This document shows, piece by piece, positions 1-64,000 of a DNA stretch of 64,000 nt. This DNA comes from Lacipirellulaceae bacterium. Its GTDB lineage: Bacteria > Planctomycetota > Planctomycetia > Pirellulales > Lacipirellulaceae. Made by a program: the position numbers and the translations under genes. A model generated the notes under the pieces. It had not been told where the DNA came from. It did not search any database and worked only from the letters and a program-made list of their open reading frames with translations. Location: positions 186,001 through 250,000 of the forward strand of contig JAVJRG010000012.1 of the NCBI GenBank assembly GCA_040218535.1, in the 5' to 3' direction. Every line of letters starts with the position of its first letter. The first letter of the stretch is position 1.

Positions 1-1311
1 CCCTGGAATGTGCAGGGCCACGGGAGGCAGATGCTCGCTTCCACAACCTTGATGGAGCGTGAGAAGCCGTACACGCTGGAAGTGGAGCTGGCTCGCGGAT
101 TGATTCAGCGTTTGCGTTCGCGGCTATTCATCTGGGAATGGCTGGGCCTGGAATCGACGCCCGAGTTGCAAGAGCAGCTTCGTCAAGCAACGATTAGCTT
201 CGCCCGCGCTGCCACCAACCAGCACGACTTGGCCCGGTGCGCGAATGCTGCTAACGGAGCCATCGCCGCAGCACTATCCGTCTCGAACCTTTTAGTCGAG
301 AACTACACGGAGCAGTCGCTCGCCAAACGGCAACGGCAGACGCCGAGTTCGACGTTGTTGGGAGTGAGCTTGGGTCCCGAAACTCCGCCAGTCGAAGTCC
401 GACGACAATTTGTTGATGCGTCGAACATCGTGCAGTTGCCCATTGGCTGGAGGAGCATTGAAAGCGAAGAGGGCAAACGCGACTTCAAGGCAACTGACGA
501 GCAACTCGGTTGGTGCCAGAAGGCGGGACTGAAAGTTGCGGCGGGGCCGTTGCTCAGGCTCGACGATTCGGGAATTCCCCTGTGGATGTACGTTTGGGAA
601 GGGGAAGATTACGAACAACTCTCGCGAATGATGATGGACCACGTGCGTGCCGTGGTCAGTCGATACGCAGGACGCGTGCATCTGTGGCATGTCGCCTCAC
701 GCGTCAACACAGGGCGACTGCTCTCCCTTGATGAAGAACAACGGCTCAACCTTGTAGCACAAGCGGTGCAAACGGTGAAGCAGCTCGACCCACGCACGCC
801 GACGGTTGTGTCGTTCGATCAGCCGTGGGGAGAGTACATGGCCGGCACCAAAGAAGAGCTAGCTCCACTGCACTATGCCGACGCCCTGGTACGTGCCGAT
901 TTAGGCGTGTCTGGGTTTGGACTGGAGATCAACTCTGGTTTCTGGCCGCACGGCAGCGTGCGGCGGCCAAGCTTCGAGTACGGTCGGCTGATCGACCAGT
1001 GGAGTCTGCTGGGCGTGCCGTTGATGATGATGCTCTCAACTGCCCACAACAATGATCCGGACAACAAGGCAACGGCGAAGACGAATATCGAGCCGGCTGA
1101 AGCGAAGCACTTGAAAGACGCGCAGCTTACCTGGGCCAAGCAGATCGTGCCACTATTGCTGTCGCGTCCGACGGTTCAGGTGATTCTTTGGAACCAACTG
1201 AGCGACGCGCTGACACACGAGTTTCCAAATGCTGGCCTATTTGATGTGTTTGGGCAACCGAAGCCGACGTTGGCGTACTTGCGGCATTTAAGAAAAACCT
1301 GTTTGGTCTAG
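1..1311 (+). CDS. GH10-like glycosidase-fold protein, 5' truncated by window edge
   Basis: The frame is open from base 1 (codons for P-W-N-V precede the first possible GTG at 10), so the true start lies outside the window. The C-terminal two thirds resembles the TIM barrel of family 10 glycoside hydrolases (endo-xylanase type). A strand reading HLWHVASRVN sits where GH10 has W-D-V-V-N-E, and a later strand GFGLEINSGF sits where the nucleophile strand TELD occurs. The usual acid/base Glu appears to be replaced by Arg, while the nucleophile-like Glu remains. No signal peptide can be judged because the N-terminus is missing. It ends 7 nt before the next gene, so the two are probably co-transcribed. 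The fold call is moderately secure; xylanase activity is doubtful. Confidence 0.7.
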   Translation, partial: PWNVQGHGRQMLASTTLMEREKPYTLEVELARGLIQRLRSRLFIWEWLGLESTPELQEQLRQATISFARAATNQHDLARCANAANGAIAAALSVSNLLVENYTEQSLAKRQRQTPSSTLLGVSLGPETPPVEVRRQFVDASNIVQLPIGWRSIESEEGKRDFKATDEQLGWCQKAGLKVAAGPLLRLDDSGIPLWMYVWEGEDYEQLSRMMMDHVRAVVSRYAGRVHLWHVASRVNTGRLLSLDEEQRLNLVAQAVQTVKQLDPRTPTVVSFDQPWGEYMAGTKEELAPLHYADALVRADLGVSGFGLEINSGFWPHGSVRRPSFEYGRLIDQWSLLGVPLMMMLSTAHNNDPDNKATAKTNIEPAEAKHLKDAQLTWAKQIVPLLLSRPTVQVILWNQLSDALTHEFPNAGLFDVFGQPKPTLAYLRHLRKTCLV

Positions 1312-1318
1312 AGAAGAC

Positions 1319-1864
1319 ATGGGCAAGATTTACGACACAATCACTGAGCAGCTTCAAGCTTATATTGACTCGCAACAGATGTTCTTCGTTGCGACGGCTC
1401 CGCTAGCGTCGGACGGGCATGTGAATGTTTCGCCGCGGGGGTTGGATTCGTTCCGGGTGTTGGATGATCGAACCGTGGCATTTGTTGATCTCACCGGGAG
1501 CGGGGCGGAGACGATTGCCCACCTGAAGGAGAATGGGCGAATCACAATTATGTTCTGCGCGTTTACGGGCGCACCAAAAATCGTGCGGCTGCAGGGTACG
1601 GGGGAAGTGGTTGCCGTGGGAGACGCGGAGTTCGACGCTCTTCAAGAACAGTTACCACGAATTCCCGGCGTGCGAGCGATTATCAAAATCAATTGCACTA
1701 GGATCAGCGACTCTTGCGGTTTTGGTGTGCCGGAGTATGAGTACCTAGGCGAGCGGACCCAACTGACTGATTGGGCTGACCGGAAGGGTCCTGAAGGAAC
1801 GCTGAAGTATCAGCAGGAGAACAACCGGGTGAGTATTGATGGACTGCCGGCGCTGGATGTTTGA
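1319..1864 (+). CDS. Pyridoxamine 5'-phosphate oxidase-family FMN-binding protein
   Basis: This 181-residue protein has the split-barrel flavin-binding pattern of the PPOX superfamily. Near the N-terminus it reads FFVATAPLASDGHVNVSPRG, the segment that lines the FMN site in proteins annotated as pyridoxamine 5'-phosphate oxidase-related. R-T-V-A-F-V-D-L-T-G-S-G and I-T-I-M-F-C-A-F follow as barrel strands. It lacks the C-terminal substrate-binding signature of true PdxH, which is encoded separately at 15510-16178, so it is probably a general flavin- or F420-type reductase. The ATG lies 7 nt after the preceding stop, suggesting one transcript. The substrate is unknown. Confidence 0.85.
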   Translation: MGKIYDTITEQLQAYIDSQQMFFVATAPLASDGHVNVSPRGLDSFRVLDDRTVAFVDLTGSGAETIAHLKENGRITIMFCAFTGAPKIVRLQGTGEVVAVGDAEFDALQEQLPRIPGVRAIIKINCTRISDSCGFGVPEYEYLGERTQLTDWADRKGPEGTLKYQQENNRVSIDGLPALDV

Positions 1865-1919
1865 GCGATTGAATTTGCAGGTGGTCCGAGGTGCTTAGGC
1901 ATCCCGGCCAGGGACATCA

Positions 1920-2321
1920 CTACCGAGGGTGGGCGAAAAACGAATCACCCAGGACCGCGTCTTCGCGATTGATGAAGCAAGGGAGCGCTTGATCCAATCT
2001 GCAGAAGTGGAGTGCCTGTTGGCAGGACTCGCTCAATCCGCAGAGTCTTAGGAAGCCGCCGTGGTTGAGCGTGCGCTTCTGCAGCATCACGAGCTGGCCC
2101 ATCAAAGCACTCGGAAGGAAGGTGACGTCTTCCATCTCGAGTACGAGCCGATAAGTGAAGTGCTGCTCGGCTAACGTCCAGAGACGCTCAGCCAGGTCGC
2201 TGAATCTCGTGGGGTCGGCAGGATCGCCTTCGCCAGGATGCAGCCGGACGTAAAGCCATTCCGGGCCGCGGTCGACATCAAGGTTCCAACCGCCTTCAAC
2301 ATTGCTCAATACGTTAATCAT
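1920..2321 (-). CDS. STAS-domain protein (anti-sigma factor antagonist type)
   Basis: This protein has 133 residues from the ATG at 2321. A TTG lies 24 nt further upstream, but AAGGAG (2331-2336) sits 9 nt before the ATG and decides the start. The central part YRLVLEMEDVTFLPSALMGQ follows the STAS strand-helix pattern in which a Ser/Thr at the helix start is the phosphorylation target; here a Ser is present after L-P. G-G-F-L-R-L-C-G then matches the next strand. Such proteins usually bind an anti-sigma or switch kinase. No partner kinase is adjacent, so it may act with a distant one. Convergent with the gene before it. Confidence 0.7.
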   Translation of the reverse strand: MINVLSNVEGGWNLDVDRGPEWLYVRLHPGEGDPADPTRFSDLAERLWTLAEQHFTYRLVLEMEDVTFLPSALMGQLVMLQKRTLNHGGFLRLCGLSESCQQALHFCRLDQALPCFINREDAVLGDSFFAHPR

Positions 2322-2655
2322 GTCTGTGCGCTCCTTGCGACTCAATCATCCGTTACTCAACGCGGCACCTTCATCAATGGTTGCAGACGACTTGTCGCTG
2401 TGAAGACTACTCGCTGGTGATGAGCAGTCCGTTCCGAAAAAGAAAAGCCTTGCTGCACTTCCTTCAATCTAGGCTTGCGAGATAAAAACGACAAGCGAAG
2501 TTCGTTTACTTCGAGAATGATAGTGTTTCATAATCGGTTACAAAGCTTGTGTGCTAGCATCGCACAATAAACTAGGGAACTTACCAGCAATAAGGTAAGC
2601 GCAGAGCACGACAAGTCTTGATGCCCGGCAAACTGGACCAAGCGAGAATCGCTGG
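2322..2655. other. Intergenic region between the STAS gene and alaS
   Basis: This 334-base space holds no convincing gene. Besides the Shine-Dalgarno site of the STAS gene it has a short perfect dyad, CGAAGT-N6-ACTTCG, at 2496-2513, which could be an operator or weak hairpin. I see nothing else. Confidence 0.4.
2331..2336 (-). promoter_or_regulatory. Shine-Dalgarno site of the STAS gene
   Basis: AAGGAG on the minus strand, 9 nt before the ATG at 2321. It favours this start over the in-frame TTG at 2345. Confidence 0.6.
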
Positions 2656-5502
2656 CTACTGAAGCATTTCAGCGATCGTCTTCCGGGCGACATCCATCGC
2701 TTCGGGCAGTTTCTCAGGTTGTTTGCCGCCGGCTTGGGCCATGTCGGGGCGACCGCCGCCGCCACCGCCAAGGGTTTTGGCGACCGGGCCGATCCACTTG
2801 CCGGCGCTGAGTCCACGCTCTTGCAAGTCCTTGGAAATTCCGGCGATGAGCGTGACTTTGTCTTCGCCGCTGGCGCTGGCCAACAACACGGCTGAGGGGG
2901 AAGTCTTTTGACGGATCTGATCGATGAGTTGACGCATGAGGTTCTGCTCGATGCCCGGCACATCCGCGACCACAAGGGTGGCGTCGCCGACTGTTTCGCT
3001 ATTCTCAAGCAAGGAATCTGCGGTGAGTGGGCCTGCACTCGCACGCTCGTCGAGACGTTTGTCGAGCGATGCAACTTCGGCCTGAAGAGCTTCAATCCGA
3101 TCCGCTACCGCCATCGGAGCCACCGACAACAAACGGGCTGCTTCGGTCAGGGATTGTTTCATCTCAGCGTCAGACACGTCGCCCGTTGTGCCAGGCGCTG
3201 CCGGCTTGGGTGCTTCGGCCTGCTCCACCGAGCCGCCGGTCTCGAGTGCTTTCTTCAGTTGTCGTCGGCGGTCGGACAACGCCTGGGCGGCAGCGGGGAC
3301 GTCTGACGGAGCGACGCGCAACTTTTCTGCCGCGGCGGTGAGTGCCAGGCGGATCTGTTCACGATAATCCTTCGCTTTTTCGCCGGTGAGCGCAACAATG
3401 CGGCGCGTCCCTGCAGAGACGCCCTCCTCGGAGAGAATTTCAAAGGCATCGACTTCGCCCGTATTCGTCAGATGCGTACCGCCACACAACTCGCGACTCA
3501 TCGCCCCGCCTGCGAGTGGGCCCATCGAAACCATGCGGACCGGGTCGGGATACTTCTCACCGAAGAGCATCATCGCGCCTTGCTGGCGTGCGTCGGCGAG
3601 CGGTAACGTCTCGCACTTCACAGCAGCGGCGGATTCGACATGTTCGCGCACATCGCTGGCGATGCCGGCGAGCTGTTCTTGCGAAACGGGCGACAGGTTC
3701 GTGAAGTCGAAACGCAGCCAATCGTCATCGACTTTCGAACCTTGTTGCTGTGCGTGTGTGCCAAGGTGCTTCTGCAAAGCGAGATGCAGAAGATGCGTTG
3801 CCGAATGGGCACGGGCGATGGCAGCCCGGCGGGGTTCATCGACGGTGGCTTCTGCTGAGTCGCCCGTTTGGATGCGGCCTTCCAAGACATGTCCGTGGTG
3901 GATCACTAGGGAGCCATCCTTCTGGACGTCTTCGACCTTAAAGACGAAGCCTGGATCGGTCGCGCAGAGAATCTTGCCGCTGTCGCCCACCTGTCCGCCG
4001 CTTTCTCCGTAGAAAGGCGTGCGATCGAGCACCAGTTGCACGGGAATGTTTGCGTCGTTCGCTTCGAACTCCTCGACGAGTTTTGCGTCTTCACCCTCAC
4101 CCGCGATGATACCCAGGACGTGGACTTCGGGGACACTGGTCGACTCGTACCCGAGGAACTCCGTCGCTTCGAGTGCTTGTTTGAGCGAATCGAGCGGGCC
4201 TTTCGCTCCCATGACGGTGTGCTGCACTTTTCCAGACGCCTGACCATGTTCTTCCATCGCCTTCGCGTAGCCGTCCCAGTCGAAGGCGAGCTTCTGCTCA
4301 GCAGCGATTTGCTCGAAGAGTTCCGGCGGAACGCCATAGGTTTGGTAAAGCTCCGCGGCAACGGCTCCTTCGACCATCATGTTGCCTGCAGACTTCATTT
4401 CCTCAAACACGCGATCAATGCGGTTTAGCCCTGCGTCAATCGTGCCAAAGAAGTTTGCCTCCTCGCTTTCAATGACACTCGAAACGCGATCCACCGTTTC
4501 AGTAAGTTCGGGATAGGCAGCCTTCATTTGTTCGACGACCGCTGGGACGAGCTTGTGCAGGAACGGCTCACTGAGACCCATTTGATGACCATCGAGAACC
4601 GCACGACGGAGTAAGCGTTTGACGACATACTTCTCCTTGTTCGCACCCGGGTAAACATTTTCATGCACCGCAAATGTGCAAGCGCGGACGTGGTCGGTGA
4701 TCCGGCGGCAACGGCGGCCCGCATCGGAATCGAGTTCGTACTTCACACCGCAGACTTCCGCGGCGGCTTCGACGATTGGCATTAGGATGTCGATGTGGTA
4801 GTTCGTCGGCACGCCCTGAAGCGTCGCGGCGGTGCGTTCGAGGCCCATGCCGGTGTCGATGTTCTTCGAGGGTAACGGACGCAGGTTGTCTGGCGGATCG
4901 CCGACGCGGTTGAACTGCGTGAACACGAGATTCCAAATTTCCACTTCCTTACCGGTTTTGTCCGTGTAGTAGATTTCGCTACACGGACCACAAACCCCAT
5001 CGGGACCAAGGCTCGGGGCGCTAGCGGGCCAAAAGTTTTCGTCCTCTTCCATCCGGGCAATCTTTGCCGTGGGGACGCCGACCTTCTCGTGCCAGATGTC
5101 GGCTGCCTCGTCGTCATCTTTATAAACGGTCACGCTCAAACGTGCCGGGTCGAGGCCGAGCCACTTCTCTTCGGTGAGGAATTCCCACGCCCAGTGAATC
5201 GCTTCGCTCTTGAAATAGTCGCCAAAGCTGAAGTTGCCCAGCATCTCGAAGAACGTGTGATGGTAAGCCGTCCGGCCCACGTTATCGATGTCGCCCGTGC
5301 GGAGGCACTTCTGGCAGGTTGTCGCACGCGTGAAGTCGAGCTTCACTTTGCCCAAGAAATGATCCTTGAACTGATTCATCCCTGCGGGGGTGAACAGTAC
5401 GCTGGGATCCCAGGTCGGGACGAGGACATCGCTACCGACGCGGGTGTGGTCTTTGGTTTCGTAGAAGGCGAGGTATTTTTCGCGGAGTTCGTTGGTTTGC
5501 AT
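2656..5502 (-). CDS. alaS: Alanyl-tRNA synthetase
   Basis: Charges tRNA-Ala with alanine in the cytoplasm. The 948-residue product shows the class II catalytic domain (R-T-G-D-I-D-N-V-G-R-T-A-Y-H-H-T-F-F-E-M-L-G-N-F-S-F near residue 70), then the tRNA-recognition region. The editing domain follows with its zinc ligands HSATHLLH and C-G-G-T-H, and last a DHHA1-type C-terminal domain ending in a Gly-rich segment (GGGGGGRPDMAQAGG). It is longer than the E. coli enzyme (876). Part of the excess is an Ala/Pro-rich insertion around E-A-P-K-P-A-A-P-G-T-T-G between the editing and C-terminal domains. The upstream region contains a TTTTCAGTTGTCAG-type repeat. Confidence 0.98.
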   Translation of the reverse strand: MQTNELREKYLAFYETKDHTRVGSDVLVPTWDPSVLFTPAGMNQFKDHFLGKVKLDFTRATTCQKCLRTGDIDNVGRTAYHHTFFEMLGNFSFGDYFKSEAIHWAWEFLTEEKWLGLDPARLSVTVYKDDDEAADIWHEKVGVPTAKIARMEEDENFWPASAPSLGPDGVCGPCSEIYYTDKTGKEVEIWNLVFTQFNRVGDPPDNLRPLPSKNIDTGMGLERTAATLQGVPTNYHIDILMPIVEAAAEVCGVKYELDSDAGRRCRRITDHVRACTFAVHENVYPGANKEKYVVKRLLRRAVLDGHQMGLSEPFLHKLVPAVVEQMKAAYPELTETVDRVSSVIESEEANFFGTIDAGLNRIDRVFEEMKSAGNMMVEGAVAAELYQTYGVPPELFEQIAAEQKLAFDWDGYAKAMEEHGQASGKVQHTVMGAKGPLDSLKQALEATEFLGYESTSVPEVHVLGIIAGEGEDAKLVEEFEANDANIPVQLVLDRTPFYGESGGQVGDSGKILCATDPGFVFKVEDVQKDGSLVIHHGHVLEGRIQTGDSAEATVDEPRRAAIARAHSATHLLHLALQKHLGTHAQQQGSKVDDDWLRFDFTNLSPVSQEQLAGIASDVREHVESAAAVKCETLPLADARQQGAMMLFGEKYPDPVRMVSMGPLAGGAMSRELCGGTHLTNTGEVDAFEILSEEGVSAGTRRIVALTGEKAKDYREQIRLALTAAAEKLRVAPSDVPAAAQALSDRRRQLKKALETGGSVEQAEAPKPAAPGTTGDVSDAEMKQSLTEAARLLSVAPMAVADRIEALQAEVASLDKRLDERASAGPLTADSLLENSETVGDATLVVADVPGIEQNLMRQLIDQIRQKTSPSAVLLASASGEDKVTLIAGISKDLQERGLSAGKWIGPVAKTLGGGGGGRPDMAQAGGKQPEKLPEAMDVARKTIAEMLQ

Positions 5503-5514
5503 TTCGTGGGGGTT

Positions 5515-5542
5515 TTCAGTTGTCAGTTTTCAGTGATAAGTA
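5515..5542. repeat. TTTTCAGTTGTCAG-type short repeat
   Basis: Direct reiteration of TTTTCAGTTGTCAG directly upstream of alaS. The same motif recurs at 41421-41452, 42490-42519 and, inverted, 42555-42587, always between genes. Confidence 0.7.
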
Positions 5543-5642
5543 CCTGACGTTCGTTGTGGGTCTCGCCCACGCCTGGAACGATTTTCACGACAGAAGCCCC
5601 CTATCATATCGCCCGCTAGAGAATCGGACTAGCGCGGGGTGG

Positions 5643-7574
5643 CTAAGCCGCGAGCGGCAGGGTCAGCGTTGCTTCGGCGCCGCCTTGGGCGTGGTTGGCG
5701 ACTTCGAGCTTGCCGCCGAGTTGTTTTGCCAAACGTCGGCAGAGGGCCAAACCGAGACCGACCCCAGGGGCACTTTCGGCGGCCTTCTGGGCGCTCTTGC
5801 TGAAAGCGACGGATCGCGTTGCTTTCCTTTCTGACTCGTAGCCAGGTCCATAGTCGCGGACTACGAAACGCACCGCTTGCGGCTTAGCCCCGGCGAAGCC
5901 ACAGGTGGCGGTGAGATGTATGCGGCGATCCTCAGAGTTGCTCGCGTACTTGGCGGCGTTATCGACAAGGTTGAATAGGATTTGCTCAACAACGCCAATA
6001 TCGCTTCGCAACGTGGCGTCGGCAACTTCCCTATCGAGTTCGACAACAAGCTCCATCTCGGCGAGCTTGGCCCGATCAGTGAGCCTTTTCTCGAATCGGT
6101 CGACCAATTCACCTGGTGTCGTCGAGTCATCAAGGGTTGGTCCCCTGCCCCGTTCGAGCCTTGCGTAACTCAGCACGTTCTCGACTAGGTGAGAGAGTCG
6201 CTCGGACTCGACACGCAGCGTTTCGAGATACTCCTGACGTCGCTGCTCTTGCGGAACCATCCCGCCGGCGAGCATTTCGGAATACATCCGAAACGTGGTC
6301 AGGGGCGTGCGTAACTCGTGAGTCACCGAGGAGACGAACGCAGCGCGGCGTTCGCTCAAAGCCAGGACGCCCCACAGTAACGCGCCGACGGAAAGCAAGG
6401 CGGCCAGCACGGCAACGGCGCTGATCGCGAGGTTGCGAATCACTCCTGGCGAAGGGAGGTAGATGTTCTTGAGGTGTGGCACTCGGAACTCGACCGGCAA
6501 GCCGGCGAGCATCCGCGAGGGGTCGCCGGACTCGGCGTCCTCTAAGGGAACTAAGTCTGCGGTTGGAAAGAGATCGGCGACTTCGGCAAGCAGATCCTGC
6601 TTCAGGTTTGGCCAATCGAGCCAGCTTCCTTGCACAAACAGTTCTCCATTGCGGGTGACTCGTCTGGCTAGCAGTAATTGGTCGTTCATCCAGAGGGGAC
6701 GACTGATGCTTTCAATAACGTCGGTCGCGCCGAAAGGGTCGTCACTGGCTTGCTGAGCTTCGCCATCAAATGCAGGCGGATTGGGTGCATTGTTGTAGTA
6801 GTTGCCACGTTGCTTGGTTAGCTCTTGGCGAGCTTGCTGTTGGTAGCGTTTGCCGCGTTGCTCGAAGTCGCCCTTCTTTGCTTGGGAAGCGACCTTCGGG
6901 AGGGCGATTTGCGGCGGGCCGTTGGCCGCTTTGCCGTAGCCACCGCCATACTCTTCTCCGTATGGCGCTCCATATTCACCACTGGCGATATTACCCTTTT
7001 TCGGATCTCGGTACTCACCATTTGTTCTGTCCAACGCATCAGGCTCTGTCTCGCGAGGGAGGCTCTCGGAAGTAGGAGCTGGGATGATTCTGTTGGATTG
7101 CTCGGGCAGAGCGGCGAGCAGATTTTGCACGTCGACGTTATGAGAGAGTCGTTCAAGTCGTTTGCGATTGTCTTCCAGTTGCTCCGATGGAACGGGTTCC
7201 GGCTGAAGTGCTTGCTGTTGGCTCTGTTGTTGAACTGTCTCTTTCGCGGGTGCCTGGGGCGAGCGCCAGTTGCCTAGTTGGTCAGCCTCGAAATTGAGGT
7301 AAACGTTGTACGGCGAAACCGCAAGCGATGGGTTGAGGATACTCTCAGCTTGATACGCGTAGTGAGGTCTCGCAGTCTCTTCCGCGATGAGCGGGGCGAG
7401 CTTGGTGTCCATCCGCCAGAGGGCGAGTCGGACATCTTGCTCGCGCAAAGCTCCCTGCTCCGCTTGAAAACGTAGCTTGTCCGCTTCAAGCGACTGACGC
7501 AGCAGCCAACCGATCGTCGCGAGAACGACGAGCGAGCAGACGGCATAGATGAGCCAGGCTTTGCGGGGAGACAT
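5643..7574 (-). CDS. Membrane sensor histidine kinase
   Basis: This is the sensor partner of the response regulator directly upstream. From the ATG at 7574 (643 residues) it starts with MSPRKAW and a membrane helix. A long extracytoplasmic region of about 350 residues follows, with Gln-rich and Gly/Tyr-rich low-complexity stretches. A second helix is near residues 380-405. The HisKA box is SSVTHELRTPLTTF (phospho-acceptor His), and the HATPase domain has DNAAKYAS (N box) and RDYGPGYE (G1 box). An upstream GTG at 7658 overlaps the regulator's stop as GTGA and would add 28 residues; I prefer 7574 because a charged N-terminus plus helix follows at once. The stop region carries a GTGGCTAAGCC-type sequence also seen at 58291. 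Confidence 0.9.
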   Translation of the reverse strand: MSPRKAWLIYAVCSLVVLATIGWLLRQSLEADKLRFQAEQGALREQDVRLALWRMDTKLAPLIAEETARPHYAYQAESILNPSLAVSPYNVYLNFEADQLGNWRSPQAPAKETVQQQSQQQALQPEPVPSEQLEDNRKRLERLSHNVDVQNLLAALPEQSNRIIPAPTSESLPRETEPDALDRTNGEYRDPKKGNIASGEYGAPYGEEYGGGYGKAANGPPQIALPKVASQAKKGDFEQRGKRYQQQARQELTKQRGNYYNNAPNPPAFDGEAQQASDDPFGATDVIESISRPLWMNDQLLLARRVTRNGELFVQGSWLDWPNLKQDLLAEVADLFPTADLVPLEDAESGDPSRMLAGLPVEFRVPHLKNIYLPSPGVIRNLAISAVAVLAALLSVGALLWGVLALSERRAAFVSSVTHELRTPLTTFRMYSEMLAGGMVPQEQRRQEYLETLRVESERLSHLVENVLSYARLERGRGPTLDDSTTPGELVDRFEKRLTDRAKLAEMELVVELDREVADATLRSDIGVVEQILFNLVDNAAKYASNSEDRRIHLTATCGFAGAKPQAVRFVVRDYGPGYESERKATRSVAFSKSAQKAAESAPGVGLGLALCRRLAKQLGGKLEVANHAQGGAEATLTLPLAA

Positions 7575-7654
7575 ACCGATTGATGTACTAGGAACGATGA
7601 ATGATGGATTGTTGGAAGAATCTCCGTAGGGTATGACGAGGCACGAGGCGTACC

Positions 7655-8323
7655 TCACGCGAGCATGTAACCCTTTCCTCTCACGGTGGAAATTACCTCG
7701 GCACCGAGTTTCTCGCGCAGGCGTGCTACATGCATATCGACCGTGCGTGTACTCACGCCCCGTGCGTCGATTTGCCAGACGTTTTCTAATAGTTCTTCAC
7801 GCTGGACGGCCCGCTGGCGGTGTCGGGAAAGGTAGCGCAACAAATCGCATTCTTTCTCGGATAACTCAATACGCTCGCCGTCGTCGGAAGTGGCTTCACT
7901 CCGGGCGAAGTCGACTCGGACTCCCGGCAATTCTAGTTCTTGAATGTCGGTCGGGCGACTAGGCGAACGTCGCAACACGGCTTCGACCCGAGCGAGCAAC
8001 TCCGTGACGCTGAACGGTTTCACCACATAATCGTCGGCGCCAAGTTTGAGCCCGCTAACGCGGTCATTCTCTTCGCCACGCGCACTGAGGATGATCACCG
8101 GTAAAGTCGGCTTAGCGTTGCGAACTGCGGCGAGGATTTCTAGGCCCGTCTTGCCGGGCAGTACCATGTCGAGCAGCAGCAGATCGAACTGACGGCGGAG
8201 AGCCGTCTCGCAGCCTTGTGTGCCGTCGCCCTCTTCGAGGACCTCGTGCCCCGCATACGTGAGCGCATCGACGACCCCGCGGCGGATGGCGGTGTCGTCT
8301 TCGATGGTGAGGATGGTGGGCAT
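7655..8323 (-). CDS. OmpR/PhoB-family response regulator
   Basis: This 222-residue transcription factor has an N-terminal receiver domain (acidic pair E-D-D near residue 9, phospho-acceptor Asp52 in LLLLDMVLPGKTG, T/S and K motifs in ILSARGEEND and VVKPF). Its C-terminal winged-helix DNA-binding domain has ELSEKECDLLRYLSRH and RTVDMHVARLREKLG. It precedes its histidine kinase in the same operon; the regulator's stop overlaps a GTG as GTGA, suggesting coupled translation or very tight spacing. The signal sensed and the target genes are not visible from the sequence. Confidence 0.95.
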   Translation of the reverse strand: MPTILTIEDDTAIRRGVVDALTYAGHEVLEEGDGTQGCETALRRQFDLLLLDMVLPGKTGLEILAAVRNAKPTLPVIILSARGEENDRVSGLKLGADDYVVKPFSVTELLARVEAVLRRSPSRPTDIQELELPGVRVDFARSEATSDDGERIELSEKECDLLRYLSRHRQRAVQREELLENVWQIDARGVSTRTVDMHVARLREKLGAEVISTVRGKGYMLA

Positions 8324-8365
8324 GGGGTTGATAGTAATTAGGCGCGAGGCGCTAGTTTCGTGGGT

Positions 8366-8433
8366 TTAGCCGCCGAGCTTGCTCGGCGCTCGGCTCTTAC
8401 ACCCTCCCAGCGCCGAGCAAGCTCTGCGGCTAA
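8366..8433. repeat. Palindromic element with GCCGAGCAAGCTC arms
   Basis: TTAGCCGCCGAGCTTGCTCG pairs with CGAGCAAGCTCTGCGGCTAA across a short centre. It lies between the secreted-protein gene and the response-regulator gene (both minus strand), where it could terminate or process the transcript. Confidence 0.65.
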
Positions 8434-8503
8434 ATTCCCGAGTAGCCTTGTCTTTATTCTAGCGGAGAATTCTCTTTACTCAGCCCTGGAGGGCCGAGCT
8501 ACG

Positions 8504-9958
8504 TTACTGTGCGACTTTTCCGCCTTTGTCTAGTGCTGTGTAAACGTTCGCCGGGGCCAATCCTAGCCAGGGGTCGCTTGAGGGCGTGAGGAACAGCTCT
8601 GCGTAGACCTTTTCGTTGAGCTGGTCGAAATCGCTCGTGATCGTGCCGTCGAGGAACCACCGGTGGATTCGGCGGTGAAGTTGATATTCGTTCTTCACGG
8701 TGTCGAGCGTGATGTTGCTCTCGAATTCTTGAACGAGTGCGAGTATTGGGTCTTCCACTCTGCGTTTACTGGACGCACGGCGGGCTGCTTCCCGCGGGTC
8801 TTCATTCTCGTTGCGAATCACTGCCACTGAAGACGGGTCGAGCTTCGTTTCGTCGCGGTGCAGTGCCGCGATTTTCTCCCACTGCTCGTCGGAGGTTGTT
8901 TTGTCGAGCCTCTCGCCGCGAGCCACGAAGTTTCGGATCATCGGCGCTGCCACCGCTCGCTTCGCTACAGCCACTTGTGCGCTTTCGACCGCATCAGGAC
9001 TTGCCGGCTCATTGGCTGGCTGCTCCGCTACAAGCGGCAACAGGGGTGCTTCGACAAGCGATTTGCTCATGGCCAGCGGCATCGCCTCTTTGGCGAGGGG
9101 TGCCTTCGGCGGAATTGCATTATTAAACGCAGTGGTTGGAACTGCGAGAGGCTGGGGCGTGCCGATGGTAACGAGATCCTTTCTCCAAGCCGCCAGGATG
9201 GCTTGCTCGCTTTTTTGATGATAACGCCGTAGTTCACGAATGCGCGTCGGTTCGACCCGGTCGTATTTTGGGATGTGGATGAAGTGCTGAGCGAGCTGCT
9301 CAACCCGACCAAGCCAGCTTAGAAACTTCTGTGGGCTATAAAGTCCCGGCAGCACATCAAGTGGCCTTCCTTGGGGGGAAAGGATATAGTGCGCGCTGTT
9401 TCCTGTCAGCGTGCGTTCCAACTTCCGTCCATCTCCGAAGTCGATGGTCACCTTGGGCACGGGCCGGACCGATTGCCAGTGGAGGACGAAACGCTCACGC
9501 AGGGCGTTGCTGATCTCTTCATTCGCGTACAGCGTTGTGCGAAAGAAGCGGCTGTTCGCGCAACTGTACTCGTCGGTGAGCTTGCCCAGCATGCGGAGGC
9601 TGAGGATCGGCTTTTCGGACTTTTCAGCGGCGACTTTCGCGGCTTCGAGATCGGTGTACCAATAAAGCCGGCTGGTGGCGGCGCCGCGTTGGGCGGCGAT
9701 TTGGTCGAGCGCCGCCTGCCAACGCTTGTGTGTTTCTGGGGTCAGCCCTTTCTGTCCCCGGCAACCGCGGCTGTATTCTTCCAGCGCTGCCGTTAGTCCT
9801 TCCGGGCCTAACGCGCGCATCTCTTGGACGAATTGCTCGACGCGTTCGACGGATTCGGGGTTATCATCATGGAAGAAACCCAAACCGCCACAAGCTTGGG
9901 CGACGGCTGTTATGCAGGTGGTCGCTGCAAAGGCGAAGAGTGTAAGTAGCGATTTCAT
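8504..9958 (-). CDS. Secreted thioredoxin-like-fold protein of unknown function
   Basis: This 484-residue protein has a clear signal peptide (MKSLLTLFAFAATTCITAVAQA). Residues around 95-215 read as a thioredoxin-like domain of the kind that follows EKPILSLRM, with SRFFRTTLYANEEISNALR and, later, Y-I-L-S-P-Q-G-R-P-L-D-V-L-P-G. The redox CxxC is missing; a single Cys is in the pattern D-E-Y-S-C-A-N-S. The middle is Ala/Pro-rich, and the C-terminal part has conserved-looking charged helices and ends LGLAPANVYTALDKGGKVAQ. It stands alone between the two-component operon and a plus-strand gene. I do not recognise a specific family. Confidence 0.65.
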   Translation of the reverse strand: MKSLLTLFAFAATTCITAVAQACGGLGFFHDDNPESVERVEQFVQEMRALGPEGLTAALEEYSRGCRGQKGLTPETHKRWQAALDQIAAQRGAATSRLYWYTDLEAAKVAAEKSEKPILSLRMLGKLTDEYSCANSRFFRTTLYANEEISNALRERFVLHWQSVRPVPKVTIDFGDGRKLERTLTGNSAHYILSPQGRPLDVLPGLYSPQKFLSWLGRVEQLAQHFIHIPKYDRVEPTRIRELRRYHQKSEQAILAAWRKDLVTIGTPQPLAVPTTAFNNAIPPKAPLAKEAMPLAMSKSLVEAPLLPLVAEQPANEPASPDAVESAQVAVAKRAVAAPMIRNFVARGERLDKTTSDEQWEKIAALHRDETKLDPSSVAVIRNENEDPREAARRASSKRRVEDPILALVQEFESNITLDTVKNEYQLHRRIHRWFLDGTITSDFDQLNEKVYAELFLTPSSDPWLGLAPANVYTALDKGGKVAQ

Positions 9959-10137
9959 TTGGGGGCTCCTGTTTGAGAAAAGGGAGAATCCTTCGGTCAG
10001 TTACCGGCGGAGGCGTAGCTCCGCGGCTAGGGGTTGGAGTAAGGAAGCAATGATTGTGAGTAATCTGAGCGTCACTTCTGTATGATACGGGCAAATAACC
10101 CCATCTTTTGTAACGAGTCTGTAACTGCAAATTTGAG

Positions 10138-10839
10138 ATGAATGCCCTACCCTCCCTCACCCGCGAACAATCACGACGGGTCGATCAGATCGCCATCGAC
10201 GAGTACGGCTTCTCTGGCCTCGTACTGATGGAAAACGCCGGTCGAGGTGTCGCCGATGTTTTGCTCGGCCACGAAATCGAAACCGGCGATTCGCAACCCT
10301 CTGAAGTTGTCATACTTTGTGGCAAAGGGAACAACGCTGGCGACGGATTCGTTCTCGCTCGTCATCTCGAAATACGCGGCGTGCGGTCGAAAGTCCTTTT
10401 GCTCGCGTCTCCCGATGAGCTACGAGGGGATGCGTTGGCGAACTATCGAGTCCTTCAAAACTGCGAGTCCCCGATCGTCGACCTCTCAGCGGTAGGCGAC
10501 TTACCAGCCTCGCTTGACGAGCATGTTGGGCAAGCGACTTGGCTGGTGGATGCCATGCTGGGAACGGGAGCACAGGGGACGCCGCGGTCTCCTTACGACT
10601 CAACCATTCGCTGGATGAACAACCAGCACACCCGGAAGCTCGCTCTCGACCTCCCAAGTGGGCTGGATTGCGACACCGGAGAAGCCGCGGATCCAACGGT
10701 GCGTGCCGACCTGACCTGTACGTTCGCTACGAGCAAGATTGGTTTTGATCGTCCCGGTGCACGGGAACACTTGGGAACAGTACGGGTGATTTCTATCGGC
10801 ATACCGTCTGGGGCGATTGAGCGCGCTACGAAGACGTGA
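10138..10839 (+). CDS. nnrE: NAD(P)H-hydrate epimerase (YjeF N-terminal domain)
   Basis: Repairs damaged NAD(P)H by epimerising R-NAD(P)HX to the S form. The 233-residue protein is a stand-alone YjeF_N domain. It has LMENAGRGVADVLL near the N-terminus, the phosphate-binding loop LCGKGNNAGDGFVLARHL, then VDAMLGTGAQG and LALDLPSGLDCDTG with the catalytic Asp. The dehydratase half (NnrD), fused in E. coli YjeF, is absent and must be elsewhere. The ATG at 10138 gives the expected family N-terminus. Confidence 0.95.
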   Translation: MNALPSLTREQSRRVDQIAIDEYGFSGLVLMENAGRGVADVLLGHEIETGDSQPSEVVILCGKGNNAGDGFVLARHLEIRGVRSKVLLLASPDELRGDALANYRVLQNCESPIVDLSAVGDLPASLDEHVGQATWLVDAMLGTGAQGTPRSPYDSTIRWMNNQHTRKLALDLPSGLDCDTGEAADPTVRADLTCTFATSKIGFDRPGAREHLGTVRVISIGIPSGAIERATKT

Positions 10840-11002
10840 GCGTAGAGGGCGTTCCCTACCGCCCGAATAATCGGCACAGGCAGAATTGCGGGCATTCGTT
10901 GCGACGAGTGTTCTCAGCATGAGCTAGGTTTTCAGGTTAGCGCTCCCTGGGCCGGGAGGCTTGATCTTGACGACGCTGGCTTACGTCCGGCGATTCGACA
11001 TC

Positions 11003-11995
11003 ATGACAGTTGCTCTTGCAAATCCAGATATCGCAGCCGACGCCGCGACGACACCTTATGTGCCGATCTCGCTGGATGCCTATCGACTGACTGAGCGGCA
11101 CGACGTGGACGTCTATTGCCGCATGACGGGGCAGAACGCCTACAAGCTCTACGCGGGCAGTGAAAAGCGAATCGAGGAGCACGACTTTGCCGAACTAGAA
11201 CGACGCGGACACAAGTCTCTGTTCCTGGAACAGAATGCTTTCGATGCCGTCTCCGAAGAGTTGCTCGGCAGACTCGAAGACATCATCGCTGATGAGTCGC
11301 TCGCCACCGATAAGCGCTTTGCCGTTTTACAAACCGCTGTCGCAGCGGAAGTCGATTCGGCTTTTCGCCTGACCAACTGCGACAAGTTCGTGGGCTTGGC
11401 CAACAAGATGGGCAAGCAAGTCTCCGGACTTCTGCAGGGCGGGAATGCCGTGCCCAGCGAGTTGTTCCAAATCGCCGAGCACGATGCCTACACGTTCATG
11501 CACGTGACGAATGTCGCCGGCTATGCCGTGGTGTTGGCCGAACACCTGGGGATTACTGATCCGAACGAGCTTGAGCAAATCGCCACCGGCGCCATCCTCC
11601 ATGATGTCGGCAAGCGGCGTATTCCGGCTGATATATTGAAGACGAAAGGTCGACTGACTGCTCAGCAGCGGGCCGTGATTCAAGAGCACCCCCGCTACGG
11701 CTACGAGGAGCTGTGCCTGCGTGATGATTTGACGCATGACCAGCTGATGATGGTCTACCAGCATCACGAGAAAGTCGACGGCACGGGCTACCCTGTACGA
11801 GTCGACGCCAGCGAGATTCACCCTTGGGCGAAGATGATCGCTGTGGTTGATGTGTTTGACGCCCTCACCAGTAAACGACCCTATCGACGTCCAGCACCTT
11901 TGGCGGAAGTGCTCGGATTCTTGGAAGAAGGTTCTGGCACCCAATTTGATGCGGAGATGGTCCGATGCTGGATCGATGCATTTCAGCAGAACTGA
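11003..11995 (+). CDS. HD-GYP domain protein, predicted c-di-GMP phosphodiesterase
   Basis: From the ATG at 11003 the product has 330 residues; a TTG at 10961 is less likely. The N-terminal 140 residues are an unassigned domain. The C-terminal domain has the HD-GYP metal ligands in order: H-V-T-N-V-A-G-Y, LHDVGKRRIPADIL, Q-E-H-P-R-Y-G and YQHHEKVDGTGYP, then AVVDVFDALTSKRPYR. The GYP triad is intact (GTGYP), supporting hydrolysis of cyclic di-GMP. The TGA overlaps the ATG of the PilZ gene (TGATG), so eraser and receptor are made together. Confidence 0.9.
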   Translation: MTVALANPDIAADAATTPYVPISLDAYRLTERHDVDVYCRMTGQNAYKLYAGSEKRIEEHDFAELERRGHKSLFLEQNAFDAVSEELLGRLEDIIADESLATDKRFAVLQTAVAAEVDSAFRLTNCDKFVGLANKMGKQVSGLLQGGNAVPSELFQIAEHDAYTFMHVTNVAGYAVVLAEHLGITDPNELEQIATGAILHDVGKRRIPADILKTKGRLTAQQRAVIQEHPRYGYEELCLRDDLTHDQLMMVYQHHEKVDGTGYPVRVDASEIHPWAKMIAVVDVFDALTSKRPYRRPAPLAEVLGFLEEGSGTQFDAEMVRCWIDAFQQN

Positions 11996-12393
11996 TGCCG
12001 AAGTTGTGGCGCTCGCTACCTTCGCAGGCCATGCTGCCGTTGGGGGGCGCGGAGTTCTACGGAGCGGAACAGCAACAGCCAGCGTTCCCTGACACTCGAC
12101 GTCAGTTTGAACGCATTAATGTCCGTGTGCCAGCGATTCTCCGACAGGATGAGACCTACCACGGCATCTATATCCGTGATGCGTCGCGAGTCGGGCTAGG
12201 AATCTATTCTCCGATCCAATTGCTACCGATGTCGGAGGTTCGTATCTGGCTGCCTGAGGAAGAACACTTAGTCCTGAGAGTTCGCCGCTGCCTCAAACAG
12301 CAACGCCAGTGTTATGAAGTCGGCTGCGAGTTCTCTGAAGGTGCGCTGCCTGCGAATCTCTTTCGTGAGTTGTTCATGGCGACGGTCGGGTGA
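11995..12393 (+). CDS. PilZ-domain c-di-GMP receptor
   Basis: This 132-residue protein starts at the ATG that overlaps the HD-GYP stop. It carries both c-di-GMP motifs of PilZ: an Arg-rich entry R-R-Q-F-E-R just before NVRVPAIL, and the D-x-S-x-x-G motif as DASRVGLGIY. The remaining strands (VRIWLPEEEHLVLRVR, C-Y-E-V-G-C-E-F) fit the PilZ barrel. The output partner is unknown. A PilT gene is at 53.4 kb, but no direct link can be shown. Confidence 0.88.
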   Translation: MPKLWRSLPSQAMLPLGGAEFYGAEQQQPAFPDTRRQFERINVRVPAILRQDETYHGIYIRDASRVGLGIYSPIQLLPMSEVRIWLPEEEHLVLRVRRCLKQQRQCYEVGCEFSEGALPANLFRELFMATVG

Positions 12394-12404
12394 GTCGCTT
12401 TATG

Positions 12405-12474
12405 GGCCGAGGTGCGTAAGCCCTCGGGTTACCATTCAACACGCTCGACCCAAGAGCTGACGCTTCTCGGCTCA
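12405..12474. repeat. Palindromic repeat with GCCGAGGTGCGTAAGCC arms (copy 1)
   Basis: One arm, GGCCGAGGTGCGTAAGCCCT, is answered by AGCTGACGCTTCTCGGCTCA. A sister element is at 19652-19723, and half-sites with GGCTTACGCCTGACGGCTC occur near 15110 and 55365. It sits just after the PilZ stop. Confidence 0.75.
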
Positions 12475-12495
12475 GGATCTGACACTTCAAAAGAA

Positions 12496-12534
12496 GATCG
12501 CCCCCAAGCCGCGATAGCGGGCTTGAAGGCGATC
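12496..12534. terminator. Bidirectional hairpin between PilZ and PEP-CTERM genes
   Basis: GATCGCC...CAAGCCGC, loop GATA, GCGGGCTTG...GGCGATC form a long stem with one bulge. It lies between convergent genes, the usual place for a shared terminator. It has no strong T-tract. Confidence 0.55.
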
Positions 12535-12601
12535 CTCACGTGGGGCCAGCTTCAAAGTGCCTCTTCTCTGCCGACCTACCGTCTGTCGTTCAATGTTATT
12601 T

Positions 12602-13426
12602 CTACCGGCGACGAACCAATCCCATACCGGAAAGCGACAAGCCGAGGAGAACTAAGCTGGTTGGCTCAGGAATCTGGGATACGCTAATTCGAGCTACCTC
12701 ATAGCCGGCTGCAGTGAAGTCGGCAGCGATTGTGTCGATCGAAGCACCAGCAGCGTTGATAGCACTGCCGCTTAAAATAATTGGCGTTCCACCAGGGTTA
12801 CCAATCGATCCGATGAAGCCCGGATGCAAAGCGACCACGCCATTTTCATCATCACCAGTGTTGGGGCCGGTCTGATTGAGAAAAGCCGCTTCCATTTCGG
12901 TGTTCAACTCGGTGCCTGCGTCGAGTACCTCAGTGCCGAGAACGAGGAATTCGATCGGTGTGAAATTCCCGCCAGCATCGAACGCCTGGTGAGCAAGAGG
13001 ATTGCCATTGGCGATGAAGGCATCGTTTGAAGGGATAACCATCGAAGCGTAGCTGAAGTAACGGTTGGAAGGACTGACCGAGAGCGTCGCTGAGGCGATT
13101 TCGCCAGGGGCAATCGGCCCCCCGGCACCAAAGACAGCAGAGTCTTCGCCGTTGCTGCTGGTCGCCGTCATGAACTCTGAAGAGATGGCTGCGAATGAAC
13201 CATCCTCGGCAAGGCTCTCTAGTCCTGGACTCGCGGCGACGCCTTGATCGTAAACGTCGAATGAACCGTCGTGGAAACCAAACCAAAGCGGCGTAAGAAA
13301 AATTCCGCCTGTGTCGGAAAGATTCTCGATCGTCACTTGAAGGTCTTGTGCCTTCACATTTGAAAGTGAGCTAGTTGTCGCGGCGATGGCGATGACTGCG
13401 GCTGTTAAAAGGCGGGTACGTAGCAT
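12602..13426 (-). CDS. Spondin-domain-like secreted protein with PEP-CTERM anchor
   Basis: This 274-residue protein starts at the ATG at 13426. A TTG 18 nt upstream is excluded because AGGAG (13437-13441) lies 10 nt before the ATG and inside the TTG frame. It has a signal peptide (MLRTRLLTAAVIAIAATTSS) and then a body beginning LQVTIENLSDTGGIFLTPLW, typical of spondin-domain proteins, with FHDGSFDVYDQG. The C-terminal sorting signal is IPEPTSLVLLGLSLSGMGLV-RRR, which has the PEP motif, a hydrophobic helix and a basic tail. It is presumably exported and cleaved by an exosortase encoded elsewhere. Confidence 0.88.
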   Translation of the reverse strand: MLRTRLLTAAVIAIAATTSSLSNVKAQDLQVTIENLSDTGGIFLTPLWFGFHDGSFDVYDQGVAASPGLESLAEDGSFAAISSEFMTATSSNGEDSAVFGAGGPIAPGEIASATLSVSPSNRYFSYASMVIPSNDAFIANGNPLAHQAFDAGGNFTPIEFLVLGTEVLDAGTELNTEMEAAFLNQTGPNTGDDENGVVALHPGFIGSIGNPGGTPIILSGSAINAAGASIDTIAADFTAAGYEVARISVSQIPEPTSLVLLGLSLSGMGLVRRR

Positions 13427-13436
13427 CTCTAGGGAT

Positions 13437-13441
13437 CTCCT
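13437..13441 (-). promoter_or_regulatory. Shine-Dalgarno site of the PEP-CTERM gene
   Basis: AGGAG on the minus strand, 10 nt before the ATG at 13426. It selects that start over the TTG at 13444. Confidence 0.6.
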
Positions 13442-13753
13442 CAAAAGGGAAAGGGAATTGATGAAATACTTGCTTAGCGCGACAGGGACGCCGCGTTTGA
13501 AATTCGCGATTTCAGGGATTCATTAGCAAGCAAGTTCGAGTAATAGAGAGCAAGCCGCTCTTGCGACTGGCTAGCAGACCGTTGCGACAACCTCGACTCA
13601 TTGGAGGGCTGGTCACACTCGTGTCTCCATGAGGGCTTAGTCGTAAGCCAGAAAGAAGGCTTACAAGAAAGTTGAGAAAAACTTTCGAAGAAGTTGTTGT
13701 GTGAGGTGGCTTACACAACGAGCCTCGTCGATCGCGTCAAGCTTGCTGGAACT

Positions 13754-14066
13754 ACCGCGAAGCGGTTCCATCCCATAGCCCAGGGTAAGATCATCCGAGC
13801 CTAAGCGAGGAGGATCGCCACCCTGGGTTACCGTTATGCCCAACGTCAGCGACCGAGCGAAAAGGCTTAATTACCGGTGGCGGATTGACGAGGTTGCAAA
13901 GGGCCGAGGTAATCCTTTCGCATTTCGACCTCGGTCGGACTCTTCGGTACTCACAACTTACTGCTCGGTCGATTCTCGTCTACTACTCTAACCCAGGGTA
14001 CGATCACACTCGCTGGGGCTCGTGATAATCGAACCCTGGGCTATGATATGAAACCCCTTCGGGGTA
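13754..14066. repeat. 314-bp composite inverted repeat, copy A
   Basis: The element is bounded by a small hairpin at each end (ACCGCGAAGCGGT and ACCCCTTCGGGGT). Inside these, ATAGCCCAGGGTA and CCCTGGGCTAT pair. Further in, GACCGAGC and GCTCGGTC pair, and the centre has GAGGTTGCAAAGG facing TTTCGACCTC. Copies B (39463-39778) and C (48582-48895) have the same order and nearly the same length. It ends 24 bases before the stop of the anti-sigma gene. The rest of the 13427-14090 gap (13445-13750) shows nothing I recognise. Confidence 0.9.
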
Positions 14067-14090
14067 GTGCTCGAACACATGTCCAAGCGA

Positions 14091-14366
14091 TTAAGAATTG
14101 CGCAGCGCTTCGCGTATTTTCTCGCGGCGTAGTTCGGAAAGCTTTGCGTCGCCAGGGTCGAGAGAAGGGTCCTCTGAGAGTAACTTGCTGGACCACTTGC
14201 CGATCAATTTCACCTGCTTCTGAAACTGCTTGCACCCCGCGCAGACGAGAATGTGGCCCTTCATACCGAGCCACTCGCTCCACGTCAAACGTCGATCCAG
14301 CGCATCCGAAGCGAGACGAGTCGTCTCCTCGCAACGCATGAACAGGATTTGTTTGAGGTTGAGCAT
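14091..14366 (-). CDS. Zinc-finger anti-sigma factor (ZAS type)
   Basis: This 91-residue soluble protein has a His and two Cys in HILVCAGCKQF (H-x3-C-x2-C), the zinc-binding core of ZAS anti-sigma domains, preceded by a Cys near the N-terminus (MRCEETTRLASDALD). No membrane helix is seen, so it would be a cytoplasmic anti-sigma factor. It follows the ECF sigma gene at 14424 on the same strand, supporting the pairing. The spacer between the two is a heptamer tandem repeat. An internal ATG (14339) just before R-C-E-E is an alternative start. Confidence 0.8.
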   Translation of the reverse strand: MLNLKQILFMRCEETTRLASDALDRRLTWSEWLGMKGHILVCAGCKQFQKQVKLIGKWSSKLLSEDPSLDPGDAKLSELRREKIREALRNS

Positions 14367-14372
14367 TAATTA

Positions 14373-14421
14373 GTGGGCAGTGGGCAGTGGGCAGTGGGCA
14401 GTGGGCAGTGGGCAGTGGGCA
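14373..14421. repeat. Seven tandem copies of GTGGGCA
   Basis: Seven perfect heptamer units fill almost the whole spacer between the ECF sigma stop and the anti-sigma start. Such repeats can change unit number by slippage. Here each step would alter spacing, not reading frame, because no gene covers the tract. Confidence 0.95.
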
Positions 14422-14423
14422 GT

Positions 14424-15008
14424 TTAGTCGTCTTTGAACCAGCGTCGTTCGAGGCAGCCTCTAAGCAATACTCTCGCACGATGGAGCCGGACGGACAAGT
14501 TTTCTTGGGTGATTCCTAGAGTTTGGCAGATTTCGCTGGTGGTTTCAGTGGATATTTCTCTCATTTTGAACGCGGTCGCGAGGTGCTCAGGCAGTTCACT
14601 GACACAACCTGTCAGGACTTCCCAGAACTCGCGATTTTGAGCCGCTTGCTCCGTGGCACTCCAGGTGCCGGGGCGAACTTTCCAGTAGCCCTCACTGTCA
14701 AACAGCTCTTCTCCACCATCATTCTCGGTCTGCAAGGGTTGCGATTCACGCCGCGGCTTTCGCAAATAATCAATGATTTTGTGGCGAAGAATACTGATTA
14801 GCCACGTCTCGCGGGTGCTTCGCCCGTCGAAGCGCTTGCGCCCCCGCCACGCCGCCAACAGTGCCTCTTGCACTAAATCTTCAGCCACATCTTGCCTTGA
14901 GACGTGCCGGAGGGCGAAGCAGTAAAGCTTGTCGCCGTACTGCTGAAGCCACTGCTCAGCGTTATCGTCAACGTCGTCCTCGGGAGTGTCGGATTCGGCT
15001 GATTCCAT
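14424..15008 (-). CDS. ECF-type RNA polymerase sigma factor
   Basis: This 194-residue protein has sigma region 2 (YCFALRHVSRQDVAEDLVQE and L-L-A-A-W-R-G-R-K-R-F-D-G, then TWLISILRHKIIDYLRK) and region 4 (ELPEHLATAFKMREI, ETTSEICQTLGITQENLSVR, LHRARVLLRGCL). The order and length are those of extracytoplasmic-function sigma factors. The acidic first 20 residues are lineage-specific. It is followed on the same strand by a zinc-binding anti-sigma factor. The regulon is unknown. Confidence 0.93.
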   Translation of the reverse strand: MESAESDTPEDDVDDNAEQWLQQYGDKLYCFALRHVSRQDVAEDLVQEALLAAWRGRKRFDGRSTRETWLISILRHKIIDYLRKPRRESQPLQTENDGGEELFDSEGYWKVRPGTWSATEQAAQNREFWEVLTGCVSELPEHLATAFKMREISTETTSEICQTLGITQENLSVRLHRARVLLRGCLERRWFKDD

Positions 15009-15227
15009 GTCGGTTGATCTCAGGAAAGCCGAGCCCCACTACTGATTTAGTCGGCCCAGCGGCTTAGAAGTTACAAGAAAAGTAATCAATGCGTGCGAGA
15101 GATCAACCCGACGGCTTACGCCTGACGGCTCTGGGGTGCTGAATAACGCTAAGTTTGACTGTCCCACGTTCAACGCTCAGAATGAAGCAGGCGACAGGGC
15201 TTTCGTCACAACTCAAGGGATTTTGCA

Positions 15228-15509
15228 ATGAATAGCCAAGAACTTCGTGAGACCCTCGAAGAACTCAAACGCGAACTAGCTCGGCCTGAGCAGTTTGACG
15301 TGCCAACACGAGAATCTTTAGAACAACTTTCCGAGGAAATCGATCGGCGGTTGGCAAGCGAGACCAAAGAGGCATTAGAAACGCCAGCGGAGGAGCCTTC
15401 GTTTACGGAGCAGCTTCAGAGTTACTTATTAGAGATCGAAACCGAACATCCCAAGCTGACGCGTGCGGTCAACCAAGTCGCGGCGGCGCTGGCGAATTTG
15501 GGGATCTGA
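15228..15509 (+). CDS. DUF4404-family small helical protein
   Basis: This acidic protein of 93 residues is helical throughout. It begins MNSQELRETLEELKRELARP, and its C-terminal segment FTEQLQSYLLEIETEHPKLT is followed by V-N-Q-V-A-A-A-L-A-N-L-G-I, the pattern of the DUF4404 family. The function is unknown. Its stop codon is directly adjacent to the stop of pdxH on the other strand, so the two convergent genes share no spacer. Confidence 0.75.
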   Translation: MNSQELRETLEELKRELARPEQFDVPTRESLEQLSEEIDRRLASETKEALETPAEEPSFTEQLQSYLLEIETEHPKLTRAVNQVAAALANLGI

Positions 15510-16178
15510 TTACGGAGCCAGCCTTTCGATAATCCACACTCCTCCATCACGACGATACCTGATCCGATCATGCAACCGATTAGGCCGTCCTTGCCAGAAT
15601 TCAATCTCCGTGGGCTCAAGCCGGAATCCTCCCCAGTGTTCAGGCACAGGCACTTCTTCTCCAGCGTGTTTTTGTTCAAGTTGCTGAAGACTACTTTCTA
15701 ATGCCTCGCGGTTGGGAACAACCGAGGATTGTTGCGAAACGATCGCTCCCAATTGGCTGCCGCGTGGTCGGCTGTGAAAGTATTCGACTGATTGCTCGCG
15801 TGAGGTCTTCGTAACCGTTCCGAGGATGCGGACCTGACGCTCTAACGGACCCCAGTAGAGCGTCAGTGCGGCATTCGGATTGGCAGCAAGTTCTTCGCCT
15901 TTCTGGGAATCGTAATTCGTAAAGAAGACAAAGCCCTGCGCGTCGAACGCCTTCAGGAGAACGATCCGAGCACTAACGATCCCCGTCGATGTCGATGTCG
16001 ACAGGGTCATCGCGTTGGATTCGAACCACTCGTCGGAGCAGGCCTCGCGTGCCTGCTCGAACCACACGCGAAATTGCTCAAAAGGGCAAGCGTCGCAGTC
16101 GGCCTTTCTTAGGCCTGCCTGCTGGTACTGGCGTCGCATGTCGGACAGGGGTGCATTCTTTGAGTTGGAGTCGCTCAT
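15510..16178 (-). CDS. pdxH: Pyridoxamine 5'-phosphate oxidase
   Basis: Makes pyridoxal 5'-phosphate from pyridoxine or pyridoxamine 5'-phosphate with FMN and oxygen. The 222-residue protein has the family start [20 protein letters not shown], then [20 protein letters not shown] and [20 protein letters not shown]. The PdxH C-terminal signature follows: [15 protein letters not shown], ending in the invariant E-R-L-A-P. The Cys pair near the N-terminus is unusual but in a non-catalytic part. Confidence 0.97.
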
Positions 16179-16426
16179 ACTGTAATTGGCCGGTAAGGAA
16201 AAAATGCCATCAATCTAACGACCAAGCCTAAAGGACCAATGACCAATCGCAAGCGGTTCGAGCGCGTGAATTGGTCATTCTGGATTTGGTTAATGGTCAT
16301 TCTCTGTCGCGTAGGTTGCTTTGCTGAAGCTAGCGTGAGATACTGGATATGCGGCCTACCGCGTCGGATTTGGCCAGGGATTTTGTTTCAGTTTTATCGC
16401 TGATTTGAGTTTTTGGAGAATGGACT

Positions 16427-16804
16427 ATGAAATCGCTCGTTTCTCTCTTGGCCCTTACCGCGGCTTGCTTGGTTTCGACAACGGCTGAGGCCCAGGTCGT
16501 CACTTACTATCGCCCCGCCCTAGTGCCCCGAACCGTCTACTACGCGCCTGCACCGGTCGTGAGTACCCCTGTGGTCGCAGCACCCGCCCCGGTGGTTGTC
16601 CAGCGACCCGTCGTTGTCGCTCAGCCCGCTCCGGTACGCACCGTCACGTACTACGCCCCGACGGTGGTGGAACCCGTGGCGACACCCGTTGTCTACGAAC
16701 CAACAGTCCGAGTGCGTCAACGTTACCGTCCGATTCTGGGCGGCACCGTGACCCGAGTTGATCACGGCTACACACGCTCGGTTTATCCGATTGTGCGATA
16801 TTAA
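16427..16804 (+). CDS. Small secreted Val/Pro-rich protein
   Basis: This 125-residue protein has a signal peptide (MKSLVSLLALTAACLVSTTAEA) and a mature part dominated by Val, Pro, Ala and Tyr. It contains repeats related to V-T-Y-Y-R-P-A, V-Y-Y-A-P-A and V-T-Y-Y-A-P-T. GGAG lies 8 nt before the ATG. Such repetitive proteins are common among exported planctomycete proteins and might be wall or surface components; that is inference. A very strong hairpin follows the stop within 15 bases. Confidence 0.75.
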   Translation: MKSLVSLLALTAACLVSTTAEAQVVTYYRPALVPRTVYYAPAPVVSTPVVAAPAPVVVQRPVVVAQPAPVRTVTYYAPTVVEPVATPVVYEPTVRVRQRYRPILGGTVTRVDHGYTRSVYPIVRY

Positions 16805-16815
16805 CTCTGCCATGG

Positions 16816-16889
16816 GTGGCTGGGGACGAGCCCCGCGAGCCCCCAGCTTTTCAGACCACTGGGGGCTCGCGGGGCTCGTCCCCAGCCAC
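16816..16889. terminator. Perfect 31-bp-arm hairpin after the small secreted protein
   Basis: Two 31-base arms starting GTGGCTGGGGACGAGCCCCG pair perfectly over a 12-base loop. It lies 12 bases after the stop codon of the secreted protein. It has no T-tract, so it may act as an mRNA-stabilising or rho-independent-like barrier. A partial relative is at 57323-57345. Confidence 0.7.
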
Positions 16890-16935
16890 ACGCGGGTTGA
16901 AAGCCGTTATTAAAGGGCAAGACACTTAAGTCTCC

Positions 16936-19635
16936 ATGGCCGAACTCAAGACCTTTCTGTTCACGGACATCTGCGGTTCGGTGCGTCTCAAGAATGAGAT
17001 GACCGGCCGCAGCGTGACAGAGCGTGATCTTGCGTTCATTCAGACGGTCCTCACGCCGCATCGTGCGCGGATCGAAGCAAAGCTCATTGAGATGGGCGGG
17101 CGGGTTGTCTCCACGGCAGGAGACGGTCACTTCCTGGTGTTCGACAACACGATCCAGGCGGCTCAATGGGCGGTCGACGTTCAAGAAAGCCACCGCGACC
17201 AACCGATCGTGCTGCCCAGCGGCGAGCATGTCGAAACGCGGATGAGCGTCCACGTTGGCGTGCCGCAGGTCGACCCGAGTGACCCGGATAACTTCGTCGG
17301 CAAGAGCGTCGACTATGCGGCCCGCCTGAACGACTACGCCACCGGCGGTCAGATTCTTTGCAGTCGTAGCGTGATGGCGATCCTCGATGACGTGGGTCTC
17401 GATGGGATTAAGCTCTACCTGCATGGCCGTCGCGAGCTCAAAGGCATCGGCATGGTTGAAGTGCACGAGGTGCTCTACGACGAGGTCGGCCCGCGGACGA
17501 TGCGCAACGAGCCGAAAAGCCATTCACACCGCCAGTGGACGGTAATCCCCACAATGGGCTTTGCTGAGGCGGAGACCGACCCCACCGGTGGCATCGCCGT
17601 TGTGGGTTCAGCCATCAAGCAAGTCGGAAACTACGTACTCGAAGGCCAACTTGGTGCGGGCGGCATGGGCGATGTGTATAAGGCACGCCATAAGCAATTC
17701 GACCGGCTGCGTGCCGTGAAAGTGATCAAGCCGCAGTACGTAGGACCTGGCCACAAGGACGTGATCAACCGCTTTTACAACGAGATTAAAGCGGTCGGGA
17801 AGCTGGAGCATAAGAACATCGTCGTAGCGATCGATAGCTCGAATCCCACGGACAAAGTCCATTACTTGGTGATGGAGTATCTCGAAGGGGTGGGGCTTGA
17901 TGAGCTGGTTTCCAAGGTCGGTCCGCTCGCGGTTCCCGACGCCTGCGAGATCATCCGCCAAGCGGCCCAAGGTTTGGAATACATCCACCGTCACGAGATG
18001 GTGCACCGCGATATCAAGCCCTCGAACCTAATGTTAACGCTTGTTGATGGAGACAAGCTGCACAGCGATCACTCTCAGCCCTCCAACGGCGATCAAGAAC
18101 TGGGCGTGGTGAAAATCTTGGATCTAGGGCTCGCGTTGCTGGCCGACCAAGGGGATGACCGCCTCACGCGTTACGACAACAAAGCGATGGGCACGGGCAT
18201 GTACATGCCGCCTGAGCAATGGAAGACCACGAGCGTCGACATTCGGGCGGACATCTACTCACTAGGCTGTACGCTCTATCATTTGCTAGCCGGGAATCCA
18301 CCGTTTATTGATTCCGATCTGCGGCCTGAGAAAGCGCACGAAAAGCAGCCGCTACCGCCGATTCGGTCAGCGAATATACCGAAGAAGCTCTGGGACGTTT
18401 TGAAGAAGATGACGGCTAAGCGGCAAGCCGATCGGTATGCGTCGCCGGCGGAGGTGGCCGAAGCGTTGGTGCCGTTTCTTGAGGGGCACGACTTGGCGGC
18501 GCTGCGTCGGCAGTACGACGAGCAATCCGGACGCATTGAAGCGCTCACGCCCACGCACAGCGACATGCCCTCGCGGCAGGACACACTGTGGTCGAAAATC
18601 CGCAGCGGCACCGGCAGCATGTACCCGACGCGACGCTGGATGCTGGGGACTGCCATGCCGCTCTTGGCCATGGCGGGCATGCTGGGCGGTACAATTTGGA
18701 TGATGCAACGGAACGCGAACCGTGCGGCCGAAAATGCCCGCGAAACGGCGGAGAAGACTCTCCCGAGCTTTGCACACACGGCCGTGACGACGAATTTAGC
18801 TCCGCAAATCGAAGCCCGCTTCGACGTGCTCGTGCTGGCTAGTGAGGACGAACGCCTCCGCGCGTTGCTGAAGGACTATAACCGGGACCCTGAAGAATTT
18901 GATGTGATTCGACAACTTCAGGAATGGCTAGGGGCGTTTTCCAGCGAGCATACCGATCTGCGACCCGATAGTTGGTTTATCAATTCGCGCGATGGCACTC
19001 AAGTCGCGCGCAAGCCAACGAAGGACAGTATCGGGAAGAACTATGCGTACCGCGACTATTTCCACGGTGGCGGAAGAAACCTGTCCAAGAAGGAAGTCTC
19101 GAGTGCCAGACCGATCACTCGACCTAACCTTTCCACAGTCTACGAGGGGAGTCCGGATAAGAAGACGGGCAAACCAGCGAAGATCAAAGTTGCGTTTTCC
19201 GTCCCGATTTTTGAAACCCCGTATGACAAGAGTAGTGAGGTGTTGGGCGTGCTTTCTCTGTCAGTCGAAGTGGGCACGCTGGAGCGTTTAGACCTCAAAT
19301 CAAGCGGCGATAATGAAGTGCTGCTCGTTGATACTCGGCCCGACTATTTGGCGGGGAATGCCGAAGAGGGATTGGTTCTAGATCACCCCGAGTATCAAAG
19401 CACGACCGATCCGAAAGACATGCCGCGGTTTGATGGCGAAATCCTTGCCTCGATGAAGAAGGCAGTCAAAGAAGAACGTGGTATGTTTATCACCGGCTAT
19501 CGCGACCCGCTGGACGAGGCAGAAGCGAAGCTTCACTGGGGAGCATTTGAGCCGGTCTACTATGACCTGGAGGCGGATGGAGAAAAACGCTCAACCGGCT
19601 GGGTGGTGTTGGTGCAGGATGTGATGGTGGAGTAA
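16936..19635 (+). CDS. Class III cyclase-like / Hanks kinase / membrane Cache-type sensor fusion
   Basis: This 899-residue protein joins three modules. Residues 1-185 are a class III nucleotide cyclase homology domain with metal-ligand Asp11 (FLFTDICGS) and Asp63 (AGDGHFLVF). The Lys expected four residues before Asp63 is Ser59, and the transition-state Asn is Asp126 (SVDYAARL), with Arg130 kept. Residues 231-515 are a Ser/Thr kinase: G-rich loop LGAGGMGDVY, Lys262, H-R-D ending at Asp359, D-L-G at 396-398, and APE-like MPPEQW. A membrane helix lies at about 570-590. The remainder resembles a Cache-type extracellular sensor (SWFINSRDGTQVARKPTKDS, VAFSVPIFETPYD). Kinase activity is likely; cyclase activity is uncertain. 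No partner phosphatase is adjacent. Confidence 0.88.
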   Translation: MAELKTFLFTDICGSVRLKNEMTGRSVTERDLAFIQTVLTPHRARIEAKLIEMGGRVVSTAGDGHFLVFDNTIQAAQWAVDVQESHRDQPIVLPSGEHVETRMSVHVGVPQVDPSDPDNFVGKSVDYAARLNDYATGGQILCSRSVMAILDDVGLDGIKLYLHGRRELKGIGMVEVHEVLYDEVGPRTMRNEPKSHSHRQWTVIPTMGFAEAETDPTGGIAVVGSAIKQVGNYVLEGQLGAGGMGDVYKARHKQFDRLRAVKVIKPQYVGPGHKDVINRFYNEIKAVGKLEHKNIVVAIDSSNPTDKVHYLVMEYLEGVGLDELVSKVGPLAVPDACEIIRQAAQGLEYIHRHEMVHRDIKPSNLMLTLVDGDKLHSDHSQPSNGDQELGVVKILDLGLALLADQGDDRLTRYDNKAMGTGMYMPPEQWKTTSVDIRADIYSLGCTLYHLLAGNPPFIDSDLRPEKAHEKQPLPPIRSANIPKKLWDVLKKMTAKRQADRYASPAEVAEALVPFLEGHDLAALRRQYDEQSGRIEALTPTHSDMPSRQDTLWSKIRSGTGSMYPTRRWMLGTAMPLLAMAGMLGGTIWMMQRNANRAAENARETAEKTLPSFAHTAVTTNLAPQIEARFDVLVLASEDERLRALLKDYNRDPEEFDVIRQLQEWLGAFSSEHTDLRPDSWFINSRDGTQVARKPTKDSIGKNYAYRDYFHGGGRNLSKKEVSSARPITRPNLSTVYEGSPDKKTGKPAKIKVAFSVPIFETPYDKSSEVLGVLSLSVEVGTLERLDLKSSGDNEVLLVDTRPDYLAGNAEEGLVLDHPEYQSTTDPKDMPRFDGEILASMKKAVKEERGMFITGYRDPLDEAEAKLHWGAFEPVYYDLEADGEKRSTGWVVLVQDVMVE

Positions 19636-19651
19636 CGCCATTCATCTTCCA

Positions 19652-19723
19652 TGAGCCGCGAAGCGTCAGCTCGCCGGTGCATACCTCAGTTCGGTAACCC
19701 AAGGGCTTACGCCTCACGGCTCA
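19652..19723. repeat. Palindromic repeat with GCCGTGAGGCGTAAGCC arms (copy 2)
   Basis: TGAGCCGCGAAGCGTCAGCT faces GGGCTTACGCCTCACGGCTC. It belongs to the same family as 12405-12474. Its right arm covers the last codons and stop of the transporter gene at 19714. Confidence 0.75.
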
Positions 19724-20793
19724 GAGTCGTGCGTTAGGCTTCCCCGTTGCAGCCACTTATCAATCGCCGCGGCCACCAAGTGTTGCAAGAGCGTCGCCAA
19801 TCCAATCACCAGGATCACTCGCGGGTTCTCTTCGGCGAGGACTTCCCCAGCGAGGACCAACGCGAGCCCGGTATGCTTCATGCTCAGGGCAAACAGCATC
19901 GTTGTACGGGAAGCGTTGGAGAGGCCACAAGCACGCGCTAATCCCAGGGCAACAACGACTCCGGCCACCCCAAGTAAGATTGCTAAGACGGCTGGAATGG
20001 CTGCTGAAGCAATCGTCTCCTGTTTGACCAGTCGGGGCATGGCGAGTGCTGCGTTCGCGTAGTTGAGAACCAACAGATCGAACAGCGTAATCAGTCGAAT
20101 CCAAGGTTTCAGCCGTGCGATGCGTCCTTCGCCCAATGCCCACGCTGCCAGCGCCCCGGCAAGTGAAGGCAAAACTACCCAGAGGATGAATTCCAAGCCG
20201 GAAAACTTTGCGACCAGTTGTTCGATCTTTCCCGTGTCAGCGTCTGATAAGGCGAAGCCCATCAGTTTCAGCATTTGCGGAGCGGCTATTGGCGAAAGAA
20301 TGATCGACAGGACGATCAGGCCCAAGGAAAGCGCCACGTTGCCGCCGGCATTCTGACTCCAGCCGGCGGACGAATTCGCGACGGGCATCGCGGCAACGAG
20401 TGCTAACCCGACGACGATGCCCGCGGTGTTCTCTGCGTTGCAGATCGATGGAAGCAGAGGGCCGATCATGGCAACAAAAACGGCCGGACCTAGCCAGGCA
20501 GCAAGCAAACCGAGAAGCAACACCGCAGGGCGTTCCAGGAGGTCACGAATTTCCGACCAACGAATTACTGCCGCAGCACAGAACAAGAGCAATGCTAGCA
20601 GCAACATCGGTGCGCGGACTTCGCCGCCGGTCGGTTGGACAAAGGTGATGTTGCGAATCGCCTTACCAGGCCCCGGCAGAAAGGCCGCTACCGCATAAGT
20701 GCCGACCAGCAGCCAGAGGAAGTAGCGATGTAGCACATCCCCCAACCAAGTCTGTTGGGGTAACGCGTCGGTATTATCGGCAGCGGATGCCAT
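19714..20793 (-). CDS. Bile acid:sodium symporter-family (BASS/SBF-like) transporter
   Basis: This 359-residue membrane protein (ATG at 20793; an earlier start would add a hydrophilic Arg/Ser-rich leader) has about nine or ten hydrophobic segments. They are arranged in two halves as in the SBF/BASS fold. Diagnostic stretches are VGLALVAAMPVANSSAGWSQ, with N-A-G-G-N following, and later MLFALSMKHTGLALVLAGEV, the two crossover regions that bind sodium and substrate. The substrate cannot be deduced. Its final residues S-E-P and stop codon lie inside a palindromic repeat. Confidence 0.82.
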   Translation of the reverse strand: MASAADNTDALPQQTWLGDVLHRYFLWLLVGTYAVAAFLPGPGKAIRNITFVQPTGGEVRAPMLLLALLLFCAAAVIRWSEIRDLLERPAVLLLGLLAAWLGPAVFVAMIGPLLPSICNAENTAGIVVGLALVAAMPVANSSAGWSQNAGGNVALSLGLIVLSIILSPIAAPQMLKLMGFALSDADTGKIEQLVAKFSGLEFILWVVLPSLAGALAAWALGEGRIARLKPWIRLITLFDLLVLNYANAALAMPRLVKQETIASAAIPAVLAILLGVAGVVVALGLARACGLSNASRTTMLFALSMKHTGLALVLAGEVLAEENPRVILVIGLATLLQHLVAAAIDKWLQRGSLTHDSEP

Positions 20794-21017
20794 ACGCTTG
20801 GGGAGGGGGCGGCTGGAGTGGCTTCTGCGAGGATCGGGGCTGAGTCTCTCTAGAATAACAGAACAGCGGATTGGTTTCAGGGGCAATGCGGGTTTCGACT
20901 TCGTGTGAACTTCACCGAGAAGCAGCGTGTCTTTTGTGCGTCACGTGAGCTAAACTGACACTTCCCGCCGAGAATCTTTCCCCGCGATTCTCCTTCGTCT
21001 GCCTCTCCGAAATCGCC

Positions 21018-22361
21018 ATGCCCTCTGCCACCACTGTTGAAGAACCTTGTGAGACGCCGAGCCCCTCGCTCGCGACTTCGCCGTCAACCGAGTACCTACG
21101 AGAAGAATCCACTCAAGAAAAGCCCTTCTACGGTTGGGTGATGCTCCCCGTGGCAATGCTGATTTTGGTGGCGAGCAGCCCAGGGCAGACGTTTGGCTTT
21201 GCCTTTTTCAACCCGCATTTCCAGCAGGCACTTTCGCTCACCTCGACGCAGCTTTCGACGGCTTACTTATTCGCGACTTTGCTGGCGGCGGTTCCCCTGA
21301 GTTACGTCGGCTCGCTGACCGATCGATTTGGTTTGCGAAAGTCGCTGTTCGCCACGGTCATTGCGTTATCGCTCGGGTGCATGCTGCTGGCGGCGACTTC
21401 GAACATCGCGATGCTTTGTTTGAGCTTTTTCGTGATGCGCTTGCTCGGCCCTGGGATGATGGTCCTGCTGGCGAACAATACGCTGGCCGCTTGGTTTGAT
21501 AAACGGCTGGGTAAGGCAAGCGGCGCGATGCAATTGAGCATGGCGGGGGCCGTGGCTTTGATTCCCGCGGGGATGTTGTTGCTGATCAACAGCTTCGGCT
21601 GGCGGCAAGCCTACGTCATAATCGGTTGCGGCTTAGCCCTGACTATGTTGCCGGTGCTCTGGTTTTTCTACCGCGAGAGCCCTGAAGAGCTAGGGCAAGA
21701 GCGAGATGGTATCGTTCCCGGTCCGCAAGTGTTGCCTGCCGTTCCAGCCGGGAGCGTCGCCGAAAACTCCACGACGAGAGGTTCGTCCGACTTCACACTC
21801 GCCGAAGCGATGCGCACGCCCGCGTACTGGGTACTGATCGCCGCGACCAGCGCCTGGGCGATGATCGGCACGGGGATCGTCTTCCACATGGAAGCCCTCT
21901 TCGCCACTCGTGGTTTAGCCGAAACCACGATGCAACTCGCCCCGACAGCGCTGGCCATCGGCATGGCCGCGATGCAACTGTGCGGCGGCGTGTTGGCCGA
22001 CCGAGTGGCGATTCGCTTTCTCGTAATGCTCGCCATCGGTGGAATCGGCTCCAGCAGCTTGGCCGTGATGGCCGCCCCTGGCGCGAAGACGTTACTGGCC
22101 GCCTTTACGCTCTATGGACTCTCTCAAGGCCTGATGAGCGTGATCGCCGGAACCGCCTGGGCACGGTTTTTTGGGCGGGCCCACTTGGGCAAAATCCGCG
22201 GCACGGCTCTCACGGCAGCGGTAGCCGCCAGTGCCGTTGGACCGTTGGCTCTGGGTCTTTCGGTCGATTACGCGGGCGGTTTTGAAGCAGGGCTGATCGG
22301 GTTTGCTGTGGTTGCCGGTTTTGTGGCGACCTCGGGGTGGTGGGCACGGAAGCCTGATTGA
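21018..22361 (+). CDS. MFS transporter, oxalate/formate antiporter-like
   Basis: This 447-residue protein has 12 predicted membrane segments after a 35-residue hydrophilic start. The loop between helices 2 and 3 carries GSLTDRFGLRKSL, the MFS signature G-x3-D-R-x-G-R/L-R. The second-half counterpart is GGVLADRVAIRFL. The overall pattern (N-terminal FYGWVMLPVAMLILVASSPG, then FGFAFFNPHFQQAL) resembles the monocarboxylate/oxalate-formate type subfamily. The substrate is not known. The neighbouring GH29 gene begins 117 bases downstream and may share the transcript. Confidence 0.88.
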   Translation: MPSATTVEEPCETPSPSLATSPSTEYLREESTQEKPFYGWVMLPVAMLILVASSPGQTFGFAFFNPHFQQALSLTSTQLSTAYLFATLLAAVPLSYVGSLTDRFGLRKSLFATVIALSLGCMLLAATSNIAMLCLSFFVMRLLGPGMMVLLANNTLAAWFDKRLGKASGAMQLSMAGAVALIPAGMLLLINSFGWRQAYVIIGCGLALTMLPVLWFFYRESPEELGQERDGIVPGPQVLPAVPAGSVAENSTTRGSSDFTLAEAMRTPAYWVLIAATSAWAMIGTGIVFHMEALFATRGLAETTMQLAPTALAIGMAAMQLCGGVLADRVAIRFLVMLAIGGIGSSSLAVMAAPGAKTLLAAFTLYGLSQGLMSVIAGTAWARFFGRAHLGKIRGTALTAAVAASAVGPLALGLSVDYAGGFEAGLIGFAVVAGFVATSGWWARKPD

Positions 22362-22477
22362 ATAAGTTGCAGCCGCGACTTCCATCCAACCTTGTGTCCA
22401 CCTCAGGGGGATTGCATACTATCGGCAATTACTCGGCCTATCTTTTTTGCGGCACTAATCTCTTGAGGTCTTGTCCC

Positions 22478-24022
22478 ATGAAACTCGTTCTCCTTGTGCT
22501 CACCTTTGTCGCTCTCCTAACTCCGCAACGGACTTTCTCGCAGCAACCCTTCACAGACGAAATTGCTTCGCTTGAGAAACACCAAGCGGCAGCGGGCTGG
22601 TTCCGTGACGCGAAGCTGGGGATTTACTTCCACTGGGGTCCCTACACCGTGGCGGCGCATGGGAGCGAATGGTATGCGCGTTGGATGCACTTCGACCTCA
22701 GCGAAGACGACTGGGAAGGGCACACCCCCGGGTACCACAAAGACTTGCTTCCTTGGCATACAAAGAAGTTCGGTCACCCTAAGAACTTTGGGTATCACGA
22801 TATGATACCGCTTTTTACTGGTGAGCACTTTGATGCAGAGGAGTGGGCTGACCTGTTTGAGGCCAGTGGTGCCAAGTTCGCTGGTCCAGTTGCTATGCAC
22901 CACGACGGCTACGCGATGTGGGACAGTGAGGTCACCCCGTGGAATGCTGCGGACACCGGCCCCAAGAAGGACGTCACCGGAGAGCTATCAAAGGAGCTGC
23001 GTAACCGTGGCATGAAGCTCATCACCTCGTTTCATCATGCTCGCCATTTGCAACGCTACACGGGAATGAACTTTTCCGAGGCCCGCGAGAAATACGGTCA
23101 CTTCGATCAGTACCATGTATTTTGGAACTCTCACTATCCCTGGATTGAGGGCTTAGCAACCAGTTCGGAAGATCCTAAGCTGCGTCTCCTCTATGGGAAT
23201 ATTCCTGAAGAGCAATGGCTGGAAAAGTTTTGGCTAGCATCGCTTAAAGAGGTGATCGATAAGTATCAGCCTGACATTATTTGGTTTGATACTTGGCTCG
23301 ACCAAATCCCTGAGAAAACTCGCTACGAATTCGCTGCGTACTATCTCAACGCTGCGGACTCGTGGGGCAAAGAGGTGGTCCTCACCCATAAGCACGAGGA
23401 CATGCCCGCCGCGTTCTCGGTGCAGGACTTTGAACAAGGTCGCCGTGACAAGCTGACGCAGGAAGCGTGGCTGACAGACGACACGCTCTCCAAATGGAGT
23501 TGGTCTTACGTAGAAGGATTGCAGATTAAACCGGCAGCTTGGGTCATTCACGACTTTATTGATATCGTGGCGAAGAACGGCCAACTCCTGCTCAATATCT
23601 CTCCGAAGGCTGACGGAACCATTCCCGAAGACCAAAGAAAAGTTCTCGCCAAGCTCGGAGAGTGGCTGAAGGCGAACGGCGAATCGATCTACGGCACTCG
23701 TCCTTGGAAGATTTACGGCGAAGGTCCCACACAGATGGAAAAGGGAGGACACTTCACCAAGCACGTCGACTACACGGCTCAGGACATTCGTTTCACAACC
23801 AAGGGCGAAACGCTCTACGCGATCTCTCTGGGAACGCCACAGAAAAAGTTGACGATCAAGTCACTGGCGAAGGGCAGCCCTCACTACTCCGATGAGGTCT
23901 CCAAAGTTACCACGCTCAATGGAAACTACATCGCATCCTGGTCTCAAGATGATGTAGGGCTCCATATTGAGTTAAGCCCTGATGCGCCGCAGCAGATTGC
24001 GTATGCATTTCGCATTGAGTGA
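22478..24022 (+). CDS. Secreted alpha-L-fucosidase (GH29)
   Basis: This 514-residue protein with a signal peptide (MKLVLLVLTFVALLTPQRTFS) is predicted to remove alpha-L-fucose from sugar chains outside the cytoplasm. GH29 marks include WFRDAKLGIYFHWGPYTVAA near the N-terminus, AMHHDGYAMWDS, and the nucleophile strand IIWFDTWLDQ. NGQLLLNISPKADGTIP and a C-terminal beta domain follow. An in-frame ATG at 22358 overlaps the MFS stop, but the signal peptide shows the start at 22478. The MFS gene before it could import a released sugar; this is inference. Confidence 0.92.
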   Translation: MKLVLLVLTFVALLTPQRTFSQQPFTDEIASLEKHQAAAGWFRDAKLGIYFHWGPYTVAAHGSEWYARWMHFDLSEDDWEGHTPGYHKDLLPWHTKKFGHPKNFGYHDMIPLFTGEHFDAEEWADLFEASGAKFAGPVAMHHDGYAMWDSEVTPWNAADTGPKKDVTGELSKELRNRGMKLITSFHHARHLQRYTGMNFSEAREKYGHFDQYHVFWNSHYPWIEGLATSSEDPKLRLLYGNIPEEQWLEKFWLASLKEVIDKYQPDIIWFDTWLDQIPEKTRYEFAAYYLNAADSWGKEVVLTHKHEDMPAAFSVQDFEQGRRDKLTQEAWLTDDTLSKWSWSYVEGLQIKPAAWVIHDFIDIVAKNGQLLLNISPKADGTIPEDQRKVLAKLGEWLKANGESIYGTRPWKIYGEGPTQMEKGGHFTKHVDYTAQDIRFTTKGETLYAISLGTPQKKLTIKSLAKGSPHYSDEVSKVTTLNGNYIASWSQDDVGLHIELSPDAPQQIAYAFRIE

Positions 24023-24029
24023 GGTTCGA

Positions 24030-24797
24030 CTACGACGTTAAGCCTTCGACCAACTCGCGTAGCTCTGCGACTTCGGCTTTCAACTGAGAAACCTCTTCTC
24101 GCAGTGAAGCGAGTTCATCGGAATTCACGCTACTACTCGCGTGCGGTTTCGCCGGAGCGGGATCTGCGACTGTTGACGGCGAAGACGCAAGCGGCGCGGG
24201 CGACGTGCTCGGTGCTGGGGCCGCTGCTGGGGCGCTCGTTCCGTGGTCTTTGAGAACCTTCTCCAACTCTTGAGGTTGATAAAGATTGTGCGTCACAATG
24301 CACCCTCGGCCTGGCGGGGTGACGTAGATCAGCAGCTCCTTGGCGACGAGTGAATCGATGATTGGGCGTAGCTCGCTCATCCCCGCAATCGGGTGCATCC
24401 GAGCCGCGCGGGCTCGAAGTTCGCCCAAAGTTTGTGCCCCCCGGAGCAGCAGTTCGCCCATCACGGCGATCTCGGCCTTGTCGACGCCCAGCCAGTCGTA
24501 CATCAGGTGACGATACTTCTCGACGCGGCTATCGCTTTGCACTTGAGCAATCGCGCCGAGCTTCATGAGCTGCTCACAAGCGTCGTAAGCGTCCCCCTCG
24601 TCGAGGCTCATCTGCGGGAAGCGGTTGCTCTTTTGGTTCGCACCGTTGACCAGCGCATTCATCGAGAGCGGGTAATTATCCGGCGTGGTCTTCGCCTTTT
24701 CGATGAGGACCCCGGCGATGCGGCGCTCGACGCGACCGAGGGGCTGCCACTTGCGTTCTGCTGTTGCTTCTGTCGCTGGTTCGTTTGGATCAGTCAT
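24030..24797 (-). CDS. YceH/DUF480-family protein
   Basis: This 255-residue protein has the conserved two-winged-helix core of YceH (UPF0502): RRIAGVLIEKAKTTPDNYPL, SMNALVNGANQKSNR, then RVEKYRHLMYDWLGV and MGELLLRGAQTLGELRARAA. The core is followed by an Ala/Pro/Ser-rich linker and a C-terminal coiled coil (ELASLREEVSQLKAEVAELR). The cellular role of the family is not established. Convergent with the fucosidase gene, 7 bases apart. Confidence 0.9.
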   Translation of the reverse strand: MTDPNEPATEATAERKWQPLGRVERRIAGVLIEKAKTTPDNYPLSMNALVNGANQKSNRFPQMSLDEGDAYDACEQLMKLGAIAQVQSDSRVEKYRHLMYDWLGVDKAEIAVMGELLLRGAQTLGELRARAARMHPIAGMSELRPIIDSLVAKELLIYVTPPGRGCIVTHNLYQPQELEKVLKDHGTSAPAAAPAPSTSPAPLASSPSTVADPAPAKPHASSSVNSDELASLREEVSQLKAEVAELRELVEGLTS

Positions 24798-24856
24798 AGT
24801 GCGACTGATTGTACGCGAACTGAGTGCCGTGAGAATGGTCGACTTCTCAAGCAGCG

Positions 24857-24951
24857 AACCCCCAGCTTGCGCTGGGGGCTAGGGGTTCGATACGTTGGAA
24901 AGATTCACTCAAGCGAAAACTACTAGCCCCTAGCGCGAGCTAGGGGTTTTC
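24857..24951. repeat. CCCCTAGCGCAAGCTAGGGG-type palindrome pair
   Basis: Two hairpins, CCCCCAGCTTGCGCTGGGGG and CCCCTAGCGCGAGCTAGGGG, face each other across about 45 bases. The family recurs at 28509-28579, 33861-33924 and 51469-51490. Confidence 0.8.
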
Positions 24952-24960
24952 AGAGTCGCC

Positions 24961-27745
<2,785 letters not shown>

Positions 27746-28000
27746 CTAGGTTTCGTGTTTGCTACCTAGCCGGCGAGCTACGTCTCGCCAGGAACACTTG
27801 AGGTAATCGGCTATTATCACGCGATTCTCCCTAGGTGACAACGGGGCGAAGAATATGGCTCATCGAGGAGCGCCGTGCGAGCCAACCTCAATGTCGTCGT
27901 GCTCGCGGGCTAGGGTGATTGCACGCTAACGCTCTGTCTGCTGCTGTGGTAAGCTGCTTGGTACGCAGACCTCTTCATCACGCTCTCGGAGACCCTTCTT

Positions 28001-28492
28001 GTGAACACCCACGACGCCATTCGCACGACGGCTGAAACTAGCGCCACGATCCTAAAGACCTATCTCAGCGATCTTGAGGACGCCGAACTGCTTGAGCGCC
28101 CCAGCCCCGAGTGCAACCACTTGGCGTGGCAGTTGGGGCATTTGATCGCCTCAGAGTGCATGCTCCTCGATATGGTCGCACCCGGCTCAGCGATCGAGCT
28201 CCCTGAAGGCTTCGCCGAAACCCACAGCAAAGACAACGTTGCCGATAACGACCCAGCAAGTTTTCTCTCCAAGGCAGAGTACCTCGAGTGGCTCGACAAG
28301 GTACACGCCGCGACGATTGCCGCACTTGAGAAGACCAGCGAGGCAGACCTCGATGCGCCCTCCCCTGAGCACTTTCAAAAGATGTTCCCTACCGTCGGCA
28401 ATATGTATATCTTGCTGGCGACGCACGCGATGATGCACGTCGGGCAGTTTGTGCCTGTCAGACGGAAATTGGGGAAACCGATTTTGATTTAA
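28001..28492 (+). CDS. DinB-fold (YfiT-like) putative metal-dependent protein
   Basis: This 163-residue four-helix-bundle protein has the DinB-superfamily histidines: one in HLAWQLGHLIASE and two close to the C-terminus in THAMMHVGQFVPVRRKLGKP. Members are often thiol transferases or divalent-metal proteins; the substrate here is unknown. The start is GTG at 28001; no clear Shine-Dalgarno site is seen. The 27716-28000 region upstream contains a GCCGGCGAGCTACGTCTCGCC palindromic sequence also seen at 41450. Confidence 0.82.
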   Translation: MNTHDAIRTTAETSATILKTYLSDLEDAELLERPSPECNHLAWQLGHLIASECMLLDMVAPGSAIELPEGFAETHSKDNVADNDPASFLSKAEYLEWLDKVHAATIAALEKTSEADLDAPSPEHFQKMFPTVGNMYILLATHAMMHVGQFVPVRRKLGKPILI

Positions 28493-28508
28493 CTTGATTA
28501 CGCTTCGA

Positions 28509-28579
28509 AACCCCTAGTTTGCGCTAGGGGCTAGGGTTGGTGGAGAAGAATCCCTAGCCCCTGGCGCAAGCCTGGGGTT
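28509..28579. repeat. CCCCTAGC-type palindrome pair
   Basis: ACCCCTAGTTTGCGCTAGGGG and CCCCTGGCGCAAGCCTGGGG, about 30 bases apart, between the DinB gene and the solute-binding protein gene. Same family as 24857-24951. Confidence 0.8.
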
Positions 28580-28598
28580 GACCTCAAGACGTCAACTG

Positions 28599-29855
28599 AT
28601 GGATCGACGCCAATTCAACTCGACAGTTTCTGCTGGTCTCGCAGGAATGCTTGCTTCGTCGCAGCCAGCTTATGGCTTTGCGACCAAGCCTACAAAGCTC
28701 CGCGTTCTTGGTACCCACGTCACACTTCAAGAAGACTTGCGACTCCGGGCACAGAAGGAGTTGGGCTTGGAGATCGAATTTGAACCCGGTGGTAGCGCGG
28801 CAGTTCTTCACAAGGCATCGACGAAGCCTGAATCTTTCGACCTTTACGAGCAATGGTCGAACAGTCTGAATGTATTATGGCAAGCGCGATCGATTCAAGG
28901 AATCGAAACCGAGCGGCTTTCGAACTGGTCGGAAGTCAATTCGCTGACGAAGACGGGCAAACTCACCGAAAAGGCACGGATCGGAGCAGGTGATGCTCCC
29001 TACAAGTTGCTGTATGCTCAGGAAAATGGTTCGCTGAGTTCCGAAGAATCAGGCAAGATTAGCTTTCTGCCTTACGTCCACAATGTCGACTCCTTCGGCT
29101 ACAACAGCGACGTCGTTCCGAAGGGGATTCCTTACGAAACGGAAAGCTGGGGCTGGCTGCTGGACGAACGGTGGCACGGAAAAGTCGCGCTAGTGAACGC
29201 GCCCACGATTGGTCTGTTTGATACCGTTCTCGCCACGCAGGCGATGGGGTTGGTCGAGTACGCGGACATTGGCAATCTAACGCGGGAAGAAATCGACAAA
29301 CTCTTTGAAGTGCTCATCGACTACCGCCAACGGGGCCACTTCCGCGGCGTTTGGAGCAGTGTTCCACACTCCGCAGACTTGATGACCCGAGGCGAAGTGG
29401 TCATTCAGAGCATGTTTTCGCCAGGCGTTTCGATGGTCAACGGCAGCGGCATGCCCTGCATCTACGCGGCTCCTAAGGAAGGTTACCGCGCCTGGCACGG
29501 GGTGATGTGCCTCTCTTCGGCAACCGAGGGAGCGGTCAAAGACGCAGCTTACGATTACATGAACTGGTGGCTCTCAGGCTGGCCGGGGGCATTCATCGCC
29601 AGGCAAGGCTACTACATTTCTAACCCACAACGCTCGCGGCCGTTGCTCTCGAACGCGGAGTGGGACTATTGGTACGAAGGCAAACCCGCCGCTGAGGATC
29701 TTCGCGGCACCGACGGACGTGTCTCCGTGAAGAAAGGGCAAGTTCGTACCGGGGGATCGTACGAGCAAAGATTTAGCAATGTGGCGGTTTGGAATACGGT
29801 GATGGACACCTACGAATACAGTTTGTTGCGTTGGAATGATTTTTTGTTGGCTTAG
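28599..29855 (+). CDS. Tat-exported extracellular solute-binding protein (PotD-like)
   Basis: This 418-residue protein starts at MDRRQF (ATG 28599); a TTG at 28578 would add 7 residues encoded partly by the upstream repeat. Its N-terminus has a twin-arginine signal (DRRQFNSTVSAGLAGMLA). The body follows the spermidine/putrescine-type periplasmic binding protein pattern: KLRVLGTHVTLQEDL, a SFDLYEQWSN segment, FLPYVHNVDSFGYNSDVVPK, SWGWLLDERWHGKVAL and a closing AYDYMNWWLSGWPGAF. No ABC permease or ATPase is adjacent, so it is an orphan. The ligand is unknown. Confidence 0.85.
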   Translation: MDRRQFNSTVSAGLAGMLASSQPAYGFATKPTKLRVLGTHVTLQEDLRLRAQKELGLEIEFEPGGSAAVLHKASTKPESFDLYEQWSNSLNVLWQARSIQGIETERLSNWSEVNSLTKTGKLTEKARIGAGDAPYKLLYAQENGSLSSEESGKISFLPYVHNVDSFGYNSDVVPKGIPYETESWGWLLDERWHGKVALVNAPTIGLFDTVLATQAMGLVEYADIGNLTREEIDKLFEVLIDYRQRGHFRGVWSSVPHSADLMTRGEVVIQSMFSPGVSMVNGSGMPCIYAAPKEGYRAWHGVMCLSSATEGAVKDAAYDYMNWWLSGWPGAFIARQGYYISNPQRSRPLLSNAEWDYWYEGKPAAEDLRGTDGRVSVKKGQVRTGGSYEQRFSNVAVWNTVMDTYEYSLLRWNDFLLA

Positions 29856-29888
29856 GGGCCTGTTTCGATAGGCAGAGTCCCTCGCAAC

Positions 29889-30053
29889 ACCCTTCCTTTT
29901 GGGAGGGTCGGCTCCAAAAAACCAAAATAAACACAGGCCGGGGAGGGAAGAAGCTGTTTCGATTCCGACTTTGTGAAATGTTGAATTGGCTCAGATCGAA
30001 GCCTATCCCTCCCCGACGCTGAGACGTCGACCCTCCCAAAGGGAGGGTGAGTT
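29889..30053. repeat. Nested inverted repeat with CCCTCCCAAAGGGAGGG arms
   Basis: CACCCTTCCTTTTGGGAGGG at the left end faces CGACCCTCCCAAAGGGAGGG at the right, each being a near-hairpin by itself; GGCCGGGGAGGG and CCTCCCCGAC pair inside. It fills the space between the solute-binding protein and the histidine kinase gene. Confidence 0.75.
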
Positions 30054-30083
30054 ACTGTCCCGTAAAAGGCCCATAAACTGAAG

Positions 30084-31964
30084 ATGCCCTCTGAGTCTCC
30101 CAAGCACATGGATGCCTCGCGGTCTTGGTCGCTGGCGAAAAAAATCTACGTCTCCGCGGGAGCGTTGTTACTGCTTTTTCTGGCAACAGCAGTCGCCAGT
30201 TACTTTGGGTTTGGACGTGTCGAAGAACAATTCTCCCGCTTTGCTGAGTCGAGCCAAGCCGAGTCGCGACTACTTGAGATTGATCTTGATGTCGCTCAAC
30301 TCGAACGCAAAGTTGCCGCGTTTACGATTACGCGCAATAGCGTAGCTGCTGAAAATATCCGCCAGCAAGCATCCGCTTTACAGGAAAAGATTTCTGACAC
30401 CTTAACAGCAGAAAATACCGAAGAGGTCGCTCAACGTCTCAAGATCATGCAGGGGCATCTCGCAAGTTACCTTGAGAATTTCGAAACTGTTATCGAGGAA
30501 CGCGAGCTACGCAGCCAATTAGTCGAGGCAAAGCTACTAAAAGCTACAGATCGGCTCAATGAGTTGATTACGGAGATCATCAATAGCACCACGGAAGACG
30601 AGATTGCGTTACGAGCCTCCTTGTATAAAGCACGCATGTCTCTCTCGGTTGCGACTAGCAACGCTCTCCAATTCCTCAACAACCCCGACTCCGACAAGGT
30701 TCGCTCCTCGCTCACTGAGTTGGAGAACGCTTCGCAAGAAGTAGCGATGCGGCTTGAAGAGACGGAAAGCGATCTCACGCCTAGTTACGAAGCGATCAAG
30801 CAGGGGATGGACGACTTCCAAAAAGATTTCCTTCGGATTGTACAAGCGACACGCGCCTATCTTTACTTGGTGAATGTCGTGATGGCTGGCGATGCGGCGG
30901 AGTTCTCCTATCAAGCGAAGCAACTACGCCTAATCAGCCAAACGAAGCTTGCTTCCATTCAAGAGCAAGCCCTCCAAGAGTCAAAGCAAGCCAATCGATT
31001 CACTCTAGGTCTCACGGGAGCCGCTTCGCTGCTTGGGCTTGTTATCGCTTGGGCGATTGCGACGAATATCCTCGGCCCGATTCTTGGGATTACCGACACT
31101 TTCGTGCGACTCTTGAAGGGTCAAACGGTCGATCAGATTCCGAATTTGGAGAGAGGCGACGAACTCGGCGATCTTGCACGGGCAGCGGATCGACTCAAGG
31201 TACAGACTGAAGAAACCAATCGCCTGCTTGCCGAGTCACAGCGTCTGACCGCCGAGTTAGAAACACAAGCCTCTGCCTTGGCAAAGAGCAACGAGGACCT
31301 CGACTCGTTTGCCTATGTTGCTTCGCACGATTTGAAGTCGCCTCTACGAGCGATTGATAACGTCTCGAAATGGATTGTTGAGGATGCCGGAGACGTTCTG
31401 CCTGAGAAGTCGAAAGAGCACCTCGACATCTTGCGGCAGCGTGTTGGTCGGATGGAAAGCTTACTAGACGATTTGCTCGCCTATTCTCGCGCCGGACGAA
31501 TGGATGAATTGGCGGAACCCGTCGAATTGCATGAGTTGGTAGAAGAAATCCCCTCGCTGATCGACTGGCCAGCTGACGCCACGCTGAAGATTACCGACCG
31601 ACTGCCGACGGTTACTGGAGAGAAGACGGTCTTCCAGCGAATTTTTTTGAACCTCGTCACCAACTCGGTGAAATATCGTTCCGAGGAATCATTGCATGTC
31701 CAGATAGAAGCGAAAGAATTACCAGACCTCTACGAGTTCAGCGTTGCTGATAATGGCATTGGGATTGCCCCGGAGTATCACAATTCGGTCTTTAAGATGT
31801 TCCGACGACTGCACCGCCAAGCCGACATTGAAGGTACTGGTATGGGGCTCTCCTTGGTTCAGAAACTTGTCGAAGCTGGCGGAGGACGCGCCTGGGTCGA
31901 GTCTGCCGAAGGCGAAGGGGCGACGTTTAAGTTTACGTGGCCCAAAATAGGCGCTGGCTGTTAG
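30084..31964 (+). CDS. Membrane histidine kinase with four-helix sensor and HAMP
   Basis: This 626-residue protein has a membrane helix at 22-43 and an extended helical extracytoplasmic domain of about 260 residues (CHASE3/four-helix-bundle style). A second helix lies at 307-332. HAMP (GPILGITDTFVRLLKG) and a coiled coil follow, then HisKA with acceptor His415 (FAYVASHDLKSPLRAIDN). The HATPase domain has NLVTNSVKYRSEE (N box), DNGIGI (G1) and GTGMGLSL. The sequence around the His matches the bacteriophytochrome-like kinase subgroup (HisKA 'SHDLKSPLR'). No response regulator is adjacent. The last four codons (GAGC) and stop are part of a palindromic repeat. Confidence 0.92.
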   Translation: MPSESPKHMDASRSWSLAKKIYVSAGALLLLFLATAVASYFGFGRVEEQFSRFAESSQAESRLLEIDLDVAQLERKVAAFTITRNSVAAENIRQQASALQEKISDTLTAENTEEVAQRLKIMQGHLASYLENFETVIEERELRSQLVEAKLLKATDRLNELITEIINSTTEDEIALRASLYKARMSLSVATSNALQFLNNPDSDKVRSSLTELENASQEVAMRLEETESDLTPSYEAIKQGMDDFQKDFLRIVQATRAYLYLVNVVMAGDAAEFSYQAKQLRLISQTKLASIQEQALQESKQANRFTLGLTGAASLLGLVIAWAIATNILGPILGITDTFVRLLKGQTVDQIPNLERGDELGDLARAADRLKVQTEETNRLLAESQRLTAELETQASALAKSNEDLDSFAYVASHDLKSPLRAIDNVSKWIVEDAGDVLPEKSKEHLDILRQRVGRMESLLDDLLAYSRAGRMDELAEPVELHELVEEIPSLIDWPADATLKITDRLPTVTGEKTVFQRIFLNLVTNSVKYRSEESLHVQIEAKELPDLYEFSVADNGIGIAPEYHNSVFKMFRRLHRQADIEGTGMGLSLVQKLVEAGGGRAWVESAEGEGATFKFTWPKIGAGC

Positions 31965-32024
31965 GCGCTGGTTTTTTCGTTAGTTTACCTCAAAACCAGC
32001 GCCTATCGCCTAACAACCAGCGCC
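31950..32024. repeat. Palindrome with GGCGCTGGTTGTTAGGC arms
   Basis: GGCGCTGGCTGTTAGGCGCT faces AGCGCCTATCGCCTAACAAC, continuing into CAGCGCC, across a TTTT-containing centre. It includes the end of the histidine kinase gene and may serve as its terminator. Confidence 0.8.
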
Positions 32025-32030
32025 CAATAG

Positions 32031-32070
32031 AAAAAACCGCGGGCCAGCTTCCTAAGAAGCCGACCCGCGG
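32031..32070 (-). terminator. Intrinsic terminator of the porin gene
   Basis: On the minus strand CCGCGGGTCGGCTTC, loop TTAG, GAAGCTGGCCCGCGG is followed directly by TTTTTT (bases 32036-32031). It lies about 90 bases after the porin stop, a textbook GC stem with U-tract. Confidence 0.85.
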
Positions 32071-32156
32071 TGAAGGGGAATCGATCGTTAGCTAAGCTAC
32101 GACTGGCGGCTGAGGCAATCGAAACCGCCAGCCGAGCATACTCCTGGTGTCGAAAC

Positions 32157-33479
32157 CTAGTACGTCAGGATCATGTCCATGCCGACGACGTCTTCGTCGA
32201 TGTCCAGACCTGGAGCCCACGTTTCGCGGTACTCAGGACGGAAGACCAAGTTGTCGAGCAATTTGACGTTCACGCCACTGGTAGCCGAGTAGTACGAAGT
32301 TCCGTCGCTCTTCCACCACTCCATGCGACCGCCAAGGCTGACGACATCGTTGAGCGAGTAGAACAGGTATTGGTTGATGCCAAGTTGGTCGTTGCTACCA
32401 ACGGCATTGCCATTGTCATCGATCGGGTCGATGCCTACGAGGTCCGTTTGGAAGACGTAGTTCAAGCGATCGGTCAGGTTGACATCGATCACGACGCTGT
32501 GTGAGTAGCTATCGTCTTGACCACCGTCACGAGCACCGAAGTTGCCGTAAGTGGTGATGTAGGTCAAGCCAATGTTGTCGGTCAGGTCGATACCGAAACC
32601 ACCAAGGTAGTTGTTACCGCTGTTGGTGTTATCGAAACCAGTGTCCCAACCGAGGGTCCAACCGTTGTACAGGGTGATTCCATCGAATCCGCTGTACGTG
32701 GTGAGAACACCGGTGTGGGTAAACGGCTCGCTGTTGAACATGGTCAACGCGTGGCTGTAGAAGAAGTTGTCCGGAGCGGTGACGACTTCGTAACCAACAA
32801 GCGTGTAGAAGTGACCAACGATGACGGAGAAGTCGCCCATGGCCAATTCACCGTACAACTGAGGAATCGCCCAGCCGTATTCGCCGTGATCAAGCGAAGC
32901 GTCGAACGTACCAAAGCCACGAGTTCCGGCACCTGGGTTACCGAAGGCTTGAGTCTTCTGAGCATCGGTACCATACATGACGTCCGCACGGAAACCCCAG
33001 TCGAGGCCGTTGCTGCCGTCTGCTGCTTTGCCCAAGTAAAACCATTGTTGGTGCAGGTTCACTTGGTCTGGCAGGTCGTTGAACGCCAGGGTGTCGTCAA
33101 ACGCTTGAGAGAGTGGCGTGTTGTTATCATGCCAACCGATTTGAGTCCAGCCGCCGAAGTCGAGGCCAGAATCATCAAGACCGACGAGTCCTGCTAGAGT
33201 GAATCCAGCGAGACCAGCTCCGATACCACTGCCGCAAATTCCGCTTCCACATCCAACTCCGTCACCGCAGCAAGCATCGCCACAGCAGGCGTCACCGCAG
33301 CAACCGTCGTCGCAGCAGGAATCGCAGCAACCGTCGTCACAGCCGCAGCTTGCTTCGCAGCAGCCGACGGCCTTTACATTGTTGTCATACGACCAAGCGG
33401 TCGCCCCTGTCTGAGCTACAGCCGCATTCCCGCTCATGGCGAGGGCTGCAATTCCGACAATCCATGTCCGAATCTTCAC
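32157..33479 (-). CDS. Outer-membrane beta-barrel porin with Cys-rich N-terminal segment
   Basis: This 440-residue protein starts at GTG 33479, set by AAGGAG 7 nt upstream (33487-33492). It has a signal peptide (MKIRTWIVGIAALAMSGNAAVA) and then about 47 residues with 16 cysteines, mostly as CC pairs separated by acidic/Gly residues (such as GCCGDACCGDACCGDG). The rest is a beta-barrel of the OmpL-like porin type (BBP2): alternating aromatic strands, for instance LDFGGWTQIGWHDNN, FSVIVGHFYTLVGYEVV, and a final strand V-G-M-D-M-I-L-T-Y ending in an aromatic residue. The Cys-rich region is unusual for a barrel protein; it may cross-link to other surface proteins or bind metal. The strong SD and terminator suggest high expression. 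Confidence 0.85.
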   Translation of the reverse strand: MKIRTWIVGIAALAMSGNAAVAQTGATAWSYDNNVKAVGCCEASCGCDDGCCDSCCDDGCCGDACCGDACCGDGVGCGSGICGSGIGAGLAGFTLAGLVGLDDSGLDFGGWTQIGWHDNNTPLSQAFDDTLAFNDLPDQVNLHQQWFYLGKAADGSNGLDWGFRADVMYGTDAQKTQAFGNPGAGTRGFGTFDASLDHGEYGWAIPQLYGELAMGDFSVIVGHFYTLVGYEVVTAPDNFFYSHALTMFNSEPFTHTGVLTTYSGFDGITLYNGWTLGWDTGFDNTNSGNNYLGGFGIDLTDNIGLTYITTYGNFGARDGGQDDSYSHSVVIDVNLTDRLNYVFQTDLVGIDPIDDNGNAVGSNDQLGINQYLFYSLNDVVSLGGRMEWWKSDGTSYYSATSGVNVKLLDNLVFRPEYRETWAPGLDIDEDVVGMDMILTY

Positions 33480-33486
33480 AGTTACG

Positions 33487-33492
33487 CTCCTT
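33487..33492 (-). promoter_or_regulatory. Strong Shine-Dalgarno site of the porin gene
   Basis: AAGGAG on the minus strand, 7 nt before a GTG start at 33479. It supports the GTG as true start and efficient translation. Confidence 0.65.
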
Positions 33493-33860
33493 CATGCGTC
33501 CAATCCCAGTGAGTGAGAACGACTCAGCTCGCCCGTTGGACGTGTGTTGTCGCAAAGCCATTCCCTAAGAACGATCAGGCGTAGGGAACAGCTTCGCCGG
33601 GTAAAAAATCCGCCTCGCAATCATCTATCGACGACCGCTTCTGCAAATCGAGAGAACGCATGCACGGTTTGCGGCGAAATTCCCAGCGAATCACGACAAA
33701 ACTGGTAAACCTTAACGATGGGAGCGGTCGTGATGTGAAGATCGCATGCCGCGCTCGAATTGCTACCGTGTATCTGGTGCTTCGTCTGGGTTCTTATCAT
33801 TGAAAACAGCCCGCAAAGTTTGCCCGAACTGCGTGATTTGCCGATGGATGTGCGTGAGAA

Positions 33861-33924
33861 GAAACCGCTAGCCCCAAGCGCAAGCTTTTGGGTTTGAACC
33901 CGCGAGCTTGCGCTGGGGGCTAGG
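33861..33924. repeat. CCCCAGC-GCAAGC palindrome pair
   Basis: CTAGCCCCAAGCGCAAGCTT and GAGCTTGCGCTGGGGGCTAG face each other. Same family as 24857-24951. Confidence 0.75.
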
Positions 33925-34134
33925 AAAGTAACCAATCCGCGTGCCACTGGCTCTGCCAGTGTTTCGGAGTTGTGGCAGACTCGGAATTCCAGTGGGGCAA
34001 GAAACATCTGCAAGCACTTGACTAGGGGCAACTGCAAGCTGCTAGAAAACTTGAAGCCAGCTTGCAGGTACGACAACACCAACCGCTTTTGGGAATGTCT
34101 TTCCAAGGTAAAGCACTGGCAAAGCGAGTGGCAC

Positions 34135-35565
34135 TCAGGCACTGGGGTTGTCCGTTCGCGAAGAAGATGACGCGACCGAAGACCTGCGGCGGAGAATCTC
34201 GCTAGCTGATTCCCCGAGGAGAACTTCTGTTGAGTCATCAGGTGAATAAACGGCGACGACTGAGAAGCCGTTCTCGGCGATTCCCATCTCGATCAGCCCC
34301 TGGGCGCCTAAAGCCATCCGGCCCGCGTGTCGCTCGAGCTGGAATCTCATATCACCAAGCCCATCATAAGCGCGGTAAACGACTTCAGTGCACACCATCC
34401 GGTGCGAGCAGGTAAAGTCGAAATCGAAGTCGTAGGGTTTCCCCTCGTGGACGATCGCCCTGCAGAACCCTTCGGCGATCTGTTCTTGCGAGAGTTGGGG
34501 ACGAAGAATCACAACCGAATCGCTAGCTAACGGAGAATCGACTGACCGGATCAGCACCCCGTCTTTCATCGCTTCGAGGACACGGAGTCCATGTGGCCGA
34601 GGTGCGTCTTCACGGCAATTATCGAACAGTTCGGTGCGTTCTGCAAAACCTGGGTCGGCCTCGACCGCGATCTTACTCAAATCTTCTCGACAACCTAGAT
34701 ACAAAGCCGCGTGAGGCCAGTAGCCGGGAAGGAAGTAATTCGTGATCGCGAACTCTTTGCGCACAACGAAGACATCCCCTGGCTGCAGATGCTCAATCAA
34801 CTGCTGGCGGATTTCCTCGGGTACGCAAGGCCGATGTCCGGGCTTGACTGAAACGTCGGCCATCAACTCCGACACGTACTTCTGCACGTGAAATAGCCCT
34901 TGGCCGATGAGGTCTCGTCGGAATAGGTTCGCAAAAAAGCGGCCCCAGACGCGAACGCGTGTTTTCAGGTAGGTGGCAAAGGTTGGTCGTAACCGCCTTG
35001 ATAAGCGATCAGCGATTTTGAATAACGGAGCATAATCCTCAGCAGAAAGTATCTCGGTAAGCTTCGCGCGGCTTGCTAGGTAGTTACGTCGCGCCTGGAG
35101 CATCCGCCAAGCGTTGCTGGGCTTGGTGAGCGAATGTTGCACGGTCTCGTATATTCCTGCGGGCACGCCGAGGGTCGGATCAGGCTCGTCGAGTTTCTTC
35201 CGGATCGCGGTTGCTTGGTGATAACGATTGCGAAGGAAGATCGCCGCATCGATCAGAACGCCAGCGGCAGTAAACGCGGTGAGAAAGTTGGCTGCTTGCT
35301 CAGGGTCGGTCTCTTGAGACGGATCGATATCCCCCGGATCAAGAGCGAGAATGATTTCAAACAGTGCGTTACGGCATTGCCAATAACTGGCCTGCAATTG
35401 CCGCATCGCCAGTTCTTCGTTCGGTGTGAGATAGCCACGCTCAACCGCGGCTTCAGTATCGGGCTGGCTGAGTGCACGGTCCTTGAGCTCTTCGAGATAG
35501 GAGGCAATCTCAAGGACGGTTGCGGCATGAGAATCGCATACAAGTTTTCGTCCTGGCTTCGCCAT
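34135..35565 (-). CDS. YiiX/YebB-like NlpC/P60-superfamily cysteine hydrolase
   Basis: This 476-residue protein starts at MAKPGRK (ATG 35565); an earlier ATG falls in the upstream repeat. The first 260 residues are helical and unassigned. The C-terminal domain is the permuted NlpC/P60 papain-like fold: P-G-D-V-F-V-V-R-K, YFLPGYWPHAALYLG with the active His, G-K-P-Y-D-F-D-F-D-F, and CSHRMVCTEVVYRAYDGLG with the candidate nucleophile Cys before T-E. Proteins of this type may cleave lipid or peptide amide bonds. There is no signal peptide, so it is likely cytoplasmic. It is the last gene of the minus-strand block. Confidence 0.82.
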   Translation of the reverse strand: MAKPGRKLVCDSHAATVLEIASYLEELKDRALSQPDTEAAVERGYLTPNEELAMRQLQASYWQCRNALFEIILALDPGDIDPSQETDPEQAANFLTAFTAAGVLIDAAIFLRNRYHQATAIRKKLDEPDPTLGVPAGIYETVQHSLTKPSNAWRMLQARRNYLASRAKLTEILSAEDYAPLFKIADRLSRRLRPTFATYLKTRVRVWGRFFANLFRRDLIGQGLFHVQKYVSELMADVSVKPGHRPCVPEEIRQQLIEHLQPGDVFVVRKEFAITNYFLPGYWPHAALYLGCREDLSKIAVEADPGFAERTELFDNCREDAPRPHGLRVLEAMKDGVLIRSVDSPLASDSVVILRPQLSQEQIAEGFCRAIVHEGKPYDFDFDFTCSHRMVCTEVVYRAYDGLGDMRFQLERHAGRMALGAQGLIEMGIAENGFSVVAVYSPDDSTEVLLGESASEILRRRSSVASSSSRTDNPSA

Positions 35566-35576
35566 TTGATTACTAG

Positions 35577-35775
35577 ACCCGGGATTTATCCCGGGGTTTA
35601 TGGAAAAACAATGCCATCGACCGAGTAGCAAGGACAACTTACCAACGGGGCCTTACCGAGGTCGAAATAATCCGCGGCTCGTTACGATCTCGGAAGAACG
35701 CCGTCGCTTATCAAACTCAACCGCTCGATCGAGTTAATGGATACCTAAGCTTACCCCGTGATAAATCACGGGGCT
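35577..35775. repeat. Shortened, degenerate relative of the 314-bp composite repeat
   Basis: The outer arms here are GACCCGGGATTTATCCCGGG and CCCCGTGATAAATCACGGGG, both hairpins that also pair with each other. Inside, ATCGACCGAGTAGCAAGG and CCGAGGTCGAAAT match the core of copy B at 39463-39778. The second half of the core is eroded. Confidence 0.65.
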
Positions 35776-35802
35776 AATAATTTCGATTGCCAGAAACAGA
35801 AA

Positions 35803-36474
35803 TTACGCCGCCTTGCGGCTGTACAACACTGCGTTGCCCTCTTTCCCAACCACATGCAGCGAGCCCGTTTCGCGAAGGCAATACGCCATTCGCTGTGCTG
35901 TCCAGCGAGGAACTTTCAACTTCTCAGCCAAATGCCCTGTGTGGAACTTCCGCGGTAAGCGTTTGGGCAAGAACTTTCTCAAGTCGGCGTGGGTCCGAAG
36001 CGAATGAATCTCGAGCACATCGGTGAGCAACTGATCCTGCACCACAAAATCACGTTCGCGCCGACGCCGTCGTTTGCCGTGTCCGGGGTAGCGATGCTCC
36101 TCCACGGTCACCAGCGGCACGTCGAGAATCAATTTGTTGTGAGGGAAGACCCGCGTGAAGTAAACCAGATGATCGAACACATCGAGTAGCTTCCCACGCT
36201 TGGGGCTTCGCCGCCGGCTGACCACCTCGCCGTCTTTGCCATCCAGCTTTACGAGTAGCTTCTCTGCCACGATGGGTTTCACAACACGCACGGTATGCTT
36301 CTTCTTGAGCAACTTCGCGATCTTATCGCGGATGGCCGAGAGCGAACCGTGCTGGATCTCGATCAGTTCCCTACCTCGGACCGCATCAATACGAAAGCCA
36401 TCACATCGCACTTCGTGCTGTGACTCGTCTTCAACGTAATGCCACTTTAGTTGGCGGTGGAGAGAGGTTTCCAT
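35803..36474 (-). CDS. Predicted PD-(D/E)XK-like nuclease domain with C-terminal winged helix, unknown role
   Basis: This 223-residue protein begins METSLHRQLKWHYVEDESQH and has CDGFRIDAVRGRELIEIQHG, in which an Asp, a Glu and a Gln are spaced as in the D-x(n)-E-x-Q/K core of restriction-like nucleases. SLSAIRDKIAKLLKKK follows. A middle basic region (S-R-R-R-S-P-K-R-G, then GKRRRRRERDF) suggests nucleic-acid contact. The C-terminal part FHTGHLAEKLKVPRWTAQRM, with Y-C-L-R-E-T-G-S-L and A-V-L-Y, looks like a winged helix. I believe it is a conserved planctomycete hypothetical (DUF8091-like, from memory). The function is not known; it is flanked by repeats on both sides. Confidence 0.6.
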   Translation of the reverse strand: METSLHRQLKWHYVEDESQHEVRCDGFRIDAVRGRELIEIQHGSLSAIRDKIAKLLKKKHTVRVVKPIVAEKLLVKLDGKDGEVVSRRRSPKRGKLLDVFDHLVYFTRVFPHNKLILDVPLVTVEEHRYPGHGKRRRRRERDFVVQDQLLTDVLEIHSLRTHADLRKFLPKRLPRKFHTGHLAEKLKVPRWTAQRMAYCLRETGSLHVVGKEGNAVLYSRKAA

Positions 36475-36525
36475 GGGATTCCGTTCCCTGGTTTATTTTT
36501 TGAACCGCGAAGAGCGTCGCCATCT

Positions 36526-36644
36526 TGTCATTCCGACAGTCGTCTCAGCGACGGAGGAATCTAGTCTGGACTCTCGTTCGCAGTGACGACGGACGAGTGT
36601 GCCAACTGGATTCCTCGGTCGGCGAGACTCCCGTCGGAATGACA
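36526..36644. repeat. TGTCATTCCGAC-type palindrome, copy 1
   Basis: A 119-bp element bounded by TGTCATTCCGAC and GTCGGAATGACA, with GACGGAGGAATC and GATTCCTCGGTCGGCGAG inside. Related copies are at 44257-44375 and 61514-61624. Confidence 0.9.
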
Positions 36645-36656
36645 CGCTAGATGCTA

Positions 36657-37229
36657 TCAACTCGCGTTTGGCGGGGCGATGCCGAAATCTTCGATGGTTA
36701 AGAGCGTCGTTAGCTCATATCCCTTTGCGGCAAATGCTTCACGACCCCCTTCCATGCGATCAACGATGGCCAGCACACGGCTGACTTTCAGTCCGACTGC
36801 CTCGCAGCGCTCGATTGCTAGCAGCGAAGAGCCACCGGTAGTGACCACGTCCTCGACGATCACCACTTCTTCACCCGACTCGTAGGGGCCTTCAACGAAT
36901 TTTCCGGTGCCATGCTGTTTCGATTCCTTGCGAACCATGATGCCGCGAAGCGGCGTCCCCTTCACACCAGCGAGTGTAAGAATCGCTGCGGTGATGGGAT
37001 CAGCCCCGATTGCCATCCCCCCGACCAAGGGCGGCAAGTCGTCGCCCATAAGCTCAAGCATCCCTGCCCCCACCAGCCGCGAGCCCTCGGCCGTCAAAAC
37101 CGCCTTACGGCAATCAAGGTAGTAACTCGCTTTCTTACCCGAGGCGAGCGTGAACTCACCAAATTGCAGGGCACGATCACGGACGAGTTCGATGAGTTGT
37201 TGCTTGTTGTACTTAAGTGCGTCTGACAT
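36657..37229 (-). CDS. pyrE: Orotate phosphoribosyltransferase
   Basis: Transfers orotate to PRPP to give OMP in pyrimidine synthesis. The 190-residue protein has the PRPP-binding signature VVIVEDVVTTGGSSLLAIE, the substrate-loop segment MVRKESKQHGTGKFVEGPYE, and the N-terminal FGEFTLASGKKASYYLDCRK. The length is normal for the single-domain enzyme. It lies 184 bases after the cytochrome gene on the same strand, but a palindromic repeat separates them. Confidence 0.97.
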   Translation of the reverse strand: MSDALKYNKQQLIELVRDRALQFGEFTLASGKKASYYLDCRKAVLTAEGSRLVGAGMLELMGDDLPPLVGGMAIGADPITAAILTLAGVKGTPLRGIMVRKESKQHGTGKFVEGPYESGEEVVIVEDVVTTGGSSLLAIERCEAVGLKVSRVLAIVDRMEGGREAFAAKGYELTTLLTIEDFGIAPPNAS

Positions 37230-37267
37230 GTGGGAACGTTGTTAAGCTAGTTGCGATTAGGTTTGGG

Positions 37268-37390
37268 CCACAGAGGGCACGGAGGTACACAGAGAAATTT
37301 GAGAGGACAGCGGATTCAACCTCTTGGTTTCAAACTTTTTTCAGAGCCAACCAACAAGCCTCTGTGCAACTCCGTGTCCTCTGTGGTTCA
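37268..37390. repeat. CACAGAGGCACGGAGG-type inverted repeat
   Basis: CCACAGAGGGCACGGAGGTA at the left end faces CAACTCCGTGTCCTCTGTGG at the right end. It lies between the cytochrome gene and pyrE. The same arms flank repeat copy C at 48439-49006. Confidence 0.85.
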
Positions 37391-37413
37391 AAAAAAGAAG
37401 CTGAGCAATCGAA

Positions 37414-39408
37414 TCAATTCTCTTCCGTCTCGACTTCTTCCGGCACATACCAGTCTTGCCGGAGCCAGTCGACGATCAGTTCCAGCGATTTGTCATCAAG
37501 CTGGTTCAGCAGCTCGTTGTCGTGCGGAGCGAACTTCGGCATGCGGTCGTTCATATCGCCGTAGAAGCGTTCGTCCTCAGGGTTACGGATGAAGTCGGTA
37601 AGCCATTGTTTGCTCATATAACCATCGAGGACCGGCGAACCGATATCTTGTTGCTCGCCAAACGAGTGGCAATCGGTGCAGCTCATCCCTTCGGAAACGA
37701 TGTCCGCGAGGTCGCCTTCCATCAGGGCACGGCCTTCTTCGATAAGCTTTGCATCCTCCGTGTCAGCATCTTTCTGGCGAGTGAGCTTCGCTTCAGCGGA
37801 GAGAGCGATCGCGACCTTGTTAAAGGCATCTTCTACTTGCTTGCGTTCCTCACCTTCTAAATCAGCGAAGCAGCCCGTGACGTAGTCGACCATCTCGGGA
37901 TAGTCCCCCTCAGCGGCAAACGGCGAATCTTTATACCCGAAGTAATGCTTACTGCCAACGAACTCCAGATCGAGCAGCTTCTTGATCCAGTCGCGCGAGC
38001 CAACGCCATAGAGGTTCGGAGCGCTTGGCTTGTCATTCACCAACATCTTGTCCAGGTGGCTGAGCTCGCTGACGTCTTTGCTGAGATCCTGATAGTTATG
38101 GCAGCTTGAGCAGTTTTGCTTAAAGAGCTTAGGGCCTTGCAAGTAAGGGTCGTTGTAGACGAGTGTCAGCGCGCCGGTGGGGGGTATTCTGCTCGGACCA
38201 CTTGCGAGCTCGCGCACGCGCTCGGCTTCGTGGTGAGCCTCGATCTTCGCGTTTAAGAAGCTCTCTGAAGCTGCCAGGCGGTTCTTGGCGATTTCGTCCT
38301 CACCCTTTTTGATCGCTTCCTTTTCTTCCTCGCTCATGCCACTGGCATAGTAGTCGTCATTGAGCGCTTGCACGGTTAGCGCCACGGCCCCACCGAGGAT
38401 GACCACTAGCAAAGCCACGTTGAAATAATGCCCGACCTTGCTCTTGCCAATCCACGGCATCAGGAACAGCACCACAAGTATTACCGTGGGGATGACAATC
38501 GCACCCCAGATCTCCAGTTCGCCTGGGAACCACTTCAGGAATTGAAAGAGAAACAAAAAGTACCACTCGGGACGAGCGGCGTTGTATGGGCTGGAAGGGT
38601 CCGCCGGGGCGGTGAGTTCGGCTCCGCCGTAGTAGACCGTTAGCCCCAGAACAGCAGCCAATACGCCCAAGGCAGCGACACTGTCCTTGAGAACTTGATC
38701 GGGCCAAAAGGTTGCATCGGGTGCGTAGGTCTTATCTTTCGCGTGCAAACCGTGCTTGCGAAACAACGCCAGATGCACGGCAAGAAACGCGACCAAAGCG
38801 CCCGGCAGCACACCCGCATGCAGAGCAAAAAATCGCGTCAGAGTTTGGTGTCCGTAGCTACTACCACCAATCGCCAACTGTTTGACTTGGTTTCCTACGA
38901 CGGGTGTCAGGCTAGAAAGCTCAGTCCCCACATTGGTTGCCCAATATCCCTTTTGATCCCACGGCAACAGATAACCTGTGAGTGCCAGCCCCAACACAAT
39001 CAGCATGAGAATGAGCCCGAGCACGAAGTTCAACTCGCGCGGCGCTCGATAGGCCCCATCCCAAACGACCTGCAGAAAGTGCAACGCGAGCAACACGATC
39101 ATCGCCTGAGCCATGAAGTGATGGATGCCCCGCAGGACCCAACCCCAGGTCATTTCATTCTGGATGTAGTAAACACTTTCCCAAGCCGTCTGCGTGCTGG
39201 GGCTGTAGGCCATCCAGAGGAAGATGCCGGTGATCACCTGCGTCATGAACGCCATGACCAGGGTGCTCCCCCAAACATATCGCCACCGCGCTCCACCGGG
39301 GACGCTCTCGTAAAGCGCCTCGTTAACAAGATCACGCACACCGGCGCGATCATCGAGCCAGTCGGTGAGCTTGGAGAGTAATCCGCCTGATTTACTGGAA
39401 GTTGCCAC
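37414..39408 (-). CDS. Cytochrome b fused to a diheme cytochrome c (bc1-type complex)
   Basis: Quinol oxidation and electron transfer in the inner membrane. This 664-residue protein (GTG at 39408) combines the N-terminal cytochrome b domain (heme-ligand His in RGIHHFMAQAMIVLLALHF and FFALHAGVLPGALVAFLAVH), a C-terminal b region (ARPEWYFLFLFQFLKWFPGE, the PEWY Qo-site motif), a charged linker and two c-type heme sites, C-S-S-C-H and C-T-D-C-H. An ATG at 39504 would add 32 residues, but that part lies inside repeat copy B, so the GTG is preferred; no SD is seen. The Rieske gene lies upstream; no separate cytochrome c1 is needed with this architecture. Confidence 0.93.
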   Translation of the reverse strand: MATSSKSGGLLSKLTDWLDDRAGVRDLVNEALYESVPGGARWRYVWGSTLVMAFMTQVITGIFLWMAYSPSTQTAWESVYYIQNEMTWGWVLRGIHHFMAQAMIVLLALHFLQVVWDGAYRAPRELNFVLGLILMLIVLGLALTGYLLPWDQKGYWATNVGTELSSLTPVVGNQVKQLAIGGSSYGHQTLTRFFALHAGVLPGALVAFLAVHLALFRKHGLHAKDKTYAPDATFWPDQVLKDSVAALGVLAAVLGLTVYYGGAELTAPADPSSPYNAARPEWYFLFLFQFLKWFPGELEIWGAIVIPTVILVVLFLMPWIGKSKVGHYFNVALLVVILGGAVALTVQALNDDYYASGMSEEEKEAIKKGEDEIAKNRLAASESFLNAKIEAHHEAERVRELASGPSRIPPTGALTLVYNDPYLQGPKLFKQNCSSCHNYQDLSKDVSELSHLDKMLVNDKPSAPNLYGVGSRDWIKKLLDLEFVGSKHYFGYKDSPFAAEGDYPEMVDYVTGCFADLEGEERKQVEDAFNKVAIALSAEAKLTRQKDADTEDAKLIEEGRALMEGDLADIVSEGMSCTDCHSFGEQQDIGSPVLDGYMSKQWLTDFIRNPEDERFYGDMNDRMPKFAPHDNELLNQLDDKSLELIVDWLRQDWYVPEEVETEEN

Positions 39409-39462
39409 GAGCGTTTTCTTGTTAGGGTTTGGGGAATTGCTCTGTTCGTTGCAAACTGTTCT

Positions 39463-39778
39463 ACCCCCGAAGGGGTTTCGTAATTCAGCCCAGGGTTCGA
39501 TCATCGCGAGCGACAGCGAGTGTGATCGTACCCTGGGTCAGCGTCAACAAACCATAATCGACCGAGTAGCAAGGCATGCATGCAGGAAAACTACAACCGA
39601 GGTCGAAATTGGTACGGTCAACCTCTGTCCTTTGCGACCTCGATTAGGTTTCAACGGTACTCAAGCCTTCTTGCTCGGTCGCCTCTTGACGTTCGATCTC
39701 GTACCCAGGGTAGGTCAAAGCTCGCTGGGGCTCGCTGTTGACCAACCCTGGGCTATGTGGTGTAACCGCTTCGCGGTA
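39463..39778. repeat. 314-bp composite inverted repeat, copy B (reverse orientation)
   Basis: Ends ACCCCCGAAGGGGT and ACCGCTTCGCGGT; then AGCCCAGGGTTCGATC / GACCAACCCTGGGCT, GACCGAGTAGCAAG / CTTGCTCGGTC, and core GAGGTCGAAAT / TTTGCGACCTC. Read on the other strand it aligns better with copies A and C. It lies between the Rieske and cytochrome b genes; the remaining bases of the 39409-39824 gap show no other feature. Confidence 0.9.
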
Positions 39779-39824
39779 ATGTTCAAGAATCACTATGTCG
39801 CTAACAGCAACACCGATCATTATC

Positions 39825-40403
39825 CTATGCCGTTGGGTGCTTCTCTGCGTGTCCCGTTTGGTAATCGATGAACTCAACGTAGACTTCCGTCGCCTCGTTG
39901 ACGTCGCCCGTTTCAGATTTGATGGCGATGTCTTTCAATTCGACAGGCAGCGAATCCATGTCGCGTGGGGAAACCTCTTTGTCACCACGAACACGACTGC
40001 CGTCGAGGTTGAACGAGCTCGTGTGGCAGGGGCATTTGAATGCGGTATCGCCTGGCGTGTAACCGATCTGGCAGCCCGCGTGCGGACACTTGGCGGTAAA
40101 TGCCGTTGGTACTTTCTCTCCAGAATTGCGGACAAGAAAAACCGCCCCGACTTTGCTCGCTTCGTAGCCGGTCCACGCATCCTGACGATCCGTGATGACG
40201 GGAAAGCTGCGAGGCACTCCGTCTTCAGGAACTTGGCTCAAGAGCGCAACACGTACCTTGGGAGACTCTTTTTTCTTAAACAAGGGCGTCAGAAATGAGG
40301 CGACACCAGCCGCTATCGGAGTGAGCACGGCTGCCGCCCCAGCAAGAATTGCGGCGATTGCTGTCCGGCGGTCGTTAGGACTATTGGATACAGGTTTACC
40401 CAT
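39825..40403 (-). CDS. Rieske [2Fe-2S] protein of the bc1-type complex
   Basis: This 192-residue protein has an N-terminal Tat-like anchor with adjacent Arg residues (NDRRTAIAAILAGAAAVLT). The Rieske cluster ligands are C-P-H-A-G-C-Q-I-G-Y and C-P-C-H-T-S-S-F, each giving one Cys and one His plus the disulfide Cys. The extrinsic domain sits on the periplasmic side and passes electrons from quinol to heme c. It starts with a good SD-like GAGAG upstream. It is the first gene of the complex; a repeat element of 316 bp separates it from the cytochrome gene. Confidence 0.95.
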   Translation of the reverse strand: MGKPVSNSPNDRRTAIAAILAGAAAVLTPIAAGVASFLTPLFKKKESPKVRVALLSQVPEDGVPRSFPVITDRQDAWTGYEASKVGAVFLVRNSGEKVPTAFTAKCPHAGCQIGYTPGDTAFKCPCHTSSFNLDGSRVRGDKEVSPRDMDSLPVELKDIAIKSETGDVNEATEVYVEFIDYQTGHAEKHPTA

Positions 40404-40435
40404 AGATTTCTCTCGTGTCAGTGATGACCAATGTT

Positions 40436-41416
40436 TTATTCTCCCATGCTCGCGCGCAGAGCGTCAAGCACGGACGATTGGGCTTCTTCGCGGGGCATTG
40501 ACATCGTGATACCAGCAGCAGCCTTATGACCGCCGCCGCCAAACTGCTCAGCAATTGCCCGCACGTCAAAATCGCCCTTGGCTCGCAGGCTGACCTTTGT
40601 TTTCTCTGGTTCTAGCTCAACGAACATGGCAGCCGCTTCAGCCCCGGCGACTGCCAGTTGCATATTGATGGCATCTTCAGTGTCAGTGAGCTGTGCACCG
40701 GTTTCCGCGAAGTCTTTCTGAGAGACATATGTCCAGAGGAGCCGTCCTGAGCACTCACTTTTTACGTGATTGAGGATTTTTCCACGTAGGTGCAGTCGGG
40801 CAAGGCTATGCTGCTCATAAAGTTTTGAGAAGGTTTCCGGCGGACTTGCTCCAGCGGCAACGAGTTTCGCCAAGGCTTCAAATGCGGGCTCCTTGACTGA
40901 GGAGAATCGGAACCAACCCGTGTCGGTAGCGATGGCAGCAAAGAGTGGTGCTGCCATTTCGGGGGTCAGGTCGACTCCTAGTTCTTCGATCAGCTCTAAA
41001 ATCAGCCGTCCGGTCGCTTCCGCTGTTGCGTCCTTGAAAACGTGCGCGCCGAAATCGTCTTCGCTCACGTGATGATCAATCACAACGCGCTCGCCTTGGA
41101 ACCCACGCAACACATCCGCCATTGGGCCGAGTTGTCCCCAAGCACTTGTGTCGACGACAACAAACACTTGATGCTGCCGCAAAGTTTCCAGCGGGACCTG
41201 CTCAATTTCCTCGACGCGATTCTCTGGGTCCATGAAGGTGATGTGCTGAGGAATCTCATCCCCGTTGATGATCTGCACACGTTTGCCCAAGGATTCCAGA
41301 GCGAGTGCGAGACCAAGTTCACTTCCAATCGCATCGCAATCGGCGCGGCAATGACTGGTAATCAGGAACGAGTCGTTCGCTGCGATGAGTTCAACAAGTG
41401 GTTGCCAGTTGATCAT
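40436..41416 (-). CDS. nrnA: DHH-family phosphoesterase, NrnA-like oligoribonuclease/pAp phosphatase
   Basis: This 326-residue protein has the DHH motifs in order: SHCRADCDAIGSELGLALAL, VVDTSAWGQLG, VIDHHVSEDDFG (the name-giving DHH), A-T-D-T-G-W-F-R-F, and the DHHA1 signature FGGGGHKAAAGITM. Such enzymes digest nano-RNA and 3'-phosphoadenosine 5'-phosphate; NrnA is the closest type. It lies 46 bases after ribF on the same strand and 32 before the Rieske gene. Confidence 0.9.
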   Translation of the reverse strand: MINWQPLVELIAANDSFLITSHCRADCDAIGSELGLALALESLGKRVQIINGDEIPQHITFMDPENRVEEIEQVPLETLRQHQVFVVVDTSAWGQLGPMADVLRGFQGERVVIDHHVSEDDFGAHVFKDATAEATGRLILELIEELGVDLTPEMAAPLFAAIATDTGWFRFSSVKEPAFEALAKLVAAGASPPETFSKLYEQHSLARLHLRGKILNHVKSECSGRLLWTYVSQKDFAETGAQLTDTEDAINMQLAVAGAEAAAMFVELEPEKTKVSLRAKGDFDVRAIAEQFGGGGHKAAAGITMSMPREEAQSSVLDALRASMGE

Positions 41417-41420
41417 TCGA

Positions 41421-41452
41421 TAGTTTTCAGTTGTCAGTGTTCAGTTTTCAGT
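41421..41452. repeat. TTTTCAGTTGTCAGTG-type short repeat
   Basis: GTTTTCAGTTGTCAGTGTTC followed by a further AGTTTTCAGT, between ribF and nrnA. The next bases carry GCCGGCGAGCTACGCCTCGCC, also seen near 27770. Confidence 0.75.
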
Positions 41453-41462
41453 AGCCGGCGAG

Positions 41463-42416
41463 CTACGCCTCGCCCGGGGTTAATCTTTCAACGATTAAAC
41501 GCGCTTTCGTAATGTCGCGTTGCAATTGTTCCACAAGTTCTTCCTTCGAATCAAACTTCTCAATCCTGCGGATACGCTCGATGAACTCAACCTCCATCGG
41601 CTTCCCGTACAACGCCGCATCGACATCGAGAACGTGAATCTCGACCTTCGTATGATCTTCGCCGAAAGTTGGGTTAGGCCCCAAATGGATCGCAGCCGCG
41701 TACCACTGCGGGCCACCATTAATGTCGATGAGCGTTCGTCCCGCGTAAACGCCCTGTGCGGGAAGCAGCGTGTCGATCGCTTCCAGATTGGCCGTCGGAA
41801 AGCCGATTTTGGCTCCCCGCCCTGCCCCGTGGGCGACCATGCCACGCAGGCGATACGGCTGGCCCAGTAGTTTCGCCGCCAGGGCAACTTCGCCGTTCGC
41901 GATTGCCGTGCGAATTCGAGAGCTGGAGACCAACTCATCGTCGATCGAAACTGGTTCAACCACGTCGAGCGACATCCCGGCGCTGGAGGTCAATTGGTGC
42001 AGTTTCTCGATCGTCCCCTCTCGATTCTTACCGAAGTAAAAATTTGGCCCTTCGACCATTGCCTTGGCATCAAGTGCCTCGACAACGATCTGCTCAAAGA
42101 ATTCTTCGGCGCTAAGTTCAAGGAGAGCTTCATCGGTCGGATAAGCCACGATTTTGAACACGCCGAGTCCTGCGAGCAACTCCGCCTTGCGGGTTGTCCA
42201 CGTGAGCGGCGGGGGGCACTGCTCAGGGCGGAGCAGTCGCACCGGGTGGGGGTCGAAGGTAAAGACAATCGCCTGCCCGCCAACCTCCTCGGCACGTCGG
42301 CGAAGTTGTTCGACGATACGGCGATGCCCCAAATGCACTCCATCAAAGTTGCCAATCGCCACCGCGCCACCCCGTGCAGCGGCAGGAAGCTGGTCGAGAT
42401 GGCGAATGATAGGCAC
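41463..42416 (-). CDS. ribF: Bifunctional riboflavin kinase/FAD synthetase
   Basis: Makes FMN and FAD from riboflavin and ATP. The 317-residue protein has the adenylyltransferase half (AVAIGNFDGVHLGHRRIVEQ, FTFDPHPVRLLRPEQCPPPL, GPNFYFGKNREG, SSSRIRTAIANGEV) and the riboflavin kinase half (GAGRGAKIGFPTANLEA, Y-A-A-A-I-H-L-G-P-N-P-T-F). The start is GTG at 42416; the preceding bases contain no obvious SD. It forms a small operon with nrnA, a common pairing. Confidence 0.97.
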   Translation of the reverse strand: MPIIRHLDQLPAAARGGAVAIGNFDGVHLGHRRIVEQLRRRAEEVGGQAIVFTFDPHPVRLLRPEQCPPPLTWTTRKAELLAGLGVFKIVAYPTDEALLELSAEEFFEQIVVEALDAKAMVEGPNFYFGKNREGTIEKLHQLTSSAGMSLDVVEPVSIDDELVSSSRIRTAIANGEVALAAKLLGQPYRLRGMVAHGAGRGAKIGFPTANLEAIDTLLPAQGVYAGRTLIDINGGPQWYAAAIHLGPNPTFGEDHTKVEIHVLDVDAALYGKPMEVEFIERIRRIEKFDSKEELVEQLQRDITKARLIVERLTPGEA

Positions 42417-42489
42417 AGTAGGAGCGGCTTCGATGTGAATGGGTAACGCCTTAGTATCGTAGGTCGTGAAAGGATGGTCAACGTGGGGA

Positions 42490-42587
42490 AGTTTTCAGTT
42501 GTCAGTGTTCAGTTTTCAGTTCAGATGGTCAGGTAGCCCGCGAGCTCGTTTACCTTCTGCTGAAAACTGCTAACTGAACACTGAAAA
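42490..42587. repeat. TTTTCAGTTGTCAGTGTTCAG inverted pair
   Basis: GTTTTCAGTTGTCAGTGTTC (42490-) faces CTGAACACTGAAAAC (to 42587) between the divergent ribF and Ppx/GppA genes. Promoters for both must lie in or near this element. Confidence 0.75.
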
Positions 42588-42663
42588 CATGCCCCTCGCT
42601 CTGGTATCATATTGATAGAGGCCAGAACTTACGCGCACGGAAGCCCTCGCTCAAAAACTCTTC

Positions 42664-44244
42664 ATGAACGAACAACAGACTTATCTCTCAAAGGACCTCG
42701 TACCCCGGTTGGCTGCCATTGACATTGGCAGCAACAGTATTCGCTTGGTCGTGGCGGAAGCCTTAACCGACGGACGCTATCGCATTCTTGACGAAGAACG
42801 CGAATCCACAAGGCTTGGTCGCTCCTTAGCCTCCTCGGGAAAGATTGATGAAGAGTCGATGGTCGCTTCGTTGGCCGCGTTGCGCCGCTTCAAGTCGATT
42901 GCGGAGGGCTTTGGCATCGAAAGCCAACGCGCCATTGCTACCTGTGCCGTACGTGAAGCGAAGAACGGCCAAGAATTTGTCGAACGTGTCCGCACGGAGT
43001 TGGGGCTCGACATCGAAGTCATCACTAGCGAGAAGGAGGCCCACTTCGCCTTCCAAAGCGTTCGACGCCGGTTCGATCTCTCGGGACAGAATACGCTACT
43101 AGCCGATATCGGCGGTGGCAGCACGGAGCTTGTTCTCGCCTCGGGAGAACTGATCGAGGGAATCTACGGCACGAAACTCGGAGCGGTACGGCTGACTGAA
43201 AAGTTCGGTGGCGGGCAGGCGCTCGCTGGCGACGATTTCAAGAAGATGGTCGATTGGATTGATCGCGAGCTCAAACAAATGACCGAAAAGCCGAGCGCAC
43301 CGTTGCATATGCTGATCGGGTCAGGCGGAACGTTCACGAATCTCGCGAACATGGTGATGGCGAGCAAAGGACTAGGCCAGTTGTCAGCGGCAGGCTACCA
43401 ACTGGCACGCGCCGACGTACGTCACTTGGTGGACCGTCTTCGCAAAATGACCGCCAAGCAACGTCGCGAAGTACCAGGGCTCAATCCAGACCGCGTGGAT
43501 ATCATCGTGCCTGGAATCACGATCGTCGACCGAATCATGCGCCGCTTCAAAGTGAATCTCCTGCAGGTTCATGACTACGGAGTTCGCGACGGTCTGCTGC
43601 TGACCATGATCGAAAACGGCCAAGGTCCCAGCACGAATGGGCCCCCGAATTACGACGAGCATCTCGACCGCTTTGCGAAGGCGTGCGGCGTGAATCTGGA
43701 GCACTCGAAGCACGTGGCTAATTTAGCTGTGCAGATCTACGCGGGGCTGGCGAAGATCTTTGAACTCGACGAACAGGACCTCCCGCTGCTGGAAGCAGCC
43801 GGGCGACTGCAGGACGTGGGCTACCTGATCAATTATGAAAAACACCACAAGCATTCCTATCACCTGATTCTCCACAGCCGCCTGGAGATGTTTCGCCCGC
43901 AGGACTTACAGATTATTGCCAATGTGGCGCGCTATCACCGAGGCGCTCAGCCCAAAAACAAGCATGCGAACTTCAAGGCTCTGAACGAGTTTGAACAAAA
44001 GCGTGTTCGTCAAATGTCCGCTGTGTTGCGACTGGCCGGGGGACTTGATCGCAGCCACAACCAAACGGTCCAATCCGTAGAAATCGAAGGCACCCGGCAG
44101 CAGGTGGACCTGCTGGTTTCTGCGAGCGATTACCCCGAAGTCAACCTCTGGGCAGCCCGCCGTCGAGCCGGGCCTTTTGAGAAAATCTTTGAAACCGAGT
44201 TGAACGTTCAGTGGGCCGGTAGGACCGAGGCGGCGCCGAGTTAG
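42664..44244 (+). CDS. Ppx/GppA-family phosphatase (exopolyphosphatase type)
   Basis: This 526-residue protein has the sugar-kinase-fold phosphatase core: AAIDIGSNSIRLVVAEAL, ATCAVREAKNGQEFVERV, LLADIGGGSTELVLASG and LIGSGGTFTNLANMVM. A helical HD-type C-terminal region follows (LEAAGRLQDVGYLINYEKHH, with KHSYHLILHSRLE). This is the layout of longer Ppx/GppA proteins that hydrolyse polyphosphate or pppGpp. Which of the two substrates it prefers cannot be told from the sequence. Divergent from ribF. Confidence 0.93.
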   Translation: MNEQQTYLSKDLVPRLAAIDIGSNSIRLVVAEALTDGRYRILDEERESTRLGRSLASSGKIDEESMVASLAALRRFKSIAEGFGIESQRAIATCAVREAKNGQEFVERVRTELGLDIEVITSEKEAHFAFQSVRRRFDLSGQNTLLADIGGGSTELVLASGELIEGIYGTKLGAVRLTEKFGGGQALAGDDFKKMVDWIDRELKQMTEKPSAPLHMLIGSGGTFTNLANMVMASKGLGQLSAAGYQLARADVRHLVDRLRKMTAKQRREVPGLNPDRVDIIVPGITIVDRIMRRFKVNLLQVHDYGVRDGLLLTMIENGQGPSTNGPPNYDEHLDRFAKACGVNLEHSKHVANLAVQIYAGLAKIFELDEQDLPLLEAAGRLQDVGYLINYEKHHKHSYHLILHSRLEMFRPQDLQIIANVARYHRGAQPKNKHANFKALNEFEQKRVRQMSAVLRLAGGLDRSHNQTVQSVEIEGTRQQVDLLVSASDYPEVNLWAARRRAGPFEKIFETELNVQWAGRTEAAPS

Positions 44245-44256
44245 GGTTATTGTCTC

Positions 44257-44375
44257 TGTCATTCCGACGGGAGGCTCGCCGACCGAGGAATCCGGCATGC
44301 AGTCGGGTACGTCATCAAGGCGAACCAGAGTTCAAGCCGGATTCCTCCGCCGCTGAGACGGCTGTCGGAATGACA
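44257..44375. repeat. TGTCATTCCGAC-type palindrome, copy 2
   Basis: Ends TGTCATTCCGAC and GTCGGAATGACA, inner GAGGAATCCGG and CCGGATTCCTC. It fills the space between the Ppx/GppA gene and the TrhO-RluA gene. Confidence 0.9.
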
Positions 44376-44386
44376 AGTGACGCATC

Positions 44387-46204
44387 ATGAAAACATCGCC
44401 CAACTCCGTCGTTAACATCGCTGCCTACAAGTTCGTCGATCTCGACGATCTGCCTCGTCGCCGCGCGGAGTTGAAATCACGTTGCCAAGAACTCGATCTG
44501 AAGGGAACGATTCTCCTCAGCAAGGAGGGGATCAACATGTTCCTTGCCGGTTCACGCGAGTGCATCGACGCCTTCCTTGCCGAGCTTCGCAGTCAAAGTG
44601 AATTCGCGGACCTCGAAACCAAAGAAAGCTACAGCGATCGGCAGCCGTTCAATCGGTTATTGGTCAGGCTCAAGAAGGAGATCATCGCCTTTGGGGTCGA
44701 CGGGATCGAACCGGCGAAACGCTCTTCGCCCAAGCTGACTGCGAAAGAACTCAAGCAGTGGCTCGATGAAGGCCGTCCGGTGACGCTGCTCGATACGCGC
44801 AACGATTACGAGGTCGAGTTAGGCACCTTCGAGAATGCGGTCGACCTGAACATCGATCACTTCCGCAATTTCCCTGAAGCCATCAAGCAGCTGCCTGCGG
44901 AGACACGCCAGCAGCCGGTGGTCATGTTCTGCACAGGCGGAATTCGCTGTGAGAAAGCGGGCCCCTTCATGGAGCGGGAAGGCTTTGAGCAGGTGTTTCA
45001 ACTTGAGGGGGGCATCCTGAAGTACTTTGAGGAGTGCGGGGGCGATCATTACGACGGAGAGTGCTTCGTCTTCGATCAGCGGGTAGCACTTGATCCCGAA
45101 CTGCAAGAAACGGCTACCACCCAGTGTTACGTCTGCCAGCATCCCTTAAACGAAGTCGATCAGTCAGTCTCAAGCTATGTCTTCGGGAAGCATTGCCCGT
45201 ACTGCTACTCAGATTTCGTCGCCCAACATCGCCAGAGCCTAGCAGTCCGTGAAGCGCGCATCGCTCAGTTGGCGAAGAGCCTTCCGGGAAGCACGCCCTA
45301 CGATCATATTCGCCCCCTGAATATCCCCAAGCGATTCGACCAAGCTACGCTGCTCGACACGCTTGACGGATTGCATCCGCATGTTGGCCGCGACGAGTGG
45401 CAGCGGATGTGTGAGATCGGCCACGTGACGTTCGAAGATCACGAAAAGCAAGAACACCCCGTCGATCCGCAACAAATTGTCCGAGCAGGCCAGCGTTACA
45501 ACCGTCACGTCCCGGCGATGGTCGAACCGGACGTGAACGCCGATGTTCGCCTGCTTCATGAAGATGAGTCAATCGTCGTCATCGAAAAACCGGCTCCCTT
45601 GCCCATGCACTCCGGCGGGCGGTTCCATCGGAACACGCTGAGTTACTTTTTGGAAGAAGTTTACGCACCGCAGCGATTGCGAATCGTCCATCGCCTCGAC
45701 GCCAACACGACCGGCGTGGTCGTCTACGCACGGACGCGGGCCGTTGCTCAAGCGTTACATGCCCAGTTTGAAGCCGGCACCGTTGAGAAAAAGTACTTGG
45801 TCCGCGCGCAAGGACATATCTCCGAGGGCAAGTTCACGATCACCACGCCGATCGGCAAGGAACCGGTTCAGGCAGGCCTGCGTTTGCCCGACCCTGATGG
45901 TCTCGCCGCCGAGACTCAATTCAAAGTCCTCAGCCGCGACGGCGAAGGCACCTCCAAACCGACAACGCTGCTAGAAGCCCGCCCCGTGACCGGTCGCACC
46001 AACCAAATCCGCATCCACCTCTGGAAAATGGGCCACCCGGTGTGCGGCGACCCGGCCTACTTGCCGGAGAAGCGACTCGGGGGGATGCAGACCCTAGCCG
46101 TCGACGAGCCGCCACTTTGTTTGCATGCACAGTGGCTTAAGTTTCAGCATCCTGAGGATGGCGAAGACTTTTGGGAGGAAGCGGGCGAGCCGGGGTGGAC
46201 CTAG
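44387..46204 (+). CDS. TrhO-type tRNA uridine hydroxylase fused to an RluA-type pseudouridine synthase
   Basis: This 605-residue protein begins with an acylphosphatase-like/TrhO N-domain (AAYKFVDLDDLPRRRAELKS, ILLSKEGINMFLAGS). A rhodanese domain follows, with its active Cys182 in VVMFCTGGIRCEK. Next is a zinc-binding-like pair C-Y-V-C (247-250) and C-P-Y-C (270-273). From about residue 375 it continues as an RluA/RluD domain: VVIEKPAPLPMHSGG, catalytic Asp438 in IVHRLDANTTGVVVYART, K-K-Y-L-V-R-A and V-T-G-R-T-N-Q-I-R-I-H-L. TrhO makes 5-hydroxyuridine at tRNA position 34 in other bacteria; the pseudouridine target of the second half is unknown. Both active sites look intact. Confidence 0.93.
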   Translation: MKTSPNSVVNIAAYKFVDLDDLPRRRAELKSRCQELDLKGTILLSKEGINMFLAGSRECIDAFLAELRSQSEFADLETKESYSDRQPFNRLLVRLKKEIIAFGVDGIEPAKRSSPKLTAKELKQWLDEGRPVTLLDTRNDYEVELGTFENAVDLNIDHFRNFPEAIKQLPAETRQQPVVMFCTGGIRCEKAGPFMEREGFEQVFQLEGGILKYFEECGGDHYDGECFVFDQRVALDPELQETATTQCYVCQHPLNEVDQSVSSYVFGKHCPYCYSDFVAQHRQSLAVREARIAQLAKSLPGSTPYDHIRPLNIPKRFDQATLLDTLDGLHPHVGRDEWQRMCEIGHVTFEDHEKQEHPVDPQQIVRAGQRYNRHVPAMVEPDVNADVRLLHEDESIVVIEKPAPLPMHSGGRFHRNTLSYFLEEVYAPQRLRIVHRLDANTTGVVVYARTRAVAQALHAQFEAGTVEKKYLVRAQGHISEGKFTITTPIGKEPVQAGLRLPDPDGLAAETQFKVLSRDGEGTSKPTTLLEARPVTGRTNQIRIHLWKMGHPVCGDPAYLPEKRLGGMQTLAVDEPPLCLHAQWLKFQHPEDGEDFWEEAGEPGWT

Positions 46205-46284
46205 CCCTATGTCATTACAACCCAGGGTTAGTTAGACGAGAAATATTATTGCAAATCAAATATCAGACACGTGAGAAACTCAAC

Positions 46285-46557
46285 ATGACTGATGAACAAG
46301 CGGATTACATTTCGCTGGAAGTCTCCCTGGATGGAGAACAGTTGTTCCTTTCAGGTGATACTGCCGGCTTGCAACGAATGCGTAATTATCTTGACCGCTT
46401 AATCGCTAACACGAACGACGGCAAGTTTGAACATATTCATCTCATGACGCCTGAGTGGGGTGGAGAGGAGCTATCTAGCACGCAATTTTTTCGCGACAGT
46501 ACTCTGATTCATCATGCAAAAATCTATTGTGTCAAAGGCACCGTTGAACAGACTTAG
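46285..46557 (+). CDS. Small Imm32-like domain protein
   Basis: This 90-residue protein starts at MTDEQADYISLEVSLDGEQL (ATG 46285); earlier in-frame starts overlap the previous gene. It reads as alternating strands and helices with FLSGDTAGLQRMRNYLDRLI and HIHLMTPEWGGEELSS, resembling the Imm32 immunity-domain layout; this is a weak family call from memory. No toxin gene is adjacent. Its bases are clearly more AT-rich than the neighbouring genes, consistent with acquisition. Confidence 0.5.
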   Translation: MTDEQADYISLEVSLDGEQLFLSGDTAGLQRMRNYLDRLIANTNDGKFEHIHLMTPEWGGEELSSTQFFRDSTLIHHAKIYCVKGTVEQT

Positions 46558-46599
46558 CGTACGACTTCTCGCGACTAAATCTTGTCGTACAAACGCCCT

Positions 46600-48429
46600 C
46601 TACAGCAACTCGTCGAGTTCATTCACCAACGCTTCAAACTTCTCCAGCGCCGTCCGCACTGGCTTCGGCTTCGTCATATCCACGCCGGCATCCTTCAACA
46701 AATCGAGCGGGTCTTTCGAGCAACCGCCTTTGAGGAACGAGAGATAGTCGTCGAGTTCCTTCTCGCCACCGTTCACGACGCGCTCACTCAAGGCAATCGC
46801 TGCTGAGAGGCCCGTGGCGTATTTGTAGACGTAGAACGCCCGATAGAAGTGCGGGATGCGAAAAGCTTCCAGCTTCAGTTGCTCATCGATAGCAAAGTCA
46901 GGGCCGAAGTACGCGGAGAGCAATTCGCCGTAAACGTGTTTGAAGCTCTCAACAGTCAGCGGCTCGCCCGCTTCGGCCATTTCGTGGGTGATCTTCTCGA
47001 ACTCGGCGAACATCGTCTGCCGGATGATCGTGCCGCGGATGGCGTCGATGTCGCGATTGATGAGGTAGGCCCGTTCTTTGTCGCTCTTCGCCTCGCTCAT
47101 CAACTGACGGCTGAGGAGTTGCTCGTTGAACGTGCTGGCCACCTCGGCGACGAAGATCACGTAGTCGTAGTAAATGTAGGGTTGATTGCCAGCCGAATAG
47201 TAGCTGTGCATCGAGTGCCCCGCTTCGTGCGTCAGCGTGAAGACGTGATCTAGTACTGCAGGCTGATAATTCATCAGAATAAACGGCGCGGCGTCGAACG
47301 TGCCACAACTGAACGCGCCGCTCTGCTTGCCTCGGTTGGGATAACGGTCGCACCAACGATCCGTGGTGAGGCCTTTCTCCAGCACCTCGCAATATTGATA
47401 GCCCAACGGCGTGAGCGAACGCATCACCACATCAACGGCTTGCTTCCAAGTGCGCTTCTGGTCTAAGTCGCTGAGGATCGGCACGTAGGTATCGTAGTGG
47501 TGGATCGACTTCAGCTTCATCTTCCGCTTGCGGAGATCGTAGTACCGATGCTGCACGGGCAGCTTCTCGCGCACGGCTTTAATGAGGTTGTCGTAAACGC
47601 TCGCCGGGACATTGTCCGGGAAGAGCGCCGCCGCGCGAGCGCTTTCATGATTGCGCGCTTTAGCGTAGTAGACATCGCGTTGGATCGAACCGCTGAGCGT
47701 TGCCGCCAAAGTATTCTCGTGCCCCTGGAACACCTCGTAATATTGATGGAACGCCTGCTTGCGGACGCTTCGCTTCGGGGAGTGCAGCATCGCCGAGAAC
47801 GAGGAGTGCGACAGCTCGATCGATTGCCCCTGGGCATCGTCCATCATGCCGAACTTGAGATCCGCATCCGTGAGCTGCCGAAACGCTTGGTTCGAAGCGT
47901 CCGACATTTCGCTCTGCATCGCGAGCAGGCGTTCTTCCGCGTCGCTCAGCGTATGCGGTCGGTAACGAGCCACGCGTTCAAGGACAAGCTTGTAGGGCTG
48001 TAACTCTTTCGCTTTGATAAGCTTCTGGAACTTCGTCTTGGGGATTGCCAGGATCTCCGGCCGAATGTAGCTGGCCGCCTGTCCTGCTTCGCTAGCCGCG
48101 TGCTGAAAACGGGCGACCATCGCTTGGTAATCGCTGTTGGATTGGTCTTCGGTCGTCCTGAGAAACGCGTAGGTGCCGATCTTTTCGCCCTCTTGATCGA
48201 AATCCGCATCAAACTGCAAACAGGCGGCTAACTGCTTCGCGCTCTTTGCCAAGGTGCCGCGGAAAGTGTCGAACTTCTTAGCCGTCCGCTTCCACTTGGT
48301 GAAGGCTTTCTCCCAAGCCTGATCGTTGGGGAAGAGCGTTTCGAGATTCCACGTGTCCGCTTCCTTCACCTTGGAACGGGGAGGCAAGGTCTTGGGGCGG
48401 GGTTTGCGTTTGGTTTTGGTGGCGGCCAT
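46600..48429 (-). CDS. pepF: Oligoendopeptidase F (M3 family)
   Basis: This cytoplasmic zinc metallopeptidase of 609 residues cuts short peptides. The zinc site HEAGHSMHSYYS lies near residue 400, with the third ligand Glu in the following helix (VAEVASTFNEQLLS). N-terminal helices such as WNLETLFPNDQAWEKAFTKW and the region S-H-S-S-F-S-A-M-L-H-S-P-K-R-S-V-R match M3B peptidases. A Lys/Arg-rich start precedes the domain. It is followed upstream by a 598-base repeat-filled region. Confidence 0.95.
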   Translation of the reverse strand: MAATKTKRKPRPKTLPPRSKVKEADTWNLETLFPNDQAWEKAFTKWKRTAKKFDTFRGTLAKSAKQLAACLQFDADFDQEGEKIGTYAFLRTTEDQSNSDYQAMVARFQHAASEAGQAASYIRPEILAIPKTKFQKLIKAKELQPYKLVLERVARYRPHTLSDAEERLLAMQSEMSDASNQAFRQLTDADLKFGMMDDAQGQSIELSHSSFSAMLHSPKRSVRKQAFHQYYEVFQGHENTLAATLSGSIQRDVYYAKARNHESARAAALFPDNVPASVYDNLIKAVREKLPVQHRYYDLRKRKMKLKSIHHYDTYVPILSDLDQKRTWKQAVDVVMRSLTPLGYQYCEVLEKGLTTDRWCDRYPNRGKQSGAFSCGTFDAAPFILMNYQPAVLDHVFTLTHEAGHSMHSYYSAGNQPYIYYDYVIFVAEVASTFNEQLLSRQLMSEAKSDKERAYLINRDIDAIRGTIIRQTMFAEFEKITHEMAEAGEPLTVESFKHVYGELLSAYFGPDFAIDEQLKLEAFRIPHFYRAFYVYKYATGLSAAIALSERVVNGGEKELDDYLSFLKGGCSKDPLDLLKDAGVDMTKPKPVRTALEKFEALVNELDELL

Positions 48430-48438
48430 TTATTCTTT

Positions 48439-49006
48439 AACCACAGAGGCACGGAGGACACGCAGAGTTCGTTCGAGGGTTGATTCTCTCGCAAAGGCAC
48501 CATGACATCTATTGATCGCGGCGCGAAGTGGTCGCAGCGCAAAGTGGGTATGCCGAGGGATGAGGCATACCCTGCAGAAGTACCGCGAAGCGGTTACACA
48601 AAATAGCCCAGGGTTGGTCAACGGCGAGGCCCAGCGAGCCTTGACCTACCCTGGGTACACGATCAAAAGCCATGAGCGACCGAGCGAGAAGTTATGAGAA
48701 CCAGCGGCACACGAACGAGGTCGCAACAGGCCGAGGCAGAACCTTTCCCGTTTCGACCTCGATGACGCTTTTCGGTACTCGCGTCTTGCTACTCGGTCGA
48801 TTCTTGTTGTTGTCTTTTGACCCAGGGTAGGTCAAAAGCTCGCTTAGGCTCGCTCTTGACCAACCCTGGGCTATAGGATGAAACCGCTTCGCGGTAGTGA
48901 TCGAGAATCGTGGCATGGACTTCTTGAGCAAGGAATCCAGCGCGGTGCAAGCACCCGCGGCGAAACCTCTCTGCAAAATCTCCGTGTCCTCCGTGCCTCC
49001 GTGGTT
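48439..49006. repeat. Outer CACAGAGGCACGGAGG arms enclosing composite repeat C
   Basis: AACCACAGAGGCACGGAGGA near 48440 faces TCCTCCGTGCCTCCGTGGTT ending at 49006. The 314-bp element copy C sits between the arms. Together they occupy practically the whole space between pepF and fabH. Confidence 0.85.
48582..48895. repeat. 314-bp composite inverted repeat, copy C
   Basis: Ends ACCGCGAAGCGGT and ACCGCTTCGCGGT; AATAGCCCAGGGTTGGTCA faces TGACCAACCCTGGGCTAT; GACCGAGC faces GCTACTCGGTC; core GAGGTCGCAA / TTTCGACCTC. Same orientation as copy A. Confidence 0.9.
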
Positions 49007-49027
49007 CAAAAAAGGACCACAGCAAGC

Positions 49028-50047
49028 TCACCAACGCCAGGCGATCGTGCCCCAGGCGAGGCCTGCGCCGAAGCCGCTCATAAGGATGGAATCGCCGCTT
49101 TTGATGCCGCCGGCGCGGAGGGTTTCATCCAAGGCGAGCGGGATACTGGCGGCTGAGGTGTTGCCGTAGCGGTCGATGTGCTTGACGACACGTTCGCGGT
49201 CGATGCCGAGCGCCTGGACGGCGGCGTCGAGGATGCGCTCGTTGGCTTGGTGGAATAAGTAGCAGCCGATCTCCGTGCTGGCGAGGCCCGCGTGGTCGAG
49301 CACTTGCTTCACGTTCTCTTCGACAAGCCGGACCGCCCATTTGAACACCGGGCGGCCATTCATCTGCAGGTAGTGATTGTTATCCGGTGGCACGCCAATT
49401 GTGCAGGGTTGTTTCGAACCTCCTTGCGGACGATAAAGCAATTCCGTACCGCTGCCATCAGAGCCAAGCGTGTAGGACAACGCCCCCTGCTCCGCACTTC
49501 CTTTGGTGAGCAATACCGCACCGGCACCGTCACCGAAGATCGGATAGATTTTTTTATCTTCAGGATCGACAATCCGCGAGTTCGTGTCGGCGCCAATCAC
49601 TAGCGCGTACTTGCTGCAACCAGTGGCGATAAACTGCATCGCCGTGATCAGCGAATAGGTGAAGCCTGCACAAGCAGCCGAGACATCCATAGCCGCACAG
49701 TTAAGGCCCAGACGGTCTTGCAAAGTGGTAGCGGTCGCCGGAGCTAAACGATCAGGCGTGAAGGTGCCGAGCGTGAGCAAATCGACTTCTGCCGGATCGA
49801 CTGCCGCGGCTTCCAAACAACGCTTGGCCGCTTCCAGGGCCATGTCGCCGGTGCTCATATCTGCTGGAGCATGGCGGCGTTCGCGGATGCCGGTCCGCTG
49901 GATGATCCACTCCGCGTCGCAACCGAGCCGGGCAAGGTCGTCGTTCGTGACGACGTTGTCGGGCACAAAACTCCCCGTGCCGACGATCCGCACCCCCATC
50001 AATGAGCGCAACGGTGCGCCGCCGATCGACGGTCTGGCGTCACTCAT
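49028..50047 (-). CDS. fabH: Beta-ketoacyl-ACP synthase III
   Basis: Starts fatty-acid chains by condensing acetyl-CoA with malonyl-ACP. From the ATG at 50047 the protein has 339 residues; an upstream ATG at 50113 adds a Pro-rich leader. The catalytic triad is clear: Cys in MDVSAACAGFTYSL, His in YLFHQANERIL and Asn in RYGNTSAASIPLAL. The N-terminus GVRIVGTGSFVPDNVVTNDD and the G-F-G-A-G-L-A-W-G end are typical. A GAGG lies 7 nt before the ATG. Confidence 0.96.
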   Translation of the reverse strand: MSDARPSIGGAPLRSLMGVRIVGTGSFVPDNVVTNDDLARLGCDAEWIIQRTGIRERRHAPADMSTGDMALEAAKRCLEAAAVDPAEVDLLTLGTFTPDRLAPATATTLQDRLGLNCAAMDVSAACAGFTYSLITAMQFIATGCSKYALVIGADTNSRIVDPEDKKIYPIFGDGAGAVLLTKGSAEQGALSYTLGSDGSGTELLYRPQGGSKQPCTIGVPPDNNHYLQMNGRPVFKWAVRLVEENVKQVLDHAGLASTEIGCYLFHQANERILDAAVQALGIDRERVVKHIDRYGNTSAASIPLALDETLRAGGIKSGDSILMSGFGAGLAWGTIAWRW

Positions 50048-50176
50048 GGCGGGAACCTCAGTTGCGGAGGGTAGGAGCGGGGGATTAGGGAAGGCGGGGC
50101 ATGCTAGCGCCAAGCGATGCAGGGTACGGCAGAACGGCGATTCTTACAAGGCGAGGCATACACTCCCGCAAAGGAA

Positions 50177-50875
50177 TCACTCTTCGGGAATCACCCGCCA
50201 CTGTTCTATCAGGGCCAAACTCCCCGATTGATTCAGTTGCGGCCAAGCGACGACAACGGCAATCTTCATTGCTGGGCCGCCTTCGCCCGACAAGCGGTAG
50301 GCCGCAGAAAGCTGACGGGACGATCCTTTCGCGACGGGGGCAAGGGGCTCGCCAAAGGGCTCGATTCGCAAAGTCTCGCCCAGTTGTTGTGCACGTTTCG
50401 TGACAGGATCTCCACCCAGGTTGTTCAACATGGTATTGCGAGCCTGTTCGGCAGTCGGCGGCGGTGCGTCAGGAGAGTTGGGGGGCGGAATGAGACTCAT
50501 GGACGCTTTGCGCGTTAGCAACTGCATCGAATCTTCAAGCTGACCTTCTGAGAGCATCTCAACCCACGCGGTCACGGTTTGCTCAGCTTGCTGGTTGAAG
50601 AGGCGTGTCGTGACCGCATTTCGCGCGTAAGCAGCTATCCCCAGCACGATTGCGAGCACAAGTCCCCAACGTGCCAGCGACGCGCCCGCTAACTGTTCGG
50701 GCTTCTGCTCGATCTGCCAAATCGCAAACAAAGAGAAAGCCGCTGCCAGAACTGCGACTATCCAAAAACTGGACGACACTAACGCAAGCGACGAGAGCAA
50801 TCCACCTAGAAAAGCGATGACTGCTACAGGGCTAAGTCGGCGGTAGTGGTCGGCGGTTTCGAGTTCAGAATCCAT
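50177..50875 (-). CDS. Membrane protein of unknown function with C-terminal soluble domain
   Basis: This 232-residue protein has hydrophobic segments at about 17-52 and 68-82 (VAVIAFLGGLLSSLALVSSS, ARWGLVLAIVLGIAAY). They are followed by a soluble region of about 150 residues with W-V-E-M-L-S-E-G-Q-L and repeated Pro (PPPNSPDAPPPTAEQ). The N-terminal half resembles DUF4190-like membrane domains, only weakly. It precedes fabH on the same strand and follows another membrane protein gene. Confidence 0.6.
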   Translation of the reverse strand: MDSELETADHYRRLSPVAVIAFLGGLLSSLALVSSSFWIVAVLAAAFSLFAIWQIEQKPEQLAGASLARWGLVLAIVLGIAAYARNAVTTRLFNQQAEQTVTAWVEMLSEGQLEDSMQLLTRKASMSLIPPPNSPDAPPPTAEQARNTMLNNLGGDPVTKRAQQLGETLRIEPFGEPLAPVAKGSSRQLSAAYRLSGEGGPAMKIAVVVAWPQLNQSGSLALIEQWRVIPEE

Positions 50876-50945
50876 TGTTCGGCTCGGTTTAAGCTGATCG
50901 CCACGACGACTGTCTCAGGCTAGCTTCATGCCTGCTCATATTCAC

Positions 50946-51464
50946 TTAGTTGAACTCAGCAGCATCGTTCGTGGTCGCCTTGAGAATCTGATAAGCAGGG
51001 CGGACTGAGTAATCGAGCATCGACTTTTCCCAATCCTTTATCTTTGCAGGATCCCAAACCCCTGCTGCCCTCGGTCCGAAATAGATGGTCACTGTGAGGA
51101 AACTCGTAAAAACGACTGCCACGCCTAAACCCATCAGGGGCCCAGCAATCATTTCGAGTTGAGGGATAAATCGCACCCGCACTCGCGAGGCTCGTCTGGC
51201 GAGCTCTTTCAGGATCAGCATCACTGCAAAAAAGACGACCCATTGACCCGCGAAGATAAAGTACCAGAGATACTGATCGTCGGTATCTGCTTGCTCGAAG
51301 CCCCACATTCCCAAAGGAAGTCCCATCACGAGCGCCGAAGGAATGCTGATCAGCAAACAAAGTAATGAAATCGTATTACTCCAAAGACCCTCGCCAACGG
51401 TCATCGCAACACCTGCGAAGAAGACAAAGATCAGTAGTACACAAACGTAAAGCATGATTCTCAA
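50946..51464 (-). CDS. Four-helix membrane protein of unknown function
   Basis: This 172-residue protein has four strongly hydrophobic stretches: LYVCVLLIFVFFAGVAMTV, a second near residue 32 (SLLCLLISIPSALVMGLPLG), YLWYFIFAGQWVVFFAVML and AGPLMGLGVAVVFTSFLTVT. It ends in a hydrophilic tail. The shape resembles small CvpA-like membrane proteins, without a firm match. A hairpin of the CCCCTGGC-type separates it from the GspE-like gene. Confidence 0.6.
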   Translation of the reverse strand: MRIMLYVCVLLIFVFFAGVAMTVGEGLWSNTISLLCLLISIPSALVMGLPLGMWGFEQADTDDQYLWYFIFAGQWVVFFAVMLILKELARRASRVRVRFIPQLEMIAGPLMGLGVAVVFTSFLTVTIYFGPRAAGVWDPAKIKDWEKSMLDYSVRPAYQILKATTNDAAEFN

Positions 51465-51468
51465 CCCC

Positions 51469-51490
51469 TGGCTTGCGCCAGGGGCTACTT
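51469..51490. repeat. CCCCTGGCTTGCGCCAGGGG hairpin
   Basis: Perfect 8-bp stem, TTGC loop. It lies between the GspE-like gene and the membrane protein gene; same family as 24857-24951. It may limit read-through or stabilise the upstream mRNA. Confidence 0.75.
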
Positions 51491-51509
51491 GATTGATTTA
51501 GCAAACTGA

Positions 51510-53354
51510 TTACTTCAGGACACGCATGATTTCAGGCAGCGAGGTCACGCCCTTGGCAACTAGCAAGATAGCCTCTTCCTGCAAGGATCGCTGCCGCGTG
51601 GCGCGGGCTGCCTTTCGAAGCAAATCCGCATCGGGCTTCTTGAGCAAGACCTCTCGCATCTTATCGTTCACTTCAACGAGCTCGAAAATGCCAGTCCGAC
51701 CTGCGTACCCTAGACCTTGGCAATCGGGACAGGGCTTGTCGGACTCGAGCTCCTCCGGCTTGGGTGGGCGGAACAACTGCTCGACTTTGCCAACCGGGAT
51801 GCCGAGCTTCTTCAGCACCGCAGGAGCGGGGACGTAGCCGACCCGACAGGTTGGGCAGAGCTTACGAACGAGCCTTTGATACAAGACTCCAGTGACATGC
51901 TTGGCAAACAGCTTGTGAGGAACTTTGGCTTTCAGCAAGCGGAGTAAAGCGTCCGCTCCGTCGCGTGCGGCAATCGTAGTGATGACCAAACGCTCGTCAG
52001 CCACTTCGTCCATTAGAAGCTTCGTCGCCTCCGCGTCGGTAAAGTCGCGCATCACGTAAACATTCGGATACGTCCGAATCAAGTCGGGCAGGATCGTGGC
52101 GGCGGTTTCTCCCTTCGCCGGGTCGAATTGGTTGACGCTGACATTCTGGATATCTGCTTCCAGCTTGTTTGCGGGTTCAATCGAAACAAAGTCTCGCATC
52201 AAGCGATCCGTTTCGCCGATGGAAACGTCTGTGATCGTCGTCAGCCCGCCACCAGGCATCGTTGAGAAAACGAGCAAGCCTTGATCGCGCGCCATCAACT
52301 CCGACCACTTCTCCTTGAGCCCCTCGCGGATCCCCAGTTCGTCGTACGTTGTATAAGTGGCCTTCTTCCCGACGAAGTCCAAGACAACCCGTTCTCCGGA
52401 TTTCGTACCTTCACTCGCAAACTTGACGAGAAAGCTCTTGCCCTCATACTTGGCGCCAAACTGGCTCTTTTGCTTCTTCCGGCGTTCTTTCACATCTAGG
52501 TTAGCGAGCGTTTTCATCACGGCTAGCAGCACATCACCTGACTCACGATCTTTGGGCTCGCCTGAATGCCACATGCCGTCTATTTCATGCCGCGAGTTCA
52601 CCGCTTGCTGGGTGTAATCGAGCATCACTCGATCGGCCCGACGGCTGATGGTCTCAACAACCAGATCTTTCAAAAGTAGATAGCCGGGCGACTGCCTAGC
52701 AGTCAATAAGTTGGCGTTGTCGGCGTTGGCATCCTCTGCCCCCATTGCGGAGAGATCGACCGCGGCACCGAGCTCGTACTGTGCCTTGCGTTCGGTGTCG
52801 ATCTTCACGCCTACCTTGCCCATGACTTCAGAGAAGGCGAACCGCCACCACTCGCGCGTCAGAACGGTTTGGTGTTTCTGGACCGATCTATTGTGCCGGA
52901 TAATGTAGGGAATAGCTGTTGCCAACATGGGCAACAGGAGGATAGGCAGACGCACAAAGTTCGGCATCGGAATAAAGAACAGCCCAATAGCAAGCAATGC
53001 AAACGGGAAGAAGATGATCGGGTTCCACTTGTGCCAACCCAATTTGAAGATCTGAGAGTCTCGATTCACCCAATCGGTAAAGCCAACCCATGAAATCAGG
53101 ATCGCAGAGAAAGAAATTAACGGGATCAGCCACAGCCACTTCCCGTTGCCTAGTTCCCCCACCATTTTTCCCATGCCTTCGTAATACTTCTTCTGCATCT
53201 TCGGTTGCAGTTTCTTGAAGGCAGCTTCTTCCGCGGCGGCTGCTGCTTTTTCCGCCTTCTTCTCTGCATCGTCTTTGGCATAAGTGCATGCGGGAGTTAG
53301 CACGGTACCCGTGCCAACCACCAACAGAAGGAAAACTAACCACAGTTGCCGCAT
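51510..53354 (-). CDS. Membrane-anchored GspE/PilB-family protein with degenerate ATPase site
   Basis: This 614-residue protein has a signal-like start (MRQLWLVFLLLVVGTGTVLT), a Lys/Ala-rich helix, and hydrophobic stretches at 72-91, 112-128 and 133-151. A GspE-type body follows, with LVRKLCPTC and CPDCQGLGYAGRTGIFELVE (the tetracysteine zinc site and C-terminal motif of type II/IV assembly ATPases). The Walker A position, canonical G-x-T-G-S-G-K-T-T, reads S-T-M-P-G-G-G-L-T-T (364-373). The Walker B/arginine region reads Y-V-M-R-D-F-T-D. The nucleotide-binding Lys is therefore absent. Its ATG overlaps the PilT stop as TAATG. It may act as a non-hydrolysing partner of PilT. Confidence 0.85.
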   Translation of the reverse strand: MRQLWLVFLLLVVGTGTVLTPACTYAKDDAEKKAEKAAAAAEEAAFKKLQPKMQKKYYEGMGKMVGELGNGKWLWLIPLISFSAILISWVGFTDWVNRDSQIFKLGWHKWNPIIFFPFALLAIGLFFIPMPNFVRLPILLLPMLATAIPYIIRHNRSVQKHQTVLTREWWRFAFSEVMGKVGVKIDTERKAQYELGAAVDLSAMGAEDANADNANLLTARQSPGYLLLKDLVVETISRRADRVMLDYTQQAVNSRHEIDGMWHSGEPKDRESGDVLLAVMKTLANLDVKERRKKQKSQFGAKYEGKSFLVKFASEGTKSGERVVLDFVGKKATYTTYDELGIREGLKEKWSELMARDQGLLVFSTMPGGGLTTITDVSIGETDRLMRDFVSIEPANKLEADIQNVSVNQFDPAKGETAATILPDLIRTYPNVYVMRDFTDAEATKLLMDEVADERLVITTIAARDGADALLRLLKAKVPHKLFAKHVTGVLYQRLVRKLCPTCRVGYVPAPAVLKKLGIPVGKVEQLFRPPKPEELESDKPCPDCQGLGYAGRTGIFELVEVNDKMREVLLKKPDADLLRKAARATRQRSLQEEAILLVAKGVTSLPEIMRVLK

Positions 53355-54526
53355 TACATGATTCCAGGTTGTTTGACCGAGATGCCTTTAAGGGCCATCT
53401 TGAGTTCTTCAGGGTTGGGGGCGACTTCGAGAGCCACCGTGCGGTCGATCAGCTTGTCATCGACCAGTTGCTTGAGGCTTTGCGTAAAGGTCTGCATGCC
53501 ATCTTCGATGCCGACACTGATCGCACCGCCAAGCTTGGCATCTTGTTCTTCCATGACAAGCTTTCGCACTGTGGGCGTGAAGCGCATGATCTCGACCGTC
53601 GGCACCCGACCGACGCCGGGCTTGATGCTTTTCAGCAACTTCTGAGCGACGATGCCCTTCATGTTCATCGCGATCGCGCTACGCAACGCACCGTGCATGT
53701 CTTGTGGGAAGAGGTCCAAGATACGACCAATCGTCCCTGGGGCACCGCTGGCGTGGATGGTCCCGAACACCAAGTGACCGGTTTCCGCCGCGTGGATGGC
53801 GGTCATAAAAGTTTCTTTGTCACGCATTTCGCCCACGAGCATGATGTCGGGGTCTTCACGCACGGCATGCTTCATGCCGACTTCAAAGTCGATGACGTCG
53901 AGGCCGATTTCGCGCTGGTTGATCAAGCACTTGTCTTCGGTGAAGACAAACTCAATCGGGTCTTCCAGCGTGAGAATATGTTTACGGTAGTTTTGATTGA
54001 TCCAGTTAAGCATCGAACCAATCGTGGTCGTCTTGCCTGAACCGGTCACCCCAGCCAGCAGCACCATGCCCTGGTCGTACTTACAAAGCTCGACCATCGA
54101 AGACGGCAAGTGCAAACCTTCGAAGTCGGGAATCCAACTGTTCACGCGACGAGCAACCAAACCGATGTGGCCTAGCTGTTGTAGCAAGTTCACGCGGAAC
54201 CGCCAATTCGTGCCGTCAACCTCGATCATGTGCGCGAAGTCAGCCCCGCCGTCGTGATCGAAGATCTTGCGGTTGCGCTCGGTCATCATCGGAAAGCAGA
54301 GGCGGACCATTTCCTCGTCGTCCATCGGCCCGCGATTCATCGGGCGTAGCGTGCCGTCGATCCGAACCATCGGCGGATTGCCCACCTTGAGGTGCAAGTC
54401 GCTCGCTTCCAGCTTGACACAAGCGCGGAACAGCTTGTCGATCTCGAGTTCCTTGTGGACCGAGACAAAACTATCGTAGTCCTTCGAGCTAATCGAGCTC
54501 TTCTGTGCGTTGGTTGATGATGACAT
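53354..54526 (-). CDS. pilT: PilT-type twitching/retraction ATPase
   Basis: This protein has 390 residues from the ATG at 54526, chosen because GAGGAG lies 8 nt upstream; a longer frame would add 75 residues overlapping hisF. It has an N-terminal PAS-like part (FRACVKLEASDLHLKVGN, P-P-M-V-R-I-D-G-T-L), Walker A GVTGSGKTTT (159-168), the Asp box LEDPIEF, Walker B DIMLVGEMRDKET and the His box FGTIHASGAPGT. The motor is thus intact, in contrast to the gene after it. Type IV pilus retraction or secretion is the family role; no pilin genes are near. Confidence 0.95.
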   Translation of the reverse strand: MSSSTNAQKSSISSKDYDSFVSVHKELEIDKLFRACVKLEASDLHLKVGNPPMVRIDGTLRPMNRGPMDDEEMVRLCFPMMTERNRKIFDHDGGADFAHMIEVDGTNWRFRVNLLQQLGHIGLVARRVNSWIPDFEGLHLPSSMVELCKYDQGMVLLAGVTGSGKTTTIGSMLNWINQNYRKHILTLEDPIEFVFTEDKCLINQREIGLDVIDFEVGMKHAVREDPDIMLVGEMRDKETFMTAIHAAETGHLVFGTIHASGAPGTIGRILDLFPQDMHGALRSAIAMNMKGIVAQKLLKSIKPGVGRVPTVEIMRFTPTVRKLVMEEQDAKLGGAISVGIEDGMQTFTQSLKQLVDDKLIDRTVALEVAPNPEELKMALKGISVKQPGIM

Positions 54527-54533
54527 GGTTGTG

Positions 54534-54538
54534 CTCCT
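54534..54538 (-). promoter_or_regulatory. Shine-Dalgarno site of pilT
   Basis: AGGAG on the minus strand, 7 nt before the ATG at 54526. It supports this start over one inside hisF. Confidence 0.65.
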
Positions 54539-54545
54539 CGTACGA

Positions 54546-55337
54546 CTAAGCAACAAGTTGCGCTGGTGGCAAGCGAACTGGGACACCCGCCTCGGCCATG
54601 ATCTGCTTGGTTTCTTGAATCGTAAACTCACCGAAGTGAAAAATACTGGCAGCCAGTGCCGCGTCCGCTTTGCCGATCGTGACCGCGTCGGCCAAATGCT
54701 TCGGGTGCCCTGCCCCACCGCTGGCGACGACGGGGATCGAGACGGACTCACTCACTGCAGCGGTCATTTCTAAGTCGTAGCCATCCTTGGTACCATCGGC
54801 GTCCATACAAGTGAGGACAATCTCTCCGGCCCCGAGCGACTCAACTTTCTTCGCCCACTCCAAAGCATCTAATCCTGTGGGGACGCGACCGCCGTTGATG
54901 AACACCTCGAACCGCTGGTTACCTTGTTCGTCGGTAACGCGCTTCGGGTCGATATTCACTACCGTGGCACAACCGCCAAAAGCACGGCTGATTTCGGTGA
55001 TCAGTTCTGGGGTTCTTACCGCGGCGGAGTTGATGCTCACTTTTTCAGCCCCGGCCTGGATAAGCTGACGGGCGTCCTCCAGCGTGCGGATGCCCCCGCC
55101 CACCGTAAACGGCATGAAGATCTGCTCCGCCACACGCCGGACCATTTCCCGCATGATGTCGCGGCCCTCGTGGCTAGCGCAGATGTCCAGAAAAACGAGC
55201 TCATCGGCTCCGTCACGCTCGTACCGTGCTGCTACCTCAACCGGATCGCCCGCGTCGCGGAGATTCACAAAATTGGTTCCCTTGACCACCCGCCCACGAT
55301 CGACGTCCAAGCAAGGGATGACACGTTTAGCGAGCAT
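54546..55337 (-). CDS. hisF: Imidazole glycerol phosphate synthase subunit HisF
   Basis: Cyclase subunit of histidine and purine-intermediate synthesis. The 263-residue protein (ATG 55337) has the barrel start [20 protein letters not shown] with the catalytic Asp, [20 protein letters not shown], the second Asp in [17 protein letters not shown], and the C-terminal phosphate strand [15 protein letters not shown]. HisH and other his genes are not adjacent. It lies 19 bases before pilT, so it is probably transcribed with it, an unusual pairing. Confidence 0.97.
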
Positions 55338-55568
55338 GGTCGAGAGGCGAGAGGTTAGGGGCACGAGCCGTCAGGCGTCAGCCATCGGGTAATTCGATCG
55401 TCAGGCCAATAATCGCCCGAAGTTCCGTAATCCTCTTAGCTTAAGTAGCCTACCGGGGTGGGTCAACTAGATGGGCGGTCGTCGGGGTTGTAATGAATAG
55501 ACGGGAAGCAATTTCCGAGAGATCAAACGGTGCCATTCATCTAAGCAGAAATCCCTCGGGCACTTTCT

Positions 55569-56552
55569 CTAGCCGAACTCCCGCAACATCGCCTGGGCTC
55601 GTTTCGTATCATCCACCACGGCCAGCATGATCGACTCAAGCGGTCGTGGCTCCAGTCGAGCGAGGTTCATGAGCGTTGTTGGAAGGTCTTGCTGATCGGG
55701 CATCGCAGCAAGAAAACGACGCCACATTTCCGACCCTGCTTGCAGCATCCAGGTCTCATATTCCAACTGATCAGCTTCCTCGGTTACCTTTCGGTACATG
55801 TCGTCATCGAGTTCATTAAGTCCGTGAAGACAAACGAGCTCGGCGATTCCCTTGGTAAGCTCGTGCATGACCAATGGTAACGTCCAAGACTTTGCTACCA
55901 CTTGGAACTGGTCCCTACGGCGGACAACTCCTCCATAGCCGATAGCCGCGGCTCGCGCAGCCTTACCCATAACAGTTCTGGGAGTGTGCAGGTTTCCGAA
56001 GGCGACATCAGTAGTCAGATGAGCCTCCAGTCGGTCCTCGGGTATTCCCCACATTTCGGAGTTGGCGCGTTCACAAAGTCTTGCCAGCTCTGGTTTCAGC
56101 TTCCGCTCCGACCACAGCATCATCAAGAACAACCAAACTTGCTGTGCATAATGTAAGCCAGGAATCGCGATCACCCATTTCTTCCAGCCACGAGCCACAA
56201 GATACCGCTTCGATTCCTTCCACAACAACTTACCGCGTGTCGCGAGAAGGCGATGATGGTAGAAGGGGTGCTTTGGCTTGTGTGTGCGGTTCCAAAACCA
56301 TGTCGGGAGCCCAAAAACTATAGCCGGATCGCCCCAAAAATAGATCAACGCGAAACTCACCGAAAGCGTATCGTATCGCCGAGTGATCCCTCGCTTGAGA
56401 CTCTCAAGTTCACCTTTGACCAAATGATGAGACGTTAGAAACGAATGCATGGCAGCACCTTGAATCAATAGATTCAGGGTCAGCCGCTTATTCGTCTGCT
56501 GTCGCAACTCGTCGTGAGAAAATTCGTTCTCTGCCGGATCTGCGTTAAACAC
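55569..56552 (-). CDS. Conserved-looking protein of unknown function
   Basis: This 327-residue protein starts at GTG 56552, overlapping by 8 bases the stop of a small Pro-rich reading frame. It begins MFNADPAENEFSHDELRQQT, contains membrane-like stretches with many aromatic residues (VSFALIYFWGDPAIVFGLP, ALIPGLHYAQQ-like region, WLFLMMLW), then a soluble region with H-E-L-T-K-G-I-A-E-L-V and W-M-L-Q-A-G-S-E-M-W-R-R. I do not recognise a family. Function unknown. Confidence 0.6.
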   Translation of the reverse strand: MFNADPAENEFSHDELRQQTNKRLTLNLLIQGAAMHSFLTSHHLVKGELESLKRGITRRYDTLSVSFALIYFWGDPAIVFGLPTWFWNRTHKPKHPFYHHRLLATRGKLLWKESKRYLVARGWKKWVIAIPGLHYAQQVWLFLMMLWSERKLKPELARLCERANSEMWGIPEDRLEAHLTTDVAFGNLHTPRTVMGKAARAAAIGYGGVVRRRDQFQVVAKSWTLPLVMHELTKGIAELVCLHGLNELDDDMYRKVTEEADQLEYETWMLQAGSEMWRRFLAAMPDQQDLPTTLMNLARLEPRPLESIMLAVVDDTKRAQAMLREFG

Positions 56553-56721
56553 AATAGCGGGATGATCGAGAAAGAGCCTTGGGTTGGGGCTCGGGTCTGT
56601 GATCTGGCCAATCAGGATTGAAGGGATCGAGGTTTGGGCTGGGCTCTGCCGGACTGTCCGGTAAAGGCGCAGGTTCCGTTTCGGGCACTTTGACAGGAGC
56701 TTCTGGAGGGGCTTCGGGCAT
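56545..56721 (-). CDS. Possible small Pro/Glu-rich protein
   Basis: This is a 58-residue frame, MPEAPPEAPVKVPETEPAPL followed by more Pro-rich sequence and a Trp/Asp-Pro stretch. Composition is strongly biased and the stop overlaps the GTG of the following gene by 8 bases, as in coupled genes. There is no Shine-Dalgarno site. It could be real or chance; low confidence. The remaining 56722-56831 shows nothing else. Confidence 0.3.
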   Translation of the reverse strand: MPEAPPEAPVKVPETEPAPLPDSPAEPSPNLDPFNPDWPDHRPEPQPKALSRSSRYCV

Positions 56722-56831
56722 GGAAAGATTCTTGAAAAAGCGTAAGCCGCAGGGCAAGTTCAACCTGCCCCAATCTGGTAAACTACCGCACAATGGCATC
56801 GATACCGTATGCAGAATTGTAAAAGTGAAAC

Positions 56832-57314
56832 TTGAGCGAGTCCAATCAGTTGTCCAAATCCGCAGTGAGTAATCGCATAATTGGCTGGCGCGAGTGGATT
56901 GCGCTTCCTGAACTGGGCATCGCTCAGATCAAGCCCAAGATCGACACGGGGGCACGCTCCTCCTCGCTTCACGCACGACATATCGAGATCTTCGAGCGGG
57001 ACGGCAGCCAATGGGTTCGCTTTGAAGTCCAACCGGTACAGCGGAAGAAAGAGCCCAAGCTGATTTGCGAGTCGCCGGTGCTCGAACGTCGCGAAGTGAA
57101 AAGCTCCAGCGGCCACGTCACTCGCCGCGTCGTGATTCGCACTCTCGTTGAACTTGCCGGACAGAAATGGCCGATTGATCTAACCTTGGCCTCCCGCGAC
57201 CAGATGGGGTTTCGTATGCTGTTGGGACGCGAGGCGGTGCGTGGGCGGTTTTTGGTAGACCCTGCAAAGTCGTACCTGCTGGGCCCTAAGCCAAGGAAAA
57301 GCAAAGGCAAATGA
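56832..57314 (+). CDS. Retropepsin-like aspartic protease (ATP-dependent zinc protease family, RimB-type)
   Basis: This 160-residue protein (TTG 56832; GTG at 56865 is an alternative start) has the single-domain retropepsin active site [13 protein letters not shown] (D-T-G-A) in the first third, then [20 protein letters not shown] and [17 protein letters not shown]. Proteins of this family (COG4067 type) are coded next to RimK-like ATP-grasp ligases, where they may remove the added glutamates. Here rimK follows within 70 bases and an AstE-like gene after that, supporting this role. Confidence 0.9.
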
Positions 57315-57322
57315 CCGCGTCA

Positions 57323-57345
57323 GGGTGGCTGGGGACGAGCCACCC
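57323..57345. repeat. Short hairpin GGGTGGCT/AGCCACCC before rimK
   Basis: 8-bp stem with loop GGGGACG; the sequence GTGGCTGGGGACGAGCC is shared with the large hairpin at 16816-16889. It is followed by AAAGTTTTTCC. It may attenuate or process the rimB-type/rimK transcript. Confidence 0.6.
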
Positions 57346-57368
57346 GACAGAAAGTTTTTCCATCTCTC

Positions 57369-57373
57369 AAGGA
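57369..57373 (+). promoter_or_regulatory. Shine-Dalgarno site of rimK
   Basis: AAGGA, 8 nt before the TTG at 57382, setting that TTG as the start. Confidence 0.55.
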
Positions 57374-57381
57374 TTCCAATT

Positions 57382-58284
57382 TTGAAAATCGCCATCCTCT
57401 CACGTAACTCGAAACTTTACTCGACGGACCGGCTCAAGCAGGCGGCGATTGATCGGGGGCATGAGGTTTCGATCGTTGACTATCTACGCTGCTACATGGA
57501 CATCACTTCGCACCGCCCGCAGGTGATCTATCAGGGCAAGCCACTACGCGTCGATGCGGTGATCCCTCGAATTGGAGCGACGCATACGTTCTATGGCACG
57601 GCCGTGGTTCGACAGTTCGAGATGAAGGGCGTGTTCGTCGCCAACGAGTCGCAAGCGATTAGTCGGTCGCGCGACAAGCTCCGCAGCTTGCAACTGTTGG
57701 CCCGCGATGGAATCGGGCTGCCGGTCACCGGATTTGCTCATTCCACGAAAGATATCGACGGGCTGATCAACTTGGCGGGCGGCTCGCCTTTGGTAATTAA
57801 GCTCATCGAAGGCACACAGGGAGTCGGCGTGATTCTCGCGGAGACTAAAAAAGCCGCCCAAGCAGTCATTGAGGCCTTTCGTGGGCTCGACGCGAACATC
57901 CTCGTCCAAGAGTTCATCAAGGAAGCTGGCGGTGCTGACCTGCGCTGCTTTGTCGTTGGTGGTCGAGTGATCGCTGCCATGAAACGCCAGGGGCCGGAAG
58001 GGGAATTCCGTAGCAACCTCCATCGCGGCGGCAGTGCGGAGAAGATCAAGCTCACGCCCGAGGAACGCAGCACGGCAGTTCGCTCCGCGAAAACGATGGG
58101 GCTCAACATTGCCGGTGTCGATATCCTGCGATCCAATCACGGTGCCGTCGTCATGGAAGTAAACTCTTCACCGGGTCTCGAAGGCATCGAAGAAGCAACC
58201 AAAGTAGACGTCGCCGGGAAAATCATCGAGTTCATCGAAAAGAACGCGAAGCCCGGAAAGCAACGCGACAAAGGCAAAGGATGA
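57382..58284 (+). CDS. rimK: RimK-type ATP-grasp ligase (alpha-L-glutamate ligase family)
   Basis: This 300-residue protein from the TTG at 57382 begins in the RimK pattern ([20 protein letters not shown]). AAGGA lies 8 nt before the TTG. ATP-grasp elements follow: [80 protein letters not shown], and the metal/ATP end [16 protein letters not shown]. RimK adds glutamate to the C-terminus of ribosomal protein S6; other acceptors are possible. Its neighbours are a retropepsin-like protease and an AstE-like deacylase. Confidence 0.92.
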
Positions 58285-58290
58285 TCACCT

Positions 58291-59307
58291 GTGGCTAAGC
58301 CACGAGCGGCAATCAGTGATCCTCTCGAAATCTCCGGCGCCATCGTGCCGCCCGGCGAGCGCGAACGCTTTGAAATCCCCGTAGCCCGCTTACCGACGGG
58401 TACTTCGTTATCATTACCTGTGGTAGCAGTGAATGGTCGCTACCCGGGGCCTACCGTCTGGCTCAGTGCTGCGGTCCACGGCGACGAAGTGAACGGCGTT
58501 GAAATTATCGGACAGGTTCTCGATCGGCTAAAACCAAAGTCGATGCGCGGCGCGGTGATCGCCACGCCGATCGTGAACGTCTTCGGCTTCAACGCCCAGT
58601 CGCGTTACCTGCCCGACCGTCGCGACTTGAATCGCTCCTTCCCAGGCAGCGCAAAGGGCTCGCTCGCCGGGCGATTGGCTCATCTCTTCATGCAGGAGGT
58701 CGTGCTGCGGTGCAATTATGGGATCGACCTTCATACCGGCTCAAACCATCGCACAAACCTGCCCCAAATCCGCGGCAACTTGGCTGACCCCGTTACCCGA
58801 CAACTGGCCGAAGCATTCGCCGCGCCGGTGATCATGCAATCAGGAGCGATCGACGGCTCCCTCCGACGCGCCGCCACCTCTGCTGGGATTCCGACCCTCG
58901 TTTACGAAGCGGGCGAGCCTCTGCGGTTCGACGAGTCCGCCATTCAACTCGGCGCCAACGGCATCCTCCGTGTGATGGCGGCCCTCGGGATGCGTCGCAC
59001 GAGTCCCCGCAAGAAGAAGGCGCACTCGGCAGTCGTCGAATCCACCAAATGGGTTCGTGCCAAGGCAAGCGGTATCCTGCGGCTGACAACCAAGCTCGGC
59101 TCACAAGTTGAAGCCAAGCAACCGCTGGGGGTCGTGGCTGATGTGTTCGGTGACGACGCGAAGGAAATCATCTCTCCAGTGGCGGGCCTCGTCATCGGTC
59201 ACACGAACAACCCGCTGGTCCAACAAGGCGAAGCGGTGGTGCATATCGCGGAGATGATGAGTGATGATCACGCGGATGAAGTGGCGGCGCTGTTGGCGGA
59301 GGAGTGA
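58291..59307 (+). CDS. Succinylglutamate desuccinylase/aspartoacylase-family protein
   Basis: This 338-residue protein starts at GTG 58291, 6 bases after rimK. Zinc ligands of this M14-like family are seen in AAVHGDEVNGVEIIG (H-x2-E) and GIDLHTGSNHR (third His). N-V-F-G-F-N-A-Q-S-R-Y-L-P-D-R-R-D-L-N-R and a C-terminal barrel-like part (AKASGILRLTTKLGSQVEAK) complete the family layout. In the RimK cluster it could hydrolyse an N-acyl or gamma-linked glutamate derivative; inference. Its start codon lies in GTGGCTAAGCCACGAGC, a sequence recurring at the end of the histidine kinase gene at 5643. Confidence 0.9.
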   Translation: MAKPRAAISDPLEISGAIVPPGERERFEIPVARLPTGTSLSLPVVAVNGRYPGPTVWLSAAVHGDEVNGVEIIGQVLDRLKPKSMRGAVIATPIVNVFGFNAQSRYLPDRRDLNRSFPGSAKGSLAGRLAHLFMQEVVLRCNYGIDLHTGSNHRTNLPQIRGNLADPVTRQLAEAFAAPVIMQSGAIDGSLRRAATSAGIPTLVYEAGEPLRFDESAIQLGANGILRVMAALGMRRTSPRKKKAHSAVVESTKWVRAKASGILRLTTKLGSQVEAKQPLGVVADVFGDDAKEIISPVAGLVIGHTNNPLVQQGEAVVHIAEMMSDDHADEVAALLAEE

Positions 59308-59315
59308 AGCACTCG

Positions 59316-60155
59316 CTAACGCCGGCTCAGCGCCACCAGCGTCAGATCATCTGGCTTGCTCGGCAACCCCTCGGGTTCGTCGTGCATGCGGCTCCAGGCG
59401 GTTCCAGCGAGTCGCGCGGCCACGTCCAACGCCGGGCCGCAGCGGGTGTGGTTGATCACTTCCTCGAGTAGCAGATTATCCCACAGGCCATCGCTCGCTA
59501 GGACCAGCATGTCGCGCTGGGCGAGCTTGACCGTGGGGCCAACTTCAACGTGCATCTCTTCGACGCCGATCAGATTGGAAACGAGATGGCGGTCCTCGTG
59601 CACCATCGCTTCTTGCTCATTGATGATCCCTGATTCTAACGCGTAGCCGACCGGAGAATGCGCTTTAGTCAGTAGCTTCAACTTGCCGCGCCCGCCGACG
59701 AGAATCGCTTGCGAGTCGCCCACGTGAAAGGTTCGCACGGCATTGTCCTCGATCAAAGCGGCGACAAGCGTTGTTGCCGATCCGGTCCCTAATGCGAGCA
59801 CTTCTTGGTTGGCCGACTCGATACCGTCCATGATGGCGGCACGCAGAGATCGTTCGGGCGGGTTAGACGAAACACTGTTCAAGATTGACTCGACGGCTAG
59901 CCGTGCCGCCAGTTCGCCGCTTGCCAAGCCACCGCAGCCGTCGGCTACGATTAGCAGGAGGTTGCCTTCTGACAGCGTGACGACTGCTGCTGCGTCTTCG
60001 TTGGTGGTCTCTTTATCAGGACTGCGTGAAGAAAGTACGGCGACAGACATTTCGCCGAACTGAAGCAGCGAAGGCTCCGTATCGTTGCTTTCCAACCACT
60101 TCCTTGGCGTAATCGCGGCGATTTCACTTTTCGTGGTCATGGTTGGCTTCGTCAT
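59316..60155 (-). CDS. PP2C-family Ser/Thr protein phosphatase
   Basis: This 279-residue protein begins at the ATG at 60155 that overlaps the stop of the kinase gene (ATGA). Metal-binding Asp motifs are present in order: NEDAAAVV, VADGCGGLASGE, FHVGDSQAILVGG, LASDGLWDNLL and KPDDLTLVAL. It should reverse phosphorylation by the coupled kinase. A leader with repeated M-T-K/M-T-T lies before the domain. Confidence 0.93.
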   Translation of the reverse strand: MTKPTMTTKSEIAAITPRKWLESNDTEPSLLQFGEMSVAVLSSRSPDKETTNEDAAAVVTLSEGNLLLIVADGCGGLASGELAARLAVESILNSVSSNPPERSLRAAIMDGIESANQEVLALGTGSATTLVAALIEDNAVRTFHVGDSQAILVGGRGKLKLLTKAHSPVGYALESGIINEQEAMVHEDRHLVSNLIGVEEMHVEVGPTVKLAQRDMLVLASDGLWDNLLLEEVINHTRCGPALDVAARLAGTAWSRMHDEPEGLPSKPDDLTLVALSRR

Positions 60156-61504
60156 GGTTGGCTTCCGGGCAACCGATGCGAACACCACGGACAGTGGCTC
60201 CAATAGTCACCCGCGACGCCCCAGCCGCATTTTCCGCAACGCTGCTTCGCTGACTTGGTCCCCGCATTCAGGGACGACTCTAACGGCCATTTTTTCCGAA
60301 CCTTCACCCGGCACCAAGGGCAATATCGCATGAAGGGCATCAAGAGCTTTCGCTCGCAACTCTTGTTATGGCAACGACCAGTGTACCGTTTGTCGGAGTA
60401 TTCCCGATTGGTCTCGACCTCAAACCCTGGCCCGTAGCACCAGGGGCAATACTGCCAGTCGAGTTTCATCCCTCGATTACAACGCGGACAACACTGCGGA
60501 AAGTCGGTCTCGCCCTCGTGCTGCCAACGAGGTTTGCCACACCAAGGGCAGCCGGTCATGCATTCGGAGACTGGTCCCTTGCAGGCCGTGCACTCGTGGG
60601 TGGGTTTCAGCGAGTTGAACTCGCTGATGAATTGCTTGTGTCGCAGTTCACGCCAATCAGCCGTGTTGAGCTTCCGTCCGCTACGGCTCCCCGACTTGCC
60701 CTGGCGAGTGCTCCTCTTGGCGCGTCTGACGCGTTTCTTGATACGCTCGAAAGCGGAGAGCATTGCCCCGGCATGGGCATATCGTTTTGTGGGTGACAGT
60801 TCCAGCGCGCGTTGGATGAACGCCACCATCTGGGGCGAGAGCTTTTCTTTGAGTACCTCGATCCCCTCGGGCGGCCAGTCGAAGGGCCAGTCGGGAAGGT
60901 ATCCGGTGAACATGCGGTACAGCACTAAGCCTAACGCGAACACGTCCGACTGAAATGAGGGACGCCCCATCGCTTGTTCAGGTGCCATGTAACCAAGCGT
61001 CCCCGCGCCGGAGGCGTGAATCGTTCGATTCTTCGCGATGCGAGCGACGCCAAAATCGGCGAGCCGCAAACGGTTGCCTTCAAAAATGAGAAAGTTATCT
61101 GGCTTGATATCGCAGTGGATGATCTGATTCTCGTGCGCGTAGGCCACACCCGCGAGCATCTGCTTGGTGAAGTCGATCGCTAAGTCCAACGACATCCGCT
61201 TCGTCAAACGGTCATCGAGCGTCGACTTACCCAGCAGGCTGACGACCACCAATTGATCGTCAATGATCTCGGCAGTCTTCAACGGAAGAATATTCGGATG
61301 ATCGAGCTTGGCAATGAGACGCACTTCACGGCGGAAGGCTTCCAACGTTTCTGTATCGACGAGATGGGCGTGAGGGATCTTGAGCGCAACTTGAACGCCT
61401 TCGATCGTATCGCGGGCTTGATAAACAACCGCGAACCCGCCCTCGCCGAGCTTACGCTCGATCTGGTACTTGCCAAAGCGTTGACGGGCACGGAGTTTTT
61501 TCAT
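60152..61504 (-). CDS. Hanks-type Ser/Thr kinase with four C-terminal zinc ribbons
   Basis: This 450-residue protein starts at the ATG at 61504 (upstream in-frame starts are encoded by a TGTCATTCCGAC repeat). The kinase domain has LGEGGFAVVY, Lys42, H130-C-D132 in place of HRD (catalytic Asp kept), D150-F-G, and APE as MAPEQ. A Lys/Arg-rich linker of about 40 residues follows. From about residue 326 there are eight metal knuckles: CTAC, CPWC, CPRC, CPWC, C-H-N-K-S-C, CPWC, CGKC and CPWC, that is four zinc ribbons. No membrane helix is seen. The phosphatase gene follows with a 4-base overlap. Confidence 0.94.
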   Translation of the reverse strand: MKKLRARQRFGKYQIERKLGEGGFAVVYQARDTIEGVQVALKIPHAHLVDTETLEAFRREVRLIAKLDHPNILPLKTAEIIDDQLVVVSLLGKSTLDDRLTKRMSLDLAIDFTKQMLAGVAYAHENQIIHCDIKPDNFLIFEGNRLRLADFGVARIAKNRTIHASGAGTLGYMAPEQAMGRPSFQSDVFALGLVLYRMFTGYLPDWPFDWPPEGIEVLKEKLSPQMVAFIQRALELSPTKRYAHAGAMLSAFERIKKRVRRAKRSTRQGKSGSRSGRKLNTADWRELRHKQFISEFNSLKPTHECTACKGPVSECMTGCPWCGKPRWQHEGETDFPQCCPRCNRGMKLDWQYCPWCYGPGFEVETNREYSDKRYTGRCHNKSCERKLLMPFMRYCPWCRVKVRKKWPLESSLNAGTKSAKQRCGKCGWGVAGDYWSHCPWCSHRLPGSQP

Positions 61505-61513
61505 TACGGTTCT

Positions 61514-61624
61514 TGTCATTCCGACGGGAGGCTCGCCGACCGAGGAATCGAGTTCACACTTGAGTTGAGTCAACGAGAGTCCAAGCCAGATTCCTCGGTC
61601 GCTGGAAGCTCGGTCGGAATGACA
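61514..61624. repeat. TGTCATTCCGAC-type palindrome, copy 3
   Basis: Ends TGTCATTCCGAC and GTCGGAATGACA, with CGACCGAGGAATC and GATTCCTCGGTCGC inside. It lies between the kinase and the PhoD-like gene; reading through it creates the false N-terminal extension of the kinase. Confidence 0.9.
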
Positions 61625-61632
61625 CGAACCCG

Positions 61633-63498
61633 CTACTCAAAGCTTACCTCAAGAACTTCGCCACTCGGCTCTTCGGTGGCAACCAAATCCTTGAATTCTT
61701 TCACGTTCTTCCCCTCGCCGACGCGGACCGTGTAGCTGCCGCTGTGAAAGACATGGGGTTGAAATTCATGGGTCGGCAAACGCAGCGAGTAGACCAGCTC
61801 GTCATTAGACTGGTCGATCACTTGAACGACTGGCTTGGTCCCCTCCGCAGCAGTGATCTTCGGGAGAAATCCCCGAGACACGCGAGTATAGTTATCCTGC
61901 TGGTTGATCGTGACTGGCCAACCGCGGAACTGCTTGGCTCCCTCTTCGGTAACATCCTGGTGACGCGGCCAGCACTCCATGGTGATTTCGCGTTTCGCCT
62001 TGTTGAAGCGGATTATCCCATGTCCGGCTGCTTTGTAATTCTCCTTGGTTGGATTCGCGTAGGCGACCATCGTGACCTTGTTTTTGAAGCCATCATAAAA
62101 ACGGCCTGCAAACTTCAAGTCGGGCAGTTCGCGTTCCGGCGAACCGGGGCCTGCCGAATCCTCCAACGGCCACCACCAGCGCCCGTAGTAGTTGACGATC
62201 GAAGGCACGCAGAACGACCAGGGCGCATCCTCCCACTGATTCGTGCCGTGATGGATCACCGTGGCAAGGTGCTGATCGCCGGCGATGTGGAAGGCAAACG
62301 CGCGACGCATTTCCTGTAGCGCCCGATTGCGACCACTCTGCGGCCAGCCATTACTATCCAAGTCAGCCAGTAACCGCGCGTCGTACTTGCCGTGGATGTG
62401 TGCTCCGCCAGCAAAAATGGTTTGGGAGAGAACCGCCTTCATCTCCGTGCCCTGCCAATCTTGTCCCCACTCGCGCAGGAACTTGAGTTGCCGCTTGCCG
62501 AGGAGTTGCGCCTCGGGCAAATCGACCGTCGACGGATCGTACTTCGGATCGTTGATGTGATCGGGCCGCGGGCCTTGTTGAGGGACCAGCCCACCGGGGC
62601 CGGTCTTCCACTTGCGGTCTTCGATAATGGCAAAGTCGACACCACCGATGTTCAGTGACGTGTAATAAACGGAGATGTCCTGGCCGACGGGTGTGGCATC
62701 GTAAGGATCGGGTAGATGCGCGCACTGAGCTCGCTGCACCATGTTCACATAGTCCGCCGATTTGAAGTAACCACCATCGTCGCCAGCCTGAGTCGTGGCC
62801 TTCGCCCCGGCGGCTCCCCACAGGTTGGCCTGACCGACGTCGTGATCGTCGGGGATGGCAACCGTAGGTCGATCCTTAATAATCTCGCCGAACTGTCGTC
62901 CGAAGAGTAGCCAGGCATCGTAGTGGCGGTTGTGGTCGTAGCTCTGATCGCCCGAGAAAAACAGCAGGTCCGGGTCTTGCGCTTTGACGTTGTCAACAAT
63001 GTCTTGCCGAGGTCCGCGATCTTTATTCGAGTTTCCAGTAAACGCCGCAACGACGATCTCTTCTTTATCACGCGGGTTTTTGCGAATCGTGCCTTCGTAG
63101 CTCGCCCCGCCAGGATGCGTCAAGCGATAGGGAACTTGCTTGGTGTCGTCCCAATCCTCAATGCGGAAGGTCGTCATCCAGTGCTTTTCGTCGACCTCTT
63201 GCTTCTTGGCCGTCTGCCACTGGCCGTTGCGATTCAGTTCCAAAGTAACTTCGCGAGACTCGCCTTCTTGCAGAGGATAGAGCTGTGCACTGAGCTTGAG
63301 CACTTTGTCCTGCGTTGTGTAGAGAGCGAAACAAATGACTTTGTCGCGATCGACTTTGGGCGTCTCTAGCGGCACTTGCTTCCAGCCAATGTCGATCGGC
63401 TGAGGAGCTTCAGAAGACTCATCACCGTGCGTGCAGCTCACCTGCAACAAAGAGAGAAGAGCGACGAGGCAAAGACGTTGAAAATGGATCGGCTGCAT
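61633..63498 (-). CDS. PhoD-like (alkaline phosphatase D-family) secreted phosphoesterase
   Basis: This 621-residue protein has an N-terminal signal (FQRLCLVALLSLLQVSC), possibly a lipoprotein, since a Cys follows the hydrophobic part. A beta-rich N-domain precedes the metallophosphatase core: LLFFSGDQSYDHNRHYDAWL, TVAIPDDHDVGQANLWG, DFAIIEDRKWKTG and FHIAGDQHLATVIHHG hold the metal-binding Asp/His. The metal site differs from that of classical PhoD, but the fold call is firm. The substrate is unknown. Confidence 0.88.
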   Translation of the reverse strand: MQPIHFQRLCLVALLSLLQVSCTHGDESSEAPQPIDIGWKQVPLETPKVDRDKVICFALYTTQDKVLKLSAQLYPLQEGESREVTLELNRNGQWQTAKKQEVDEKHWMTTFRIEDWDDTKQVPYRLTHPGGASYEGTIRKNPRDKEEIVVAAFTGNSNKDRGPRQDIVDNVKAQDPDLLFFSGDQSYDHNRHYDAWLLFGRQFGEIIKDRPTVAIPDDHDVGQANLWGAAGAKATTQAGDDGGYFKSADYVNMVQRAQCAHLPDPYDATPVGQDISVYYTSLNIGGVDFAIIEDRKWKTGPGGLVPQQGPRPDHINDPKYDPSTVDLPEAQLLGKRQLKFLREWGQDWQGTEMKAVLSQTIFAGGAHIHGKYDARLLADLDSNGWPQSGRNRALQEMRRAFAFHIAGDQHLATVIHHGTNQWEDAPWSFCVPSIVNYYGRWWWPLEDSAGPGSPERELPDLKFAGRFYDGFKNKVTMVAYANPTKENYKAAGHGIIRFNKAKREITMECWPRHQDVTEEGAKQFRGWPVTINQQDNYTRVSRGFLPKITAAEGTKPVVQVIDQSNDELVYSLRLPTHEFQPHVFHSGSYTVRVGEGKNVKEFKDLVATEEPSGEVLEVSFE

Positions 63499-63563
63499 AA
63501 AAAGAAATCCCCAAAAAAAGTGATGCTAGAAGACCTGTGACAAGTCTCCTCGATAGCCGTATT

Positions 63564-64000
63564 CTAAGCGGTCGGTCGACGCATTTCTACAAGACGACAC
63601 TTCGGCAGAGAATCCAAGAACGTCCGCCCGTACGACTTCGTTTTTACTCGCGGATCGAGGATCACCACCCGCCCGGTGTCGCGCTGGCTGCGCACCAATC
63701 GGCCAAAGCCCTGTTTCAGTTTCAAGACGGCTTCGGGCAACTGGTACTCGCGGAAGGGTTGGCCCCCGGCGTCTTTGATCGCTTCCAAACGAGCCTCCAA
63801 GAGCGGACGGTCGGGGACGCTGAAGGGCAATTTTGTAATCACGACCAACTGCAACGCATCGCCCGGCACGTCGACTCCCTGCCAGAAGCTATCCGCTCCG
63901 AAGAGCACGCTGCGAGGATTCTCCTTGAACAACTCCAGCATCCGGCTGCGCGGCGTGCCATCGGCTTGGCTAATCAGATTGAGATTATTCTTGGCCAACC
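63564..64000 (-). CDS. DinG/Rad3-type ATP-dependent helicase, C-terminal part
   Basis: The N-terminus lies beyond the right window edge. The visible 145 residues end the second helicase domain: [20 protein letters not shown] (motif V region), [20 protein letters not shown] and [20 protein letters not shown] (motif VI with the Arg finger), then [20 protein letters not shown]. This is the DinG/XPD-like C-terminal signature. The frame remains open to the last base. Confidence 0.88.

Follow-up and report, generated by a model that had tools for sequence, protein, structure and literature searches.

A mirrored six-hairpin repeat of a Lacipirellulaceae bacterium and its likely mobilization by an IS200-like Y1 transposase

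The repeat, its copies and the structure of its halves

The window analyzed here (the whole 64,000-nucleotide stretch C12:186001-250000 of a 5.36 Mb genome in 13 contigs) contains three copies of a composite repeat of ~314 bp, copy A at 13753-14066, copy B at 39463-39778 and copy C at 48581-48896, each within one base of the position given in the original prediction. The architecture described there is present in each copy, with terminal C-GAA-G hairpins, CCCAGGGT/ACCCTGGG arms, CGACCGAG/CTCGGTCG arms and a CGAGGTCG/CGACCTCG core, and no transposase lies inside the copies, as had been claimed. Each half of the element (~145 nt) consists of three successive local hairpins (H1, H2 and H3), and the second half mirrors the first across a short centre. 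H1 has the form TA-CCNC-GAA-GNGG-T, with the C-GAA-G loop in 53 of 54 aligned halves, H2 the form AGCCCAGGGT...CGAGC-NNNA-GCGAG...ACCCTGGGT, and H3, which makes up half of the core, the form CGACC-GAG...CGA-GGTCG, with CGAG opposite CGAG in 52 of the 54 halves.

Complete elements were delimited with an end model, R2 (H1 + H2, built from 312-bp elements only), and their cores with a core model, R1. Copy A (plus strand, TACCGC...GGGGTA) is bounded by R2 matches at both ends (C12:199753 and 200066) and by the alignment of full elements. Its plus-strand hairpins are H1 (ACCGC-GAA-GCGGT, 13754-13766), H2 (13777-13828) and H3, the left half of the core (CGACCGAG...CGAGGTTG, 13850-13896), followed on the minus strand by the mirrored H3 (CGACCTCG...CTCGGTCG, 13926-13971), H2 (13991-14042) and H1 (ACCCC-TTC-GGGGT, 14053-14065), assigned from the sequence and from the covariation of each hairpin, which for the left H3 is local covariation across families. 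Its whole core of 122 bp (13850-13971, plus strand) is matched by R1 at C12:199850-199971. Copy C is likewise complete and on the plus strand (R2 at C12:234581 and 234896), with its core at 48677-48799 (R1 at C12:234677-234799). Copy B, also complete (R2 at C12:225463 and 225778), has its core at 39559-39681 on the minus strand (R1 at C12:225559-225681). This type of core (type A, 121-124 bp) has an orientation, which in copy B is opposite to that in A and C; the reported reversal of copy B applies to the oriented core, and not to the outer part, which is nearly symmetric.

A search of the whole genome, as the original prediction had advised, here with copy C as the query, returned ~27 places, with E down to 1e-73 for other copies, far beyond what chance would give, so that a shared core and copies elsewhere are found rather than short unrelated hairpins. 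Genome-wide R2 matches pair up into 22 complete elements, ~5 single halves, one gene-carrying version and two flanked tnpA genes (E-values of the home-made models R1 and R2 are rough). The copies are dispersed and intergenic: long open frames hold none of the 20 copies checked, and four copies overlap the edge of such a frame by 14-73 bases. Pairwise identity between copies averages ~70% and reaches 82% at most, so recent activity is not visible. Contig C12, with 30% of the genome, carries 17 of the 22 complete elements (binomial p ~8e-6), and five neighbour pairs lie <10 kb apart against 0.84 expected (p = 0.0005). Close neighbours were considered as sister copies, a reading rejected on their identity of 60-72%, which is no higher than average.

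Single strands of the element fold 8-14 SD better than shuffles, in line with the folding check proposed beforehand. Which structure has been selected was addressed by comparing local hairpins with the long-range palindrome on the same full-element alignment (n=22, 20 from this genome and two from a congener), with 60 pairs for each. In the local structure 95.4% of cells are paired, with 113 compensatory cells against a shuffled mean of 34.2 and 25 pairs with double changes, whereas in the long-range palindrome 84.5% are paired against 83.5% in shuffles, with 45 compensatory cells against a shuffled mean of 33.2; the shuffles ignore relatedness, and the contrast of two structures on one alignment is independent of this. 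The long arm-to-arm palindrome was therefore rejected as the selected structure, its pairing being hardly above that of shuffles and that of the local hairpins well above. The arms of the original prediction do exist; what was described as nested pairs is for the most part local, the arms pairing with each other inside one half, and the idea that nested arms are selected as a unit is not supported, given the near lack of long-range excess, the excess lying in the local hairpins.

H3 is nearly invariant within type A, and across other families its two arms change together (CGACC/GGTCG, CGGTC/GACCG, CGGCC/GGCCG, CGTCC/GGACG, CGATC/GATCG). Local pairing of H3 is Watson-Crick in 282 of 300 positions (perfect helices in 46 of 60) and long-range pairing in 227 of 300 (16 of 60), even with R1, the source of most of the cross-family sequences, having been built on the assumption of long-range pairs. 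Two element halves were folded as DNA, and both were predicted to form H1 and H2. Loops of the type d(C-GAA-G) and the tandem G.A pairs of CGAG/CGAG are unusually stable in DNA; the presence of both motifs fits a single-stranded DNA substrate, and does not prove one.

The partner transposase gene and the end module

The genome has 11 Y1_Tnp matches. One belongs to an intact tnpA gene of 151 aa (L053, C8:260728-261180), and a second tnpA with the same ends (L056, C8:303114-303565) is interrupted by stops. Both stand between H1-H2-H1b and its mirror image. The element that encodes the intact TnpA, of ~670 bp, is separate from the 314-bp repeat, lacks H3 and the core, and has an H2 upper stem unlike that of the repeat. 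R2 matches both flanks of both genes in mirror orientation, with E ~1e-8 to 1e-9 for the whole genome, and has no match in the flanks of the other Y1 genes of the genome (L055 and L057-L063). At 80 related tnpA loci of other species, collected by TnpA protein similarity, R2 was found upstream on the plus strand in 33, downstream on the minus strand in 27 and on both sides in 21, and its density near these genes is 25-fold that elsewhere.

The protein scores 85 bits with Y1_Tnp and passes the IS200 equivalog model NF033573 (62.5 bits, cut-off 55). A RAYT gene, which the original prediction had proposed to look for, is not the partner by the curated model NF047646 (24.7 bits, cut-off 80). TnpA contains the motifs DHVH, WQ and YIENQEEHH, and the signature of TnpA-Y1 subclass 1.2 is DH[IV]H, WQ and Y---Q--HH in ~148 aa (PMC6006769); motifs and length, in place of a tree, thus assign it putatively to this subclass, which according to its 2018 description has no REP, generally lacks IS200-type ends and occurs mainly in Cyanobacteria and Bacteroidetes (PMC6006769). 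Most genomes of the family, that of the congener among them, have relatives of TnpA, and the closest named protein is from Bythopirellula polymerisocia (79%).

The H2-CTA-H1 module at the ends is also that of Acido-Lenti-1 (RF01687), which its original paper lists among probable RNAs, with no function known (PMC2864571), and which continues to be cited, as an 'sRNA', for a possible regulatory role (PMC13298647). No known RNA family reaches its gathering score in the window by Rfam, and in a permissive Rfam search the right end of copy A scores 17.4 bits with RF01687, below the gathering threshold of 37. Among the 40 tnpA loci scanned, RF01687 is found at gathering score in eight (L075, L078, L083, L085, L086, L101, L108 and L113), within ~270 bp of tnpA in all of these except L085, and on both sides of the gene in four (L078, L083, L086 and L113). 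It has matches in 46 of 149 Planctomycetota genomes. When loci were drawn with the RNA model as the sole criterion (n=20, L256-L275), about half carried mirrored -/+ pairs, ~135-190 nt apart, and three had a tnpA of this kind between the matches. Because RF01687 flanks tnpA and forms mirrored doublets, it is probably the end module of this element class, a DNA transposon end and not a non-coding RNA.

Related cores, other ends and other repeats

R1 identifies nearly 40 core-bearing places in this genome. Outside type A, most cores have a different end hairpin (TTATTAGCCCCGGGATTTATCCCGGGGT, type B); the window example, with ends of the CCCGGGATTTATCCCGGGG type, extends over 35572-35780 on the minus strand (from the sequence, outer limits approximate), with its core at 35618-35731 (R1 at C12:221618-221731, E 2e-14). 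There are ~11 type B copies in the genome, one of them adjoining the Y1 gene L055, whose flanks bear matching TAGCCCCGGCATTTATGCCGGGGT in mirror image. The core (113-124 bp) is also present in other genera (G005, G011, G024, G032 and G035) with still different H1/H2. The ends may have been swapped or may have diverged in place, and the latter would fit the different length and centre of the two core types, A and B. In a single case (L226, C8:101249-102324), two mirrored half-elements enclose a 251-aa ORF, which matches no Pfam family over cut-off (P0003) and may be a captured passenger gene; in six relatives, its homologues lack such flanking half-elements, bar one weak single-sided end match.

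Several other repeats occur in the window. What looks like another MITE is a family of ~121-bp inverted repeats, with ends TGTCATTCCGACGG... (36524-36644, 44257-44377 and 61512-61627), that is likewise dispersed and has related pieces in the congener. Short REP-like palindromes of the form CCCCTAGCTTGCGCTAGGGGCTAG lie at 24859-24883, 28511-28535, 33900-33924 and 51465-51489, one of which ends in CTAC, the complement of the GTAG tag, and GTTTTCAGTTGTCAGT-type repeats are found in intergenic DNA at 5512-5549, 41423-41460 and 42491-42542. A perfect tandem AGTGGGC array (14372-14423) is located just outside copy A and has a counterpart in the congener (C1:5881838-5881947). Copy C is flanked by an inverted pair of the CACGGAGGACAC repeat (48433-48469 and 48976-49012), and the orthologous site of the congener contains sequence similar to these repeats, without the element.

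Mobility, rival readings and relation to known systems

Comparison with the congener (G001) bears on mobility. The genes next to copy B, copy C and the type B copy (core at 35618) are syntenic there and the elements are missing, and at the site of copy A the syntenic gap measures 325 bp, compared with 2839 bp here; an exact empty site was sought, and the intergenic DNA proved too diverged for base-exact alignment. The congener has its own diverged copies at other places. No target-site duplication of 2-10 bp was detected, flank matches equalling shuffled values, in agreement with the behaviour of Y1 enzymes. Just outside the element, positions -2 to -5 are rich in A (19-23 of 44), and the element ends in TA in nearly all copies.

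The suggestion of a non-autonomous mobile element is thus supported by copies that are dispersed, intergenic and missing at the congener's orthologous sites, with the ends of the genome's own IS200-like Y1 gene. The repeat is likely (probability about three in four) a non-autonomous REPIN-like transposable element, mobilized in trans by the Y1 TnpA via single-stranded DNA hairpins. H1 and H2 would serve as the recognition ends, each half folding as single-stranded DNA, and TnpA, as a member of the IS200/IS605-like Y1 HUH superfamily, would bind the hairpins when the DNA is single-stranded, for example in the lagging-strand template, and would cut and join at the ends with no duplication of the target. 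Within this account, mobilization in trans, the single-stranded intermediate and the part played by H3 and the core are inferences.

The hairpins could instead be selected as RNA, as proposed for Acido-Lenti-1, the repeat being a structured RNA or a terminator or mRNA-end element that has multiplied. Strong local covariation would look alike for RNA, the copies are intergenic, and the end module resembles a family filed as sRNA (RF01687). This reading is nonetheless improbable given that the same module stands mirrored on both sides of tnpA genes, that its doubling in mirror image leaves no strand preferred, and that the sites are unshared with the congener. About equally improbable is an old and now immobile family kept as intergenic DNA structures used by the host, as proposed for BIMEs. 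BIMEs and REPs offer precedents, host use as protein-binding or supercoiling-related sites having been proposed for BIMEs, and the strong divergence of copies with a conserved structure, as well as the stops in the second tnpA with these ends (L056), would agree with immobility; against it, the sites differ from those of the congener, an intact tnpA persists, and local clustering fits spread better than placement, though neighbours are not sister copies. The inverted terminal repeats and the TA at nearly all ends also recall classical MITEs derived from DDE transposons, for instance of the IS630 type, with TA target duplication. The A of the terminal TA, however, covaries in the H1 stem (A-U 45, G-C 4, U-A 2) and hence belongs to the element, no 2-10 bp duplication is found outside the ends, and the gene between the matching ends is of the Y1 and not the DDE kind. 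This origin, the least probable of the three, was rejected on the position of the terminal A within the stem and the absence of target-site duplications of 2 bp or more outside the ends.

The non-autonomous Y1 element favoured here resembles several known systems. In common with REPINs/BIMEs and their RAYT (TnpA-REP) (PMC3116915, PMC8266576), it forms an inverted hairpin doublet in dispersed intergenic copies, here as 22 complete mirrored copies of two inverted REP-type hairpin units, and its genome has a Y1 gene that these hairpins flank, with no target duplication. It differs from them in its three hairpins per half (one REP in a REPIN), in its length of ~314 bp and in its core, which is conserved and covarying; its transposase, moreover, does not pass the RAYT model. 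The GT[AG]G tetranucleotide was not found at the hairpin foot, where ATAG, CAG or similar stands before H2 and a variable flank before H1. With the IS200/IS605 family and its non-autonomous (PATE-like) derivatives it shares a protein that passes the IS200 and Y1_Tnp models, terminal hairpins in common with TnpA elements of its own genome (L053 and L056), and the lack of duplication. By contrast, H1-H2-H1b stands on either side of tnpA in mirror image, no tnpB was noted, and the non-autonomous element has a core missing from the tnpA element. The transposase has the DHVH, WQ and Y---Q--HH motifs and the length (~150 aa) of subclass 1.2 (PMC6006769), and unlike the subclass as reported, it is accompanied by mirrored ends and a non-autonomous family, and is found mainly in Planctomycetota and Verrucomicrobiota. 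Acido-Lenti-1 has the same module, yet is catalogued as an sRNA, and copy A of the window scores below its threshold.

More tentatively, and with somewhat less than even odds, one widespread class of single-stranded DNA mobile elements, partly misfiled as non-coding RNA, may unite the subclass 1.2 tnpA genes with the six-hairpin elements and with the mirrored doublets of Acido-Lenti-1. Its planctomycete branch would place a conserved core on several end types with different cognate transposases, and its halves would be able to enclose a passenger gene (as at C8:101249-102324). The reading favoured above gives subclass 1.2 ends and a mobile-element identity, both of which it was reported as generally lacking, together with a non-autonomous family, and offers a concrete new reading of the Rfam 'sRNA' Acido-Lenti-1. 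How Y1 transposases read DNA hairpins could also be examined on these multi-hairpin elements, in which compensatory variants occur naturally.
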